Origin: Candidatus Melainabacteria bacterium
GTDB taxonomy: Bacteria; Cyanobacteriota; Vampirovibrionia; 2-02-FULL-35-15
Reading direction: 5' to 3'
DNA: 50,021 bases
NCBI GenBank assembly: GCA_016201905.1
Contig: JACQBQ010000024.1
Coordinates: 116,919 to 166,939, forward strand
Numbering within the stretch: the first letter of the stretch is position 1; each line of letters starts with the position of its first letter. The translations under genes and the position numbers were made by a program. Below the pieces are notes generated by a model. The model worked only from the letters and a program-made list of their open reading frames with translations, searched no databases and was not told where the DNA came from. Below are positions 1-50,021 of the stretch, in pieces.

Positions 1-2905
1 GGTGTCCTTTTAAATCCTTTTCCCATTTATGATAAGGCAAACTATTTGGTGGGTAAGCATTTGATAAACTGCCGCCAATATTTGAACCCCACCCCAGATT
101 TAAAATATTAGTATTTATTTGTAATGCTGCTTGGATTATTTCAAATGGAGTGAGACCTGATTGATTTATATCTTTAATTTCAATAGAATGCTTTGAACCA
201 GGAATAGTAATCGTGCCTTTTAATTTTTCATAAATAATCTTTGATGGAACAAGAAAAGCACTCTCTAAACCATAGTTATGATGATGATCATTAAAAACTA
301 CATAACTATAATCAACCCCATCAAGATTATATTTATTACTGTTTCTACATGAAACGGCTATAAAGCCCCTAGTAAAAATAAAATCTGTAAGTAGTAAATC
401 TTCGAATTGATCTTTTGCCCATGGCCATGCTTTTTTGTATTTTTCAAGTGGATCTCGGTCTTTATCTATAGCATCTTTATCTGAAGCAAATATTTTAACT
501 GGATTTAAACCTGAAATAAAAAATCCTTTTCCAGGAAAAGCATTTGGATCACCTGCATTTATAAGTCCTGTGTATTCAGCACTGTCCTTGCCAAACCTAT
601 ATAAAAGTGGTAATTCACCGTTTGGTAACCTTTTAGTTTCATATGTGAGCGAACCAAATCCATGGTAAATATCAAAAGCCCTTGCATAGGTAGCTAAAGT
701 TTCTTTATACAATTTAGTAGCCATAGGGTGTGGTCTTCCTGATGAATCTACTTGAGGATATGGAGTATGATCATTTCTTACAGTGTCTTGTAAAAATCCT
801 CTTGCTTCATCTAGTAAAGCACTTGATTTTTTATCAATTAAACTACAAATAGCACTATGAATAGCAGCTTCTCTTATAAGATCTGATAAAACAAGTGCCC
901 CTTTACTAACCTTTTGAGAGATTGCTTTATAGCCCTCTAACGTTGCAGGATACTTAATATGTTTAGCTAAAAATTTAAATAACTTGGACTCATTTCTTTC
1001 ACTGTACTGTAGCTCATTCTCCCTATTTACAGACACCCGACTAAGAAAGATATTTTTAAATGTCTCTAAAATTGACATAGAAACATTGTTAGAAATTAAT
1101 TCTGCAAATATCTCATTAAACTGTTGAAATCGTTGAAAAGAAAAAAATGCTCTTAGATCTTTGCTTTCTTCAGATCGGCTTATAATCTTATATAATTTTT
1201 CTATTGTATCGTAGTAAATTTTCCACTCTTCTTCTTTTGGACTGGATCTGTAAAGCTTTTCAAAGCCTACAGGAGCCGGAACTCCTTTAAAACCATTTTT
1301 AAATCGAGCTGCAACCTTTTCTTTCCAAAGATTTAATTCTTGAAAGTCTCCTTTAAAGGAGATTTGGCTTTCGGAGAAAGTAGCGAAAAAGTACATGGAG
1401 TTCTCCATAGTTTCTTTATCACTCCTAAAGTTGGTAAGAATAAATTCATTCATATCTTTCAAATAAGTGCCTAAATAAATGCCATTAGATAAATAAGAAT
1501 CATCAGATTTAGATTTTCCTCTAAGCAACTTTGTATACATTTTAATTAAAACACTGATTTCCCAGCCTTGTTTTTTATAGTGATCGAGTAAATCATTAAA
1601 AAATCCAAGTTGAGTATTTGTTGGCTTTGTACCAATAAAACCAATGAAATCATCTATTAAGTCATAGATTTCAAATTTTTGACTTGCTTCATATTTAATT
1701 AATTCAGTTAAACATTTTATTTGCTCTTTATCTAAATTTAATCCCTCTAACCTGTTACCTAAAGGTAATAAACGCTTTAAATCCAGAGTTTTATCTTCTT
1801 TATTTAGGTCAAGTATAAAATTTAAAAGATTTAATATTTTAAATTTCGGCTTGATTTTAAAAAAATCAAGGCAAGATTTAGCTAAATCTTCGGACTTTGT
1901 TTCTAAAACATTATTATAATCCAGAATTTTTTCTAATGATTCCCACTCTTCTGAGCTTAAATTTAATTTGACCAGCTCAGTAATAATGTTAATCTCCAAA
2001 GGAGAAAAAGGAGAAAACTTCTCAGAAAAATTTAATATACGATCAACGGTTTTATTTAAAGAAATCTCTAACTCTTTTTCAGAGGATGTAATATATAACA
2101 AGCTAACAAAGCTTGAAGTAAGAGAAGAAATCAATGGACCAGAGCAGACTCTTCCTTGTAATCTGTCTAAAATTGGATAAAAAGTTTTTATGCTAGCCCC
2201 TAATCTTCTACTTGAAACCCCTGATTTTGCTAATGCCATTAGAGCTTCTGCTGGCATTTTGTTTTTATTGTTTTTAAAAGAAATCGAATCCATACCACGA
2301 ATAGCAGAATCTAAGTTTTTAAACTCTTTGTTTCCAAGCCCAGCTTTTACTAACTCACCAAATTTTAAGACTAAAGGCTGTAACTCCCATTTATTTCTCA
2401 TGTAAACAGAACAAGTATTTTTAAAAGCACCTAAGTATCTTTGCCAGTGAGTATGTTTAAGTCCCTGACTCTGGTTAAAAAAATGATTGTAATTTTCTAC
2501 TAATTCACCTAATCCTTTTCCTATTGATTTGTGATGGTTAATTCCACTTACTAAAAGTAACCATTTATCACTTGTAGGATCGTTTTTATCAAGTATCTTT
2601 TTAAAACTAGTTGCAAGTCTATCAATACCCCATCCATTTTGTAGATGGTATGAAATAGCATCTAAATAAACTTCTAACTTGTCTTCAGTAACACCACTTC
2701 TCTTAAGGCTATTTAAATATTGAACTTGCTGTTGGCATAATAAAAACTGAGGATTACATTCCAAAGGAGTAGAGCTGGATGATGGATCACATACAGGTTC
2801 TGTAATTTGCTTAGAAGAAGAAACTCGTGACTCTGGTGCTTGGTTATTTTTTAAACCAAATACCAGAGATACTCTTTGCTGAAGGTTGTTGCTTATTCCG
2901 TCCAA
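1..2905 (-). CDS. Very large protein of unknown function (partial, C-terminus beyond left edge)
   Basis: An uninterrupted reading frame of about 968 codons runs off the left edge, so the C-terminus is missing. The start is a TTG at 2905-2903. An in-frame TAA lies directly before it, and AAAGGA sits about 8 bases upstream, so no earlier start is possible. There is no signal peptide. The N-terminus is polar and Ser-rich; the middle (about residues 60-640) reads as a long helical region without a motif I recognise. The last ~250 visible residues are mixed and include LLYRF, then GKGFFISGLNPVKIFAS, then a run of three histidines. The LYR ... GFFIS ... FA arrangement loosely resembles ADP-ribosyltransferase folds, but this is weak. 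A TATAAT lies about 50 bases upstream of the start. Function unknown. Confidence 0.85.
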   Translation of the reverse strand, partial: MDGISNNLQQRVSLVFGLKNNQAPESRVSSSKQITEPVCDPSSSSTPLECNPQFLLCQQQVQYLNSLKRSGVTEDKLEVYLDAISYHLQNGWGIDRLATSFKKILDKNDPTSDKWLLLVSGINHHKSIGKGLGELVENYNHFFNQSQGLKHTHWQRYLGAFKNTCSVYMRNKWELQPLVLKFGELVKAGLGNKEFKNLDSAIRGMDSISFKNNKNKMPAEALMALAKSGVSSRRLGASIKTFYPILDRLQGRVCSGPLISSLTSSFVSLLYITSSEKELEISLNKTVDRILNFSEKFSPFSPLEINIITELVKLNLSSEEWESLEKILDYNNVLETKSEDLAKSCLDFFKIKPKFKILNLLNFILDLNKEDKTLDLKRLLPLGNRLEGLNLDKEQIKCLTELIKYEASQKFEIYDLIDDFIGFIGTKPTNTQLGFFNDLLDHYKKQGWEISVLIKMYTKLLRGKSKSDDSYLSNGIYLGTYLKDMNEFILTNFRSDKETMENSMYFFATFSESQISFKGDFQELNLWKEKVAARFKNGFKGVPAPVGFEKLYRSSPKEEEWKIYYDTIEKLYKIISRSEESKDLRAFFSFQRFQQFNEIFAELISNNVSMSILETFKNIFLSRVSVNRENELQYSERNESKLFKFLAKHIKYPATLEGYKAISQKVSKGALVLSDLIREAAIHSAICSLIDKKSSALLDEARGFLQDTVRNDHTPYPQVDSSGRPHPMATKLYKETLATYARAFDIYHGFGSLTYETKRLPNGELPLLYRFGKDSAEYTGLINAGDPNAFPGKGFFISGLNPVKIFASDKDAIDKDRDPLEKYKKAWPWAKDQFEDLLLTDFIFTRGFIAVSCRNSNKYNLDGVDYSYVVFNDHHHNYGLESAFLVPSKIIYEKLKGTITIPGSKHSIEIKDINQSGLTPFEIIQAALQINTNILNLGWGSNIGGSLSNAYPPNSLPYHKWEKDLKGH

Positions 2906-2957
2906 TTAAAAAATCCTTTAACTAAATAGCTATTAAAGTTACTAGAACATTACTCAA

Positions 2958-2963
2958 ATTATA
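2958..2963 (-). promoter_or_regulatory. Probable -10 box for the large unknown gene
   Basis: A perfect TATAAT on the minus strand lies about 52 bases before the TTG start at 2905. No convincing -35 was found. The 5' leader would be about 45 bases and contains the AAAGGA ribosome binding site. Confidence 0.35.
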
Positions 2964-3075
2964 GTCGAATCTTTTCTATTGATTTCATTCTTAATCAAGT
3001 TATACAATATTTAGGTGCTTAAAACTTACAGCTTAAGCCAGTCATTATGAGCTTAGAAGAAATAGCAACTTATAC

Positions 3076-3546
3076 TTACCCTTTTCTGCTATGTCCATCT
3101 AATACAACAAGACTTTCATTTGATGTTCTAAGATATTTTTCCATTTCATCTACATGTGTCTGCTCATTGACAATAATTTGTTCAAGCATAAGTTTCATCG
3201 TAAGGTTATAATCTCCAAACTCTTTGAGCTGTTCTGTATATAGCTGGAGTTGTTGCTTTTCAGCTTTTAAATCTTCTGCCAGCATGTCTTCTACGGATTG
3301 GTAGCCAGGTTCAAAAACTTGATCTACTTTTACTGTAGGATGTCCTCCCAGTGCGGTAATCTTTTCTCCAAGCTGAATTGCATGTGTCATTGATTCAGTT
3401 GCCTGTGCACGAAACATTTGGACCAGAGGTCCACGATTAGGCCCAAAAACAATAAATGAGTGATGTAAGTACCTTACTATTCCAGCCATCTCTTTTTCAA
3501 GATCTTTGTTTAATGCTTTAATTAACTTTTCATTTGATTTTTCCAT
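3076..3546 (-). CDS. Ferritin-like / bacterioferritin-family protein
   Basis: 156 residues, the usual length for a bacterioferritin-like four-helix protein that oxidises and stores iron. Iron-ligand candidates are visible on four helices: Glu near residues 17-19 (LEKEMAGIVRYLHHS), Glu51/His55 (TESMTHA), a Glu in the third helix (AEDLKAEKQQ), and the NEQTHVDEMEKYL segment in the fourth. The ESxxHA spacing matches my memory of a cyanobacterial/proteobacterial ferritin-like branch rather than E. coli Bfr (ExxH). The ribosome binding site AAGGAG lies 8 bases before ATG. It is the last gene of a minus-strand run with the glycosyltransferase, map and adk, but the 51-base gap means it may be transcribed alone. 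Confidence 0.85.
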   Translation of the reverse strand: MEKSNEKLIKALNKDLEKEMAGIVRYLHHSFIVFGPNRGPLVQMFRAQATESMTHAIQLGEKITALGGHPTVKVDQVFEPGYQSVEDMLAEDLKAEKQQLQLYTEQLKEFGDYNLTMKLMLEQIIVNEQTHVDEMEKYLRTSNESLVVLDGHSRKG

Positions 3547-3597
3547 TTTTTGTTCTCCTTAGTATTATTTTGCCAGGACACTCATATAAATATCTAT

Positions 3598-4974
3598 TCA
3601 TTGATAAAGATTTGCATGTACGTGATTAACGATTCTTTCATAACAAGTTAGATATTTCTTTGCTGTAGCTAGTTCAGCTAAGTTAAAACTCATAGTTTGT
3701 TTTACAAGCTTTGTCCATCTTTCCTTATTCTTATATAGTTTTATAGCTTTACCTATAGTATCTATTAAATCTTCAACGCTGTAGTTCTTAAAAATAATTC
3801 CATTCGCTTCTTCGCCGAGCTCAACATCAATTACTATATCTTTTATACCACCAGTAGCATATGCTACTGGTACGCTTCCATACTTCATTGCAGTTAGAAC
3901 AGATGTGCCGCTGGGTTCATATTTATTTAAATTGATAAAAAAATCAGTGCCAGCATAAAACTTTTTTATAGGCTCATGATTAAAAATCGCCTTTATATTT
4001 TTATATTTATCTATTGCTTTTATTAATTCATTCTCAAATTTTGAGCTTACTTTTCCAAAAAGTACGATCTGTAAGTTTAAACATGCAATTTCATGGAGAA
4101 AATTAAATAACATCTCTGCTTTATTATTGTATTCGTCCATTGTAAGTTCAATGCCAAACAAAGGTATCTGCATGTCTGTGTGAAGACCAACTAACCCAAG
4201 TAAATCTTCTTTGCATTTTCTTTTTCCTGAAGAGAAATAATTTTTTGAATAAGCCTGAGCAATTTCACCGTCAGATTCAGGATTGTATATATTCTCATCA
4301 ATACCACTTAAGATGCCGCAAAACAAGTCTTTTTTTTGAAGCAGTGATTCTGATAGTCGACCATCTGACAAAAGCTCATAGGCATAGGTTTTTGAGACTG
4401 TAGTTATATAGTCAGAATTGTTTATGCCATGGCATGTATTGGTTAATGTGTTCTTGTTTAAATCACTTGACTCACAAATAGTAAAAACTATGGCTGTTTT
4501 ATTTAAATAAGCATATTCAATATTTCTTGACCGCAGCAGCTTTGCTGTATAAGTAGTGCAGGAACTAAACAAATGAAATATATCAACTTCCATTTTGAGT
4601 TTAGCAATTACATCAAGTACTGCTGTACAAAAGAACTTAAACCTTTCTTCATGTTGAACTTGTGGCAGATAAATTTCTTTTGAGTTACTAAAATAGTTTT
4701 GACTCTCAATAAAAAAAACACTAACTAGTGAGTCTGGTATTATGCCTTTAAAAACAGAGGTTATTATGGGTGATTCATTAGCTTTTACTTTAAACTCAAC
4801 TGGAACCCTTTCAATGTGTGAAATAACAGGGTCTATAGATCCATAACGTGGTATGAAAACTTTTACATTGTGCCCAAACTTTTCAATTTCTTTAGAGAGC
4901 TTACTTACCAGATCTGCTATAGAGCCTGCTTTAGCAAATGGAAAACATTCTGGAGCTATGAAGACAATATTCAT
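3598..4974 (-). CDS. GT5 glycosyltransferase, glycogen/starch synthase-like
   Basis: 458 residues, near the usual ~480 of GlgA, the enzyme that extends alpha-1,4-glucan from ADP-glucose. The N-terminal Rossmann domain opens IVFIAPECFPFAKAGSIADL, which corresponds to the KTGGL(A/G)DV nucleotide-sugar loop. Lys15 is kept but the second glycine is Ser18. The C-terminal domain contains FFINLNKYEPSGTSVLTAM and ATGGIKD, matching EPCGLTQ.AM and the TGG loop. The overall match is clear but the signature motifs are degenerate, so substrate and activity are uncertain. No branching enzyme or GlgC lies in the window. There is no clear ribosome binding site before the ATG. Confidence 0.75.
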   Translation of the reverse strand: MNIVFIAPECFPFAKAGSIADLVSKLSKEIEKFGHNVKVFIPRYGSIDPVISHIERVPVEFKVKANESPIITSVFKGIIPDSLVSVFFIESQNYFSNSKEIYLPQVQHEERFKFFCTAVLDVIAKLKMEVDIFHLFSSCTTYTAKLLRSRNIEYAYLNKTAIVFTICESSDLNKNTLTNTCHGINNSDYITTVSKTYAYELLSDGRLSESLLQKKDLFCGILSGIDENIYNPESDGEIAQAYSKNYFSSGKRKCKEDLLGLVGLHTDMQIPLFGIELTMDEYNNKAEMLFNFLHEIACLNLQIVLFGKVSSKFENELIKAIDKYKNIKAIFNHEPIKKFYAGTDFFINLNKYEPSGTSVLTAMKYGSVPVAYATGGIKDIVIDVELGEEANGIIFKNYSVEDLIDTIGKAIKLYKNKERWTKLVKQTMSFNLAELATAKKYLTCYERIVNHVHANLYQ

Positions 4975-5044
4975 CAGTTATTTTTTAATTACTCAGGTTA
5001 TATCATAGTGCTTGCTTCTATGTAGTAATCGAATATACGGTATT

Positions 5045-5833
5045 TTAGTTTATTTTAGTTGTTATGTAAGAACCATCTTCAGTGACCAGGATAGTATGTT
5101 CAAAATGAGCTGAAATCTTATGATCAGCGGTTACAATTGTCCAGTCATCTTTTAATTTTCTAACATCATCTGAACCAAGGTTAAACATTGGTTCTATACA
5201 TAAGAGCATGCCTGCTTTTATTTCTGTATTGTTGTTCTGGGAAAAATATTCAGGCCAGTTTGGGATAAAAGGCTCACTGTGGTAATCTGGTCCTATTCCA
5301 TGACCGCCAAACATTCTAACCACTCCATATTTTTTTTCTTGTGCTACGTTGTTTACCGAAGCTGAAATATCTTTTACAGTTTTCCCGACTTTACAGCATT
5401 CAATACCTTTATAAAGAGAAAGCTCAGTATCATCTAATAGTTTTGAAACATTAGAATTAACAGAACCAATTTTAACTGTCCTTGCTGTGTCACCGATGTA
5501 ACCCCAGTCTTTACCTTTAAATTTTTCTCTCACAGTTACACCAATATCCAAACTAATAATGTCTCCATCCATTAGGATTTTTTGTTTGCTTGGTATACCA
5601 TGAACAACTTCGTGATTTACTGATGTACAGAGCGATGCAGGAAACCCCAAGTAACCCTTAAATGTAGGAATTGCACCCTGAGATCGAATCCATTCTTCAG
5701 CAATTTTATCTAAATCCCATGTGCTTATTCCTGCTTTAGCACTCCTACATACAAGATCTAAAGCTAAACCTGCAAGTCTGCCTGCTTCTTTTATGGGTTT
5801 ATATTGTTCTTTTTCGTAAATTGTAATTGTCAT
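5045..5833 (-). CDS. map: Methionine aminopeptidase, type I
   Basis: 262 residues, typical of type I MetAP, which removes the initiator Met from new proteins using two metal ions. Metal-binding residues are visible in order: Asp in DIISLDIGV, Asp in GDTARTVKIG, His in MFGGHGIGPDYHSEP, Glu in LCIEPMF, and Glu in HFEHTILVTEDG. The substrate-contact His is in NHEVVHGIP. The start ATG overlaps the adk stop by four bases (ATGA), so translation is probably coupled to adk. The adk-map pairing is a common bacterial arrangement. Confidence 0.95.
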   Translation of the reverse strand: MTITIYEKEQYKPIKEAGRLAGLALDLVCRSAKAGISTWDLDKIAEEWIRSQGAIPTFKGYLGFPASLCTSVNHEVVHGIPSKQKILMDGDIISLDIGVTVREKFKGKDWGYIGDTARTVKIGSVNSNVSKLLDDTELSLYKGIECCKVGKTVKDISASVNNVAQEKKYGVVRMFGGHGIGPDYHSEPFIPNWPEYFSQNNNTEIKAGMLLCIEPMFNLGSDDVRKLKDDWTIVTADHKISAHFEHTILVTEDGSYITTKIN

Positions 5834-6504
5834 TTGTGGCTGTCCACTAATCTAAGTATTTCATTATAAACATTGTTTGGATCCTTTGTCCCATCAATAT
5901 CAGTTAACTTATCTTTTTCCCTATAATATTTTTCCAGTGGAGCGGTTTTATTGTTATATTCGTTTAACCTCTCATGTGCAGCTTCTTCTGTGTCGTCTTT
6001 GCGCTGATATAAGTTTGATCCACATAAATCACACTTATTTTCTGTCATTGGTTTTTTTGTAATCAAGTTATAAATTGCTCCGCAGTTCTTATTTGTACAT
6101 ATTCTTCTTGAGCTTAATCTTTTTACAAGCATATCTTCCGGTGCTTGTATATTTATTACATTTGTAAGTTCAAGATTTAACTCACCAAATAAACTGCCCA
6201 GAGCATTTGCCTGTGGAATTGTTCGTGGATAGCCATCTAGAATGAAACCTTTATAGTGTCTGTCTTTAAGCACAATTAGTTTTTCTCTTATAAGATCAAT
6301 AACAAGCTGATCAGTAACAAGTTTCCCACTTTCAACAAAACTTTGTGCTCTTTGACCAAGCTCTGTTTTATTTATAATGGCTTCTCGAATTAAATTTCCT
6401 GTATCAATGTGTGGGAGATTTAGTTTTGAAGATATTTTTTTTGCTTGTGTGCCTTTACCTGCTCCAGGTGCACCAAAAAAAATTATATTTATTTCTTTTT
6501 TCAT
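5830..6504 (-). CDS. adk: Adenylate kinase with zinc-type LID
   Basis: This enzyme interconverts ATP + AMP and 2 ADP. From the ATG at 6504 it opens MKKEINIIFFGAPGAGKGTQ, the normal family start with the P-loop GAPGAGKGT. An alternative TTG at 6531 would add nine polar residues and lacks a ribosome binding site, so I prefer 6504, although that ATG has only a weak AAAGAAA upstream. AMP-binding motifs are DTGNLIRE and LDGYPRT. The LID domain carries four cysteines (CTNKNC ... CDLC), the zinc-binding form. About 224 residues, the usual long type. It overlaps map by four bases. Confidence 0.95.
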   Translation of the reverse strand: MKKEINIIFFGAPGAGKGTQAKKISSKLNLPHIDTGNLIREAIINKTELGQRAQSFVESGKLVTDQLVIDLIREKLIVLKDRHYKGFILDGYPRTIPQANALGSLFGELNLELTNVINIQAPEDMLVKRLSSRRICTNKNCGAIYNLITKKPMTENKCDLCGSNLYQRKDDTEEAAHERLNEYNNKTAPLEKYYREKDKLTDIDGTKDPNNVYNEILRLVDSHK

Positions 6505-6702
6505 GTTTTCTTTGTGTTTCGAATTGCTCAAGTTAAAAAGATATATTCTTTGCTAAGAAAGTTGCCAATTTGTACTAGTATTATTTTAAATTGGCTTTAG
6601 ATTAAAAATATTTAATCTATTTTTACCTTAACATAGGATCAATTAATATCCAGACTATCCTTTATATAACCATAGGATTAAAAATCTAGAAAAGGAGATC
6701 TT

Positions 6703-6897
6703 ATGGCATTAGAAGCGATAATGGGTCCCGTAGCAAAATTGGCGCCACAAATCGCACAACTTGGTGAAATTGCTAGTGTGGCATCAAATCAAGCAGGAAG
6801 ACAACTTCCAAGACTTGCAAGTCTTGCAAAAGGTACATTCACAGGCACTTCAGCAGTTAATGGTGTTAGTGGGCTTTCCACCCTCGGATTTGCATAA
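6703..6897 (+). CDS. 64-residue small protein, Ala/Gly/Leu-rich, unknown function
   Basis: A short gene with a strong AAAAGGAGA ribosome binding site about 5 bases before ATG and a textbook rho-independent terminator 26 bases after its stop. It is therefore very probably a real monocistronic gene. The protein opens MALEAIMGPVAKLAPQIAQL and is rich in Ala, Gly, Leu and Ser, with an amphipathic helix in the first half. There is no cysteine and no clear signal peptide or membrane span. I do not recognise the family. It lies divergent from adk. Confidence 0.7.
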   Translation: MALEAIMGPVAKLAPQIAQLGEIASVASNQAGRQLPRLASLAKGTFTGTSAVNGVSGLSTLGFA

Positions 6898-6922
6898 AGT
6901 AAATTTTTTAAGTGCATATATT

Positions 6923-6962
6923 AGTAGAGACTTTAATTAAAATATGGTCTCTACTTTTTTTT
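6923..6962 (+). terminator. Rho-independent terminator
   Basis: A perfect 9-bp stem (AGTAGAGAC at 6923-6931, GTCTCTACT at 6947-6955) is followed directly by a run of eight T. It ends the 64-residue small-protein gene. Confidence 0.9.
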
Positions 6963-7045
6963 GTTCTTAATCATTGACTCTTAAAGAGATTTTAGCTTAA
7001 TATTATTAAGTCAAATGCTTCATGACTAAAAGGGAGTAAATAAAC

Positions 7046-7567
7046 TTGCAGGCAGCTAAAATAGGACTGAAAGGAACTTCTCCACCGGATGCTTTTAATA
7101 CAGCTGGAGTTCGCCCAAATGCAAGGTTTGCTATTCCAAAAATTGAACCTGCACCACCTCAAAAAGTACAAATAGCTTGTTCATCTCTTGAAATACCTAC
7201 TTTATGTGATGCAGGAATAGAGTTACATAGAAAGTGGTTTGATTTGCCAAGTCATTCATCAGACATAGAAGTTTGCATTGCATATGGAATAATGCAAAGA
7301 CAAGAACAAAAAGAAAATAAGCCTAAGCTTACGAGGAAAGATAAATTTCTACTACATTTTTTAAAGCTTAACTATAAAAGTTTTTGGTTTAAATTATGGG
7401 GTGGAAGTGTAGAATATTTTATTAATAAAGACGGTTGCAGTTATGAAAAGCGTATTCAAAGACAGTTAAGAGAAGGACTTGGACTTGCAAAAGATGCAAA
7501 ACCTGAAGAGGTTTACGAGCTCCTCAAAGAAAAATCAGCTATTATCCTGTTAAATCAATTCACTTAA
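7046..7567 (+). CDS. Hypothetical protein, 173 residues
   Basis: The start is TTG at 7046 with AGGGAG 10 bases upstream. The first 40 residues are Pro/Ala-rich and look disordered. The rest is mixed, with a basic, aromatic patch (residues ~100-125, FLKLNYKSFWFKLWGG). The C-terminal ~40 residues look helical (QRQLREGLGLAKDAKPEEVY). There is no signal peptide or membrane span, and no family I recognise. Its stop overlaps the recN stop by four bases in convergent orientation. Confidence 0.6.
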   Translation: MQAAKIGLKGTSPPDAFNTAGVRPNARFAIPKIEPAPPQKVQIACSSLEIPTLCDAGIELHRKWFDLPSHSSDIEVCIAYGIMQRQEQKENKPKLTRKDKFLLHFLKLNYKSFWFKLWGGSVEYFINKDGCSYEKRIQRQLREGLGLAKDAKPEEVYELLKEKSAIILLNQFT

Positions 7568-9306
7568 GGTTGCTCAATTTTTACTAAGTCTTTTTCTTTG
7601 ATTTTTTTAGCATTTTCTAGAAGTGATTGTGCAAAGTGTCTTGCATCCTCAGTAATGCCTTCTTTTAGTTTTTTATCTGGTGTAAGCAATGTGGCCAGCG
7701 CATCTTTTCTTTCATGGAATGTTATTTCTTTAATTGACACTTGTGTAATATTATTGACTATAAATTTTTCAATTACAAAGTGACTGTCAGCCATTGCTGC
7801 AATAATTGGTTGGTGAGTAATAGAAATGACTTGATTAGCTCTTGAAATTGTATAGAGTTTTTTTGCAACACTTGACGCAACTTCACCACTAACACCAATA
7901 TCTATCTCGTCAAAGATCATTGTTGGGGCATTGCATGCAATACTCTTACAAGCTATTGATTTGATTGCCAACATAATTCTTGATAGCTCACCACCGGAGG
8001 CTACCTTTAATAGCGGTTTTGGCGGCTCGTCAGGATTAGCTGTAAACAAAAACTGTATTTGTTCTTTGCCAATTAGTGCTAATTCACATTCAACAAATTC
8101 AACCACAAATATAACCTCTTTAAATCCTAAAGTTTTTAACTCTTCATTGACTTTATTTACAAAATCTTTTGTAAGACTTTCCCGGGATGCTGTTAACTTA
8201 TCTGCCAGAATGTTTATCTTATGTTCTTTTTCTTTGAATGATTTTTCCAGTTCTTCATAAGAAATGTTTGAATCTTTTAACTCATTTAGATTACTTTCAA
8301 TTTTTTCTAAGTATTGGTTAACATCAGTCAGTGATTTGCCGTACTTTTTCTTTAAACTGTATAAAATGTCTAATCTTTCTTCAACCTCAGGTAAAGCATT
8401 ACCGCCCCCATCCATTTTTTCACGATAATTATTTACAAAACCAGATAAGTCTTTTATTTCCTGTACTGTGTTTTCAATGGTTTCTAAATAAGGCTCAAAA
8501 GATTTATCATACTCACTGGATTTACTTATTAACTTTTTTATTTGGATTAATAAAGCCAGTAAATTATTTTGATTTTCACCATTTATAATCTCGTAAATTA
8601 GATTTGTGTTTTCAGTCAATTCTTTTTTGTTTAAAAGAATCTCTCTTTTTGCCTGAAGATCGACATCTTCAAGCAGGTTTTTTATTCTTGCAGACTTAAT
8701 CTCATTTATTTCAAATTCAAGAGAGTTAATCTCTCTTATGATGTCTGCAGAGTGCTCCAGGTGGTGATTAAGTTTATTCTTTAAAACCTGATACTCCTCA
8801 AAAGATGTTTTATATTCCCCGATTAATTTTTTATGTGACTTATCACCATAGTTATCCAGGATGTCCAACTGCTTTTCAATTTTTAATAAGCCTATATGTT
8901 CACTTTGCTCGTGAATGTCAAGTAGAAATTCTCTAAGGTATAAAAGATGTGAGACATTAGCAAGCGAGCCATTTATTCTTGCTTTTGATCCCTGAGTACT
9001 TAGCTCGCGTGAAATACTAATGTTATTGTTTTCACAAGCATCAAATCCGTTTTTTTCAAGCCATGGTTTTACACTTTCAAAAAATACGTTATCATTAACC
9101 AAAAAGCTTCCTTCTATTTGTGCTTTATTTGTCCCGGTTTTTATTAGGTCTGTACTTCCTCTTGAACCAAACAAAAAATCCAGTGCATCTGCAATAATTG
9201 ATTTACCGGCACCAGTTTCACCTGTTAAAACAGTAAGACCATTCTTAAAAAAAATATCTAACTCATCTATTATGGCAAAGTTAGTAATTCTAAGCTGTGT
9301 GAGCAT
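7564..9306 (-). CDS. recN: DNA repair protein RecN (SMC-like ATPase)
   Basis: 580 residues, close to the ~550 of the family. RecN is an SMC-like ATPase acting on DNA double-strand ends. In order: an N-terminal ATPase half with Walker A GETGAGKS (residues 29-36) after the typical LTQLRITNFAIIDEL opening; a long coiled coil (about residues 150-370); then the ABC signature SGGELSRIMLAIK and Walker B MIFDEIDIGVSG. The C-terminus is slightly extended and Lys-rich. A TATAAT box ends eight bases before the ATG and there is no ribosome binding site, so the transcript is probably leaderless. Confidence 0.96.
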   Translation of the reverse strand: MLTQLRITNFAIIDELDIFFKNGLTVLTGETGAGKSIIADALDFLFGSRGSTDLIKTGTNKAQIEGSFLVNDNVFFESVKPWLEKNGFDACENNNISISRELSTQGSKARINGSLANVSHLLYLREFLLDIHEQSEHIGLLKIEKQLDILDNYGDKSHKKLIGEYKTSFEEYQVLKNKLNHHLEHSADIIREINSLEFEINEIKSARIKNLLEDVDLQAKREILLNKKELTENTNLIYEIINGENQNNLLALLIQIKKLISKSSEYDKSFEPYLETIENTVQEIKDLSGFVNNYREKMDGGGNALPEVEERLDILYSLKKKYGKSLTDVNQYLEKIESNLNELKDSNISYEELEKSFKEKEHKINILADKLTASRESLTKDFVNKVNEELKTLGFKEVIFVVEFVECELALIGKEQIQFLFTANPDEPPKPLLKVASGGELSRIMLAIKSIACKSIACNAPTMIFDEIDIGVSGEVASSVAKKLYTISRANQVISITHQPIIAAMADSHFVIEKFIVNNITQVSIKEITFHERKDALATLLTPDKKLKEGITEDARHFAQSLLENAKKIKEKDLVKIEQP

Positions 9307-9314
9307 TTGTATCT

Positions 9315-9320
9315 ATTATA
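9315..9320 (-). promoter_or_regulatory. -10 box of recN, leaderless spacing
   Basis: A perfect TATAAT on the minus strand lies eight bases before the recN ATG at 9306. Transcription would start within a base or two of the start codon. The same spacing is seen at dapB and at the DUF4143 gene at 29264. Confidence 0.5.
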
Positions 9321-9347
9321 ATAGGATTGAGCATTGAGGATAAAGGA

Positions 9348-10250
9348 TTGAGAAAAAAAACGTTAAAACTAAAGGCTTTAATCGTTCTATGGTCTGTAGT
9401 ATTTTGCTTTTTCCCTTTTAAAGCTGAATTGCATGCAAGGTTACCACGCCTTATCGTAGTAGGTTCAACTACAATGCTCCCTTTATCTGAACACCTTGCA
9501 ACAAAGTATAAAAAAGCTCTTGGTGTTGATGTTCTGGTTCAGGGTGGCGGATCAAGCGCAGGCCCAATTGCACTTTTAAATAACATTGCTCAAATAGCAG
9601 CAAGCTCAAGAGTGCTAACCAAAGAAGAATCAATAAATCTAAAAGTATTTGTAATTGCTCATGATGTGCTTGCAATAGTTGTCCACCCGTCAAATCCGAT
9701 AAATAACATTTCACTAAACCAGCTGAAAGATATTTTGGCTGGAAAAATTACAAACTGGAAAGATCTTGGCGCACCATTTTCTAAACCAATACAGCTAATC
9801 AATGATTCATCTGGAAATGGTACACGAGCTGCAATTGAAGAGCTTGTCATGGGAAAATCAAAAGCAAAAAAAATAAACGGAACGCCAATCACATTAATGT
9901 CTGTTGTTACAAACTCAAGTTCTGAAATGAAAGCAAATATTGCAAACTTTAAGTATGCTTTAGGTTACCTCCCTTTTAGTTATCTTGACAACACAGTAAA
10001 GGCCCTTTCTGTTGATAATATTCCTCCAACATATGCAGCAGCTTATAAAGGTGAGTATCCTCTTTTTAGAGATCTTTACTATGCTATTAGAAAAGATTCA
10101 AAAGGATTAGAGTTGGCATATATTTATTATGTGTTAAGCCCGGAGGGACAGGATATCGTTGTTCAGGAGGGATTTTTACCTATTAAGTTAATTACATCTG
10201 TTGAAGAGTTAGATAGAATTAAGAAAAGTAATTTCCCTAAAAGGAGCTAA
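9348..10250 (+). CDS. PstS-like phosphate-type substrate-binding protein
   Basis: A periplasmic binding protein of the PstS type, about 300 residues. I chose TTG at 9348 because GAGGA lies seven bases upstream and because it gives a clean signal peptide (MRKKTLKLKALIVLWSVVF, cleavage near AELHA). An upstream in-frame TTG at 9327 has no usable site. Mature-domain motifs are GSTTMLPLSEHLA, the ligand loop GGGSSAG, an SSR segment, AIVVHPSNP, and ILAGKITNWKDLG, followed by NDSSGNGTR. There is no lipobox. No PstCAB permease genes are present here, so its transporter partner must be elsewhere, or it acts as a sensor. It lies directly before two other binding proteins (gap 13 bases to the next). Confidence 0.85.
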   Translation: MRKKTLKLKALIVLWSVVFCFFPFKAELHARLPRLIVVGSTTMLPLSEHLATKYKKALGVDVLVQGGGSSAGPIALLNNIAQIAASSRVLTKEESINLKVFVIAHDVLAIVVHPSNPINNISLNQLKDILAGKITNWKDLGAPFSKPIQLINDSSGNGTRAAIEELVMGKSKAKKINGTPITLMSVVTNSSSEMKANIANFKYALGYLPFSYLDNTVKALSVDNIPPTYAAAYKGEYPLFRDLYYAIRKDSKGLELAYIYYVLSPEGQDIVVQEGFLPIKLITSVEELDRIKKSNFPKRS

Positions 10251-10263
10251 GGATTAAATTCAA

Positions 10264-11403
10264 ATGAAAATTGTTATAAATATTTTTCTTTTTACCTCGC
10301 TGATTTTAACCGGCTGTCTCAGAACACCGCAAGAAGAAAATTATTACAAAATTGCAGTTGTTGCACCGCAGAGCGGACCTTATTCATTACTTGGAAAATC
10401 AATAATTAACGGTGCAGATCTTGCTGTAAAAGAAGTCAATGCTCAAGGCGGCGTGGACGGCAAAAAAATAGTTCTAATAAAAGAAGATGATGGAGGATTA
10501 GAAGGAGAAGGTGCATTTTTTGCATATAGGCTAACAAATACTGAAATGATACTTGGGGTTATTGGACATTTGAACTCAGACATTTCAATTCCAGCATCTG
10601 AGTTTTATGTACGTGCAAAGGTTCCACAGATAAGCCCTGGCAGTACCAGTCCTTACTTTACAGAAAGAGAAGCTACAAAAGGCTATGTATTTAGAACAAT
10701 TGGAAGGGATGATGTACAGGGTAAGATGCTTGCAGATTATGTTATAAAGAATGGTTTTAAAAGAGTAGCCATCTTATACAATGACAGAGCTTATGGAAAA
10801 ACTCTGGCAGGCGAATTTGCAAGGTCAATAAAAGTTGATGCTCCGGCTAATTTAAAACCATCAATTGTTTTTTATGACATGATTGAAGTCGGAAAATCAG
10901 ACTATGGCTCGCTTCTTGCACAACTTTCTTCAAGAAAACCTGATGTGGTTTTTCTTGCTGGAGAACATGATGATGCTGGAAATCTTGTAAAGGATTTTCC
11001 TAGGTATGGACTAACAATGACACAGTTTGTGGGCGGGGATGGCATTGATAATACTGAGTTTATAAAAATAGGGGGTAAAAATACAGAAGGTGCTATTGTA
11101 GTTTCTCCTCCGCCTATTGTAGATAAAAGTTTTATTGCAAAGTATAAAAAATGCTTTCATGAAGGGCCGACAGGTTATGCCGCAAATTCTTACGATGCAA
11201 CAAATATTTTGATTAATGCAATAAAAAAAGTAAAAGAGAAAGATTCAGAGAAGATTGCAAGAGAAGTTGCAATTACAAAAGATTTTAAAGGTGTAACCGG
11301 CTCAATTACGTTTAATGAAAATGGTGATCTAATCTCACCAGGTTTTGTATTGAGTAGGGTAGTAAACAGAAAGTTTAAGGTGATTCAAGATGATAACGGA
11401 TGA
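10264..11403 (+). CDS. Liv-type (branched-chain amino acid/urea family) substrate-binding lipoprotein
   Basis: 379 residues of the Peripla_BP_6 type. The lipoprotein signal sequence ends LILTGC (Cys18), so the mature protein would be membrane-anchored. Family motifs: YKIAVVAPQSGPYSLLG at the N-terminus, GADLAVKEVNAQGGVDGKKI, VIGHLNSDISIPASEFY, SPGSTSPYFTE, VFRTIGRDDVQG and VAILYNDRAYG. The ligand is unknown. It overlaps the following paralogue by 14 bases and is clearly co-transcribed with it. No LivHMGF permease genes are in the window. Confidence 0.88.
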   Translation: MKIVINIFLFTSLILTGCLRTPQEENYYKIAVVAPQSGPYSLLGKSIINGADLAVKEVNAQGGVDGKKIVLIKEDDGGLEGEGAFFAYRLTNTEMILGVIGHLNSDISIPASEFYVRAKVPQISPGSTSPYFTEREATKGYVFRTIGRDDVQGKMLADYVIKNGFKRVAILYNDRAYGKTLAGEFARSIKVDAPANLKPSIVFYDMIEVGKSDYGSLLAQLSSRKPDVVFLAGEHDDAGNLVKDFPRYGLTMTQFVGGDGIDNTEFIKIGGKNTEGAIVVSPPPIVDKSFIAKYKKCFHEGPTGYAANSYDATNILINAIKKVKEKDSEKIAREVAITKDFKGVTGSITFNENGDLISPGFVLSRVVNRKFKVIQDDNG

Positions 11404-12556
11404 TTTTAAGAAAAATGCAAGCACATTGATTCTTTGTTTCTCTGCCTTTTTGCTTGTTTTACTCTCAGGTTGTACAAAATCACAACCACAATCTGTAAGC
11501 CAGTCAGAAAGCAGTGAAGATGGATATAAAATTGCTGTTGCTGCACCACAGTTTGGCCCTTATGAAGAGCTTGGTCTGTCCATAATAAATGGGGCAGAAT
11601 TAGCTGTTGATTTAAAAAATCAAAGCGGTGGAGTCGGTGGTAAAAAAATAAATCTAATTAAAGTTGATGATGGCGGACTAGCTGGTGAGGGTACATGGAG
11701 AGCACGAAGTCTTGTAAGTGAAATGGTGCTTGGAGTTATTGGGCACTTAAATTCAGACATTTCAATTCCAGCTTCAGAAATATATTCAAAAGCAATGATT
11801 GCTGAAATTTCACCAGGGTCAACAAGTCCATTTTTTACTGAAAGACCACCTGTTATGAATTATGTTTTTAGGACAGTAGGTAGAGATGATCAGCAGGGAG
11901 AAATTGCTGCAAAGTTTGCACTTAAAAAAGGTTTTAAAAAAATAGCTGTTCTTTATAACAATAGAAGTTATGGCTTAAGCCTTTCCTCGGAGTTTGTAAA
12001 AAAGATAACCTCAGCATCTAAAGATGCAGATATTGTTTACTATGAAATGTACAAAGTAGGTAATAATGATTTTTCAAATGGGATAAGTACCATTAAAGAA
12101 AAATCCCCCGATCTTGTATTTTTTGCAGGTGAATATAGTGATGCTGGAAAATTTTTAAAACAGTTGAGAAGTTCTGGCTTAAAAACAGCATTCTTAGGAA
12201 GTGAAGCTGTATTTGATCCAGAGTTTATTACTTCTGCAGGCAACACCTCTGAAGGGGCGCTGGTAATTTCATTGCCGGGAGCCATGGATCAAAACTTTAT
12301 TCAAAACTACAAGAAAAAATTCGGCAAAGAACTTGGAGCATACTCTGCAAACTCTTTTGATGCTGCAAATATTTTAATCTCAGCAATTGAAAAAGTAAAA
12401 GAGAAAGACTCTGCTAAGATTGCACAAGCAATTAAAGAAACCAAAAACTATCCTGGCTTAACAGGAAAAATAACTTTTGATCCAAAAGGAGATTTAGTTA
12501 ACCCTGCATTTTTAATTTACCAGGTAAAAAACGGAATGTTTGTAGCAGTGCAATAG
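11390..12556 (+). CDS. Liv-type substrate-binding lipoprotein, tandem paralogue
   Basis: 388 residues, closely similar to the preceding gene throughout, for example VIGHLNSDISIPASE in both. It has its own lipoprotein signal ending LLSGC (Cys28) followed by a Ser/Gln-rich linker. AAGGTG lies about eight bases before the ATG, inside the end of the previous gene. The pair is best explained by tandem duplication. The ligand pocket segments differ modestly (SPGSTSPFFTERPP against SPGSTSPYFTEREA). It ends three bases from the convergent dapB gene. Confidence 0.88.
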   Translation: MITDDFKKNASTLILCFSAFLLVLLSGCTKSQPQSVSQSESSEDGYKIAVAAPQFGPYEELGLSIINGAELAVDLKNQSGGVGGKKINLIKVDDGGLAGEGTWRARSLVSEMVLGVIGHLNSDISIPASEIYSKAMIAEISPGSTSPFFTERPPVMNYVFRTVGRDDQQGEIAAKFALKKGFKKIAVLYNNRSYGLSLSSEFVKKITSASKDADIVYYEMYKVGNNDFSNGISTIKEKSPDLVFFAGEYSDAGKFLKQLRSSGLKTAFLGSEAVFDPEFITSAGNTSEGALVISLPGAMDQNFIQNYKKKFGKELGAYSANSFDAANILISAIEKVKEKDSAKIAQAIKETKNYPGLTGKITFDPKGDLVNPAFLIYQVKNGMFVAVQ

Positions 12557-12558
12557 TA

Positions 12559-13371
12559 TTAAATTATATTTTCTAGCCCATAAACCAAACAATCTAATTC
12601 CATAACTTTCTTTACTGCCATTAAAACACCAGGCATAAAAGCAGTCCGATCGTAAGCATCATGCCTAATATTTATTGTCTGACCAGTGCCGCCCAGAATT
12701 ATTTCCTGATGAGCAATCAATCCCGGCAAACGGACACTATGAATATGAATATTCCCGTCTCCAATAGCACCCCGTGCGCCTTTTATAGTTTCTTTTCCGC
12801 TTACTGTGTCTCTCCCAAAAAGCTTTCTGTTTTCAACCATAAGCTCAGCTGATTTTATGGCTGTACCGCTTGGTGCATCAAGTTTTTTATCATGGTGGTA
12901 CTCGATGATTTCAGCACTTGCAAAATATTTACTTGCTTCTTTTGCAAATTTCATCATAAGTACTGCCCCAATTGCAAAGTTTGGTGCAACAATTGCACCG
13001 GTTGAGTTTTGTTTTGAAAGTTTTGAAAGTTCTGCTATGTCGCTTTTTGTCATTCCGGTAGTTCCAATGACTGTGCAGATACCAGCTTTTAAAGCCATCT
13101 GTGCATTTACAATAACAATTTCCGGCATAGTAAAATCGACCATTACATCTGCCTGTGATTTTGAAATAGTTTCTTTTAAATCACCGCTTAGTTTTACACC
13201 GATTTCATTTATTCCGCAGAGTAAACCAATATCTTTTCCTATATTTGGGTTTCCAACTCTGTCAACAGCACCTGCAAGTTTAAAACCAGCTTCAGAATCA
13301 ACAGCTCTTACGACAGCCTGTCCCATTTTTCCGGCTGCTCCACAAACGAGTACTTTAATGTCTTTTGGCAT
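12559..13371 (-). CDS. dapB: 4-hydroxy-tetrahydrodipicolinate reductase
   Basis: 270 residues, the family length. DapB performs the NAD(P)H-dependent step of the lysine/diaminopimelate pathway. The N-terminal nucleotide-binding loop is VCGAAGKMGQAV. The catalytic/substrate segment EYHHDKKLDAPSGTA carries the paired histidines and lysine, and GAIGDGNIHIHSVRLPG is the following family block. The start ATG has no ribosome binding site, and a TATAAT box ends eight bases upstream, inside the 3' end of the preceding Xer-like gene. The mRNA is therefore probably leaderless. Confidence 0.96.
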   Translation of the reverse strand: MPKDIKVLVCGAAGKMGQAVVRAVDSEAGFKLAGAVDRVGNPNIGKDIGLLCGINEIGVKLSGDLKETISKSQADVMVDFTMPEIVIVNAQMALKAGICTVIGTTGMTKSDIAELSKLSKQNSTGAIVAPNFAIGAVLMMKFAKEASKYFASAEIIEYHHDKKLDAPSGTAIKSAELMVENRKLFGRDTVSGKETIKGARGAIGDGNIHIHSVRLPGLIAHQEIILGGTGQTINIRHDAYDRTAFMPGVLMAVKKVMELDCLVYGLENII

Positions 13372-13379
13372 GTGGTCTG

Positions 13380-13385
13380 ATTATA
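13380..13385 (-). promoter_or_regulatory. -10 box of dapB, leaderless spacing
   Basis: A perfect TATAAT on the minus strand lies eight bases before the dapB ATG at 13371. There is no ribosome binding site between the two. No good -35 was found. Confidence 0.5.
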
Positions 13386-13392
13386 GCAAAAA

Positions 13393-14181
13393 TTATTGAT
13401 TTGGGGCTACCACGCTGAAGACTTCTCTTTGCATGGACAAAATATCTATTTTATCTTCTGACATCTTTTTTAAATTTCTTGTTGTAAACTTTCCTTCCAG
13501 ATTTAAATCCTGGCTTAGCTTTTTAATTAGTTTATAAATGTCAATTTCTGTAATTGGGTTACCTTTATCGTTTAAAAACAGATTCAAGTGTTCATTTGTA
13601 CCTGGAAGCCCAGGTCTTACATCAAGCAAGTACTCTCTAATGTTTATAAATATTTCATATGGAAGCTCAATTTTTTCAGTATCAGATAAGGCAATTGATT
13701 TGTTTTCAAAATCAATTTGGAATGTGTTTAAAGAGACAATTTGTGTAGCTGTAAGACCTAGCCTCCCTATCATGAGTAAAATAAGTTTTTGATCTAATCT
13801 CAATTTTGTTTCTTCTATTATTTTTTTTACGTCTGAACTCTTAAGGTCTTCGCCTTCTTCCTGGGTTTTTGAGAAAGTGGTTAGATTGCTCACGATGAGT
13901 GAGTAATTTGTAGGTGCCATGTTATTTTTATATAAAAATCTGAGGAATATCCGAAATGTTGAAGCTCTTCTATTGTAAGAATTTCTTTCTTTGTTAACTG
14001 ACTCAAGATGTTTTAAATAATTTCTTACCCAGTCTTGATTTATGTCAGAGATTTGTGTGTTTGTGGTCACCATATAATCTGCAAGTTCATTTAAATCACT
14101 TTTGTAAGAAGATTTTGTATTTTGAGAGAAGTTTTGATCTTCTTCAATTTGATTTATAAATTGTTCAATAATTTCTTTCAT
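13393..14181 (-). CDS. Xer/integrase-like protein lacking catalytic residues
   Basis: 262 residues against about 300 for XerC/D. The N-terminal ~110 residues match the SAM-like core-binding domain of tyrosine recombinases (NTKSSYKSDLNELADYM, NSYNRRASTFRIFLRFLY). The C-terminal half follows the catalytic-domain layout, but the active residues are gone. The normal GLR(x)SEL block reads GLTATQIVSLN, with Thr in place of the first Arg. The HxLRH block reads TTRNLKKMSEDKI, and no Tyr-containing LGH...TTQIYTH end is present. It is intact as a reading frame, so it may be a DNA-binding pseudoenzyme. It lies directly upstream of dapB. Confidence 0.7.
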   Translation of the reverse strand: MKEIIEQFINQIEEDQNFSQNTKSSYKSDLNELADYMVTTNTQISDINQDWVRNYLKHLESVNKERNSYNRRASTFRIFLRFLYKNNMAPTNYSLIVSNLTTFSKTQEEGEDLKSSDVKKIIEETKLRLDQKLILLMIGRLGLTATQIVSLNTFQIDFENKSIALSDTEKIELPYEIFINIREYLLDVRPGLPGTNEHLNLFLNDKGNPITEIDIYKLIKKLSQDLNLEGKFTTRNLKKMSEDKIDILSMQREVFSVVAPNQ

Positions 14182-14217
14182 AGGGTCATTAAATTAGAAG
14201 TTAGAGTGCAGTTTGGC

Positions 14218-14583
14218 TTATAAATAAAATGCATTTTTAATATGTTCAATTGCTTTTCCTTCTTTATTAATTCTAATAGCAATTACATCAAACCTGCAAG
14301 CGCAATTTTCTGAGTTATTTAAGAAAATGAAGCTTTTAGCCAATTTATAGAGTTGTTGTTGCTTTTTCTTTGTTACTAGTTCCTTAGCATCATTGGTATT
14401 TGTAGCACGAGACTTAACTTCTATAAAAACAAGTTCCTTTGTAGCGATGTCTTTTGCAATAATATCAATCTCGCCATATTTGCCAGAGTGCCAGTTTTGC
14501 TTTAAGATTGAGAAATCAATTTTTTTTAAATACTCACAAGCTAACTTTTCACCTTCTTTGCCTAGTTTGTGATCTGATGTCAT
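14218..14583 (-). CDS. yraN: YraN family (UPF0102) putative endonuclease
   Basis: 121 residues, the family length. The family has a PD-(D/E)xK nuclease fold. Visible motifs are LGKEGEKLACEYLKK at the N-terminus, GEIDIIAKD, and FIEVKSRA with the catalytic Glu and Lys, followed by VTKKKQQQLYKLAKSFI. The biochemical role is not settled in the literature I know. The start overlaps the preceding gene's stop by four bases (ATGA), so the two are translationally coupled. Confidence 0.9.
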   Translation of the reverse strand: MTSDHKLGKEGEKLACEYLKKIDFSILKQNWHSGKYGEIDIIAKDIATKELVFIEVKSRATNTNDAKELVTKKKQQQLYKLAKSFIFLNNSENCACRFDVIAIRINKEGKAIEHIKNAFYL

Positions 14584-14945
14584 GAAGCTTTATCTTCGCT
14601 TCTTGAGTACATCTCTTTTATATCTTCGAAAGTAACCCTTCTAAGTTTTATTTCTCCTGACATAACGCGTCTATGATGTTCCTCATCTGCTTTAGTATCA
14701 TTGATTCCCATTAAATGCCTTAGTTCTCTAGCAGTCAATTTTTTATAATCAATTTCTGAACTTATCTGGGATTTTATGTGTTTTGAAACTATTTCTCCTG
14801 CTTGATCCGTTGTGTAATGTTTTGGTTCTATTTCCCCTAGCTTTACCCTTTTATTAAATTCTTCTAGTGCACAAAAGTCATCAGCAGCAATTAAGATCTT
14901 AAGTTCACTTATTGTTAATTTAGAATAATCAATCTCTGAATCCAT
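14580..14945 (-). CDS. Unknown protein with two tandem ~50-residue repeats
   Basis: About 121 residues, made almost entirely of two copies of one unit. Copy 1 begins EIDYSKLTISELKILIA and copy 2 begins EIDYKKLTARELRHLMG. Each continues through an acidic helix to (K/M)xGEI and ends in a short helical tail. I chose the second ATG at 14945 because GGAGG lies nine bases before it and only three before the first ATG at 14951. I do not recognise the family. It is coupled to yraN by a four-base overlap. Confidence 0.7.
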   Translation of the reverse strand: MDSEIDYSKLTISELKILIAADDFCALEEFNKRVKLGEIEPKHYTTDQAGEIVSKHIKSQISSEIDYKKLTARELRHLMGINDTKADEEHHRRVMSGEIKLRRVTFEDIKEMYSRSEDKAS

Positions 14946-15075
14946 CGTCATCTACCTCCCCATCTTTGTAGACATAAAAAACTCTTAGCTCTATTTCACC
15001 TTTAGGCGGTTCAGTTTTTATCTTAACTGTCTCTCCACTTACCCATATCTTATGCCAGTAAATTTTAGCATTGGT
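14929..15075 (-). pseudogene. Possible remnant of a coding segment
   Basis: An open frame of 48 codons sits between two stops, with no ATG, GTG or TTG near its start. It reads like protein (WHKIWVSGETVKIKTEPP, then VFYVYKDGEVDDDGF) and overlaps the first codons of the tandem-repeat gene. It could be the decayed C-terminal end of a gene whose front part is lost. The call rests on composition alone. Confidence 0.25.
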
Positions 15076-15222
15076 TTAAGAACATTAATAGTTTATGCAA
15101 TCCTAGTAATTGTTCAGTTGGTGGATAATGCCTTTCAATCATCAAAACCAATCCTACAGTAGTAATATTAAATTTCATGTAACCATTGGTTACATGCTTA
15201 ATAAAAATTATTTAGAAAGATA

Positions 15223-15693
15223 CTATTTCCCGGTGCTTCCGAATCCACCAGCACCACGTTTTGTTTCTTCTGGGATTTTTTCAATAAACTTTGTGCTTGC
15301 TTGGACTATTGGTGAAATTACAAGCTGAGCAATTCTCTCGCCTGGATTTATAGTGTAAGGTTCATTTCCAAGATTAATCATAAGACAGCAAATTTCTCCA
15401 CGATAATCACTATCAACTGTTCCAACACAATTTGTAAGTGTGATGCCATGCTTTGCTGCAAGTCCAGATCTTGGTCTTACTTGCCCTTCATAACCTTCCG
15501 GTAAAACCATAATTAATCCTGTGGGTACCTTTGCACGCTCACCAGGTTTTAAAATCAAAGGCTTATCGAGCACATTGGTCAAATCCATTCCAGCAGCACC
15601 TTCTGTAGCGTATGATGGTAACTGAGCTTTTGAATGGACCTTAACAAACTCTACTTTTACTAAGTTTGATTTTTTTTCAGTCAGTGTTTGCAT
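15223..15693 (-). CDS. dut: dUTP diphosphatase
   Basis: 156 residues. The trimeric enzyme hydrolyses dUTP to dUMP, keeping uracil out of DNA and feeding dTMP synthesis. All five family motifs are present in order: [30 protein letters not shown] with the catalytic Asp, GERIAQLVI, and the C-terminal [17 protein letters not shown] lies six bases before ATG. It is separate from its neighbours, with a 147-base gap downstream. Confidence 0.97.
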
Positions 15694-15857
15694 TTTTTCC
15701 TCTTTTTAATCTTAATCAAGTGAGCAAATTGCTTACGATTATCTTACACTTTCCTGTTCTGAAAAATTAATTTACAAAGAACCTTCTGTCTTAACAATCG
15801 TCTGTTACAATAAGTCTATACTGCTAAACCTGCTAATTAAAAGGAGTTCCAGCTACT

Positions 15858-16589
15858 ATGCCAATTGGAATAGATAAGGTATTTCCATTAACTCTAGGGA
15901 AACAGTTCGATTTGCTAAATGCATTGAATTCTGAAAGTTACAAGACAGGCTTTTCATTTAAAAAGACAAAAGTACTTGAAGAAAGTGCTCAGCCTAGTAT
16001 CAGTACAATTGAAGCGAAAAAAGTATCCCCAAATGGTTTGAGTGTCCCTGAAAAACCAAAAAAGAAATTGTCGCCTTTTGAAGTGAAAAGAGAATTACTT
16101 GAAAATAATAGAAAAAGCACAGTTACATCTGCAATCCAATTTTTACAAGTAAGAAAAGTACTTGGAAGCTTGACAAGAAATTTAGAAAGGATTTCAGATA
16201 GTCGGGAAGAAAAAGATAACTTTGGCTTTAATCAGAACTCAAAAGCAAAACCTGATCAAAGTGATCTTTTTATAAAAAAGACAGCAAAGAATTTAGTTGG
16301 TGTTTTAAACAATATACCGACTTATCAAAATGTTCAGGTAGTAATGGGATTCATTGAAATGGTTAAATTAATTGATAAGTTAGAAGGTATTGGAATGAGA
16401 AATGAGATTCAAACTCATGAATTTGGATTTCATCCATTTCGTTCAAGCCCAGGTAAAAGTCTAGATAAACCAAAAAACAGGATAAAAGAAATTGATGAAA
16501 GTACTGAAGCATTAAAACATGCACGTAAATTAAGAGAAACTCTCCCGATTTTACTTAGCTGGCTTGAGTTTCCAGAATCTTTGAATTAA
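15858..16589 (+). CDS. Hypothetical protein, 243 residues
   Basis: AAGGAG lies about 11 bases before the ATG, so the gene is probably real. The first ~75 residues are polar, Ser/Lys/Pro-rich and look disordered. The rest is mostly helical and charged (e.g. KRELLENNRKSTVTSAIQFL, KKTAKNLVGVLNNIP). There is no signal peptide, membrane segment or recognisable motif. It is convergent with the helicase gene and ends 13 bases from it. Confidence 0.6.
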   Translation: MPIGIDKVFPLTLGKQFDLLNALNSESYKTGFSFKKTKVLEESAQPSISTIEAKKVSPNGLSVPEKPKKKLSPFEVKRELLENNRKSTVTSAIQFLQVRKVLGSLTRNLERISDSREEKDNFGFNQNSKAKPDQSDLFIKKTAKNLVGVLNNIPTYQNVQVVMGFIEMVKLIDKLEGIGMRNEIQTHEFGFHPFRSSPGKSLDKPKNRIKEIDESTEALKHARKLRETLPILLSWLEFPESLN

Positions 16590-16602
16590 TAGTTCTCTTT
16601 TA

Positions 16603-18972
16603 TTATGAAGGAGCGTAATACTCCGTGGCTTGCCACGAGAGATATAAGCGACGAATAACAAACCGACTTTTCCGACGACTGGTGACGAAGTCATTAACTT
16701 CGCGAAATACCCTGCGGGCTTGCCCCAGGGATAGCGAGAGATCCATTGTTCTTCTAGATGCTCTGACTATATCTCCTTCATCGAGATTTGTAAGTCTGAG
16801 AAGATCTTCCCATTTCGTTTCTTCTTTACACCACAGTTCAATAAGCCCTGAAAGAATAGGACTTAAGTTTACAGAGATTTCTACTCCATAATCTCTTTGA
16901 ACCTTTATCAAATTTCTTGTAACCTTTTGCATAGAGGCAAAAATATTGTCAAAATTATGTGATGGTCTTGCCTTTGTAAAAATTCTGGGTCTTGATTCAT
17001 CAAGTGCAATGCATGATATAGAGGCAGCAAATTCACTAGGCTGTAGAGACTTACCATGATAAATCTCTAAAAAATTACAATTTGATAATACCTCTGCTAT
17101 AAGTAAAATATTTTCCCCACGTAGACTAGCTGCCATAATGCCTTTTTCAGTAGGTACATTGTCTTTTAAGCACTGAAAATCAGTCAATATACCTGTAAGT
17201 TTTAAAAACTGGTTCCAATAAAAATGCTCCTGTTGTTTGGAATATTTGTTTATAATTTTTAATTTGCTTTCAAGCCTTCTAGCTTCTTTTTCCATTTTGT
17301 AACAGATGTTTTTATTTAGACATGGAAAACACGGGAAGAGCTCATGCTCCCTAATAAGTGATTTATATTCAGCTTGATAATGTTTTAATTCTGGATTTTT
17401 TTGTTTTTCTAGAACAGAAATCATTCTTTTGACCTCATTTATTTTTTCATCTTGCTTTCTGAAGACTTTTATATCTCCCGGATTTTTTGGATCAGGACAA
17501 GGGTAAACAGTTAATTTTTTTAATCCTTCCTCAATGTCAATTTTTTCATCGAGGTAAACTTTTATATCCCTGTTTATAAGATACTGACCAAAGCTTTTAT
17601 TAAGCAGATCTTTAATTTGATCCATAGAATGATTTTGTAGAAGATTTAAAGCCATAGAATAGTTTGGAGTAAATTGACTGACCAGTGGATCTGGCTGACT
17701 TGTAGCTAATTTTGCTGCAAATGCTGGAGTGTGATCAGTGGTTTCTTTAATTACAACATTTCCTACTTTATCCATTCCACGTCTACCAGCGCGACCCGAC
17801 ATCTGCAAAAACTGGTTACTTGACAGGTTTTTATGACCGATATCGCCGCGCTTGCTTAGATTACTTATCACTGTGGTTTTTGCAGGCATGTTTATTCCGG
17901 CAGCTAGAGTTTCAGTGGCAAAAACTGCTTTTATAAGTCCTTTGCTAAAAAGATCTTCTATTAGTGCTTTCCAGGACGGCAAAAGACCAGCATGGTGAAC
18001 AGCTAGCCCCTGATATAAAAATCCAAGATGGTTGTGTTTGAATAAATATTCATTCCCATGTGTTTTTTCCTGGATTAATTTGTTCAGTAATTTTCTCTCT
18101 TCCATTGTAAGCAGGCTGAATCCAAGTCCCTGGCAGTCTTTTAGAGCAAGTTCACAACCTTTTCTTGAAAAAACAAAATAAATTGCCGGCAAAAAACCTC
18201 TTTTGTGAAGTTCAGAAATTATATCTGGGATTCTTAGGCTTCTACTTTGACTTTTATTGTGTCTTCTTAGATCACGAAATTTCTGTCTGTGTGCTTTAAA
18301 AGAATCTTTGTGTTGTTTTAGCTGTGGATTTAATTGTTTGTTTGTAGTAAGAAGCGGAGACAAATTAGTTTCATCAAAATAATAAAATCTAAGAGGCACA
18401 GGTCTGTGAAACGTTTCTATAAGATTAGTTTTACTGTGGACATTTGAAATCCACTCTGTTAGCTCTTTAGCGTTTGCAATGGTAGCAGATAGTGCAAGTA
18501 TCTGAACATTTAGTGGAGAATAAATAATGCTTTCTTCCCAGACAGTACCACGCTCAGGGTCATTCATATAGTGACACTCATCAAGCACTAAATATCTAAG
18601 ATGCTTTAAGTTTTCATCGACTGAGCCTAAAGCTGTTCCATAGAGCATGTTTCTGTAGATCTCAGTAGTCATAACCAGGATTTGTGCATCTCTATTGGCT
18701 GCAGCATCGCCTGTTACTATGCCAACATTTTCTTCTCCATACTTTTTTTGGAAGTCATGAAACTTTTGATTGCTCAGGGCTTTAAGAGGTGTGGTATAAA
18801 AAACTCTCTCATTATTTTTAAGAGCTTCTTCTATGACAAACTCTGCAATAGCTGTTTTTCCGGCTCCAGTAGGTGCACTTACTACAACACTTACACCGGA
18901 TTTTAAAGCAGTAATTGCTTCTTCCTGGAAGGGATCGAGCTTGAAAGGATGTGAATTAATCTCTGATTCCAT
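16603..18972 (-). CDS. Ski2-like DEXH-box RNA helicase
   Basis: 789 residues. The motor core has Walker A SAPTGAGKT (residues 32-40), motif II LDECHYM, motif III LSATIA, and motif VI QMSGRAGRRGMD. A long insertion and a C-terminal helical domain follow, as in Ski2/Mtr4-like helicases and their cyanobacterial and plastid relatives. It probably unwinds structured RNA during processing or decay. The ATG lacks a ribosome binding site; a TATTAT lies 11 bases upstream. The last ~40 residues (from about GQARRVFREV to the end) come from a palindromic repeat and do not look like family sequence. Confidence 0.9.
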   Translation of the reverse strand: MESEINSHPFKLDPFQEEAITALKSGVSVVVSAPTGAGKTAIAEFVIEEALKNNERVFYTTPLKALSNQKFHDFQKKYGEENVGIVTGDAAANRDAQILVMTTEIYRNMLYGTALGSVDENLKHLRYLVLDECHYMNDPERGTVWEESIIYSPLNVQILALSATIANAKELTEWISNVHSKTNLIETFHRPVPLRFYYFDETNLSPLLTTNKQLNPQLKQHKDSFKAHRQKFRDLRRHNKSQSRSLRIPDIISELHKRGFLPAIYFVFSRKGCELALKDCQGLGFSLLTMEERKLLNKLIQEKTHGNEYLFKHNHLGFLYQGLAVHHAGLLPSWKALIEDLFSKGLIKAVFATETLAAGINMPAKTTVISNLSKRGDIGHKNLSSNQFLQMSGRAGRRGMDKVGNVVIKETTDHTPAFAAKLATSQPDPLVSQFTPNYSMALNLLQNHSMDQIKDLLNKSFGQYLINRDIKVYLDEKIDIEEGLKKLTVYPCPDPKNPGDIKVFRKQDEKINEVKRMISVLEKQKNPELKHYQAEYKSLIREHELFPCFPCLNKNICYKMEKEARRLESKLKIINKYSKQQEHFYWNQFLKLTGILTDFQCLKDNVPTEKGIMAASLRGENILLIAEVLSNCNFLEIYHGKSLQPSEFAASISCIALDESRPRIFTKARPSHNFDNIFASMQKVTRNLIKVQRDYGVEISVNLSPILSGLIELWCKEETKWEDLLRLTNLDEGDIVRASRRTMDLSLSLGQARRVFREVNDFVTSRRKSRFVIRRLYLSWQATEYYAPS
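16607..16735. repeat. Cluster of short palindromes forming the helicase 3' end
   Basis: Three inverted repeats occur in 130 bases: CGTGGC-TT-GCCACG (16624-16637), CGAAGT-CATTA-ACTTCG (16686-16702), and CCCTGCGGGC-TT-GCCCCAGGG (16710-16730, one base short of perfect). The segment is visibly richer in G and C than its surroundings. It lies inside the reading frame of the helicase and supplies its last ~40 codons and stop. Confidence 0.65.
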
Positions 18973-19071
18973 GTTTATTCACTATAATACCTTTTTGGTA
19001 TTACAAAAAATTATTTTTCTGTTTAAAAGATATAATTAGCAATGGTTTTATAACTATAAAGGAGAATGTCA

Positions 19072-19935
19072 ATGCCACTTATCACAAACTATATCTCAAT
19101 GATTATTTTCTTTGTAATTGCTGGTTTAGGTTTCGTTTTTTTATCACCGCTTATGTTTACACAGAGCATATTTGGAACATTGTTATATGGTCTTGTAGTT
19201 GCTATTGCAATTTTTGTTTCATCCGGAATAAAAATTGCAGCTCAGTGGGAAAAAGCAGTGGTATTCAGGCTTGGGAAATACAATTCTATTCAAGGACCTG
19301 GAATGTTTTTTATAATTCCAATGATTGATGAACTTCGTATGATAGACACAAGGATACTTACTATGGATATTCCAAAGCAGCAGGTGATTACTAAAGACAA
19401 TGTACCTGTTTCCATAAACGGTGTTTTATATTTTCTGGTTTCAGATCCTGAATCTGCGGTGGTAAAAGTTCAGAACTATTCATATGCAATTTCACAATAT
19501 GCACAAGCAGCACTTCGCGATGTAATGGGTGGTATGACATTTGATGAGATTCTTGCTGAACGGGAGCAGATTGGAAAGTCAATTGAAGCAAATGTAGAAA
19601 AAGAATCAAAAGAATGGGGACTTGAAGTAAAAGGAATAAAAATTCAGGACATTGATGTGCCTGAAGATTTAAAGAAAATGATGTCGCGCCAAGCATCAGC
19701 TGAGCGAGAAAAAAGAGCCACTATTACAAAAGCAGAAGGCGATAAAATGGCAGCATTTAATTTATCAGAGGCAGCTAGAACTATGCACTCAAGCCCTGGT
19801 GCAATGCAGCTTAGAACACTACAGACTATTGATGGCCTTGGACCCACAGCATCAAATACGGTGCTGCTGGCTGTACCGATTGAAATTATGGAGCTTGTGA
19901 ACAAGTTTTCAAAAGAGCAAAATGGAAAGAACTAA
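19072..19935 (+). CDS. Slipin / SPFH (stomatin-like) membrane protein
   Basis: About 287 residues. Two close hydrophobic segments at residues ~8-30 and ~34-52 form the membrane anchor. They are followed by the SPFH domain: EKAVVFRLGKYNSIQGPGMF, DTRILTMDIPKQQVITKDNV, and DVMGGMTFDEILAEREQI. A helical EREKRATITKAEGDK region typical of stomatins comes next. I took the second ATG (19072) because GGAG lies seven bases before it and only one before the first ATG (19066). Slipins organise membrane microdomains and often pair with NfeD proteases. No NfeD partner is present here. Confidence 0.92.
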   Translation: MPLITNYISMIIFFVIAGLGFVFLSPLMFTQSIFGTLLYGLVVAIAIFVSSGIKIAAQWEKAVVFRLGKYNSIQGPGMFFIIPMIDELRMIDTRILTMDIPKQQVITKDNVPVSINGVLYFLVSDPESAVVKVQNYSYAISQYAQAALRDVMGGMTFDEILAEREQIGKSIEANVEKESKEWGLEVKGIKIQDIDVPEDLKKMMSRQASAEREKRATITKAEGDKMAAFNLSEAARTMHSSPGAMQLRTLQTIDGLGPTASNTVLLAVPIEIMELVNKFSKEQNGKN

Positions 19936-20082
19936 TCAATAGATTTGTAAGCCAAAAGAAAAATCTAATGTTATTGCATGTAAAAATAAATATTAATAGC
20001 ATGGACTAAATGCTTTAGCTGTATAATATCTTGTAATAAGTTTAGAGGATTGAAATTTTAAATTAGGTGAGGAAGAAAGCTC

Positions 20083-20376
20083 ATGTATTTTCTTTCAGCT
20101 CAGTATTCCACTCCATATAAAATTAATTGGTCAACTCTGTATACGACGAATAAACTTAAAATAGAAAATAGTAATTGTGAGATTTCTCTAGATCCAGTCA
20201 ATAAATCCGGTACGTTTTTGGATAAGAAAACAAGAATTAAAGGTGTAATTAATCCTGGCGGCAATTGTGTTATTAATCAAAGCGGTGAGACTGTTACTGA
20301 TTTCAATCTGGCAGTAAGTCATTATAATAGTCAAATAACTTTTCTTGTCAGGCAAAAATTAATTCAAAAGCTTTAG
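20083..20376 (+). CDS. Hypothetical protein, 97 residues
   Basis: GAGGA lies nine bases before the ATG. The protein is polar and probably mostly beta-strand (repeated short hydrophobic/polar alternation), with two cysteines. There is no signal peptide or known motif. Its 3' end overlaps the convergent lipoprotein gene by 18 bases. Confidence 0.5.
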   Translation: MYFLSAQYSTPYKINWSTLYTTNKLKIENSNCEISLDPVNKSGTFLDKKTRIKGVINPGGNCVINQSGETVTDFNLAVSHYNSQITFLVRQKLIQKL

Positions 20377-21066
20377 AGATTTTAAAGACTTCAATCTTTC
20401 TATACTTAAGCCCCAGGCAGGTTCATATACTGGCTGTTTAGCCAGTGAAGCATCTTTGTTAAAAGCTTCTATTGAATCTAATAATTTTGTACTTTGATTG
20501 ATAACATTGGGCAGGCTTTTTTTGTATGTTGAATAATCTTTTATTCGTCTTTGTACTGCATCTTTAATCTCCTTTTCACTATATGTTAGATTTTGTAGAT
20601 CGTTTCTTTGTCTTATTCCGTTTTCAAGTCTTTTAGTAAGAGCATCTTCAGATAAATCAATATACTTTTTCATATAATTAGCCCCCCTAATAGACCATTC
20701 TAGAACTTGATCAAATTCTTCAATTGTCTCCTTGTTTGTAAGAACAGTTAAAAAGTCACAGCCTAAAAATCTATCATTAGCTTTAGTTAATTGACGACCA
20801 CATGTAACTCCATTTGCTTCTCCTTGTTTTGGATCAACTACTAAATATGATTCCCACAATATGTCAGATAAACTGCTTGCCCACTTATGTAAATTGGATG
20901 CTAATTCACGCTCGCCTTTTTCTATCTTATTTCTTTCTTTATCCAGAATATCTTTAGTTTTTATTACCTGAACATTATTGACTTTATCTCGCGCATTACA
21001 ACCACTGGCTATAAATGGAACTGATAGAGCACTAAGCAAAGTTGCTGTTCTAAAAAATATTTTCAC
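20359..21066 (-). CDS. Lipoprotein of a local paralogous family (WGLS tail), member 1
   Basis: 235 residues with a lipoprotein signal ending FIASGC (Cys23). After a short linker comes a charged helix starting ILDKERNKIEKGERELASNL. A helical body follows, then the family end: SIEAFNKDASLAKQPV and YEPAWGLSIERLKSLKSLK. The same start and end blocks occur in the genes at 21079-22362, 22378-23130 and 26193-26909. I do not recognise the family. It is the last gene of a four-gene minus-strand operon (12-base gap to the previous gene). The likely location is the outer or inner membrane, periplasmic side. Confidence 0.75.
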   Translation of the reverse strand: MKIFFRTATLLSALSVPFIASGCNARDKVNNVQVIKTKDILDKERNKIEKGERELASNLHKWASSLSDILWESYLVVDPKQGEANGVTCGRQLTKANDRFLGCDFLTVLTNKETIEEFDQVLEWSIRGANYMKKYIDLSEDALTKRLENGIRQRNDLQNLTYSEKEIKDAVQRRIKDYSTYKKSLPNVINQSTKLLDSIEAFNKDASLAKQPVYEPAWGLSIERLKSLKSLKLLN

Positions 21067-21078
21067 AATTTACTCCTT

Positions 21079-22362
21079 CTACTTAATCGATTTTAAATTT
21101 AAAGACTCCAACCTTTCTAAACTTAGTCCCCATCTTGATTCATATGCAAGTTCATTTGCTAATTTTGTGTCCTGATTAAATTTTTCAATTGATTGAATTA
21201 GGCTTGATATTTCTTGCTTTAAATCTTCAATTGATTTTTTGTATTTAACAAACCCATTAACAGCTTTTTTTACCCAATCTTTCGCCTCTTCTTCTTTAAA
21301 ATCTTTAAAAACATTTCTGTAACCTTTATCAACTTTGTCAGTAAACTCTTCAATGGATAACTTTAAATATTCTTCCACAAATGGAGTCGCCTTATCTGTA
21401 GCTTTAATTCGCCTTAGGAAAAGTTCAATTAATTCATCATTCGGTACCTTTTCTTTTGGTGTAGAATGCAGTTCTCTATTAAAATCTTGGCTACAGTCTG
21501 ATAATTTGCATATTACACCAAACGTTTCATTACGTTTTTCTATAGGTGATATGAATGGTGTAGTATAAAAAAGAACCCCACTAAGATTAGTTGACCAATC
21601 AATAAAACCATTAGCAAGTTTTACTTCTTTAGCTTTTAACTCTTTGCGTTCAGTGGCAAGAACTTTTTTTGATTTTACAATTTCATTTGGCTCTACCAGA
21701 GGAACATCAACAAAAATCGTAATATTCTCTACTTTTTTTAGATCTAATCCCCATACTGGGTTATAAGGAGGTTCATTTATCTCCTTGGCTTTTTTATTGA
21801 AATCATATATTGATTTAGATAGATTATCTCTGTGTGTACGTATCTTTCTTAGGGATTGTTGATAATCCGTAAAATATTCTCGAATATGTTCTGCCTTAAT
21901 CTTTTTAGAAATCTCTTCAGGTTTCATTGTGCTATAAATCCATGTACATGCAACTCCTTTTTGTACCATGCTAATAAGTCTATTAAAAGCTTCTGATTGT
22001 TCTTCATTTGGTTTTTTAATTGAAAAATCATTACCAGTAAGTTCTATAAGTTCCTCACTTCGGTTAATTAATTTTTTAGCTATATCTCTTGCAGCTAAGC
22101 ACTCTTCCTTATTTTCAGAAACCATATTTAAATGAAAAAGTACATTTGGGAGATCACAAGAAGCCAATGCCTCAAGCTCACTAGCAAACTCACGCTCTTT
22201 TTTCTCAATGACTTTTCTTTTCTCGTCGATCTCTTTTTTAGAATTTATGTCAGCTGGTTTTACTTCCTCAATTTTAGGTTTTTCATTTGTCTTGTTACAA
22301 GCAGTGGCTGCAAATGGAATTGATAGTGCTAGTCCTGTTACCAAAGCCCTTGCTATTTTCAT
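21079..22362 (-). CDS. Lipoprotein of the WGLS-tail family with two tandem domains, member 2
   Basis: 427 residues with a signal sequence ending ATAC (Cys22). The mature protein has two copies of the family unit. Copy 1 runs from EIDEKRKVIEKKEREFASEL to YNPVWGLDLKKVENI. Copy 2 runs from VLATERKELKAKEVKLANGF to YESRWGLSLERLESLNLKSIK. The gene is thus an internal duplication or fusion of two single-unit genes like its neighbours. Unknown function. It lies 12 bases before member 1 and 15 bases after member 3 in the same operon. Confidence 0.75.
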   Translation of the reverse strand: MKIARALVTGLALSIPFAATACNKTNEKPKIEEVKPADINSKKEIDEKRKVIEKKEREFASELEALASCDLPNVLFHLNMVSENKEECLAARDIAKKLINRSEELIELTGNDFSIKKPNEEQSEAFNRLISMVQKGVACTWIYSTMKPEEISKKIKAEHIREYFTDYQQSLRKIRTHRDNLSKSIYDFNKKAKEINEPPYNPVWGLDLKKVENITIFVDVPLVEPNEIVKSKKVLATERKELKAKEVKLANGFIDWSTNLSGVLFYTTPFISPIEKRNETFGVICKLSDCSQDFNRELHSTPKEKVPNDELIELFLRRIKATDKATPFVEEYLKLSIEEFTDKVDKGYRNVFKDFKEEEAKDWVKKAVNGFVKYKKSIEDLKQEISSLIQSIEKFNQDTKLANELAYESRWGLSLERLESLNLKSIK

Positions 22363-22377
22363 GGTTATCTTACTCCT

Positions 22378-23130
22378 TTATTTAATTGATTTTAAAGACT
22401 TCAATAGCTCTAAACTCAGTCCCCATCTTGCTTCATAAGATGTTTGACCAGCAGCTTTTGCGTCTTTGTTAAACTTTTCGATTGATTCTATGAATTTTGG
22501 TGTTTCTAAGATCAATTTGTTCGAAAATCTTTGATAAATTTCAAAACCTTCTAAAGCAATTTCTTTAGATTCTTTAATACCTTCTATTGATCTGTTGAAC
22601 TTCTTCCCTCTTTTTTCAATACTTTTATATATGTCATCTAATACTATTTGTGGAGCTACTTTAACACCCATCTTAACAGCTTTAATAAATGCTTCTACTT
22701 GATCTTTGCTTGGATCTAAACGAAAATCGTTTTTTTGTTTCTTAGGTGGCACAACAGATCTAGCTATTTTTTTTACATCATCAACTATTTTGTCAAGATC
22801 AGTTTCTGGTGGAACTATAGCATCGCACCCATCACCTACCCGTGTAACTCCAAATTCTTGAAGTACAAAATTAAACTCTGTCATTGGGTCATCTATTTTT
22901 TCCTCTCTCAAATGAGAGCCAGTTGTATTTAGCCATGATAACCAATTGTTGAGCACCTTAACAAGCTCACCTTCTTTCATTTGCAGAGATTTCCTTTCTG
23001 ACTCAATAGCTTCATTAGCAGGGTTTACGACTGCAGGTTTTTCAGTTAACTTATTGCAGGAATAAACTCCAATTGGTACTGATAGTACTGTACTCGCTGC
23101 TATTATTCTTAATTTATTTGTTATTTTCAT
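22378..23130 (-). CDS. Lipoprotein of the WGLS-tail family, member 3
   Basis: 250 residues with a signal sequence ending GVYSC (Cys25). After the signal comes the family helix AIESERKSLQMKEGELVKVL. The body holds two segments of charged residues, and the end is SIEKFNKDAKAAGQTS and YEARWGLSLELLKSLKSIK. Two further cysteines are not evident except one in DGCDAIVP. Unknown function. It starts 24 bases after the HExxH gene's stop and is co-transcribed with it. Confidence 0.75.
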   Translation of the reverse strand: MKITNKLRIIAASTVLSVPIGVYSCNKLTEKPAVVNPANEAIESERKSLQMKEGELVKVLNNWLSWLNTTGSHLREEKIDDPMTEFNFVLQEFGVTRVGDGCDAIVPPETDLDKIVDDVKKIARSVVPPKKQKNDFRLDPSKDQVEAFIKAVKMGVKVAPQIVLDDIYKSIEKRGKKFNRSIEGIKESKEIALEGFEIYQRFSNKLILETPKFIESIEKFNKDAKAAGQTSYEARWGLSLELLKSLKSIK

Positions 23131-23154
23131 TTATATTTCTTCTTAGAAAATCTT

Positions 23155-24912
23155 TTATGTAACATATGTTCTTTGTATTGGCGTGTCACTTCTATAATCC
23201 CAACATAATAGAGTGTCATCAAGTATACTAATATTTTCTTTGTCTCTTGCTAAGAAATATATTTCTTGGAATTTACCTTCTTTAATCAAGGCATCAATAC
23301 TAGATCTCAATTCTTTTAGACTAATATCATCTTTTTTCTGTGGAGAGCCTAGTTGAGTATCTAATTTGTCTTCTATTCTTTTTGCTGCATATTCAAATGA
23401 ATCTAGTTTTTCCCCTCTTTCATTATATGGGCTTATAAATTTCCTTTTTGCTGTAGTTAAAGCACTTTCTAAAACTTCTTTTGCACTTGCATTATTAGGG
23501 TCTTGTTCATTTGTTAAAGCTTCTGCAATATCACTATTTATCCTTATGTTTCTTATAACATTTCCTGAGGTACTATCCTTAGTAAGAGTTACTATTGCTG
23601 GACTAACCATAAGCTCATCACAAATAATTTCTATTTCTTGTCCCTCGAAACTAAATTTTTCAATAAGTCTTTGTTGTAGATCAGGTATTTTATTCGCTGA
23701 TTCTAAAAGTTCTTGGAATGAGGAATCTATAATTTTTTGCTTGATATTGTGTATTATTTCTTCCACATCTCTGTAAAAATATCTTCCCAGTGAAACATTC
23801 ATTGCTTTCTTTAATTCAGTTGGTTTAAAATTCTTTGGTTTTGTTTTTATAACAAACCCCCACTTCTTGACACTGCAAAGTTCTTTATATAAAACTTTTA
23901 GTGCAGCAATAACACTTTTTTCGTATTTAGAATTATTAAATGAGAAATCAAATGGAAGAATAAAATTTTCATCAAGTTCACCTTCTTCTTGTCGTAAGCT
24001 ATTATGAATGAATTGAACTGCAAAAGGAGCAATTTCTGCTTGGTTAACAGAATCTTCTTCTTTTAAATCTTTTATATCACCCTGAAGTTGGTGGACAATT
24101 TCATGTACAAGTCTAGTTTCTAAAATCATTCTAATTCTTGCTAAATCCTTGTAAGAATTTTGACTTAATGCATGGATAAGATCTTCTACAACTTCATAAT
24201 TTAATTCAATTCCAAGAAATGAATTTGCATTCATGTAAAACCTGTCATCGCTTTTACCTACTATAACTAAGCCAGGCCTTACATTTCCTGGATATACAAG
24301 TGGGGATAAAGACTGTACTTCTAAAAAGTTTAATGCTCTGGTAAATGCACCATATAATTCCCTATTAGCTTTTTTAATAAGGTCATCATTTTTTTTGTTT
24401 TGATCAGCTTGTAAAATAAATAATAACCCTGAGCCTGCTGGAATCAGATCGATTTTATCTATCTCGTTTAACTTATCTAATAAATAAATAATATGAATGT
24501 CGCCCAATTTAAAAGTGTTAGAAAGGTATAATTTCGATTTAGAGTTTGCTAGCTCATTCCATACTTTAATACCCATGTAAGCTCTAAGGTCTATGAACCT
24601 TCTACACATTACCCCAATATCATTATTAAAGGTTAATTTTCTAATTTCTGACAGTTGATCTCTAATGTTGCTTATATATTCAGTTGGTGACTTAGCTTTT
24701 GACTTTAAATCTTTAATTGAATCAGAGGTTAAGTGAGATAATAATTTAATTCCTTCTCTATTTGTTGGAACAAGATTGATCGGGGTATCTATTAATGGAG
24801 CTCTATATAAGTTTTTATTAAGAGTACTAAGAGGCTCATCAAATTTTCTATTTGCTAATGTAGCCTGAGAACTGCTTCCAAAAAGATAAGAAATTACTTT
24901 TCCAACAACCAT
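23155..24912 (-). CDS. Putative zinc metallopeptidase-like protein (HEIVH), 585 residues
   Basis: No signal peptide is visible. The clearest motif is LVHEIVHQLQGD with an HExxH at residues 270-274, in a helix, as in many zinc peptidases. An acidic segment NQAEIAPFAVQFIH follows and could hold the third ligand. The rest is helical and does not match a family I know. It is the first gene of the operon with three WGLS-tail lipoproteins. It is divergent from the phosphatase gene across a 115-base intergenic region. Peptidase activity is inference. Confidence 0.6.
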   Translation of the reverse strand: MVVGKVISYLFGSSSQATLANRKFDEPLSTLNKNLYRAPLIDTPINLVPTNREGIKLLSHLTSDSIKDLKSKAKSPTEYISNIRDQLSEIRKLTFNNDIGVMCRRFIDLRAYMGIKVWNELANSKSKLYLSNTFKLGDIHIIYLLDKLNEIDKIDLIPAGSGLLFILQADQNKKNDDLIKKANRELYGAFTRALNFLEVQSLSPLVYPGNVRPGLVIVGKSDDRFYMNANSFLGIELNYEVVEDLIHALSQNSYKDLARIRMILETRLVHEIVHQLQGDIKDLKEEDSVNQAEIAPFAVQFIHNSLRQEEGELDENFILPFDFSFNNSKYEKSVIAALKVLYKELCSVKKWGFVIKTKPKNFKPTELKKAMNVSLGRYFYRDVEEIIHNIKQKIIDSSFQELLESANKIPDLQQRLIEKFSFEGQEIEIICDELMVSPAIVTLTKDSTSGNVIRNIRINSDIAEALTNEQDPNNASAKEVLESALTTAKRKFISPYNERGEKLDSFEYAAKRIEDKLDTQLGSPQKKDDISLKELRSSIDALIKEGKFQEIYFLARDKENISILDDTLLCWDYRSDTPIQRTYVT

Positions 24913-24983
24913 AACTCCCCTGTTTATAAACTGAATTCAAAGTATCATAGTCAAATATTTAGTTCAATATGCTTTACTGATTG

Positions 24984-24989
24984 TATAAT
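24984..24989 (+). promoter_or_regulatory. Probable -10 box of the phosphatase gene
   Basis: TATAAT lies 38 bases before the ATG at 25028, in the divergent intergenic region of 24913-25027. No strong -35 is visible. Confidence 0.4.
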
Positions 24990-25027
24990 TGAATAATTGC
25001 TAAATTTAAATTTAGAAAGAACATGTC

Positions 25028-26200
25028 ATGCAAGTAAAACTTGGTTATAGTGCTGCAACTTCACAACTTAAAAACCATGTTTCTCAAAGAACATTGCAAC
25101 AATATGAGAAAAAGCCCCAGTTCCAAACAGCTTCTCCAATGCCTTATGCAAATAATATAGAAATAGCAGACAGAGCAGAAACATTACTTGCACAGATTGC
25201 ATATCATCTAAGAAATATAAGACCTGCTCCAAACTTATTTTTTCAAGCCAATGACATTGTACCGATACCTGATATTCATGGGGATTTTACTCATCTAATT
25301 ATTACTCTACACAGGCATGGACTTTTAAATTGTGAGCTTGATTTAAAGAAAGATTTTAATTATAGTTTTCTGGGAGATTTTTACAATCGTGGTAAAGATG
25401 CAGATGTGGTTGACTATTGGTTAAATAAGCAAATAGGAAATAAAATCAATGTTTATCGGATATCAGGAAATCATGAACTATTTTTCTTGGCAAGGGATGA
25501 AAATGGGAATCTAAGATTTAAACTTCGTGATCCTAGAGATGGAAAAGAATTCCCGATAACATCCAATGATGTAAAAAATGACATAGCTAATAACTACCAG
25601 ATTACAGAAGAATTATTGAAAAGTATAAAAGATGGAAATCTTTTAGCTGCATATACTGCGCTTGATATTAAAAATAATATTCCTATTCTTTATGCTCATA
25701 CTTTTGTAACCACTGAAGACGAAAAGAGATTAGGTGTCAGTGAAGAAGAAATCATAAGTTTTGTACAGGGTGCCAATGAAAAATTTAAATCTTTAGGTGT
25801 AGAATCTTATAAAAGATTCATGGATTCTAAAAGTAGAGAAAAATTTGACTGGAAAGAAATAGCAGAGCCTCTTTTTAATGAACCATTGTTTAATATTTTT
25901 TATAGAGATAAAGATCAAAGGGTTGATGCCTTCTTTATGAGAGTAACTGGTTTAAATGAGAATCTTAAAATCATAAGTAAAATAAATGATGAAATCCCAG
26001 ATGGAGTTTATCAAATAGTCGGTCATACAAGGATACCTGATTTTGATTTACCAAATGATTATCCGACTAATAGACCATTAATTCTTCCCAGTAAAAATGG
26101 TAAAGCATTTGTTCAGTTTAATGATATTGGAATGGGGACTTACTATGATAAAGATAATCTGAATAGACCTGAAGTTGTAATAAACCCAGAAGTTATTTGA
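25028..26200 (+). CDS. PPP-type metallophosphoesterase
   Basis: 390 residues. The motifs of PPP/calcineurin-like phosphatases appear in order: PDIHGDF (Asp82, His84, Asp86), GDFYNRG (116-122), GNHE (147-150), a later His in YAHTF, and GHTR near residue 335. The usual GDxxDRG has Asn120 in place of Asp. Serine/threonine phosphatases and diadenosine tetraphosphatases share this fold, so the substrate is not clear. The first ~60 residues are outside the domain and lack a signal peptide. It overlaps the convergent fourth WGLS-family gene by eight bases. Confidence 0.8.
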   Translation: MQVKLGYSAATSQLKNHVSQRTLQQYEKKPQFQTASPMPYANNIEIADRAETLLAQIAYHLRNIRPAPNLFFQANDIVPIPDIHGDFTHLIITLHRHGLLNCELDLKKDFNYSFLGDFYNRGKDADVVDYWLNKQIGNKINVYRISGNHELFFLARDENGNLRFKLRDPRDGKEFPITSNDVKNDIANNYQITEELLKSIKDGNLLAAYTALDIKNNIPILYAHTFVTTEDEKRLGVSEEEIISFVQGANEKFKSLGVESYKRFMDSKSREKFDWKEIAEPLFNEPLFNIFYRDKDQRVDAFFMRVTGLNENLKIISKINDEIPDGVYQIVGHTRIPDFDLPNDYPTNRPLILPSKNGKAFVQFNDIGMGTYYDKDNLNRPEVVINPEVI

Positions 26201-26909
26201 TTGATTTCAAGGATTTTAAGAAATCTAAATCAAGTAATTTGGATTTAAAAACTGGTTGATTTGCTGCTTGTGCATTTTTATTAAAGATTTCTAAATCACT
26301 AATAAATTGTTTACCTTCCACAGGTAAAGCTCTTACAGTTTCTTTAAATAGTTTAATTGAAAGGACTGCTCCTTTTACACCATCCTCATCAACTGGCTTA
26401 TTTGCTTTTTTTAATGCTTCTCTATAATTCTTTTCAACTTTGTTACCAAAGTCATTTAAAGATACATCTTTAACATGAGGCAAAATTAACATAGCTGCTT
26501 TGTCTGCGACACTCATACAATTTCGAAAAGCTTCCAATTGTTTTGGAAGGTTATTCTTTTTTTGAACTTCAAGTATAAAATTTTGTCTGGTAATAGTAAG
26601 CTCTTTCTCTATATCTGCTATTTTCTTTCTCTCTTCCAGGTTATCTATACCTAACTGCACATGATATGAAGCCATATGCGCTTCCAATGTAAGATTATCT
26701 AGTTTATTAATAAGCTTAATTTCATTTTCTTGAATAACTTTTCTTTTTTGGTCTATTACTTCTTTGGTTTTTGCATCTTTAGACTTAACAACACCAATAT
26801 CTGGACCAATTTTTTTTCCTGGATCAGATTTTTTTGCATCACCTCCAAAACTATTACCAACAAGTGGAAGAGATAAAGCAGATGCAAGTATTAACTTAGG
26901 AATATTCAT
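26193..26909 (-). CDS. Exported protein of the WGLS-tail family, member 4 (no lipobox)
   Basis: About 238 residues. I placed the start at ATG 26909 because GGAGG lies eight bases upstream; an in-frame TTG at 26924 precedes that site. The signal peptide MNIPKLILASALSLPLVGNS shares the ALS(V/I/L)P core with its relatives but has no lipobox Cys, so this member is probably soluble in the periplasm. The family helix is VIDQKRKVIQENEIKLINKL. The end is DLEIFNKNAQAANQPV and LLDLDFLKSLKSIK, which lacks the WGL triplet. Unknown function. Confidence 0.7.
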   Translation of the reverse strand: MNIPKLILASALSLPLVGNSFGGDAKKSDPGKKIGPDIGVVKSKDAKTKEVIDQKRKVIQENEIKLINKLDNLTLEAHMASYHVQLGIDNLEERKKIADIEKELTITRQNFILEVQKKNNLPKQLEAFRNCMSVADKAAMLILPHVKDVSLNDFGNKVEKNYREALKKANKPVDEDGVKGAVLSIKLFKETVRALPVEGKQFISDLEIFNKNAQAANQPVFKSKLLDLDFLKSLKSIK

Positions 26910-27043
26910 TAAATTAACCTCCAATAAAATTTATAATTTAAATAAATAATACTTGATCAAAAAACAAATTTCAATGTTATTACGTCAAGCAAGCTATAAT
27001 TAGGTATTGTTGGTTACTGAAAATTTAATATCATATCCTTAAT

Positions 27044-27117
27044 CGGGCCGTGGCTCAGCTTGGTAGAGCACTACCTTGGGGTGGTAGGGGTCGCGAGTTC
27101 AAATCTCGCCGGTCCGA
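27044..27117 (+). tRNA. tRNA-Pro(GGG)
   Basis: A 74-base cloverleaf. The acceptor stem is CGGGCCG with CGGTCCG (one G-T pair) and discriminator A. The D-arm is GCTCAGCTTGGTAGAGC. The anticodon stem CTACC/GGTAG has loop TTGGGGT (anticodon GGG). The T-arm is GCGAG-TTCAAAT-CTCGC. CCA is not encoded. It marks the left side of the accessory zone. Confidence 0.95.
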
Positions 27118-27120
27118 TTT

Positions 27121-27618
27121 TTATAAGAGTTTATACATCACATAAGCATCAACATATTCTTTTTGTTTATAATAAAAAGCTTTTGGTAATGTGCCGATAA
27201 TTTCGAAACCATACTTCTGGCAGATTTTTATTGAGGCTGTGTTTGTGCATACTACAAGATTGACTTGAATTGCTTTAAATCCAAGTTCTCTTGTTTTATT
27301 AATTGCAAATTCCATCATCTGTTTACCAAGCCCTTTTCCTCTATATTCTTTATCTATCATTACTCCAGTATTTGCAACATGGCTTCCAAGACCAGCTTTG
27401 TTTGGCACTATATACCTCGTAGCAACTGGCTTTCCATCCAAGTATGCAATGTAAACATGAGCATCCTTTGTAAACCAAAGCTTTTTTGCCTCTTCTTTAG
27501 TTGTGCATGGAAGGTAAGGATAAGTATCTGCATCTTGAATAACTTCATGAAAAATTGGCCATATCTGATCAAATTGATTTTCAGAAACTTCTTTAATAAT
27601 TATTTCTTCCAGTTGCAT
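27121..27618 (-). CDS. GNAT-family N-acetyltransferase
   Basis: 165 residues with the acetyl-CoA binding motif A, VMIDKEYRGKGLGKQMMEFA (RGKGLG), and the motif B-like ICQKYGFEIIGTLPKAF. The substrate is unknown; the layout resembles RimI/YhhY-type enzymes. It starts three bases after hicB stops and is likely co-transcribed with hicAB. It ends four bases from the tRNA-Pro on the opposite strand. Confidence 0.88.
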   Translation of the reverse strand: MQLEEIIIKEVSENQFDQIWPIFHEVIQDADTYPYLPCTTKEEAKKLWFTKDAHVYIAYLDGKPVATRYIVPNKAGLGSHVANTGVMIDKEYRGKGLGKQMMEFAINKTRELGFKAIQVNLVVCTNTASIKICQKYGFEIIGTLPKAFYYKQKEYVDAYVMYKLL

Positions 27619-27621
27619 TTT

Positions 27622-27981
27622 TTATGCATATCTCAACTTATCCACAATAAACTGGTTCAAACTTTTATTTTCATTTTTTGCCTGTAATTTTATTTTAGTT
27701 TCAAGTGTTCCTGGAATTCTAAGTGTAATTCTCTTCTCGCTTTCAGTTAATGGCTTAGAAATCTCATATCCATCCATTAACGCTGTTTCTATCCAATCAT
27801 ACATAGCCTGTTGTATATTCTTTTGAGCTTCAATAGGTGTTTTTCCATGTGACAAACAACCCGGTAATTCAGCAATTCTACAAACATAATAAGTCTTATT
27901 ACCGTCTTCCTCTGGGGTAACAATAAATGAATAAGGTAGATTTAGATATTCTTCTATATTTTGCTTTTTGTTTTTCTTCAT
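27622..27981 (-). CDS. hicB: HicB-like antitoxin
   Basis: 119 residues. The N-terminal HicB fold is YSFIVTPEEDGNKTYYVCRI followed by AELPGCLSHGKTPIEA, the usual antitoxin core. The C-terminal part, TESEKRITLRIPGTLETKIK, is an Arc/ribbon-helix-helix DNA-binding segment. It would bind and neutralise the HicA toxin and repress its own operon. GAGGA lies eight bases before the ATG. It follows hicA after a 10-base gap. Confidence 0.88.
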   Translation of the reverse strand: MKKNKKQNIEEYLNLPYSFIVTPEEDGNKTYYVCRIAELPGCLSHGKTPIEAQKNIQQAMYDWIETALMDGYEISKPLTESEKRITLRIPGTLETKIKLQAKNENKSLNQFIVDKLRYA

Positions 27982-27991
27982 AATATTGTCC

Positions 27992-28225
27992 TCACTTTTC
28001 TTGTATCATTTTTATACAATCTTTTACATAAAAAGATTTGACTCTTTTGCTTGGATGATCTACTGCAACTCCAATTCTTTTTTCTCCTTTACGAAATATA
28101 TAGTGTCTTTTTGAACCAACTCTGTAGGCAAACCCATGATATTCCATAAATCTTATAAGCTCATTGATTTTTACATCATTTTGATTGTTTAAAATCTTTT
28201 TTACAAGCTTTTCAATGGAAGTCAC
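27992..28225 (-). CDS. hicA: HicA-like toxin (mRNA interferase)
   Basis: 77 residues, the small double-stranded RNA-binding-fold size of HicA. It contains the FMEYHGFAYRVGSKRHYIF block (the GSxxH histidine segment) and GVAVDHPSKRVKSFYV. HicA toxins cleave mRNA. The start is GTG at 28225. TACAAT lies six bases upstream, and an AAGG lies further up, so the leader may be very short. An 8-bp inverted repeat lies just upstream. Confidence 0.85.
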   Translation of the reverse strand: MTSIEKLVKKILNNQNDVKINELIRFMEYHGFAYRVGSKRHYIFRKGEKRIGVAVDHPSKRVKSFYVKDCIKMIQEK

Positions 28226-28247
28226 ATGGATATTGTACCTTAAAATG

Positions 28248-28267
28248 TGACATCAAATATGATGTCA
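28248..28267. promoter_or_regulatory. Likely HicB operator
   Basis: A perfect inverted repeat TGACATCA-AATA-TGATGTCA lies 22 bases upstream of the hicA GTG. Position and symmetry fit autoregulation by the ribbon-helix-helix part of HicB. Confidence 0.6.
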
Positions 28268-28349
28268 TCATAAATATACCCAGTTATAATTAAAATCTAA
28301 TTAAATAAGCTATCTAACCTAAATAGTACTAAATTAAGTAACTTCTTCT

Positions 28350-28540
28350 AAATCCGGTATAAAAATATGACCTCTATACTCTCTTAACTTAGTTCCCGTC
28401 CTTTCAGGGCGAGGCTTGCTCAGCTTTACTGAGCGGCTCACTTTGTACCTGAGGTCCGATTTCTTTTTAATCGCTCGTTTCGCACGAATGCTCAACTCGC
28501 TTTTCCTGAACGGTGCTTTTTGGTAAATTCCACCTGAGGC
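28350..28540. repeat. Mosaic repeat, copy A
   Basis: This stretch fills most of the gene-free gap 28226-28618. Its first block (28350-28422) matches 30480-30552 at about 60 of 72 positions. A second block (28494-28524) matches 30571-30601. It contains a hairpin GCTCAG-CTTTA-CTGAGC (28418-28434) and a ...GAGGTCCGA... segment also seen near 29135 and 32075. A 116-codon minus-strand frame across it looks like chance. Confidence 0.65.
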
Positions 28541-28618
28541 AAACAAGGAATCACACAAAAAGCTTGGCTTTAGCTTTATTAGTATTACTCTAAATGCTAA
28601 AATATATTTAATTAAAAA

Positions 28619-29065
28619 ATGCAAATAGTTAGAGCTACACAAGCAGATGTAAAACCTATTGTTGCACTCAACAAACAGTTTCATTTAGATATTCCAGATT
28701 TTAGATGGGATACAGAAACTTGGGTTATAGATCAAATTGATAAGGGGACATTTTATTTATTAAAAGAGGGAGGATCTGCTTATGGAGCAGTTTGCATTCA
28801 AACAGCATTAGATAATTTACCTTCTACAGATGCATATATTGAAACCATTGCAACAAGAGAAGATTTGCACGGGAAAGGATATGGTAGAGAACTTATAAAT
28901 CAAGCTGCATTAATTGCAAGAGATGAAGCAAAACATAGATTAATTGTTGAATCGTTTCTAGAATATGGATTAGGAGATTTTTATACAAAATGCGGATTTC
29001 AATTAGAGCTTGAACAACCTGATTTTCATGGTCGCCCATATAATGTTTTTACTATGGAAATATAA
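28619..29065 (+). CDS. GNAT-family N-acetyltransferase
   Basis: 148 residues. It opens MQIVRATQADVKPIVALN as GNAT proteins do. The acetyl-CoA motif is TREDLHGKGYGRELINQA (GKGYG), and the second half has LGDFYTKCGFQLELEQ, the usual YxKxGF block. The substrate is unknown. No ribosome binding site is visible, and the ATG follows an AT-rich stretch, so its promoter is not clear. It sits between two repeat copies in the accessory zone. Confidence 0.85.
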   Translation: MQIVRATQADVKPIVALNKQFHLDIPDFRWDTETWVIDQIDKGTFYLLKEGGSAYGAVCIQTALDNLPSTDAYIETIATREDLHGKGYGRELINQAALIARDEAKHRLIVESFLEYGLGDFYTKCGFQLELEQPDFHGRPYNVFTMEI

Positions 29066-29094
29066 GTCAATAAGCTCAGTGAAATAACTATGTA

Positions 29095-29142
29095 GCTGGA
29101 GCTAAATCCGGCATATAAAGCGCCCGACTTTGTCTCTGAGGT
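29095..29142. repeat. Mosaic repeat, short copy C
   Basis: It contains ATCCGGCATATAAA, like the start of copies A and B, followed by ACTTTGTCTCTGAGGTCCGA, close to a piece of copy A. A related fragment, TCTCTCTGAAGTCCGAAAAT, lies near 32064-32084 in another intergenic gap. Confidence 0.45.
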
Positions 29143-29207
29143 CCGAAAATTAAATATATGCATGTTTCATCAGCCAAATCTTATAAATTTTGATTCAAAT
29201 ATGATAT

Positions 29208-29240
29208 GGACAAATTGAAAGTTGAAGTTTCAAATTGTCC
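29208..29240. promoter_or_regulatory. Inverted repeat, likely operator of the DUF4143 ATPase gene
   Basis: The two 13-base arms GGACAAATTGAAA and TTTCAAATTGTCC (one mismatch) are separated by seven bases. The right arm lies where the -35 region should be, ten bases before the -10 box. A repressor binding here would block the promoter. Confidence 0.5.
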
Positions 29241-29249
29241 AATGCAGTG

Positions 29250-29255
29250 TATAAT
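29250..29255 (+). promoter_or_regulatory. -10 box of the DUF4143 ATPase gene, leaderless spacing
   Basis: A perfect TATAAT lies eight bases before the ATG at 29264. The gene has no ribosome binding site, so transcription probably begins at or next to the start codon. Confidence 0.5.
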
Positions 29256-29263
29256 ATCTATCT

Positions 29264-30418
29264 ATGATGATAGAAAGAGAACTTTCAAAAAAAGTAAAAT
29301 CATTAGCCAAGAAGATGCCTATAATAGCTATTGTAGGGCCAAGACAATCAGGAAAAACAACGCTTGTAAAATCTTTATTTAAAAACAAACCTTATATTTC
29401 TTTTGAAAATTCTGATGTGAGAAATCATGCTTTAGATGACCCTAGGGATTTCTTAGGGAAATATCCTAAAGGGGCAATATTTGATGAAGTTCAAAGAGCA
29501 CCTGAATTGTTCTCATATTTACAAGGAATTATTGATGAAAAAGATAAGCCGGGAATGTTTATTCTTACAGGATCTCAGCACTTCTTATTGCTAGAGAAAG
29601 TTACACAATCCTTGGCAGGAAGAGTTGCAATACTTGAGCTTTTACCATTCAGTCTAAAAGAGTTATCAAAGTCATTTAAATGTTCAATTGATGATGTAGT
29701 TTTTAAAGGGTTGTATCCAAGAATATATGATAAAAATTTAAATCCTGTAGATTGGTATGCTGATTATATAGAGGCTTATCTTGAAAGAGATGTTAGACAA
29801 ATAATGAATATTAAGGATTTAAGTATGTTTAAAAAGTTTTTAAGTTTGTGTGCTGGAAGAGTAGGTCAGCTGTTAAATTTATCGTCTCTTGCAGTTGAAT
29901 GTGGAATTACACACACTACGGCTAGAGAGTGGATAAGCATACTAGAAGCAAGCTTTATAATATATCTTCTTCAACCACATCATAAAAACTTTAATAAAAG
30001 AATAGTTAAAATGCCAAAACTTTACTTTTATGATACAGGGCTGGTTTGCTCATTATTAAATATTGAAAATAAAGAACAGTTATCTACTTACCCATTAAGG
30101 GGAAATATTTTTGAGGCTTTTATTATGTCTGAGTTATTAAAACAAAGGTTTAACAAAGGACTAAAATCAAATCTGTATTTTTGGAGGGATAAAACAGGGC
30201 ATGAGATAGATTGCATAGTAGAGTCTGCTGGCAGTTTAACCCCTATTGAAATCAAATCAGGAAAGACTATAAATAGTGAGATGTTTAAAAATATAGAGTA
30301 TTGGAAAAAGATTTCAGGAAAAATCAATAGTGACTCTTACTTAATATATGGTGGTAGTAATAATCAAAAACGAAGTGGGATTAATGTTCTTTCCTGGAAA
30401 GATTGCAATATCTTATAA
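29264..30418 (+). CDS. AAA_14/DUF4143 P-loop ATPase
   Basis: 384 residues. The N-terminal P-loop domain has Walker A GPRQSGKTT (residues 25-33), Walker B GAIFDEVQRAPELF, sensor ILTGSQHFLL, and the family block SLAGRVAILELLPFSLKEL. The C-terminal DUF4143 domain ends with a nuclease-like FWRDKTGHEIDCIVE ... PIEIKSG motif. The cellular role of this family is not known. It stands alone between repeats, with its own promoter. A relative lies at 35704-36870. Confidence 0.92.
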   Translation: MMIERELSKKVKSLAKKMPIIAIVGPRQSGKTTLVKSLFKNKPYISFENSDVRNHALDDPRDFLGKYPKGAIFDEVQRAPELFSYLQGIIDEKDKPGMFILTGSQHFLLLEKVTQSLAGRVAILELLPFSLKELSKSFKCSIDDVVFKGLYPRIYDKNLNPVDWYADYIEAYLERDVRQIMNIKDLSMFKKFLSLCAGRVGQLLNLSSLAVECGITHTTAREWISILEASFIIYLLQPHHKNFNKRIVKMPKLYFYDTGLVCSLLNIENKEQLSTYPLRGNIFEAFIMSELLKQRFNKGLKSNLYFWRDKTGHEIDCIVESAGSLTPIEIKSGKTINSEMFKNIEYWKKISGKINSDSYLIYGGSNNQKRSGINVLSWKDCNIL

Positions 30419-30479
30419 TTTTGCATGATAAACGAAATCTGTCTCTGTGAGCAGAGTGGTAAATCACGCAGCTGCCGCC

Positions 30480-30616
30480 AGATCCGGTATATAAATATGA
30501 CCTCTATACTCTCTCAACTTAGTTCCTGCCCTTTTAGGACAAGGCTTACTCAGCAGCACAGCTGAACGCTAACTTGCTTTTCCTTCGTAGTGCTTTTTGG
30601 TGAGTTCAAATCTCAG
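30480..30616. repeat. Mosaic repeat, copy B
   Basis: It lies in the gene-free stretch 30419-30742. It aligns with copy A in two blocks (30480-30552 and 30571-30601) but lacks copy A's middle part. It ends in GAGTTCAAATCTCAG, which resembles a tRNA T-arm and the one in tRNA-Pro at 27096. Nothing else was seen in this gap apart from the ribosome binding site of the next gene. Confidence 0.6.
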
Positions 30617-30742
30617 TTTTTATATTATTAAACTTATTTTAGCTTTCATATGAAAAGCAATTAACTAAATTTTAACCTGGTTAGTTTAAATTAATTCAAT
30701 CGTTTTAAATACATATACATATAAAAAGAGAAAGGAGGAAAG

Positions 30743-31183
30743 ATGGAAAATATAAGAGTTGAAATAATGCCAGAACCGACACCAGAGCCATTTAATAAAT
30801 CAAAAAAAAATGATATAAAAATAATTGAGGACTATCTTCATAAGCAACTTTTACATGATCGTGGTGCTATGTTTGCTGACAATTTAAAAGATAGAAAGAA
30901 TTTTATTAATGCATTAGTTGATATTACAGGGCTTAAAGATAGCAGATCTAGAGAAATTGCAATAAATAAGTTTTTTAGTGACATTGCTAAATATATTCAT
31001 ACTCACCATAATGTTACTAATGATGAACTTGGCAAAGTATTTGATAAGGATGGTGATGGAAAACTTGATTATAGAGATTTAATAAAAGTTTTTAAAAATG
31101 TAAGCTCACCACTATCAAAACCACTTCCGCCAATTCATCCTAGGAGACAACCGCCACAGCCTATTTTTTATGAGATAGATTAA
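30743..31183 (+). CDS. EF-hand-containing protein
   Basis: 146 residues. AGGAGG lies about five bases before ATG. One canonical EF-hand calcium loop, DKDGDGKLDYRD, has Asp at positions 1, 3, 5, 9 and 12. A helical region precedes it (about residues 26-100). The N-terminus and the last ~25 residues are Pro-rich. There is no signal peptide. A single EF-hand suggests calcium sensing or a structural role; I cannot name a partner. Confidence 0.75.
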   Translation: MENIRVEIMPEPTPEPFNKSKKNDIKIIEDYLHKQLLHDRGAMFADNLKDRKNFINALVDITGLKDSRSREIAINKFFSDIAKYIHTHHNVTNDELGKVFDKDGDGKLDYRDLIKVFKNVSSPLSKPLPPIHPRRQPPQPIFYEID

Positions 31184-31276
31184 ATCGGGATAATTAAAAT
31201 AAAATTGAAAAAAATCACTTATTGAGTTACAATCTTATCAATAGCCAAATAAAAAGTTATAACAAGAGATTAGGAA

Positions 31277-32032
31277 ATGAGAATCGCCTCCCTACCACCG
31301 TATGTATATAAATCTTCAATGCCAAATCTTTGTCAAACAGATAGAAGATCTAAAATCTTACATGAAGATAAATTGACTCTTTGTAGTCCCGTTTCTATAT
31401 CGAATATCTTAATTCATCTTGCAAAAAAGCATTTTCCGTTTATTGTTCCGAGTCTTGGGAAGTTAAGCGAAACAGAGGCTCAATTTAAATTAATAGATAA
31501 GTTAACAGAATATATGAATGTGGATGATGGTACTTCTTCCTCTGATCTTATAGAGGGACTTAAGAAATATATAAGAGAACGGGGATATAAAACTTTGATA
31601 AAATTAGAAGAATGCTATGAAGGACAAAAAGGTTTTACTCCTGAATTAATATCAGATCCGTTAAAAATCATGCCTCATATAGTGGGAGCTTCTAATGCTA
31701 TTTTAAGCGTTGCTTTTTGTAAATTTGATCTTGAGTTGGCAAAATATGAACTTATAGAATTACATCATGTAACACTAAGTGGATTTATTAGTAATGGAGT
31801 TCCAAGATTTATTATTCATGATCCTTCTCCAGCAACAGAAAGAGAAGCAAAGCTATGTAAGCTATCTAAAATTTCAAAAGGGACATTTTACAATTGGGAT
31901 GTAGAAAGTAAGCTTAATGCCTGTGGATTTAATGAACTAGAAGGAATAAACATATATAGAGATGATAAAAGAAAAGGTGCAAATAAGATTGTTCTTAATG
32001 GTGTGCTAGCATTTGAGGTTTACATCAAATAA
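31277..32032 (+). CDS. C39-like cysteine-peptidase-fold protein, unknown function
   Basis: 251 residues, no signal peptide. The layout resembles C39-like papain folds. There is an early Cys (residue 38) in TLCSPVSISNILIHL, matching the CGPxxxxNxL block, then the DDGTSSSDLIEGLKKYIRER block. A late His is in ELHHVTLSGF, and an Asp is in RFIIHDPSP. These would be the catalytic Cys, His and Asp. This is pattern matching by eye only. It follows the EF-hand gene after a 93-base gap and may share its promoter. Confidence 0.5.
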   Translation: MRIASLPPYVYKSSMPNLCQTDRRSKILHEDKLTLCSPVSISNILIHLAKKHFPFIVPSLGKLSETEAQFKLIDKLTEYMNVDDGTSSSDLIEGLKKYIRERGYKTLIKLEECYEGQKGFTPELISDPLKIMPHIVGASNAILSVAFCKFDLELAKYELIELHHVTLSGFISNGVPRFIIHDPSPATEREAKLCKLSKISKGTFYNWDVESKLNACGFNELEGINIYRDDKRKGANKIVLNGVLAFEVYIK

Positions 32033-32246
32033 CTAAGATTGAGAAATATACTAATCCAAGTTTCTCTCTGAAGTCCGAAAATAGTATCATAGGAAATCCT
32101 TTATTTAACCAATTTGCTTATCCATAATCTATTTAATCTAGTATCTACTCGATAAAATTTTCTAGTATGGTTAAAAAACACCTCAAAATCTTTCTTATTA
32201 ACTTTCTAAATGCATAGTACTTATTTCTATAGAAAAACTATTTTGT

Positions 32247-32252
32247 TATAAT
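32247..32252 (+). promoter_or_regulatory. Probable -10 box of ftsH
   Basis: A perfect TATAAT lies 31 bases before the ftsH ATG. No convincing -35 and no ribosome binding site are visible in the leader. Confidence 0.35.
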
Positions 32253-32283
32253 CTTCTATTTAAATACTAATAAATATCAAATC

Positions 32284-34431
32284 ATGAAAACGATACATAA
32301 AGTTTTGCTAGCTCTTGGTGTAGGATATGCTTCTTATTCTGTAGGAAGAACTTACTTCTTTGAAAACTCAAATGAAGTTGTACCACTGAAAAATTTTTCA
32401 AAAGAACTGGATACTTTTGATAAGAAACCCAGAGATTCTGTTTTGTCGACCATTGAAAGTGAAGACTTCCTTCAACCAGATAGAAATAAAACTTTAAGCC
32501 CAGAAAAAATTGCTGAAGTAAAAAGTTTAATCGGTTCTTTAAAAGCCACACGGCACGTTAACACTCAGGAGAGTGCAAGGAATCTACAACGAGGACTTGA
32601 GTTTGTACTTATTAGAGAAAGAATAAACAGAAAAGATATTGATCAAGAAGAAAATCTAACTCCTAATAAACAAGAAAGAGATAAAGAGTTAGATTATAGT
32701 GACTTCTATAGATATGCATTTTTAGAAGAAAAGCCTCTTATAAAAAAAGTTATACTACAAAATAAATCTGATAAATTGACAGCTGTTTTTATGGATGGTT
32801 CAACTAATTCTGTAAGAATTCCACAGGATAATGCAGCTATAAAACAATTGGCAGATAAATTAACTGAAAAATCAATTCAAGTAGAAATAACAAGTCAAGA
32901 TTCTTCTATAGTCAGTGAATTATTATTTTTTGCAATATTTCCAGGAATACCTTTGTTAATTCTATATTTAATGCTTTCACGTGGTGGCAAGGGTGGATTT
33001 AAAAGAATATTTGGCATAAGTTCAGTTAATGCTTTAAAAGAAAAGAATTCTAAAATTACTTTTAAGGATGTAGCAGGAATAGATGAAGTAAAGGAAGAAC
33101 TTAAAGAAGTAGTAGACTTTTTAAAAGATTCTAAAAAATATGATTCACTTGGTGCAAAAGTACCCAAAGGGGTTTTACTTGTTGGTCCACCGGGAACAGG
33201 TAAAACCCTGTGTGCAAAAGCAATTGCAGGGGAAGCAAATGTTCCATTTTTTGGCTTAAGTGGAGCTGATTTTGTGGAGATGTTTGTTGGCGTTGGAGCT
33301 GCAAGGGTTAGAGATTTATTTAGTCAAGCAAAGAAAAATGCCCCATGTTTAGTTTTTATTGATGAATTAGATGCAGTTGGAAGACAGCGTGGTACAGGGC
33401 TTGGCAGTGGCCATGATGAAAGAGAACAAACTTTAAACCAACTTTTAGTGAATATGGATGGCTTTGATTCAAGGGAAGGAATAGTGGTTATTGCAGCAAC
33501 TAATAGACCAGATGTCTTAGATACTGCCCTTTTAAGGCCAGGAAGATTTGATAGGCAAATAGTAGTAGATCGTCCGGATATTAAAGGCAGAGAAGCTATT
33601 TTAGCGGTACATGCAAAAGGAAAACCATTTGCAGATGATGCTAACTTAAAAATTATTGCCCAGAGAACCGCTGGTTTTACCGGTGCAGATCTTGCAAATC
33701 TTTTAAATGAAGCAGCATTACTTGCAGGGCGAAAAAGTAAATCAATGATTTCAATGGATGAATTAGAAGAAGCAATTGATAAAGTAATTGCAGGTCCAGA
33801 AAAGAAAAGCAGGATTATCAGCCCAGAAGATAAAAAGCTCACTGCATACCATGAAGGTGGACATGCACTTGTAGCACATTTTGAAAAGAATTCAGATCCG
33901 CTTCACAAAGTCACTATCATTCCACGTGGAATGGCACTTGGCCTTACGATGACTTTACCAGAAGAAGATCACTTAAGCTATACAAAAGCTCAACTATTAT
34001 CCAGAATAAAAGTAATGCTTGGTGGAAGAGTGGCCGAAGAAATTATATTTGGCGAGGAAAATGTAACAACCGGTGCAGAAAATGATTTAAAAAGAGCAAC
34101 AGAACTTTTAAATAAAATGATTACTAAGTTTGGAATGAGTGATGAATTAGGACTATTAACTTTTGGTGATTCTAATGAACAGGTGTTTTTAGGACGTGAT
34201 TTTGCCAATAATACTAAAAACTATAGTGAAAGTGTTGCAAGTAAAATTGATGCAGAAATGAAAAAGATCATCACTGAGTTGCATAAAGAAGTAAAAGATT
34301 TACTTTTGCAGAAAAGGAAACATCTGGATGCCGTTGCACAGGTGCTGCTTGAAAAAGAAGCAGTAGATAAAGAAGAGTTTATAGGTGTAATTGAAGAAGT
34401 TGACAAAGGGACTTTTAAATTTGAAGGGTAA
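32284..34431 (+). CDS. ftsH: ATP-dependent zinc metalloprotease FtsH
   Basis: 715 residues. FtsH is a membrane-bound AAA+ protease that degrades misfolded membrane proteins and some regulators. A short N-terminal hydrophobic stretch (residues ~6-20), an extracytoplasmic region (~25-208) and a second membrane span (~209-232) precede the motor. Walker A is GPPGTGKT (301-308), Walker [11 protein letters not shown], and the second region of homology has RPGRFDRQI. The protease site HEGGH is at 523-527, with Gly where most homologues have Ala. The extracytoplasmic region is longer than in E. coli FtsH. No ribosome binding site is visible. Confidence 0.96.
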
Positions 34432-34555
34432 GCTTGCTTGTTTTCAAGCCCTACAAAATGCTTACCAGGAGCGCTTTTTAAAACAGATTAGATTAAAAAA
34501 ATTAATCTAAAACACACATGGCTTTTTGATACAATTAACTCCTAGCCTTAAACAC

Positions 34556-35013
34556 ATGAAACTAAGTGCTGTATTACCTTTAACTTATTTTAAGAAAGGC
34601 ATTGTAAAACAATTATTTCAAAGGTTCCAAAAAATTATAACTGGAAGGCAATAGAAGAGCTAATTCATTCTAAGCTGCCCTATCATGAATCGATTACTAT
34701 AACTATCCAGAACAAACAAGTTCCTTTAAATTACACAATTAAAAGAAACCATAAAGAGATTGAAATGGTTGCAGCTTCTACAGTCTTTAATGGTGTAAAG
34801 AGTAGATTTATTTATGACTGTAGAAAAAAAATTGGTTGCATTGATTTTCCGAGAAAAAATCTCAGGGCCTGGATTTTAAAAAACGGAAATATTGTTATTA
34901 GACCTGTAATTAAAGAAAAAGAATACAACCCATCTTATGTATTAGGTTTTAGTAAATTAGCTGCTATTCACCTTGAAGGTTATTTAAAACACTTTGCTGA
35001 TGAGCTGTTGTAA
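34556..35013 (+). pseudogene. Probable frameshifted gene of unknown function
   Basis: An open frame from ATG 34556 opens MKLSAVLPLTYFKKGIVK and closes at a TAG at 34652. From about 34605 a second frame carries on as ISKVPKNYNWKAIEELIHSK and stays open to the stop at 35011-35013, passing an ATG at 34765. Joined, they give about 150 residues of sensible, basic sequence. Either there is a real frameshift near 34600-34620, or only the 82-residue part from 34765 is expressed. No ribosome binding site is seen at either ATG. Family not recognised. Confidence 0.4.
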
Positions 35014-35022
35014 AAGACTAGC

Positions 35023-35121
35023 TGTCATTGCGAGGAGGCTCTAAAAGAGCCGACCCGCTTCGCTAGCGAAGCGAGGCGAGCGCGGCAATCTCCTAACGTT
35101 TTGAGATAGCCTGGAATGACA
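35023..35121. repeat. Imperfect palindromic repeat element
   Basis: The outer arms are TGTCATT (35023) and AATGACA (35115). Inside lie the hairpin GGCTCT-AAA-AGAGCC (35037-35051) and the perfect 18-bp palindrome CGCTTCGCTAGCGAAGCG (35056-35073). The sequence ...GTCATTGCGAGGAGG ... GCAATCTC... resembles a repeat type common in many bacterial genomes. A T-rich run follows, so it may also act as a terminator. Confidence 0.7.
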
Positions 35122-35242
35122 TTCTCTCTTTTTTATTCAGGGAAAGTCCTCCATTGGTTTAAATCCAAGCCATATTTAACCAGCCTATAACTTAGCTCTG
35201 TTACTCTACCCCCAGGTTTTAAAAATTAAAAAGGAGAGCATC

Positions 35243-35587
35243 ATGAAAAAGTTTTTTGTAATTTTAACTATGTTTACAGTTTTATTTATCTCATCTAATC
35301 CTTCTTTTGCAAGCAGCAGAGGAAAAAATATTGAACAAAGATTACAGACTTTAGAAAAACATTATTTAAATCAACTCTTCATGGCAAGAGCCGATGACCT
35401 GACCCTGAAATTGTGTAATTGTACTTGTGCTACACCTACAACTATTACAACTAGCCTTGCCTTTTCGTCTAGTTGTACTGTTGATAGTGATTGTTTTGTC
35501 GCAAAGTATGATGGGAGTCAGTGCTCTGCCTTTTGTAAGGCTAATAATACTGTAGCTGTAGATGGCACCTGTTTAATTTTTAATTAA
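35243..35587 (+). CDS. Small secreted cysteine-rich protein
   Basis: 114 residues. AAAGGAG lies about five bases before ATG. The signal peptide MKKFFVILTMFTVLFISS has a likely cleavage after SFA (residue ~24). The mature ~90 residues contain eight cysteines in the second half (CNCTC, then single Cys spaced about 4-16 apart), suggesting four disulfides. I do not recognise the family. Its 5' leader is preceded by the palindromic repeat. Confidence 0.7.
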   Translation: MKKFFVILTMFTVLFISSNPSFASSRGKNIEQRLQTLEKHYLNQLFMARADDLTLKLCNCTCATPTTITTSLAFSSSCTVDSDCFVAKYDGSQCSAFCKANNTVAVDGTCLIFN

Positions 35588-35657
35588 TTAATTATTGTTT
35601 ATTTAACAGTTAATGAGATTAATCAAACTAGCAGAAGTAGCAGGTAAAAACTTTTCG

Positions 35658-35688
35658 AATGTCATTGCTAACCCTGAACAGTGACATT
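35658..35688. terminator. Inverted repeat between convergent genes, possible two-way terminator
   Basis: AATGTCATTG and CAGTGACATT (one mismatch) are separated by 11 bases, and GTTTTTA follows shortly after. It lies between the Cys-rich protein gene and the convergent DUF4143 gene. Part of it (TGTCATTGC) matches the left end of the element at 35023. Confidence 0.35.
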
Positions 35689-35703
35689 TGAATTAGTTTT
35701 TAT

Positions 35704-36870
35704 CTATGAAAGATTAGAAAGAGCTCCTATATTTTCAATAGAAAGAACTGTGATTTTTTTATGGAGCTCATAATTTTCTTTTCCTGGATAAATCACATAG
35801 ATTTTTTCAAGGGAAAGCTCATCAAGTGCTGATTTCATTGAAGGGGTCATTTTAGGAGCTTCATTGTATTTAAATTCAATGCCAAACAATTTGCCTTTTT
35901 TTTGGAATATAAGATCAATTTCTCCTCCTGTATGTACTGCCCAGAAAAATGATTCTTCCTGTCTAAGATTTAAAGCTTTTATTGCCTGTTCTAGTGCGAA
36001 CCCTTCCCATGATGCACCAAGCTTAGGATTTGCTGCTAAATCTTTACTGTTTTTAATTGAAAGAAGAGTATGAAATATACCTGAATCTCTAAAATATATT
36101 TTAGGTCTTTTAACTAGCCTTTTACTTGTATTGTAGTACCATGGCTGAAGTTGTCTGATAACAAAAGTCCCAGAAAGTGTATCTAAATATCTTTTTGCTG
36201 TGGTGTCGCTTATATTAAGGCTTCTGCCTATTTCAGAAGCATTGAATATTTGTCCATGGTAATGGGATAACATTAACCAGAATCTTCTTAGCATTTGAGG
36301 TGGTATTTGAATCCCAAGGTTTGGAATATCTCTTTCAAGAAAAGTGGTGATAAAATTCTGCCTCCACTCATAAGACATTTCTTCAGTTCTTAAAAAAAAT
36401 GATTCAGGGAATCCCCCTCTTAACCACAATAATTTATGCAACTTTGCTCCAACTTCCTCAAGGGAAAATCCACCAAGTTCTAAAAAACTTATCCTTCCTG
36501 CAAGAGATTCAGAACTTTTATTTACAAGCTCTCTTGAAGCGCTTCCTAAAATAATGTATTTTGTTTTTTTCTTTTGTTTATCAACAAGATATCTTAATAC
36601 AGGAAACAACTCAGATTTTCTTTGAATCTCATCAATTATTACAAAACCTGTAAGCTCTTCTAAAGTAAGAGTCGGGTTTTCAAGTTTTGCAAGGTCAGCT
36701 GGATTTTCAAGATCAAAAAAGTGAACTTCTTCCTTATGTTGTTTATCTGCAAACTGATGTGCTAAAGTTGTTTTTCCACATTGTCTAGGCCCTAATATTG
36801 CTACTATAGGTGTGACAGATAATTTATTTTTAAGATTAGTTAATTCATCCTCTCTTTCTATAATTTTCAT
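35704..36870 (-). CDS. AAA_14/DUF4143 P-loop ATPase, second copy
   Basis: 388 residues. Same domain order as the gene at 29264: Walker A GPRQCGKT (residues 27-34), Walker B FVIIDEIQRKSELFP, GSASRELVNKSSESLAGRIS, then DUF4143 with FWAVHTGGEIDLIF and GIEFKYNEAPK at the end. It is clearly a homologue but distant, so not a recent duplicate. It lacks a ribosome binding site. A TATAAA box ends six bases before the ATG and an inverted repeat overlaps the promoter. Confidence 0.92.
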   Translation of the reverse strand: MKIIEREDELTNLKNKLSVTPIVAILGPRQCGKTTLAHQFADKQHKEEVHFFDLENPADLAKLENPTLTLEELTGFVIIDEIQRKSELFPVLRYLVDKQKKKTKYIILGSASRELVNKSSESLAGRISFLELGGFSLEEVGAKLHKLLWLRGGFPESFFLRTEEMSYEWRQNFITTFLERDIPNLGIQIPPQMLRRFWLMLSHYHGQIFNASEIGRSLNISDTTAKRYLDTLSGTFVIRQLQPWYYNTSKRLVKRPKIYFRDSGIFHTLLSIKNSKDLAANPKLGASWEGFALEQAIKALNLRQEESFFWAVHTGGEIDLIFQKKGKLFGIEFKYNEAPKMTPSMKSALDELSLEKIYVIYPGKENYELHKKITVLSIENIGALSNLS

Positions 36871-36876
36871 AATTTA

Positions 36877-36920
36877 TTTATACCATGAAATCTCTCCATT
36901 GTATACAGAATTTTCATGGT
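36877..36920 (-). promoter_or_regulatory. Promoter and inverted repeat of the second DUF4143 gene
   Basis: The -10-like TATAAA is on the minus strand at 36882-36877, six bases before the ATG. Perfect 9-bp arms ACCATGAAA (36882-36890) and TTTCATGGT (36912-36920) flank the -35 region. The arrangement mirrors that at 29208-29255, but with a different arm sequence. Confidence 0.45.
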
Positions 36921-37021
36921 TCTATAAGATTGTAGAAATTAAGCCTTGTACCCGTTTTGGTTAACATACTTACAATATTGTGGTAAACTATACCCAATCT
37001 CAGAAAATTAGAAAGTACTCA

Positions 37022-37507
37022 ATGGGAACTAGTGTAAATCCAGTTATTAATGCTTCTTTATGGCATGGGCTTAGAGCTTTTGTTGCTGGGCATGGGGAAC
37101 TTCTTGCCCCTAATTCTAAAATTGATTTTTTAATTGATATTCCTAAAGAAAGTGGTCATGGAACTGAAATGCAAGAAGTTAGAATGACTTTTGCATATCC
37201 TACAAATGCTAATGGTGTAAAAATATATGGCTCAACAAAATCCACCATTGGTATTGTAAGTGAATGCAAGCTAGATTTAGAAGACAATACAGGAAGAATT
37301 ACGCTTCCTCAGTTTAATAGTGAGGTTGAGTTAAGTGAAGAAAAGTGTTCTATTGAGGTTCCAGAAAGTTCGCATCCAGATATTTATACTTTTACCCACG
37401 AAGCACTTTCATTTTTCCAGGATGTTTTAGATAGGTTTATAAGCGGCGAAGATGAGAAAATCCAGGAAACACTTAAAGAAATGATGTTAAGAATAAAAAA
37501 GAGTTAA
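37022..37507 (+). CDS. Hypothetical protein, ~161 residues
   Basis: The frame is open from a GTG at 36980. I prefer the ATG at 37022, which opens MGTSVNPVINASLWHGLRAF; its upstream GAAAG is only a weak binding site. The centre looks like beta-strands with Gly/Thr/Lys patches (VKIYGSTKSTIGIVSECKLD). The C-terminus (residues ~120-160) is a helical, charged tail. No signal peptide or known motif. It lies 28 bases from the convergent aminotransferase. Confidence 0.6.
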   Translation: MGTSVNPVINASLWHGLRAFVAGHGELLAPNSKIDFLIDIPKESGHGTEMQEVRMTFAYPTNANGVKIYGSTKSTIGIVSECKLDLEDNTGRITLPQFNSEVELSEEKCSIEVPESSHPDIYTFTHEALSFFQDVLDRFISGEDEKIQETLKEMMLRIKKS

Positions 37508-37535
37508 ATGGGTAAAGAAAAAAATAAAGAAAATA

Positions 37536-38690
37536 TTATTTTATGCTTTTAGAACCCGATAAAATTACTCTTTTGCTGTGACTTTCATTTAAATACTCTT
37601 CAAACTTTTTAAGACATTGAGGCATATTTTTTCTGCCAAAACCGACTCTAAAGTTTTTATTACCGAAATCATACTTAGTGCTTGGTAAGAGAAAGACTCC
37701 TTTTTTCTCTATAAGATCTATGCAAAACTTTTCAATATCAGTTTCAAGCTTAATGCTTGGAAATGCTATCGTTCCTGCTTTTGGTGCTTGAAAGTTAAAG
37801 GTGTCTTTGTATCTTTTAAAAAAATCATCCAATGTTTTTAAATTAGTTTTAATTATTTCCAGATTTCTTTTAAAAATCTTTTCTTTATGTTTTAAAGCTA
37901 TGATAGATAAAAACTCACTTGGTGCACTGCTACAGATAGTGGTGTAGTCTTTAAAAGCAGCCATTTTATTTAAGATTTCTTTGTTTTTTGTCGCACTCCA
38001 GCATATTCGTAAACCAGGCAGTGCAAAAGCTTTTGACATACCGCCTACAGAAACCCCATTTTCATATAGATCACAAATAGCAGGTAATCTATCTGATTCA
38101 TTATATTCCAGAAATCTATATACTTCATCAGAAAAAATAATTATATTGTTCTCCCTTGCGATTTTTATAATTTCTTCAAGCTTATTTTTACTGGGCAGGT
38201 AACCTGTTGGATTATGCGGGAGATTTAAAATAATAGCCTTAGTATCTTTTCTAATATTCTTCTTTAAAAAATCTATATCTAATTCCCAGTTGTCTTTTTC
38301 TTTTAAAGTCCACTTCGTAACTTCACAGCCAATAGCAGAAGCGACCTCGTAGAGGGATTGGTAAGCTGGAAACTGTACAATTACATGATCACCCTTTTCT
38401 AGAGCCACATTCATAAAAATAAAAATACCTTCTTCAGCTCCAGAGTGTACAAGGATATTTTCAGGCATAATATTTTTATAAGTTTTTGTAATTTCATTTC
38501 TTAGTTTAAGACTTCCCTGTGTTTCTGTATAGCCAAGCCATTGTTTTTTAAAAGCATCAATAGAGCCTGGTTCAAAACTAAGTAACTCTTCCAGTGAAAA
38601 AGATTCTGGATCAGAGGAGCATAATAAGTACGGAGCAGTAAACTCATACTTTGCAAAAAATCTCTCTAGCTCAAAGTCTGCTATCTTCAT
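37536..38690 (-). CDS. Class I/II PLP-dependent aminotransferase
   Basis: 384 residues, standard fold-type I size. PLP-binding motifs: NLPHNPTGYLPS, FSDEVYRFLEY with the Asp that contacts the pyridine ring, and GGMSKAFALPGLRICW with the Schiff-base Lys. The C-terminal Arg block is NFRVGFGRKN. The substrate is unknown; the spacing resembles alanine/aspartate-type enzymes. It follows the HEAT-repeat gene after five bases and is probably co-transcribed with it. The tail (RVILSGSKSIK) is slightly longer than usual. Confidence 0.9.
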   Translation of the reverse strand: MKIADFELERFFAKYEFTAPYLLCSSDPESFSLEELLSFEPGSIDAFKKQWLGYTETQGSLKLRNEITKTYKNIMPENILVHSGAEEGIFIFMNVALEKGDHVIVQFPAYQSLYEVASAIGCEVTKWTLKEKDNWELDIDFLKKNIRKDTKAIILNLPHNPTGYLPSKNKLEEIIKIARENNIIIFSDEVYRFLEYNESDRLPAICDLYENGVSVGGMSKAFALPGLRICWSATKNKEILNKMAAFKDYTTICSSAPSEFLSIIALKHKEKIFKRNLEIIKTNLKTLDDFFKRYKDTFNFQAPKAGTIAFPSIKLETDIEKFCIDLIEKKGVFLLPSTKYDFGNKNFRVGFGRKNMPQCLKKFEEYLNESHSKRVILSGSKSIK

Positions 38691-38695
38691 ACTAT

Positions 38696-39184
38696 TTATA
38701 ATATCTTCTCATCAATTTTATATTTTAGCTTTAAAATGTTTTTTGCCTCATCATGGACATATTTGTTTTTGTCTTTTAATGCTTCTGTTAGTACAGAAAT
38801 TATTACTTTTGCATCTCCTGCACTTCTTCCTAGAGCTTCTACTGCTGCCCAGCGGACATACTCATTTTCATCTTTTAGTATTGCCTCAGTTAAAGGAGTG
38901 GCTACTTCTTCACCACTTACATATCCTAAAGCCCATGCTGCTACTCCACGAATATACCAGTGTATATCTTTTAGTAATGCTTCTGTCAGTGCAGGAATCG
39001 CTGCTTTTGCATGCCTTCCCAGCATTCCAAGGGCTCTTGCTGCATTTTCACGGGCCTCTAACTTTTTATTTTTTAATCTTTCAATTAATTTTTCAACTTC
39101 AGGCAGGAATTCCTCACTTGAGCTCCATGCACTAATATAAGGTTCTGGTTTCGGGCTTACTTTTCCAACTCCTGAAAGTCCCAT
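38696..39184 (-). CDS. HEAT-repeat protein
   Basis: 162 residues. Three or four ~31-residue HEAT units of the PBS-lyase type are clear after residue ~35: ARENAARALGMLG, WYIRGVAAWALGYV, EYVRWAAVEALGRS, each followed by a second helix ending in LTEA(I/L)LKD. Such units form protein-binding scaffolds. No signal peptide. AAGGA lies about six bases before the ATG. It directly precedes the aminotransferase. Confidence 0.85.
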   Translation of the reverse strand: MGLSGVGKVSPKPEPYISAWSSSEEFLPEVEKLIERLKNKKLEARENAARALGMLGRHAKAAIPALTEALLKDIHWYIRGVAAWALGYVSGEEVATPLTEAILKDENEYVRWAAVEALGRSAGDAKVIISVLTEALKDKNKYVHDEAKNILKLKYKIDEKIL

Positions 39185-39253
39185 GGTTAATTCCTTTTTT
39201 AAAACTAAGTTTTAATACTATACCAAGATATATATTTAACCTTCAAGTAGATT

Positions 39254-40081
39254 TTATAAGTTTCTAATATACTCATATAAAAACTGCCCAGCCCAGCCTG
39301 CATAGCCGCCAAAGTAGCTTTGAGTCCATGCTCGCATTTCTTCATATTTCATTTTTGGGTTTAATTTGTAAAACTGAATTAAAAATCTTTTTCCCCAGAT
39401 ATCAAGCGGAGTAACATTCTCGAAACCCAATGAAAAAACTAACACACAGTCTGTAATTTTATCTCCCACTCCATTTATCTCTTTAAGTGTATTTCTTGCT
39501 GTGCTCTCTGATAACTTTTTTATTTTGTTTTGTAGTTCTGTTTTAAGAATGTATTGTGCTGCTCCTTTTAAATATTTAGCCCTGAAACCTAACTTGCACC
39601 CTAACAGGTCATCCAGTTTTGCATTTGCAAGGACTTCAGTCCTAGGAAATAGAAATATTTTTTTGCCATCTATAGTAATAGATTTACCGAACTTTTCATT
39701 TAACATTCGTATTATTTTTCTAATTGAACTTATGTTATTGTTTGAAGAGATCATAAATGATAGTAGGGTTTGTTCAAAGTCTTGGTTTAATAGTCTTAGA
39801 TTTGGATATTTTTTAATAGCAGATTTAATATAGCGATCCTTCTCTATTTTTTTTAAAATCTTTTTATAATCTGTATCCAGCTTCAAGTACTTTTTTAAAA
39901 AATGCAAATCATCTTTTCTAGGATATGTTTGCCAGAATAATTCTTCCCCATTGATTTTTAATTTAATTGCCTTAGTGCTTGTAAAACCATAAAAATAGCC
40001 ATCTTCAAAATCCCAGTTAAATGCCTGCCCGCCAAGTAATGTCGTCTCTAAATCATATTGTGGCAAGGATAGCTTGTTCAT
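39254..40081 (-). CDS. OGG1-type 8-oxoguanine DNA glycosylase/AP lyase
   Basis: 275 residues. It removes oxidised guanine from DNA. The opening QAFNW corresponds to the GQSFRW block of eukaryotic-type OGG1. It is followed by ISSNNNISSIRKIIRMLNE and CKLGFRAKYL. The helix-hairpin-helix GVGDKITDC holds the catalytic Lys208, and TPLDIW holds the catalytic Asp227. Residue layout fits the OGG1 branch rather than AlkA or Nth. Its start has no strong binding site, but TATAAT lies ~20 bases upstream. Confidence 0.9.
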   Translation of the reverse strand: MNKLSLPQYDLETTLLGGQAFNWDFEDGYFYGFTSTKAIKLKINGEELFWQTYPRKDDLHFLKKYLKLDTDYKKILKKIEKDRYIKSAIKKYPNLRLLNQDFEQTLLSFMISSNNNISSIRKIIRMLNEKFGKSITIDGKKIFLFPRTEVLANAKLDDLLGCKLGFRAKYLKGAAQYILKTELQNKIKKLSESTARNTLKEINGVGDKITDCVLVFSLGFENVTPLDIWGKRFLIQFYKLNPKMKYEEMRAWTQSYFGGYAGWAGQFLYEYIRNL

Positions 40082-40155
40082 AGTTATCTAATTTTAGATC
40101 TATTATAGGAGACTTTTATCCCGCAAAGAGCTTTACATAGCGTCTTATATCAAAC

Positions 40156-40791
40156 TCATAATTTCATTGCTAAAGTAAGCCCGTCTCTAATAATTAACAT
40201 AACTGCTTCTACTCTACTATCACTGAGTACCTGTTTGTTAAATGAATCCAGTGCAATACTGTTTTCATCTTTTGGATTTAAAACTCTACCGCTCCAGAGA
40301 ACATTGTCAGCTACAATTAGCCCACCTTTTCTAATTTTTGGAAGACATGCTTCCCAGTAGTTTGTGTAGTTTACCTTGTCAGCATCAATAAAAACAAAAT
40401 CAAATAAACCATCAATATTATTTAAGGTTTCCAGTGCAGGACCGAGAATAAGTTTAATTTTATTTCCATGAGGACTGCGAGCCCAGTAGGACATTGCTAT
40501 ATCAGTAGTCTCTTTGTCTATGTCTAATGTTATAAGCTCTCCGTCATCTGGAAGTCCTTCTGCCATGACAAGAGCGCTGTACCCGGTAAAAGTCCCGATT
40601 TCTAAAACCCTTTTACTGTTTGTAATCCTTACTAAAAGTCTAAGAAGTGCCCCTACCCGGTGTCCTACCTGCATATGAGGTATTTTTGTTTTAGCAAATG
40701 TTTCTTTATATAGCTCATGCAAAATAGGGCTTTCATTTTTAGTATGAGCTAAAGCATAGCCCTCAACAGGTCCCATAACAAATGACAACAT
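40156..40791 (-). CDS. SAM-dependent O-methyltransferase (CCoAOMT-like)
   Basis: 211 residues, the usual size for the Methyltransf_3 family. The SAM-binding motif I is VLEIGTFTGYSAL. ELITLDIDKE supplies the ribose-binding acid, and FDFVFIDADKVNY followed by GGLIVADNVLWSGRV carries the metal-binding acids typical of the family. The acceptor is unknown. AGGAAG lies four bases before the ATG. It is not obviously in an operon. Confidence 0.92.
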   Translation of the reverse strand: MLSFVMGPVEGYALAHTKNESPILHELYKETFAKTKIPHMQVGHRVGALLRLLVRITNSKRVLEIGTFTGYSALVMAEGLPDDGELITLDIDKETTDIAMSYWARSPHGNKIKLILGPALETLNNIDGLFDFVFIDADKVNYTNYWEACLPKIRKGGLIVADNVLWSGRVLNPKDENSIALDSFNKQVLSDSRVEAVMLIIRDGLTLAMKL

Positions 40792-40887
40792 AAAATCTTC
40801 CTTATAATACTGGCTTAGAAGTATTAAACCACAGAAGATGTTTTTTGTGTATCAGGTAAAATAGGTGATTTGATTAAGAAGTTTTAA

Positions 40888-41748
40888 TTAATCATTAACT
40901 ATACCTTTTAAAGTTTTTAATTCAGGATAATTTGTTTGGTCAATGCTAAGCGGTGTAATAGTTACATATCCGTTTGCAAAAGCATTAATATCTGTTTCAG
41001 GATCATTGTCAATGTTTAGCTTCGTTATATTTGTTTTGTAGGCTTCAAAAAATGGGAAATGTTTCTTGTGATAAGTGTTAGTCTCGTCAATTAAACTAAG
41101 CTTAGTAACTTTTGTACCTTTAATTCCTTTTGAAATGCCAGCCGGAAAATTTATATTAAGCAAAAGTTTTGGTTGTAAAAGTTTTTTGGAAATAAGTTTT
41201 TCAACCAGCTTACGAACATAAATTGCGCTAGCTTTGTAATCATCCCGATTATTACCCTGTAGTGATGTAGCTATTGCAGGAAAACCAAGAATTGCAGCTT
41301 CTCTGGCTGCACCTGCTGTACCAGAGCGAAATGTAACTGGACCTAAATTTTCTCCTTTGTTAATTCCTGAAATTACTAAATCCGGTTTTGTTTTTATAAG
41401 ATTTTCAATACCAATATGTACGCATGTAGCTGGTCTTGCTGAAATTGCATACCAGGGGATTTTCTTGTGGTTTTTAATTTGACTTACAAAAATCGCTTCA
41501 CGATATGTAATCCCATGACCAGCTCCGCTTTGCTGCTTGGCTGGTGCAGCTACAGTTACCATGGCTATAGGGCTTAGTGCTTCAGCTAAGGCTTTAAGAC
41601 CTGGTGCGTTGTATCCATCGTCGTTAGAAAGGAGGATATAAAAATCTGATTTCGGTAAAGCATCTACAGCTTGTGAGATTGTAGCTGATGAAAATGTTAA
41701 ACAAATTATGAGTACAAAAATTATAGAACTTAAGAGCCTTTTCATCAT
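40888..41748 (-). CDS. surE: 5'/3'-nucleotidase SurE with a signal peptide
   Basis: 286 residues. The SurE core has LLSNDDGYNAPG (metal-binding Asp43/Asp44), the APAKQQSGAGHGITY block, and VISGINKGENLGPVTFRSG. It hydrolyses nucleoside monophosphates in the known family. Unusually, residues 1-27 form a clean signal peptide (MMKRLLSSIIFVLIICLTFS, then SSATISQA), so it would be periplasmic, whereas E. coli SurE is cytoplasmic. The start overlaps the preceding gene's stop by one base (TAATG), so the two are coupled. Confidence 0.92.
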   Translation of the reverse strand: MMKRLLSSIIFVLIICLTFSSATISQAVDALPKSDFYILLSNDDGYNAPGLKALAEALSPIAMVTVAAPAKQQSGAGHGITYREAIFVSQIKNHKKIPWYAISARPATCVHIGIENLIKTKPDLVISGINKGENLGPVTFRSGTAGAAREAAILGFPAIATSLQGNNRDDYKASAIYVRKLVEKLISKKLLQPKLLLNINFPAGISKGIKGTKVTKLSLIDETNTYHKKHFPFFEAYKTNITKLNIDNDPETDINAFANGYVTITPLSIDQTNYPELKTLKGIVND

Positions 41749-42887
41749 TAATTTCCCAGAGCCTGCTTTAAGTCATTAATTAAATCATTTACATCTTCAA
41801 TACCGACAGATATTCTAATTAAATTGTCTGTTATTCCAAGCTTGTCTTTTTGTTCCTTTGGTACTCCTACATGAGTCATAGTGTCAGGATGCCCGATTAA
41901 TGACTCTACTCCACCCAGGCTTTCAGCCAGTGCAAAAAGTTTTGTTGATTCAACGATTTTTTTTGCAAGATCTTTTCCACCATTAATTTCAAATGATATC
42001 ATTCCACCAAAACCACTCATTTGCTTTTTTGCAAGTTCATGCTGTGGGTGGGATTTTAGTCCAGGATAATTTACTTTTTTTATTTTTGGATGTTTTTCCA
42101 GAAACTCAGCAATTTTTTGTGCATTTTCTGCATGTTTTCTCATCCTTACTGCAAGTGTTTTAATTCCGCGCAGTACAAGCCATGAGTCAAAAGCACCTGG
42201 TGTGGCACCTACGGCATTTTGGTAAAACTTAATTTGTTCATGGAGTTTTTTATCATTTACGATAACAGCACCACCAATTACATCGCTGTGGCCTCCTAGA
42301 TATTTTGTGGTGCTATGAACTACAATGTCTGTTCCAAGATCAAGTGGCTTTTGAAAAAATGGGCTTGCAAAAGTATTGTCTACAGCTAAAAGTATGTTCC
42401 TTTTTTTTGCAATCTGACTTACTTCTTTTATGTCTGAGAGCCTGAGCATAGGATTTGTCGGGGTTTCAAGCCAGATTAATTTTGTCTTTGATGTAATTTG
42501 TGCTTCAAAGTTTTTTGAATCTCTGCCATCTACATATGTAGTCTTTATATTGAAATTTGAGAATACTCTGTTAAATAATCTTATCGTTCCACCGTAGAGA
42601 TCATTTCCAGCTACAATTTCATCGCCTGCTTTTAATAAACAAAGCACTGTACTTGTAGCAGCTAAGCCTGAAGCAAAACAAAGCCCATATTTCCCACCTT
42701 CAAGAGCTGCCAGAGCAGCTTCTAATGCAGTTCTTGTAGGGTTTCCAGTCCTTGAATATTCATATCCTTTATGTTTTCCAAGAGATTCTTGAGTGTAAGT
42801 AGAGGTCTGGTAAATAGGTGTGATCGTTGCACCTGTTGTGGGGTCTGGCTCTTGTCCAACATGAATTGCTTTTGTTTCAAATTCCAT
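41748..42887 (-). CDS. Cystathionine gamma-synthase/lyase family PLP enzyme
   Basis: 379 residues. Fold-type I PLP enzyme of the Cys/Met metabolism family. Motifs: YSRTGNPTR, CFASGLAAT, WLETPTNPMLR and HSTTKYLGGHSDVIGG with the catalytic Lys. Because it follows cystathionine beta-synthase, gamma-lyase activity (cystathionine to cysteine) is likely, but synthase activity cannot be excluded from sequence alone. CAGGAG lies nine bases before ATG and is supplied by the end of the cbs gene. It is one base coupled to surE. Confidence 0.92.
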   Translation of the reverse strand: MEFETKAIHVGQEPDPTTGATITPIYQTSTYTQESLGKHKGYEYSRTGNPTRTALEAALAALEGGKYGLCFASGLAATSTVLCLLKAGDEIVAGNDLYGGTIRLFNRVFSNFNIKTTYVDGRDSKNFEAQITSKTKLIWLETPTNPMLRLSDIKEVSQIAKKRNILLAVDNTFASPFFQKPLDLGTDIVVHSTTKYLGGHSDVIGGAVIVNDKKLHEQIKFYQNAVGATPGAFDSWLVLRGIKTLAVRMRKHAENAQKIAEFLEKHPKIKKVNYPGLKSHPQHELAKKQMSGFGGMISFEINGGKDLAKKIVESTKLFALAESLGGVESLIGHPDTMTHVGVPKEQKDKLGITDNLIRISVGIEDVNDLINDLKQALGN

Positions 42888-42893
42888 GTCGTT

Positions 42894-44261
42894 TTACTCC
42901 TGCAAAAACTGATCTAAAAGATCTATTTTTGTTAATAAACCGACGGATTTGTCTGCTCTTTTTACTATAATTGCAGAGCTTCCAAGCGCAAATTCACGAA
43001 ATGCTTTTTCTGCTTCAGTATTTTCATCTAGCTCTGGAAACGCTTTATTCATAATCTTTTCAAGATTGTCAGAAACCTGAATTGTTCTGTCAAATATTCC
43101 CTGCATCAGGGCAATTTCACTTAAACTTCCTACGTAGCTGTCTGCTTTAGTTATAGGGAGCTGAGAAATGCCGTTTTTCCTCATGAGATCTATGGCTTCT
43201 TTTACTGTTGCTTTTAAATTAATAGAAATTAATTTATCTCCAAATTCTTTTTTGGACAAAAGCTCTTTAAGTGTTATTCGATATGGACTTCCAACGGCAA
43301 AGCCCATTTCTTTCATCCATTTTTCTGAAAAGATTTTACTTATGTATGCTCTGCCTGTATCAGGAAGAATTACTACAATAACATCATTTTCTTTTAATCC
43401 TTTTGCAATCTTAAGTGCACCAAAAACAGCAGCGCCAGCAGAGCCACCCACTAAAATACCTTCTTCTTTAGCTAGTTTTATTGCTGTTTCAAAAGCATCT
43501 TTGTCTGAGACTCTTTCAAAGCAGTCTATTAAAGATAAGTTTACATTTCTAGGTAAGAAATCTTCTCCAATTCCTTCTATCTTATATGACTTACTGTAAG
43601 AACCAGAATAAATAGAACCTTCTGGATCAATTCCAACTACCTGTATCTTTGGATTTTTTTCTTTTAAATACTTAGCAGTTCCAGATATTGTTCCACCGGT
43701 ACCGACTCCTGCTAAAAAATGAGTTACTTTTCCGTCGGTATCTTCCCAGATTTCTGGCCCTGTGGTCATATAGTGAGATTCTGGATTGTACAGATTTTCA
43801 AACTGATTTGGTAAAAAAGCCCCATGAATTTCAGTAGCTAATCTTTGAGCTACATTGTTATAACTTTCAGGACTGGATGTAGCTGTAGTGGGGACTTTTA
43901 CAACTTCAGCACCGTAAGCTTTTAATAAAGAAAACTTTTCTTCACTCATTTTATCAGGCATGACCAAAATACAGCGATATCCCTTTACAGCCGCTGCCTG
44001 AGCAAGGCCTACTCCGGTATTTCCACTTGTTGGTTCAATAATAGTTCCGCCTGGCTTTAATAAGCCTGCCTTTTCAGCTTCTTCTATCATTTTTACTGCA
44101 GGGCGATCTTTAACTGATCCACCTGGATTAAAAAACTCTGCTTTTACAAGGACAAGTGGTTTTAATCCTTTGGTTAATTTGGTGAGTTGAATTAATGGAG
44201 TATGACCAACGGTTTCCAAAATATTTTTTTTATATTTCATTTTTACTGCTTGTAATGTCAT
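42894..44261 (-). CDS. Cystathionine beta-synthase with CBS domain pair
   Basis: 455 residues. The fold-type II PLP domain (1-~325) has FFNPGGSVKDRPAV with the PLP Lys, PTSGNTGVGLA, and GVGTGGTISGTAKYL. The C-terminal ~120 residues hold two CBS motifs (ISINLKATVKEAIDLMR, and SAIIVKRADKSVGLLTKIDL), which bind adenosyl ligands in relatives. It condenses serine with homocysteine. The next gene is the cystathionine lyase/synthase, six bases downstream. Start choice between ATG 44261 and ATG 44243 is open; neither has a strong binding site. Confidence 0.9.
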   Translation of the reverse strand: MTLQAVKMKYKKNILETVGHTPLIQLTKLTKGLKPLVLVKAEFFNPGGSVKDRPAVKMIEEAEKAGLLKPGGTIIEPTSGNTGVGLAQAAAVKGYRCILVMPDKMSEEKFSLLKAYGAEVVKVPTTATSSPESYNNVAQRLATEIHGAFLPNQFENLYNPESHYMTTGPEIWEDTDGKVTHFLAGVGTGGTISGTAKYLKEKNPKIQVVGIDPEGSIYSGSYSKSYKIEGIGEDFLPRNVNLSLIDCFERVSDKDAFETAIKLAKEEGILVGGSAGAAVFGALKIAKGLKENDVIVVILPDTGRAYISKIFSEKWMKEMGFAVGSPYRITLKELLSKKEFGDKLISINLKATVKEAIDLMRKNGISQLPITKADSYVGSLSEIALMQGIFDRTIQVSDNLEKIMNKAFPELDENTEAEKAFREFALGSSAIIVKRADKSVGLLTKIDLLDQFLQE

Positions 44262-44286
44262 TGGTATAAAAATAGCATGATTTTGC

Positions 44287-44631
44287 TTATTTCGTTAGCC
44301 CATACCCGAGAAAATTTCCATTAGCAGGATCAATAAAAAGTTCTTTTTGTCCCTCTTCACCTTTAATTTCTAATTTCCAAACCAATGTACCATCTTCCTT
44401 TAATAACTCTACTTTTTTAACTTTTCCATTGTATTGAGAAGTAGCAAATTTTTTCGCATCTTTTTTTGAAACCACTGCCAATTTTTTAAAATTCTTCACT
44501 TCATCAGAAACAGTTACTGAACTTTTTTGTCTGGTTTGTACTTGGGCTTGAGGAGCATGATATCCACAAGTAGCAAATGCAAAACCAGTTGAGATTAAAA
44601 ATAGGATTATTGACGATAATATTTTTTTCAT
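44287..44631 (-). CDS. Secreted PepSY-domain protein
   Basis: 114 residues. Signal peptide MKKILSSIILFLISTGFAFA with cleavage near residue 20-21. The mature part carries one PepSY unit: AVVSKKDAKKFATSQYNGKV, KVELLKEDGTLVWKLEIK, and LFIDPANGNFLGYG. PepSY domains are often protease inhibitors or accessory modules in the envelope. AAAGGAG lies about seven bases before the ATG. It sits 25 bases upstream of cbs on the same strand. Confidence 0.85.
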   Translation of the reverse strand: MKKILSSIILFLISTGFAFATCGYHAPQAQVQTRQKSSVTVSDEVKNFKKLAVVSKKDAKKFATSQYNGKVKKVELLKEDGTLVWKLEIKGEEGQKELFIDPANGNFLGYGLTK

Positions 44632-44674
44632 TGTATTTCTCCTTTAAGTGATATATATTATAATTTAATGTTAT

Positions 44675-45115
44675 ATGTGCTGTGGTGGAATTTATCTTGA
44701 TATAACAACTGGGAAAACAGTTAAAGTCTTTTTTCCAATACCAAATGCTTTAATTCCTATCATAGATCAATCTGGTATGTATCAAATATGCCAGTGGGGG
44801 CAAAGAGAAACCGATAAAGATCTAATCAAAGATCTTCCTGTTGGTGGCTGGACAAGAATTGAAAGTTTAGAAAAAACATACTGGACCAAGCACAATCCCA
44901 AGAAAGTTTTAATTCCGTTTAAATCATTTTTTGAAAAAGATAAAAATGATCCAAGTTATCCAAAAAACAAATCCACTGAATTTAAACTAGAAGAATGTCA
45001 ATTAATACAAGGTATATTAATTGAACATTTGAGTAAAAAAATAGTTTATGTTCTTACTAAGCAAATAGAAAACTGGATTTGTGATCGTTATCCAGTAATT
45101 GTAAAAGTTGATTAA
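44675..45115 (+). CDS. Compact SRAP-like (HMCES/YedK-related) protein
   Basis: 146 residues, shorter than the ~220 of SRAP proteins, which crosslink to abasic sites in single-stranded DNA through Cys2. Visible similarities in order: MC start (Cys2), QICQWGQRE for the MRWGL block, WTRIESLEK for the NARxE block, KKVLIPFKSFFEKD for CLIPADGFYEW, and ICDRYPVIVK for IHDRMPVIL. The usual His is a Cys here and the Asn of NAR is a Thr. This is by-eye alignment, and I would like a profile search. It lies divergent from the PepSY gene, with a short 5' leader. Confidence 0.5.
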   Translation: MCCGGIYLDITTGKTVKVFFPIPNALIPIIDQSGMYQICQWGQRETDKDLIKDLPVGGWTRIESLEKTYWTKHNPKKVLIPFKSFFEKDKNDPSYPKNKSTEFKLEECQLIQGILIEHLSKKIVYVLTKQIENWICDRYPVIVKVD

Positions 45116-45120
45116 TTTAT

Positions 45121-45330
45121 TTAATGTACTAGTTTTACTCTTTTCATACCGGCTTGCCGAGTCCTATTAAGCATTTCCCTGTCATGAGCTGAAAATCTCC
45201 CTGTATGTGCCTTAGAGAGGTAGGTAGGTGCATCATTTAATGGACTTAATGTAGAAGTCCTTCTTTTACTAACTGCTTGAGGAGCAGAACCCAAGCTTGT
45301 AATAAAAGCAAAAATAGATTTAAGTCGCAT
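45121..45330 (-). CDS. Small basic protein, 69 residues
   Basis: AAAGGAG lies five bases before the ATG, so it is likely translated. It opens MRLKSIFAFITSLGSAPQAV and continues Ser/Arg/Lys-rich, ending GMKRVKLVH. The N-terminal 15 residues could be a short amphipathic helix. I see no known motif. It ends five bases from the convergent SRAP-like gene. Confidence 0.5.
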   Translation of the reverse strand: MRLKSIFAFITSLGSAPQAVSKRRTSTLSPLNDAPTYLSKAHTGRFSAHDREMLNRTRQAGMKRVKLVH

Positions 45331-45419
45331 ATATTCTCCTTTAATAAATTCGCCTTTGAATTATTGTCTACTACTTTATTTCATTTTTTATTCTAAGTCA
45401 ATATGGGAAAAATTAAAAT

Positions 45420-45638
45420 TTGATGGTTAACCCCTTAACTTTTCAAAGGGTAAATCTAGAATTTGATAGAGATCACAATCTCTATGATCAAAATGCCACC
45501 AATTTTTATATCCGCCGGCTTTGCATAGACCGCTCGGTTAAGACTATCTCAAAACTCACCTATGTAATTAAGGATTTTTCTTACAATAAGCAATTACAAA
45601 TAACTAAAGTGTGCGGTAAACAGCCACTATTTTTCTGA
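45420..45638 (+). CDS. Hypothetical short frame, 72 codons
   Basis: An open frame starting TTG ATG, reading MVNPLTFQRVNLEFDRDHNL from the ATG. There is no ribosome binding site. The last few bases reach the palindromic element at 45641. It may be a remnant or chance; listed because nothing else explains the 45331-45640 stretch. Confidence 0.25.
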   Translation: MMVNPLTFQRVNLEFDRDHNLYDQNATNFYIRRLCIDRSVKTISKLTYVIKDFSYNKQLQITKVCGKQPLFF

Positions 45639-45640
45639 CA

Positions 45641-45747
45641 AAATGGGCTTACATAAAAGCGAAACCCATACCCTTAAGCGGAACGTGTGCATTGTTCGCA
45701 CAAGTGGAGCGAAGGGTATGGGTAAGCAAAAAAAAGTAAGCCCATTT
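45641..45747. repeat. Large nested palindrome
   Basis: The outer arms AAATGGGCTTAC (45641-45652) and GTAAGCCCATTT (45736-45747) are perfect. Inside them, ACCCATACCCTT (45664-45675) and AAGGGTATGGGT (45712-45723) are also perfect. The centre is about 36 bases. As RNA this would form a long two-part hairpin. It lies upstream of a methyltransferase gene. Confidence 0.75.
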
Positions 45748-45863
45748 GAAGTTTTGCTAGAAAAATAAGTAAAACCTATAGTAGGACTTTTGAGATAACC
45801 TCCAATGACGTACCCCGTCTTGCTTAACACACCATGGAAATATTTAGTTGTAGAATTAAGGTT

Positions 45864-46523
45864 ATGAACAGAGTATTAGAACCAGAAGTTATGGATAAAC
45901 ATGAAAATGTGCAAGCTTATGCACATGCCGATTTTTCAACTGTTAATCAAATGTTTGTAGATCGTTTGGTAAAGCATTACTCTTCTTATTTAAATAAAGT
46001 TTTAGATATTGGCTGTGGCCCAGCTGACATACCGATTCGCCTGGTTCGTGCTTTGCCAAAGACACATGTTACTGCAGTCGATGCTTCCAAAAATATGATT
46101 GAGTCAGCCAAAGCAGCTGTTAAAAAAGCTAACTTTGATAATCAGATTTCACTAGTCCAGGCATACTTACCTGGTCTTCCTTTTGAGCTACATAGTTTTG
46201 ATGGAATAATTTCAAATAGTATTTTGCATCATTTACCTGAGCCGATTTTATTTTGGAAAGAAATTATGAAACTTGGAAAAAGTGGAGCAGTAGTTTGTGT
46301 AATGGATTTGCTTCGACCGGATTCACCTCAAAGGGCTAAAGAAATAGTAGAAGCAAATGCAAAAGATGAGCATCCACTACTTAAAGAAGATTTCTATAAC
46401 TCACTACTAGCTGCTTTTACACTTGGCGAAGTAAAAGAACAGCTTAAAAGTTCTGGGCTTCAAAAACTAAAAGCAGAAATAATAAGTGACAGACATTGGT
46501 TAGTGAGTGGTAACTTGAGATAG
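45864..46523 (+). CDS. Class I SAM-dependent methyltransferase
   Basis: About 219 residues. The frame opens at ATG 45834, but I prefer 45864 because it gives MNRVLEPEVMD, the normal family opening. The SAM-binding motif is VLDIGCGPADIPIRL. TAVDASKNMI carries the acidic ribose contact, and GIISNSILHHLPEP is motif post-II. The acceptor is unknown. It stops two bases before the convergent M49-like gene. Confidence 0.88.
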   Translation: MNRVLEPEVMDKHENVQAYAHADFSTVNQMFVDRLVKHYSSYLNKVLDIGCGPADIPIRLVRALPKTHVTAVDASKNMIESAKAAVKKANFDNQISLVQAYLPGLPFELHSFDGIISNSILHHLPEPILFWKEIMKLGKSGAVVCVMDLLRPDSPQRAKEIVEANAKDEHPLLKEDFYNSLLAAFTLGEVKEQLKSSGLQKLKAEIISDRHWLVSGNLR

Positions 46524-46524
46524 C

Positions 46525-48426
46525 CTATTTGTGCAATAGTTTTTCTGCCAGTGGCATTTCTAAAACTTTTAATGGTCTTGGAGATAAGCTTTTCTTTGTT
46601 AGAATTATGTATTCTAAAGTATCATTCCACTGCGTATATTCATATACAAATGCTTTTGCTCTGCCTTCATTTCCATCTAGCTGAATTGAAATTACTTCTT
46701 CTAACATCTGCCTTGCTACGATTCCCATTTTTTCTAACTCAATGTTTAGTTTATGTGAATCTCCAAATTTAATAGCTCCATGTTTCATAAAGTAGTTTAA
46801 CTGCATTAATTCACCTAACCTGTGAGTTTGATCTAAAGTTGGCTTGCTAAGAGGAAGTAACTTAACAGCCCACGTTAAATAAATTTGATTTAGCTTTTCT
46901 TCGGAATGTTCACCTATTTCTTTAAGATATTTATTACAAATAAGAGAGCCTAGGTCTGCCTTATTTTCTTCAAATATTGAACCGTAATCTCCTAAACTTG
47001 CCTCTTTATCTTTACCAGATTCAGTTTTCATGGGACCTAAGCTATGTGACAGTTCATGCATAAGCACAAATAATGCTGATGCCTCATCGGTATACCATTT
47101 GTGATAAGCAGGCTCTACTAAATTTTCTAATAATTTTACACTTAGCTTACGATCATATCCTTCTCGAACTTCCTTATGAAAAACATTTTTTCGTGCTTCC
47201 CCAAGCTGGACAGAAAGCTTGTCAGGGTTTGGCAAGTTTTGGGCTATTACAATTCCTGGCCTTAAAGATGCATAATCACCAGTAAGATAAACCATATGAA
47301 CATCTGAAAGAGATTGTTTAATTTCTGTTGAAATATCAACAGATTGTTTATATCTTTCTTTCAATGGCATAAGTTGACTTAATTCTTTCAAGTAACTTTT
47401 ATATTTAGCTAATTTTATAGAAACATCTTTGTTATCAATTCCAACCCTTACTCCGATAGAGTCTTTCTTTTTAGATGTAATTCCATTTACTTCAAATAAT
47501 TTTGATAACTCTGGATCGGTTACTGCTTGTCCTGTTAACTCATCGTCATAACATTCTCTACCGATTGTAAATTCTAATGGTGCTCCTTCTAGATTTGCCC
47601 AGGCAACATCTGCTTTGTAGGCAAACTCTGGATCAGAAGGAGTAACCAAGGCTTGTGCTTGTAGTCTTAAGTAGTTAGCAAGCCCTTGATGTGTAGTTTC
47701 ACTTGCTGCTAGTAATAACTCCCTTGCAGCTAGTTCATATTCTTTTCTAAAGTAAATAGAATAAGGAATTCCTACTAATTCATTTCCATCTCGCCTAACT
47801 ATAGTGTCACTGCTTAAAATCTGGCTTGCTTTGTGAACGTTTTTCTTTAAGTATTTTACTAGCTCTTCTTTTGTTATATCAGAGGGGAAAACGTTTTTAC
47901 CTGGGTTTAAACTTAAACCTTTAAACAATCTAATCGGTTCAGGATTAAGTCCATTTTTCCCTTCTATACCATTAAATATATTAAATATTTTTAGTGCTTT
48001 CTTAGCGTGCTCATCTCCATTCTTAGCTGCTTCTTCTAAAGCAATCTTTAATGGAATATTTTTTTCATGGTCTTGTTGTAAGAATACATAGTTTAATACT
48101 TCAGCAGCTTTTACTAAATGACTAAGTGCTTTTTTATCACCAGGAGAAAGCGCATTATATGGCTCTTCAGGATTAAAAACAATTTTAAATGTAAGCTTAT
48201 CAAGCATGTCAGATAGCTCTTCTTCAGTAAGTGCAAGCTCATACCCATCATAATTTTTGTTGACTAGTGCTACTTGTGGAGTCACACTTGCTGATACAAC
48301 CTCGAGCTTTACCTCTTGTGGAGTTTCTGGAGTTACTTGATCAGTTGTTGCTTCGTTGCTTTGTGCTGGTTTTTCTATTCCACTAGGACCAGTTCCTATT
48401 CCAAGACTAACGTTTCTAGATATCAT
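46525..48426 (-). CDS. M49-like (dipeptidyl peptidase III-related) zinc peptidase
   Basis: About 633 residues. The start is ATG 48426, eight bases after AGAGG; an upstream in-frame start at 48492 has no site. The centre has the family-like block PLEFTIGRECYDDELTG. The zinc site is HELSHSLGP (residues 457-465), followed by FEENKAD (485-491). In M49 enzymes the first motif is longer (HELLGH); here it is a plain HExxH, as in bacterial M49-like/Nudix-linked relatives I recall. There is no signal peptide, and the first ~60 residues are Pro/Thr-rich. It probably cleaves peptides in the cytosol. Confidence 0.7.
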   Translation of the reverse strand: MISRNVSLGIGTGPSGIEKPAQSNEATTDQVTPETPQEVKLEVVSASVTPQVALVNKNYDGYELALTEEELSDMLDKLTFKIVFNPEEPYNALSPGDKKALSHLVKAAEVLNYVFLQQDHEKNIPLKIALEEAAKNGDEHAKKALKIFNIFNGIEGKNGLNPEPIRLFKGLSLNPGKNVFPSDITKEELVKYLKKNVHKASQILSSDTIVRRDGNELVGIPYSIYFRKEYELAARELLLAASETTHQGLANYLRLQAQALVTPSDPEFAYKADVAWANLEGAPLEFTIGRECYDDELTGQAVTDPELSKLFEVNGITSKKKDSIGVRVGIDNKDVSIKLAKYKSYLKELSQLMPLKERYKQSVDISTEIKQSLSDVHMVYLTGDYASLRPGIVIAQNLPNPDKLSVQLGEARKNVFHKEVREGYDRKLSVKLLENLVEPAYHKWYTDEASALFVLMHELSHSLGPMKTESGKDKEASLGDYGSIFEENKADLGSLICNKYLKEIGEHSEEKLNQIYLTWAVKLLPLSKPTLDQTHRLGELMQLNYFMKHGAIKFGDSHKLNIELEKMGIVARQMLEEVISIQLDGNEGRAKAFVYEYTQWNDTLEYIILTKKSLSPRPLKVLEMPLAEKLLHK

Positions 48427-48608
48427 TTTTATTACCTCTACTTTTTTAAATTTGAATAAATAAACTATAGCTTGTTGCATTGTCAACAACAAGAAAATAC
48501 GAAATTAAGAGACTTTAATTTAGCCTATAATTAAGATAGAATGCTACTTTTACACACGATATAAAAAATTATGCTATAAAACTTTAAACTTAAATAATAA
48601 AAAAAGTT

Positions 48609-49517
48609 ATGTCACTAACTATCGCTCTTTTATCTCCAAAAAAAATCTATCTTGCTTCTGATTCAATAGTAGTAACACCAAAGCCAGGGGAATCAGATAG
48701 ATATAGCTTTGATGCTGTAAAGATTTATCCTATAAATCAATTTGTTGCAGCAACAGCAGTTGGAAAATATCAGTGGCTGAGAGACAAAAAGCCTACTAAC
48801 CTTCCTTTGATTTTTAATGAGTTTAAAGAAAGATACTGTACAGAAGGCTGGAGTATAAAAAAGATTGCATACAAGCTAAGTAGCTTTTTTAATGAAAGGA
48901 TGAAAGTTAAAGAGCAAGTTGAAAAATTTGAACTAAAAACAGTTAAAAAAATAAAAGCAAAAGGGAAGAAAATTGCAAGCACTGCTTTTGAATATGGATG
49001 GTTAGCAGTGAATTGTAGAAACGAGAAAGGAGAAATAACAGAAGGAATTAAAGAATATTTTTCAGGGACAAGAATTCTTTTGACAGGATTTTATAGATCA
49101 TTCTGGCCATTCTTGTTTTGTAAGCCAATTCCAGAAATCTGGCAAATTAGTGTTCCAGGAAATGTTGAACCTGTGCTGAATAATAGATATGAAAGAATGA
49201 GACAAGGTATGACTTATACAGGAATTCCTGCAGTAGTAAGAGAACTAATTGAAGAAGAAACATCTCCGCATGCAAATAGCAAATTTAAAAACCCACTTAA
49301 ATATAAAATAGATTTTAAAAATATTACGGAAGAAAGTGCTGTTGAGCTTCTTAAAAAATTAATAGGCATAACTACGCTTTTACGAAAAGCATCTTTTGCC
49401 AGTGTAAATGGAAAAGTACTTGATGACTTCAGCAGGCGAAATGTTGGTGGACCTGTAAACTTATTATCAATTGACCCTAAAGAAGGAACTAAATGGATAG
49501 AAAAATTGGAAGGGTAA
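48609..49517 (+). CDS. Unknown protein with Ntn-hydrolase-like features
   Basis: 302 residues. The opening MSLTIALLSPKKIYLASDSI and the later DAVKIYPINQFVAATAVGKY resemble the first strands of proteasome-type Ntn folds (TTIVAL ... LAADSR ... KI). The end NVGGPVNLLSIDPKEGTKWI is like the GGP...ID motif of those proteins. A long lysine-rich insertion (residues ~75-135) is not typical. No signal peptide. No ribosome binding site. It is followed 21 bases later by tRNA-Val. Ntn assignment is tentative. Confidence 0.5.
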   Translation: MSLTIALLSPKKIYLASDSIVVTPKPGESDRYSFDAVKIYPINQFVAATAVGKYQWLRDKKPTNLPLIFNEFKERYCTEGWSIKKIAYKLSSFFNERMKVKEQVEKFELKTVKKIKAKGKKIASTAFEYGWLAVNCRNEKGEITEGIKEYFSGTRILLTGFYRSFWPFLFCKPIPEIWQISVPGNVEPVLNNRYERMRQGMTYTGIPAVVRELIEEETSPHANSKFKNPLKYKIDFKNITEESAVELLKKLIGITTLLRKASFASVNGKVLDDFSRRNVGGPVNLLSIDPKEGTKWIEKLEG

Positions 49518-49538
49518 AGATTATAATTAGCTATGTCT

Positions 49539-49610
49539 GGACCCTTAGTTTAGTGGTAAAACATTTCCTTCACACGGAAGAGAGCGCTGGTTCAATCCCA
49601 GCAGGGTCCA
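49539..49610 (+). tRNA. tRNA-Val(CAC)
   Basis: A 72-base cloverleaf. The acceptor stem GGACCCT pairs with AGGGTCC; the discriminator is A. The anticodon stem is TTTCC/GGAAG with loop TTCACAC (anticodon CAC). The T-arm is GCTGG-TTCAATC-CCAGC. CCA is not encoded. Confidence 0.93.
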
Positions 49611-49626
49611 CTCTCTAGTGATCAAA

Positions 49627-49654
49627 GGATTTGTGTGATTTATTCACCAAATCC
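49627..49654. repeat. Hairpin downstream of tRNA-Val
   Basis: GGATTTG(T)GTGA and TCACCAAATCC form an 11-bp stem with one bulged base and a loop of five. There is no T-run. Possibly a processing or boundary feature. Confidence 0.35.
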
Positions 49655-49682
49655 GATCGAGCTCTAAATAATGATGCAAGAA

Positions 49683-49701
49683 GCTCAAGCTTGTCTTGAG
49701 C
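49683..49701 (-). terminator. Stem-loop just after the recombinase stop
   Basis: A perfect 7-bp stem GCTCAAG/CTTGAGC with a 5-base loop, one base beyond the recombinase stop codon. On the minus strand a short T-containing run follows. Plausible terminator. Confidence 0.4.
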
Positions 49702-49702
49702 G

Positions 49703-50021
49703 TTATACAAAACGAGACCAATGGTTCGATTCCATTAATGCCCGAATGTTCCCAGTTTTCACACCTTTTGCAAACATAGCAAATGGCTCTCTGTAGTTGG
49801 GGACTAGGTTTGAGCCAGATAGCTTGGAGTTCGATAGTACAATATTTATAACTTTTCTTCTTTGCTGCTTATCTTTCTGCAATTGATATTCTTCATATGC
49901 ATTAAATGCATAATCTAATAGGCCTATGCCAGTTTCTAGGTAGTTTACATTTGCCCTTTTGTGTCGTTCGATAGAATCTAAGACTTCATCTTGCCGTTTA
50001 CTCCACCTGTCATGATTTTCT
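49703..50021 (-). CDS. Large serine recombinase, C-terminal end (partial)
   Basis: About 105 residues of an open frame enter from the right edge and end at TAA 49705-49703. The segment LETGIGLLDYAFNAYEEYQL, followed by QRRKVINIVLSNSKLSG and REPFAMFAKG, matches the C-terminal region of large serine recombinases (LETGIxLLELAxxAYELY ... LSNCTWKDGELxPTFRQPFDLL). The catalytic domain lies outside the window. Its last codons overlap a tRNA 3'-half-like sequence. Confidence 0.8.
   Translation of the reverse strand, partial: ENHDRWSKRQDEVLDSIERHKRANVNYLETGIGLLDYAFNAYEEYQLQKDKQQRRKVINIVLSNSKLSGSNLVPNYREPFAMFAKGVKTGNIRALMESNHWSRFV
49720..49745 (+). other. tRNA 3'-half-like fragment
   Basis: A T-arm with exact tRNA geometry, AATGG-TTCGATT-CCATT, is followed by seven bases AATGCCC (an acceptor 3' strand) and G. 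No matching GGGCATT 5' strand lies nearby, so it is not a whole tRNA. It lies inside the 3' end of the recombinase gene. It could be an old attachment site. Confidence 0.45.

Follow-up and report, generated by a model that had tools for sequence, protein, structure and literature searches.

The window analyzed here, a stretch of 50,021 nucleotides from a Candidatus Melainabacteria bacterium, carries four minus-strand genes whose predicted exported products share a C-terminal tail, and the question raised by this locus is what kind of protein these genes specify, what the tail is for, and how the copies arose. Gene A (20359-21066; 235 aa) starts with GTG downstream of the ribosome-binding site (RBS) AAGGAG, has a lipoprotein-type signal peptide (IASGC followed by N), and ends in the tail YEPAWGLSIERLKSLKSLK. 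Gene B (21079-22362; 427 aa) is read through two units: B1 (21712-22362), of subfamily B1, has a signal peptide (ATAC followed by N) and the end WGLDLKKVENITIF, and B2 (21079-21711), with no signal peptide of its own, ends in YESRWGLSLERLESLNLKSIK. Gene C (22378-23130; 250 aa), of subfamily C, has the tail YEARWGLSLELLKSLKSIK and an insertion with a Cys and the motif VPPETxLxKV. Gene D (26193-26909; 238 aa; tail LLDLDFLKSLKSIK) begins with ATG after its own RBS, GGAGG, and has a signal peptide without a lipobox Cys; a promoter-like match lies upstream of D, but the promoter scan overall was not above chance. Genes A, B, and C form one run, and D is located about 3 kb upstream, past the gene for an HExxH protein (HEIVH; 23155-24912, minus strand; 585 aa) and a divergent gene for a calcineurin-like phosphoesterase (25028-26200, plus strand). 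Our tentative answer, to which we give a little less than an even chance, is that the products are lineage-restricted, envelope-anchored helical proteins, mostly lipoproteins, which are encoded in a variable array and bind partners outside the inner membrane.

The five units are homologous. All 10 full-length pairs gave Smith-Waterman scores above those of all 200 shuffles (z 11 to 34); after removal of the signal peptide and tail, four pairs were still far above the shuffles (z 11 to 15), A-D and B1-B2 were moderate (z 5.5 and 4.8, respectively), and the four pairs with C were weak (z 1.8 to 3.2). What places C with the other units is its tail, the helix at its N terminus, and its orthologues. 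These scores, together with the signal peptide on each gene, bear out the preliminary description of four genes and five units as exported paralogues. Eight columns are invariant in the five units (V35, R46, E53, E146, F148, F220, N221, and L238 in C numbering), and the features conserved among the relatives are a signal peptide that includes the Cys, a first helix with the R..(6)..E pair R46 and E53, P140/Q144/F148, Y199, FN at 220-221, and, in the tail, W236, G237, L238, and Leu or Ile at 240, 243, 246, and 249.

A lipobox-like Cys had been described in three of the genes, and it is indeed found in A, B, and C, while D has Phe at this position; among the 10 members with a visible N terminus (alignment inspected by eye), D is the only exception to a Cys at the lipobox. 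We infer that A, B, and C are lipid anchored at this residue, but the lipobox of C is weak (VYSC) and D lacks the Cys, which counts against the favored reading in that not all members need be lipoproteins. None has Asp after the Cys, and by the enterobacterial +2 rule, unproven here, the outer membrane would be the likelier location. The ALSxP signal-peptide core, also described as a shared feature, is present but is not family specific, as other lipoproteins of these genomes have it, some of them with EF-hands; a signal-peptide profile with one EF-hand-type row included also picked other lipoproteins, among them L084, L085, L086, and L089. The EF-hand-type lipoproteins of these genomes (for example, L048, L084 to L086, L089, and L040:1209-1772) have a very similar signal peptide, MKIL...ALSxPLxxxGC, and are multicopy like the tail family, with one of them in the same gene run in G008, but their mature part is unrelated, with a DxNxNxxLxxxE calcium-loop-like motif and without the WGL tail. 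The Pfam EF-hand was confirmed for L089 only. A calcium-loop-like motif, DxNxNxxLxxxEIDLF, marks a further, likewise multicopy family of small lipoproteins (L048 [G003:C11], 868-2619; L049, 1501-2028; L040:1209-1772), with four consecutive genes in G003 and, in G008, one gene lying just upstream of the tail family; two members searched against Pfam were not recognized.

The preliminary description held that the tail belongs to no known family, and this stands: there was no convincing match in Pfam, NCBIfam, PHROG, PADLOC, PDB, or BFVD. Weak matches in Pfam, NCBIfam, PHROGs, PADLOC, and PDB sequences were isolated and pointed to coiled-coil or helical proteins; those in Pfam each concerned a single member, the best in NCBIfam was GpsB (2 of 12 members; E 0.0034; 16 bits against a cutoff of 91), PHROGs matched single members (best E 6e-4), and PADLOC gave E 0.014 or worse. 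An MNIO-RiPP precursor was also considered and rejected on weak, N-terminal matches only (E 0.09 to 0.13). The literature on Melainabacteria lipoproteins did not yield the array family. The family is new to the libraries searched; its general kind, a lineage-restricted lipoprotein array, is familiar.

Structure prediction, which the preliminary description had proposed for one unit, gave an all-helical protein for both A (AlphaFold2; pLDDT 82, pTM 0.75) and C (pLDDT 76, pTM 0.69), each model being built on an alignment of seven sequences drawn solely from the window and the named G003 contig. The helices of A span residues 38-75, 79-98, 112-136, 140-157, 164-208, and 222-229. Although A and C come from different subfamilies, their models agree in a long N-terminal helix, a helical middle, a 45-residue penultimate helix, and a short C-terminal helix, preceded by 30 to 35 disordered residues. 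The short C-terminal helix is the tail (pLDDT about 85 to 94 in both models), which, as read from pLDDT only, may be packed in the domain. Both export, as predicted from the signal peptides, and the all-helical fold, as modeled, are well supported. Foldseek found nothing below E 0.1 in PDB or BFVD. Among the matches listed for A, the highest TM-score by target length (0.41) belonged to the LemA family (PDB 2etd), which is likewise helical; however, an E value of 1.4 and a TM-score below 0.5 are within noise, and no member has a Pfam LemA match. A likeness of another kind is offered by Borrelia PFam54, arrays of divergent helical lipoproteins that can act as surface binders (PMC6062577). These outer-surface proteins (CspA, BBA64, BGA71) are likewise paralogous exported lipoproteins of low mutual identity encoded in a gene array, and they comprise an all-helical domain with a C-terminal helix variable in length and placing (PMC6062577), comparable to the array family. 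However, there is no sequence match, the phylum and the chromosomal locus are different, and PFam54 proteins bind complement, for which the array family is not known to have any counterpart; PFam54/CspA was not among the best 50 Foldseek matches listed for the A or C model. The resemblance is only an analogy, not membership.

The tail had been described as shared, with the signatures WGLSLE and LKSLKSIK. An FN block and a tail of the form WGL(S/T)L...LKSLKSIK are indeed shared, but the exact WGLSLE is found solely in C and B2 (A has WGLSIE, B1 WGLDLKK, and D LLDLDF), and B1 ends in ENITIF like its orthologues instead of LKSLKSIK, a divergence that speaks against the favored reading. The tail is conserved beyond its own genome, being found in the relatives, so the refuting check named in the preliminary description does not go against it. 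Between the window paralogues the tail is 48% identical versus 22% for the body. Third codon positions and synonymous codon choice are not unusually alike in the tails, being about as in the remainder; recent gene conversion is therefore unsupported, and constraint at the protein level is the better account. Such conservation at the extreme C terminus, with an HExxH gene just upstream in the window, could be expected of a sorting or processing signal (type IX or sortase-like) that is read by a dedicated machine or by the neighboring HExxH protein. We consider this distinctly improbable: sorting tags occur on unrelated cargo, whereas a tail-only profile run on 11 genomes met family members only, apart from very short weak matches, some of which are a decayed remnant in G005; since the tail is confined to one family, it is not a general sorting tag. 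Moreover, the B1 orthologues end differently, and in both models the tail is a confidently predicted helix. The proposed link to the HExxH gene is also unsupported. This gene lies 24 bp upstream of gene C and is probably cotranscribed with it in the window, but its partial relatives in other genomes all lie away from the family. The HExxH protein had no family match in Pfam, NCBIfam, or PADLOC; partial relatives of about 360 aa occur in several related genomes (28 to 34% identity over about 200 aa), and a second relative is present in its own genome (C32:98893-99375). The tail was further considered as an amphipathic membrane helix and rejected, its hydrophobic moments not exceeding those of shuffles, and this result, too, weighs against the favored reading of envelope-anchored binding proteins.

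A profile of the five units detected members in G002, G003, G005, and G008, four further genomes from the same taxonomic family, giving 5 of the 11 genomes in this small sample and 1 of the 3 genomes of genus g6; among 386 genomes sampled across the phylum, matches were confined to the same taxonomic family. Matches in G010, G015, and G055 (E 0.02 to 0.04, with fewer than 65 profile positions each) were taken as chance. In a contig search with B1 of G003, the sole named record matched was the G003 contig, Candidatus Melainabacteria bacterium nzgw193; with C as the query, there was no match. In a maximum-likelihood tree of 11 rows, in which B2 was not placed, the B1 sequences of the window, G003, and G005 form one clade (support 100/99), the C sequences of the window, G003, and G008 form another (100/98), and A joins single genes from G002 and G008 in a loose group; B2 by eye is most like an incomplete contig-end fragment of G008. 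The window copies of B1 and C are 56% and 51% identical, respectively, to their G003 orthologues. Because orthologues of B1 and C occur in other genera and the paralogue bodies are about 22% identical, the duplications are old, and, on the sequences, at least two subfamilies are older than the genera. The same facts contradict the earlier view that the units multiplied in tandem within a single genome and diversified rapidly. A recent expansion would fit the five units of the window, the most seen in any genome, but several copies are also found in G003 and G008, and such an origin is scarcely credible.

Features that look peculiar to the window lineage are limited to the B1-B2 fusion and possibly D. 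The B1 orthologues in G003 and G005 are single-unit genes that stop where B2 begins, at TIFVH(SDKK), and in the window the frame continues from ENITIFVD into B2; the likeliest origin of gene B is fusion of a B1 gene to a downstream neighbor that would have lost its signal peptide. Directly behind B1 in G005, a short frame reads MFILTKPIK...EDLIAPYEPRWG, and the next reading frame gives LSLEFLRSLKSI, a decayed remnant with a frameshifted tail; in G003, a 115-aa open reading frame (ORF) after B1 has the same leader at its start, and 40 residues are 84% identical. Both stretches may reflect the birth and death of units.

The array occupies a variable site. In all five family-bearing genomes, a tRNA-Pro(GGG) (ARAGORN) lies about 0.2 to 3.2 kb from a family gene; in the window, the family fills 7.1 kb between this tRNA (27043-27118, plus strand) and, at the other edge of the variable stretch, the gene for an SPFH/Band 7 protein (19066-19935, plus strand; Pfam PF01145, E 4e-41). 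Two genomes without the family have the SPFH gene and tRNA-Pro 54 bp (G006) and 122 bp (G007) apart with nothing between them, and in G001 another ORF is found there. The family gene of G002 lies across the tRNA on the opposite side, adjoining a GNAT gene, with a helicase and the SPFH gene still close; in G003 and G005, SPFH and tRNA-Pro are on separate contigs, and the family remains with the tRNA. That the stretch beside tRNA-Pro(GGG) is variable is well supported. The adjacency in all five genomes could also mean that the family is cargo of a mobile element integrating at tRNA-Pro, and in G005, alone among the family-bearing genomes, a serine recombinase gene ends at this tRNA, and G010 has one with 96% identity there. 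The G010 element, however, lacks the family, the window, G002, G003, and G008 have no recombinase close to the family, the G002 gene sits on the other side of the tRNA, and searches of IMG/VR and of phage and plasmid collections detected no family member at the sensitivity applied, so carriage as cargo appears quite unlikely. The two recombinase genes (L042:10939-12629 and L118:11928-13754), which belong to two genomes of a single genus and end at or within tRNA-Pro(GGG), suggest in themselves that the tRNA is an integration site.

In the favored reading, as envelope-anchored helical proteins with binding partners, the products would be exported by the Sec route, and most would be held at the envelope by a lipid on the lipobox Cys. 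The disordered linker would present one all-helical domain of about 190 residues, in which the long penultimate helix would end with the conserved FN motif, and the last short helix would be the WGL..L..L tail, most likely closing the domain and thus serving as a fold element rather than an address label. The drift of the middle helices to about 22% identity would fit paralogues with different partners (protein, glycan, or envelope component), and copies would be gained, fused, and lost at the variable stretch beside tRNA-Pro(GGG). The surface or interaction role put forward in the preliminary description is possible. A close rival holds that these are periplasmic or envelope-maintenance lipoproteins, structural or chaperone-like, without outward binding. 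Lipoprotein export and a helical fold fit this equally well, and retention of B1 and C orthologues across genera suits a stable housekeeping role; however, the patchy presence (5/11 genomes; 1/3 of genus g6) and the gain and loss of copies at a variable locus speak against an essential one, and we regard maintenance as possible but somewhat doubtful. It is unlikely, in our view, that the binding proteins go further and are surface-displayed lipoproteins of a new helical fold, in a birth-and-death array at tRNA-Pro(GGG) of groundwater-type Melainabacteria, recognizing other cells. At present, this is a further lipoprotein array restricted to one lineage. It contributes an undescribed protein family, with the FN block and the WGL[ST]L..L tail as its defined signature, to a little-known branch of Cyanobacteriota and identifies a variable chromosomal site beside tRNA-Pro at which envelope proteins differ between genera. 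If the domain is a surface binder, it would offer a way into studying how these bacteria encounter other cells.

The remaining neighbors can be described briefly. The phosphoesterase encoded between C and D matches Pfam Metallophos at E 5.6e-4, just short of the curated cutoff, and weakly matches the Wip effector model of NCBIfam (18.7 bits against a cutoff of 300); its relatives occur in 10 of the 11 genomes at other places, so it is widespread and unlinked to the locus. Beyond the tRNA, the window encodes a GNAT acetyltransferase (27121-27981), with a HicB-type antitoxin gene upstream of it, and an ATPase-type protein (GPRQSGKTT; 29264-30418), whose gene likewise recurs near this tRNA and which is 91% identical to the product of a G001 gene 0.2 kb from tRNA-Pro and 67% identical to that of a gene near tRNA-Pro in G009.
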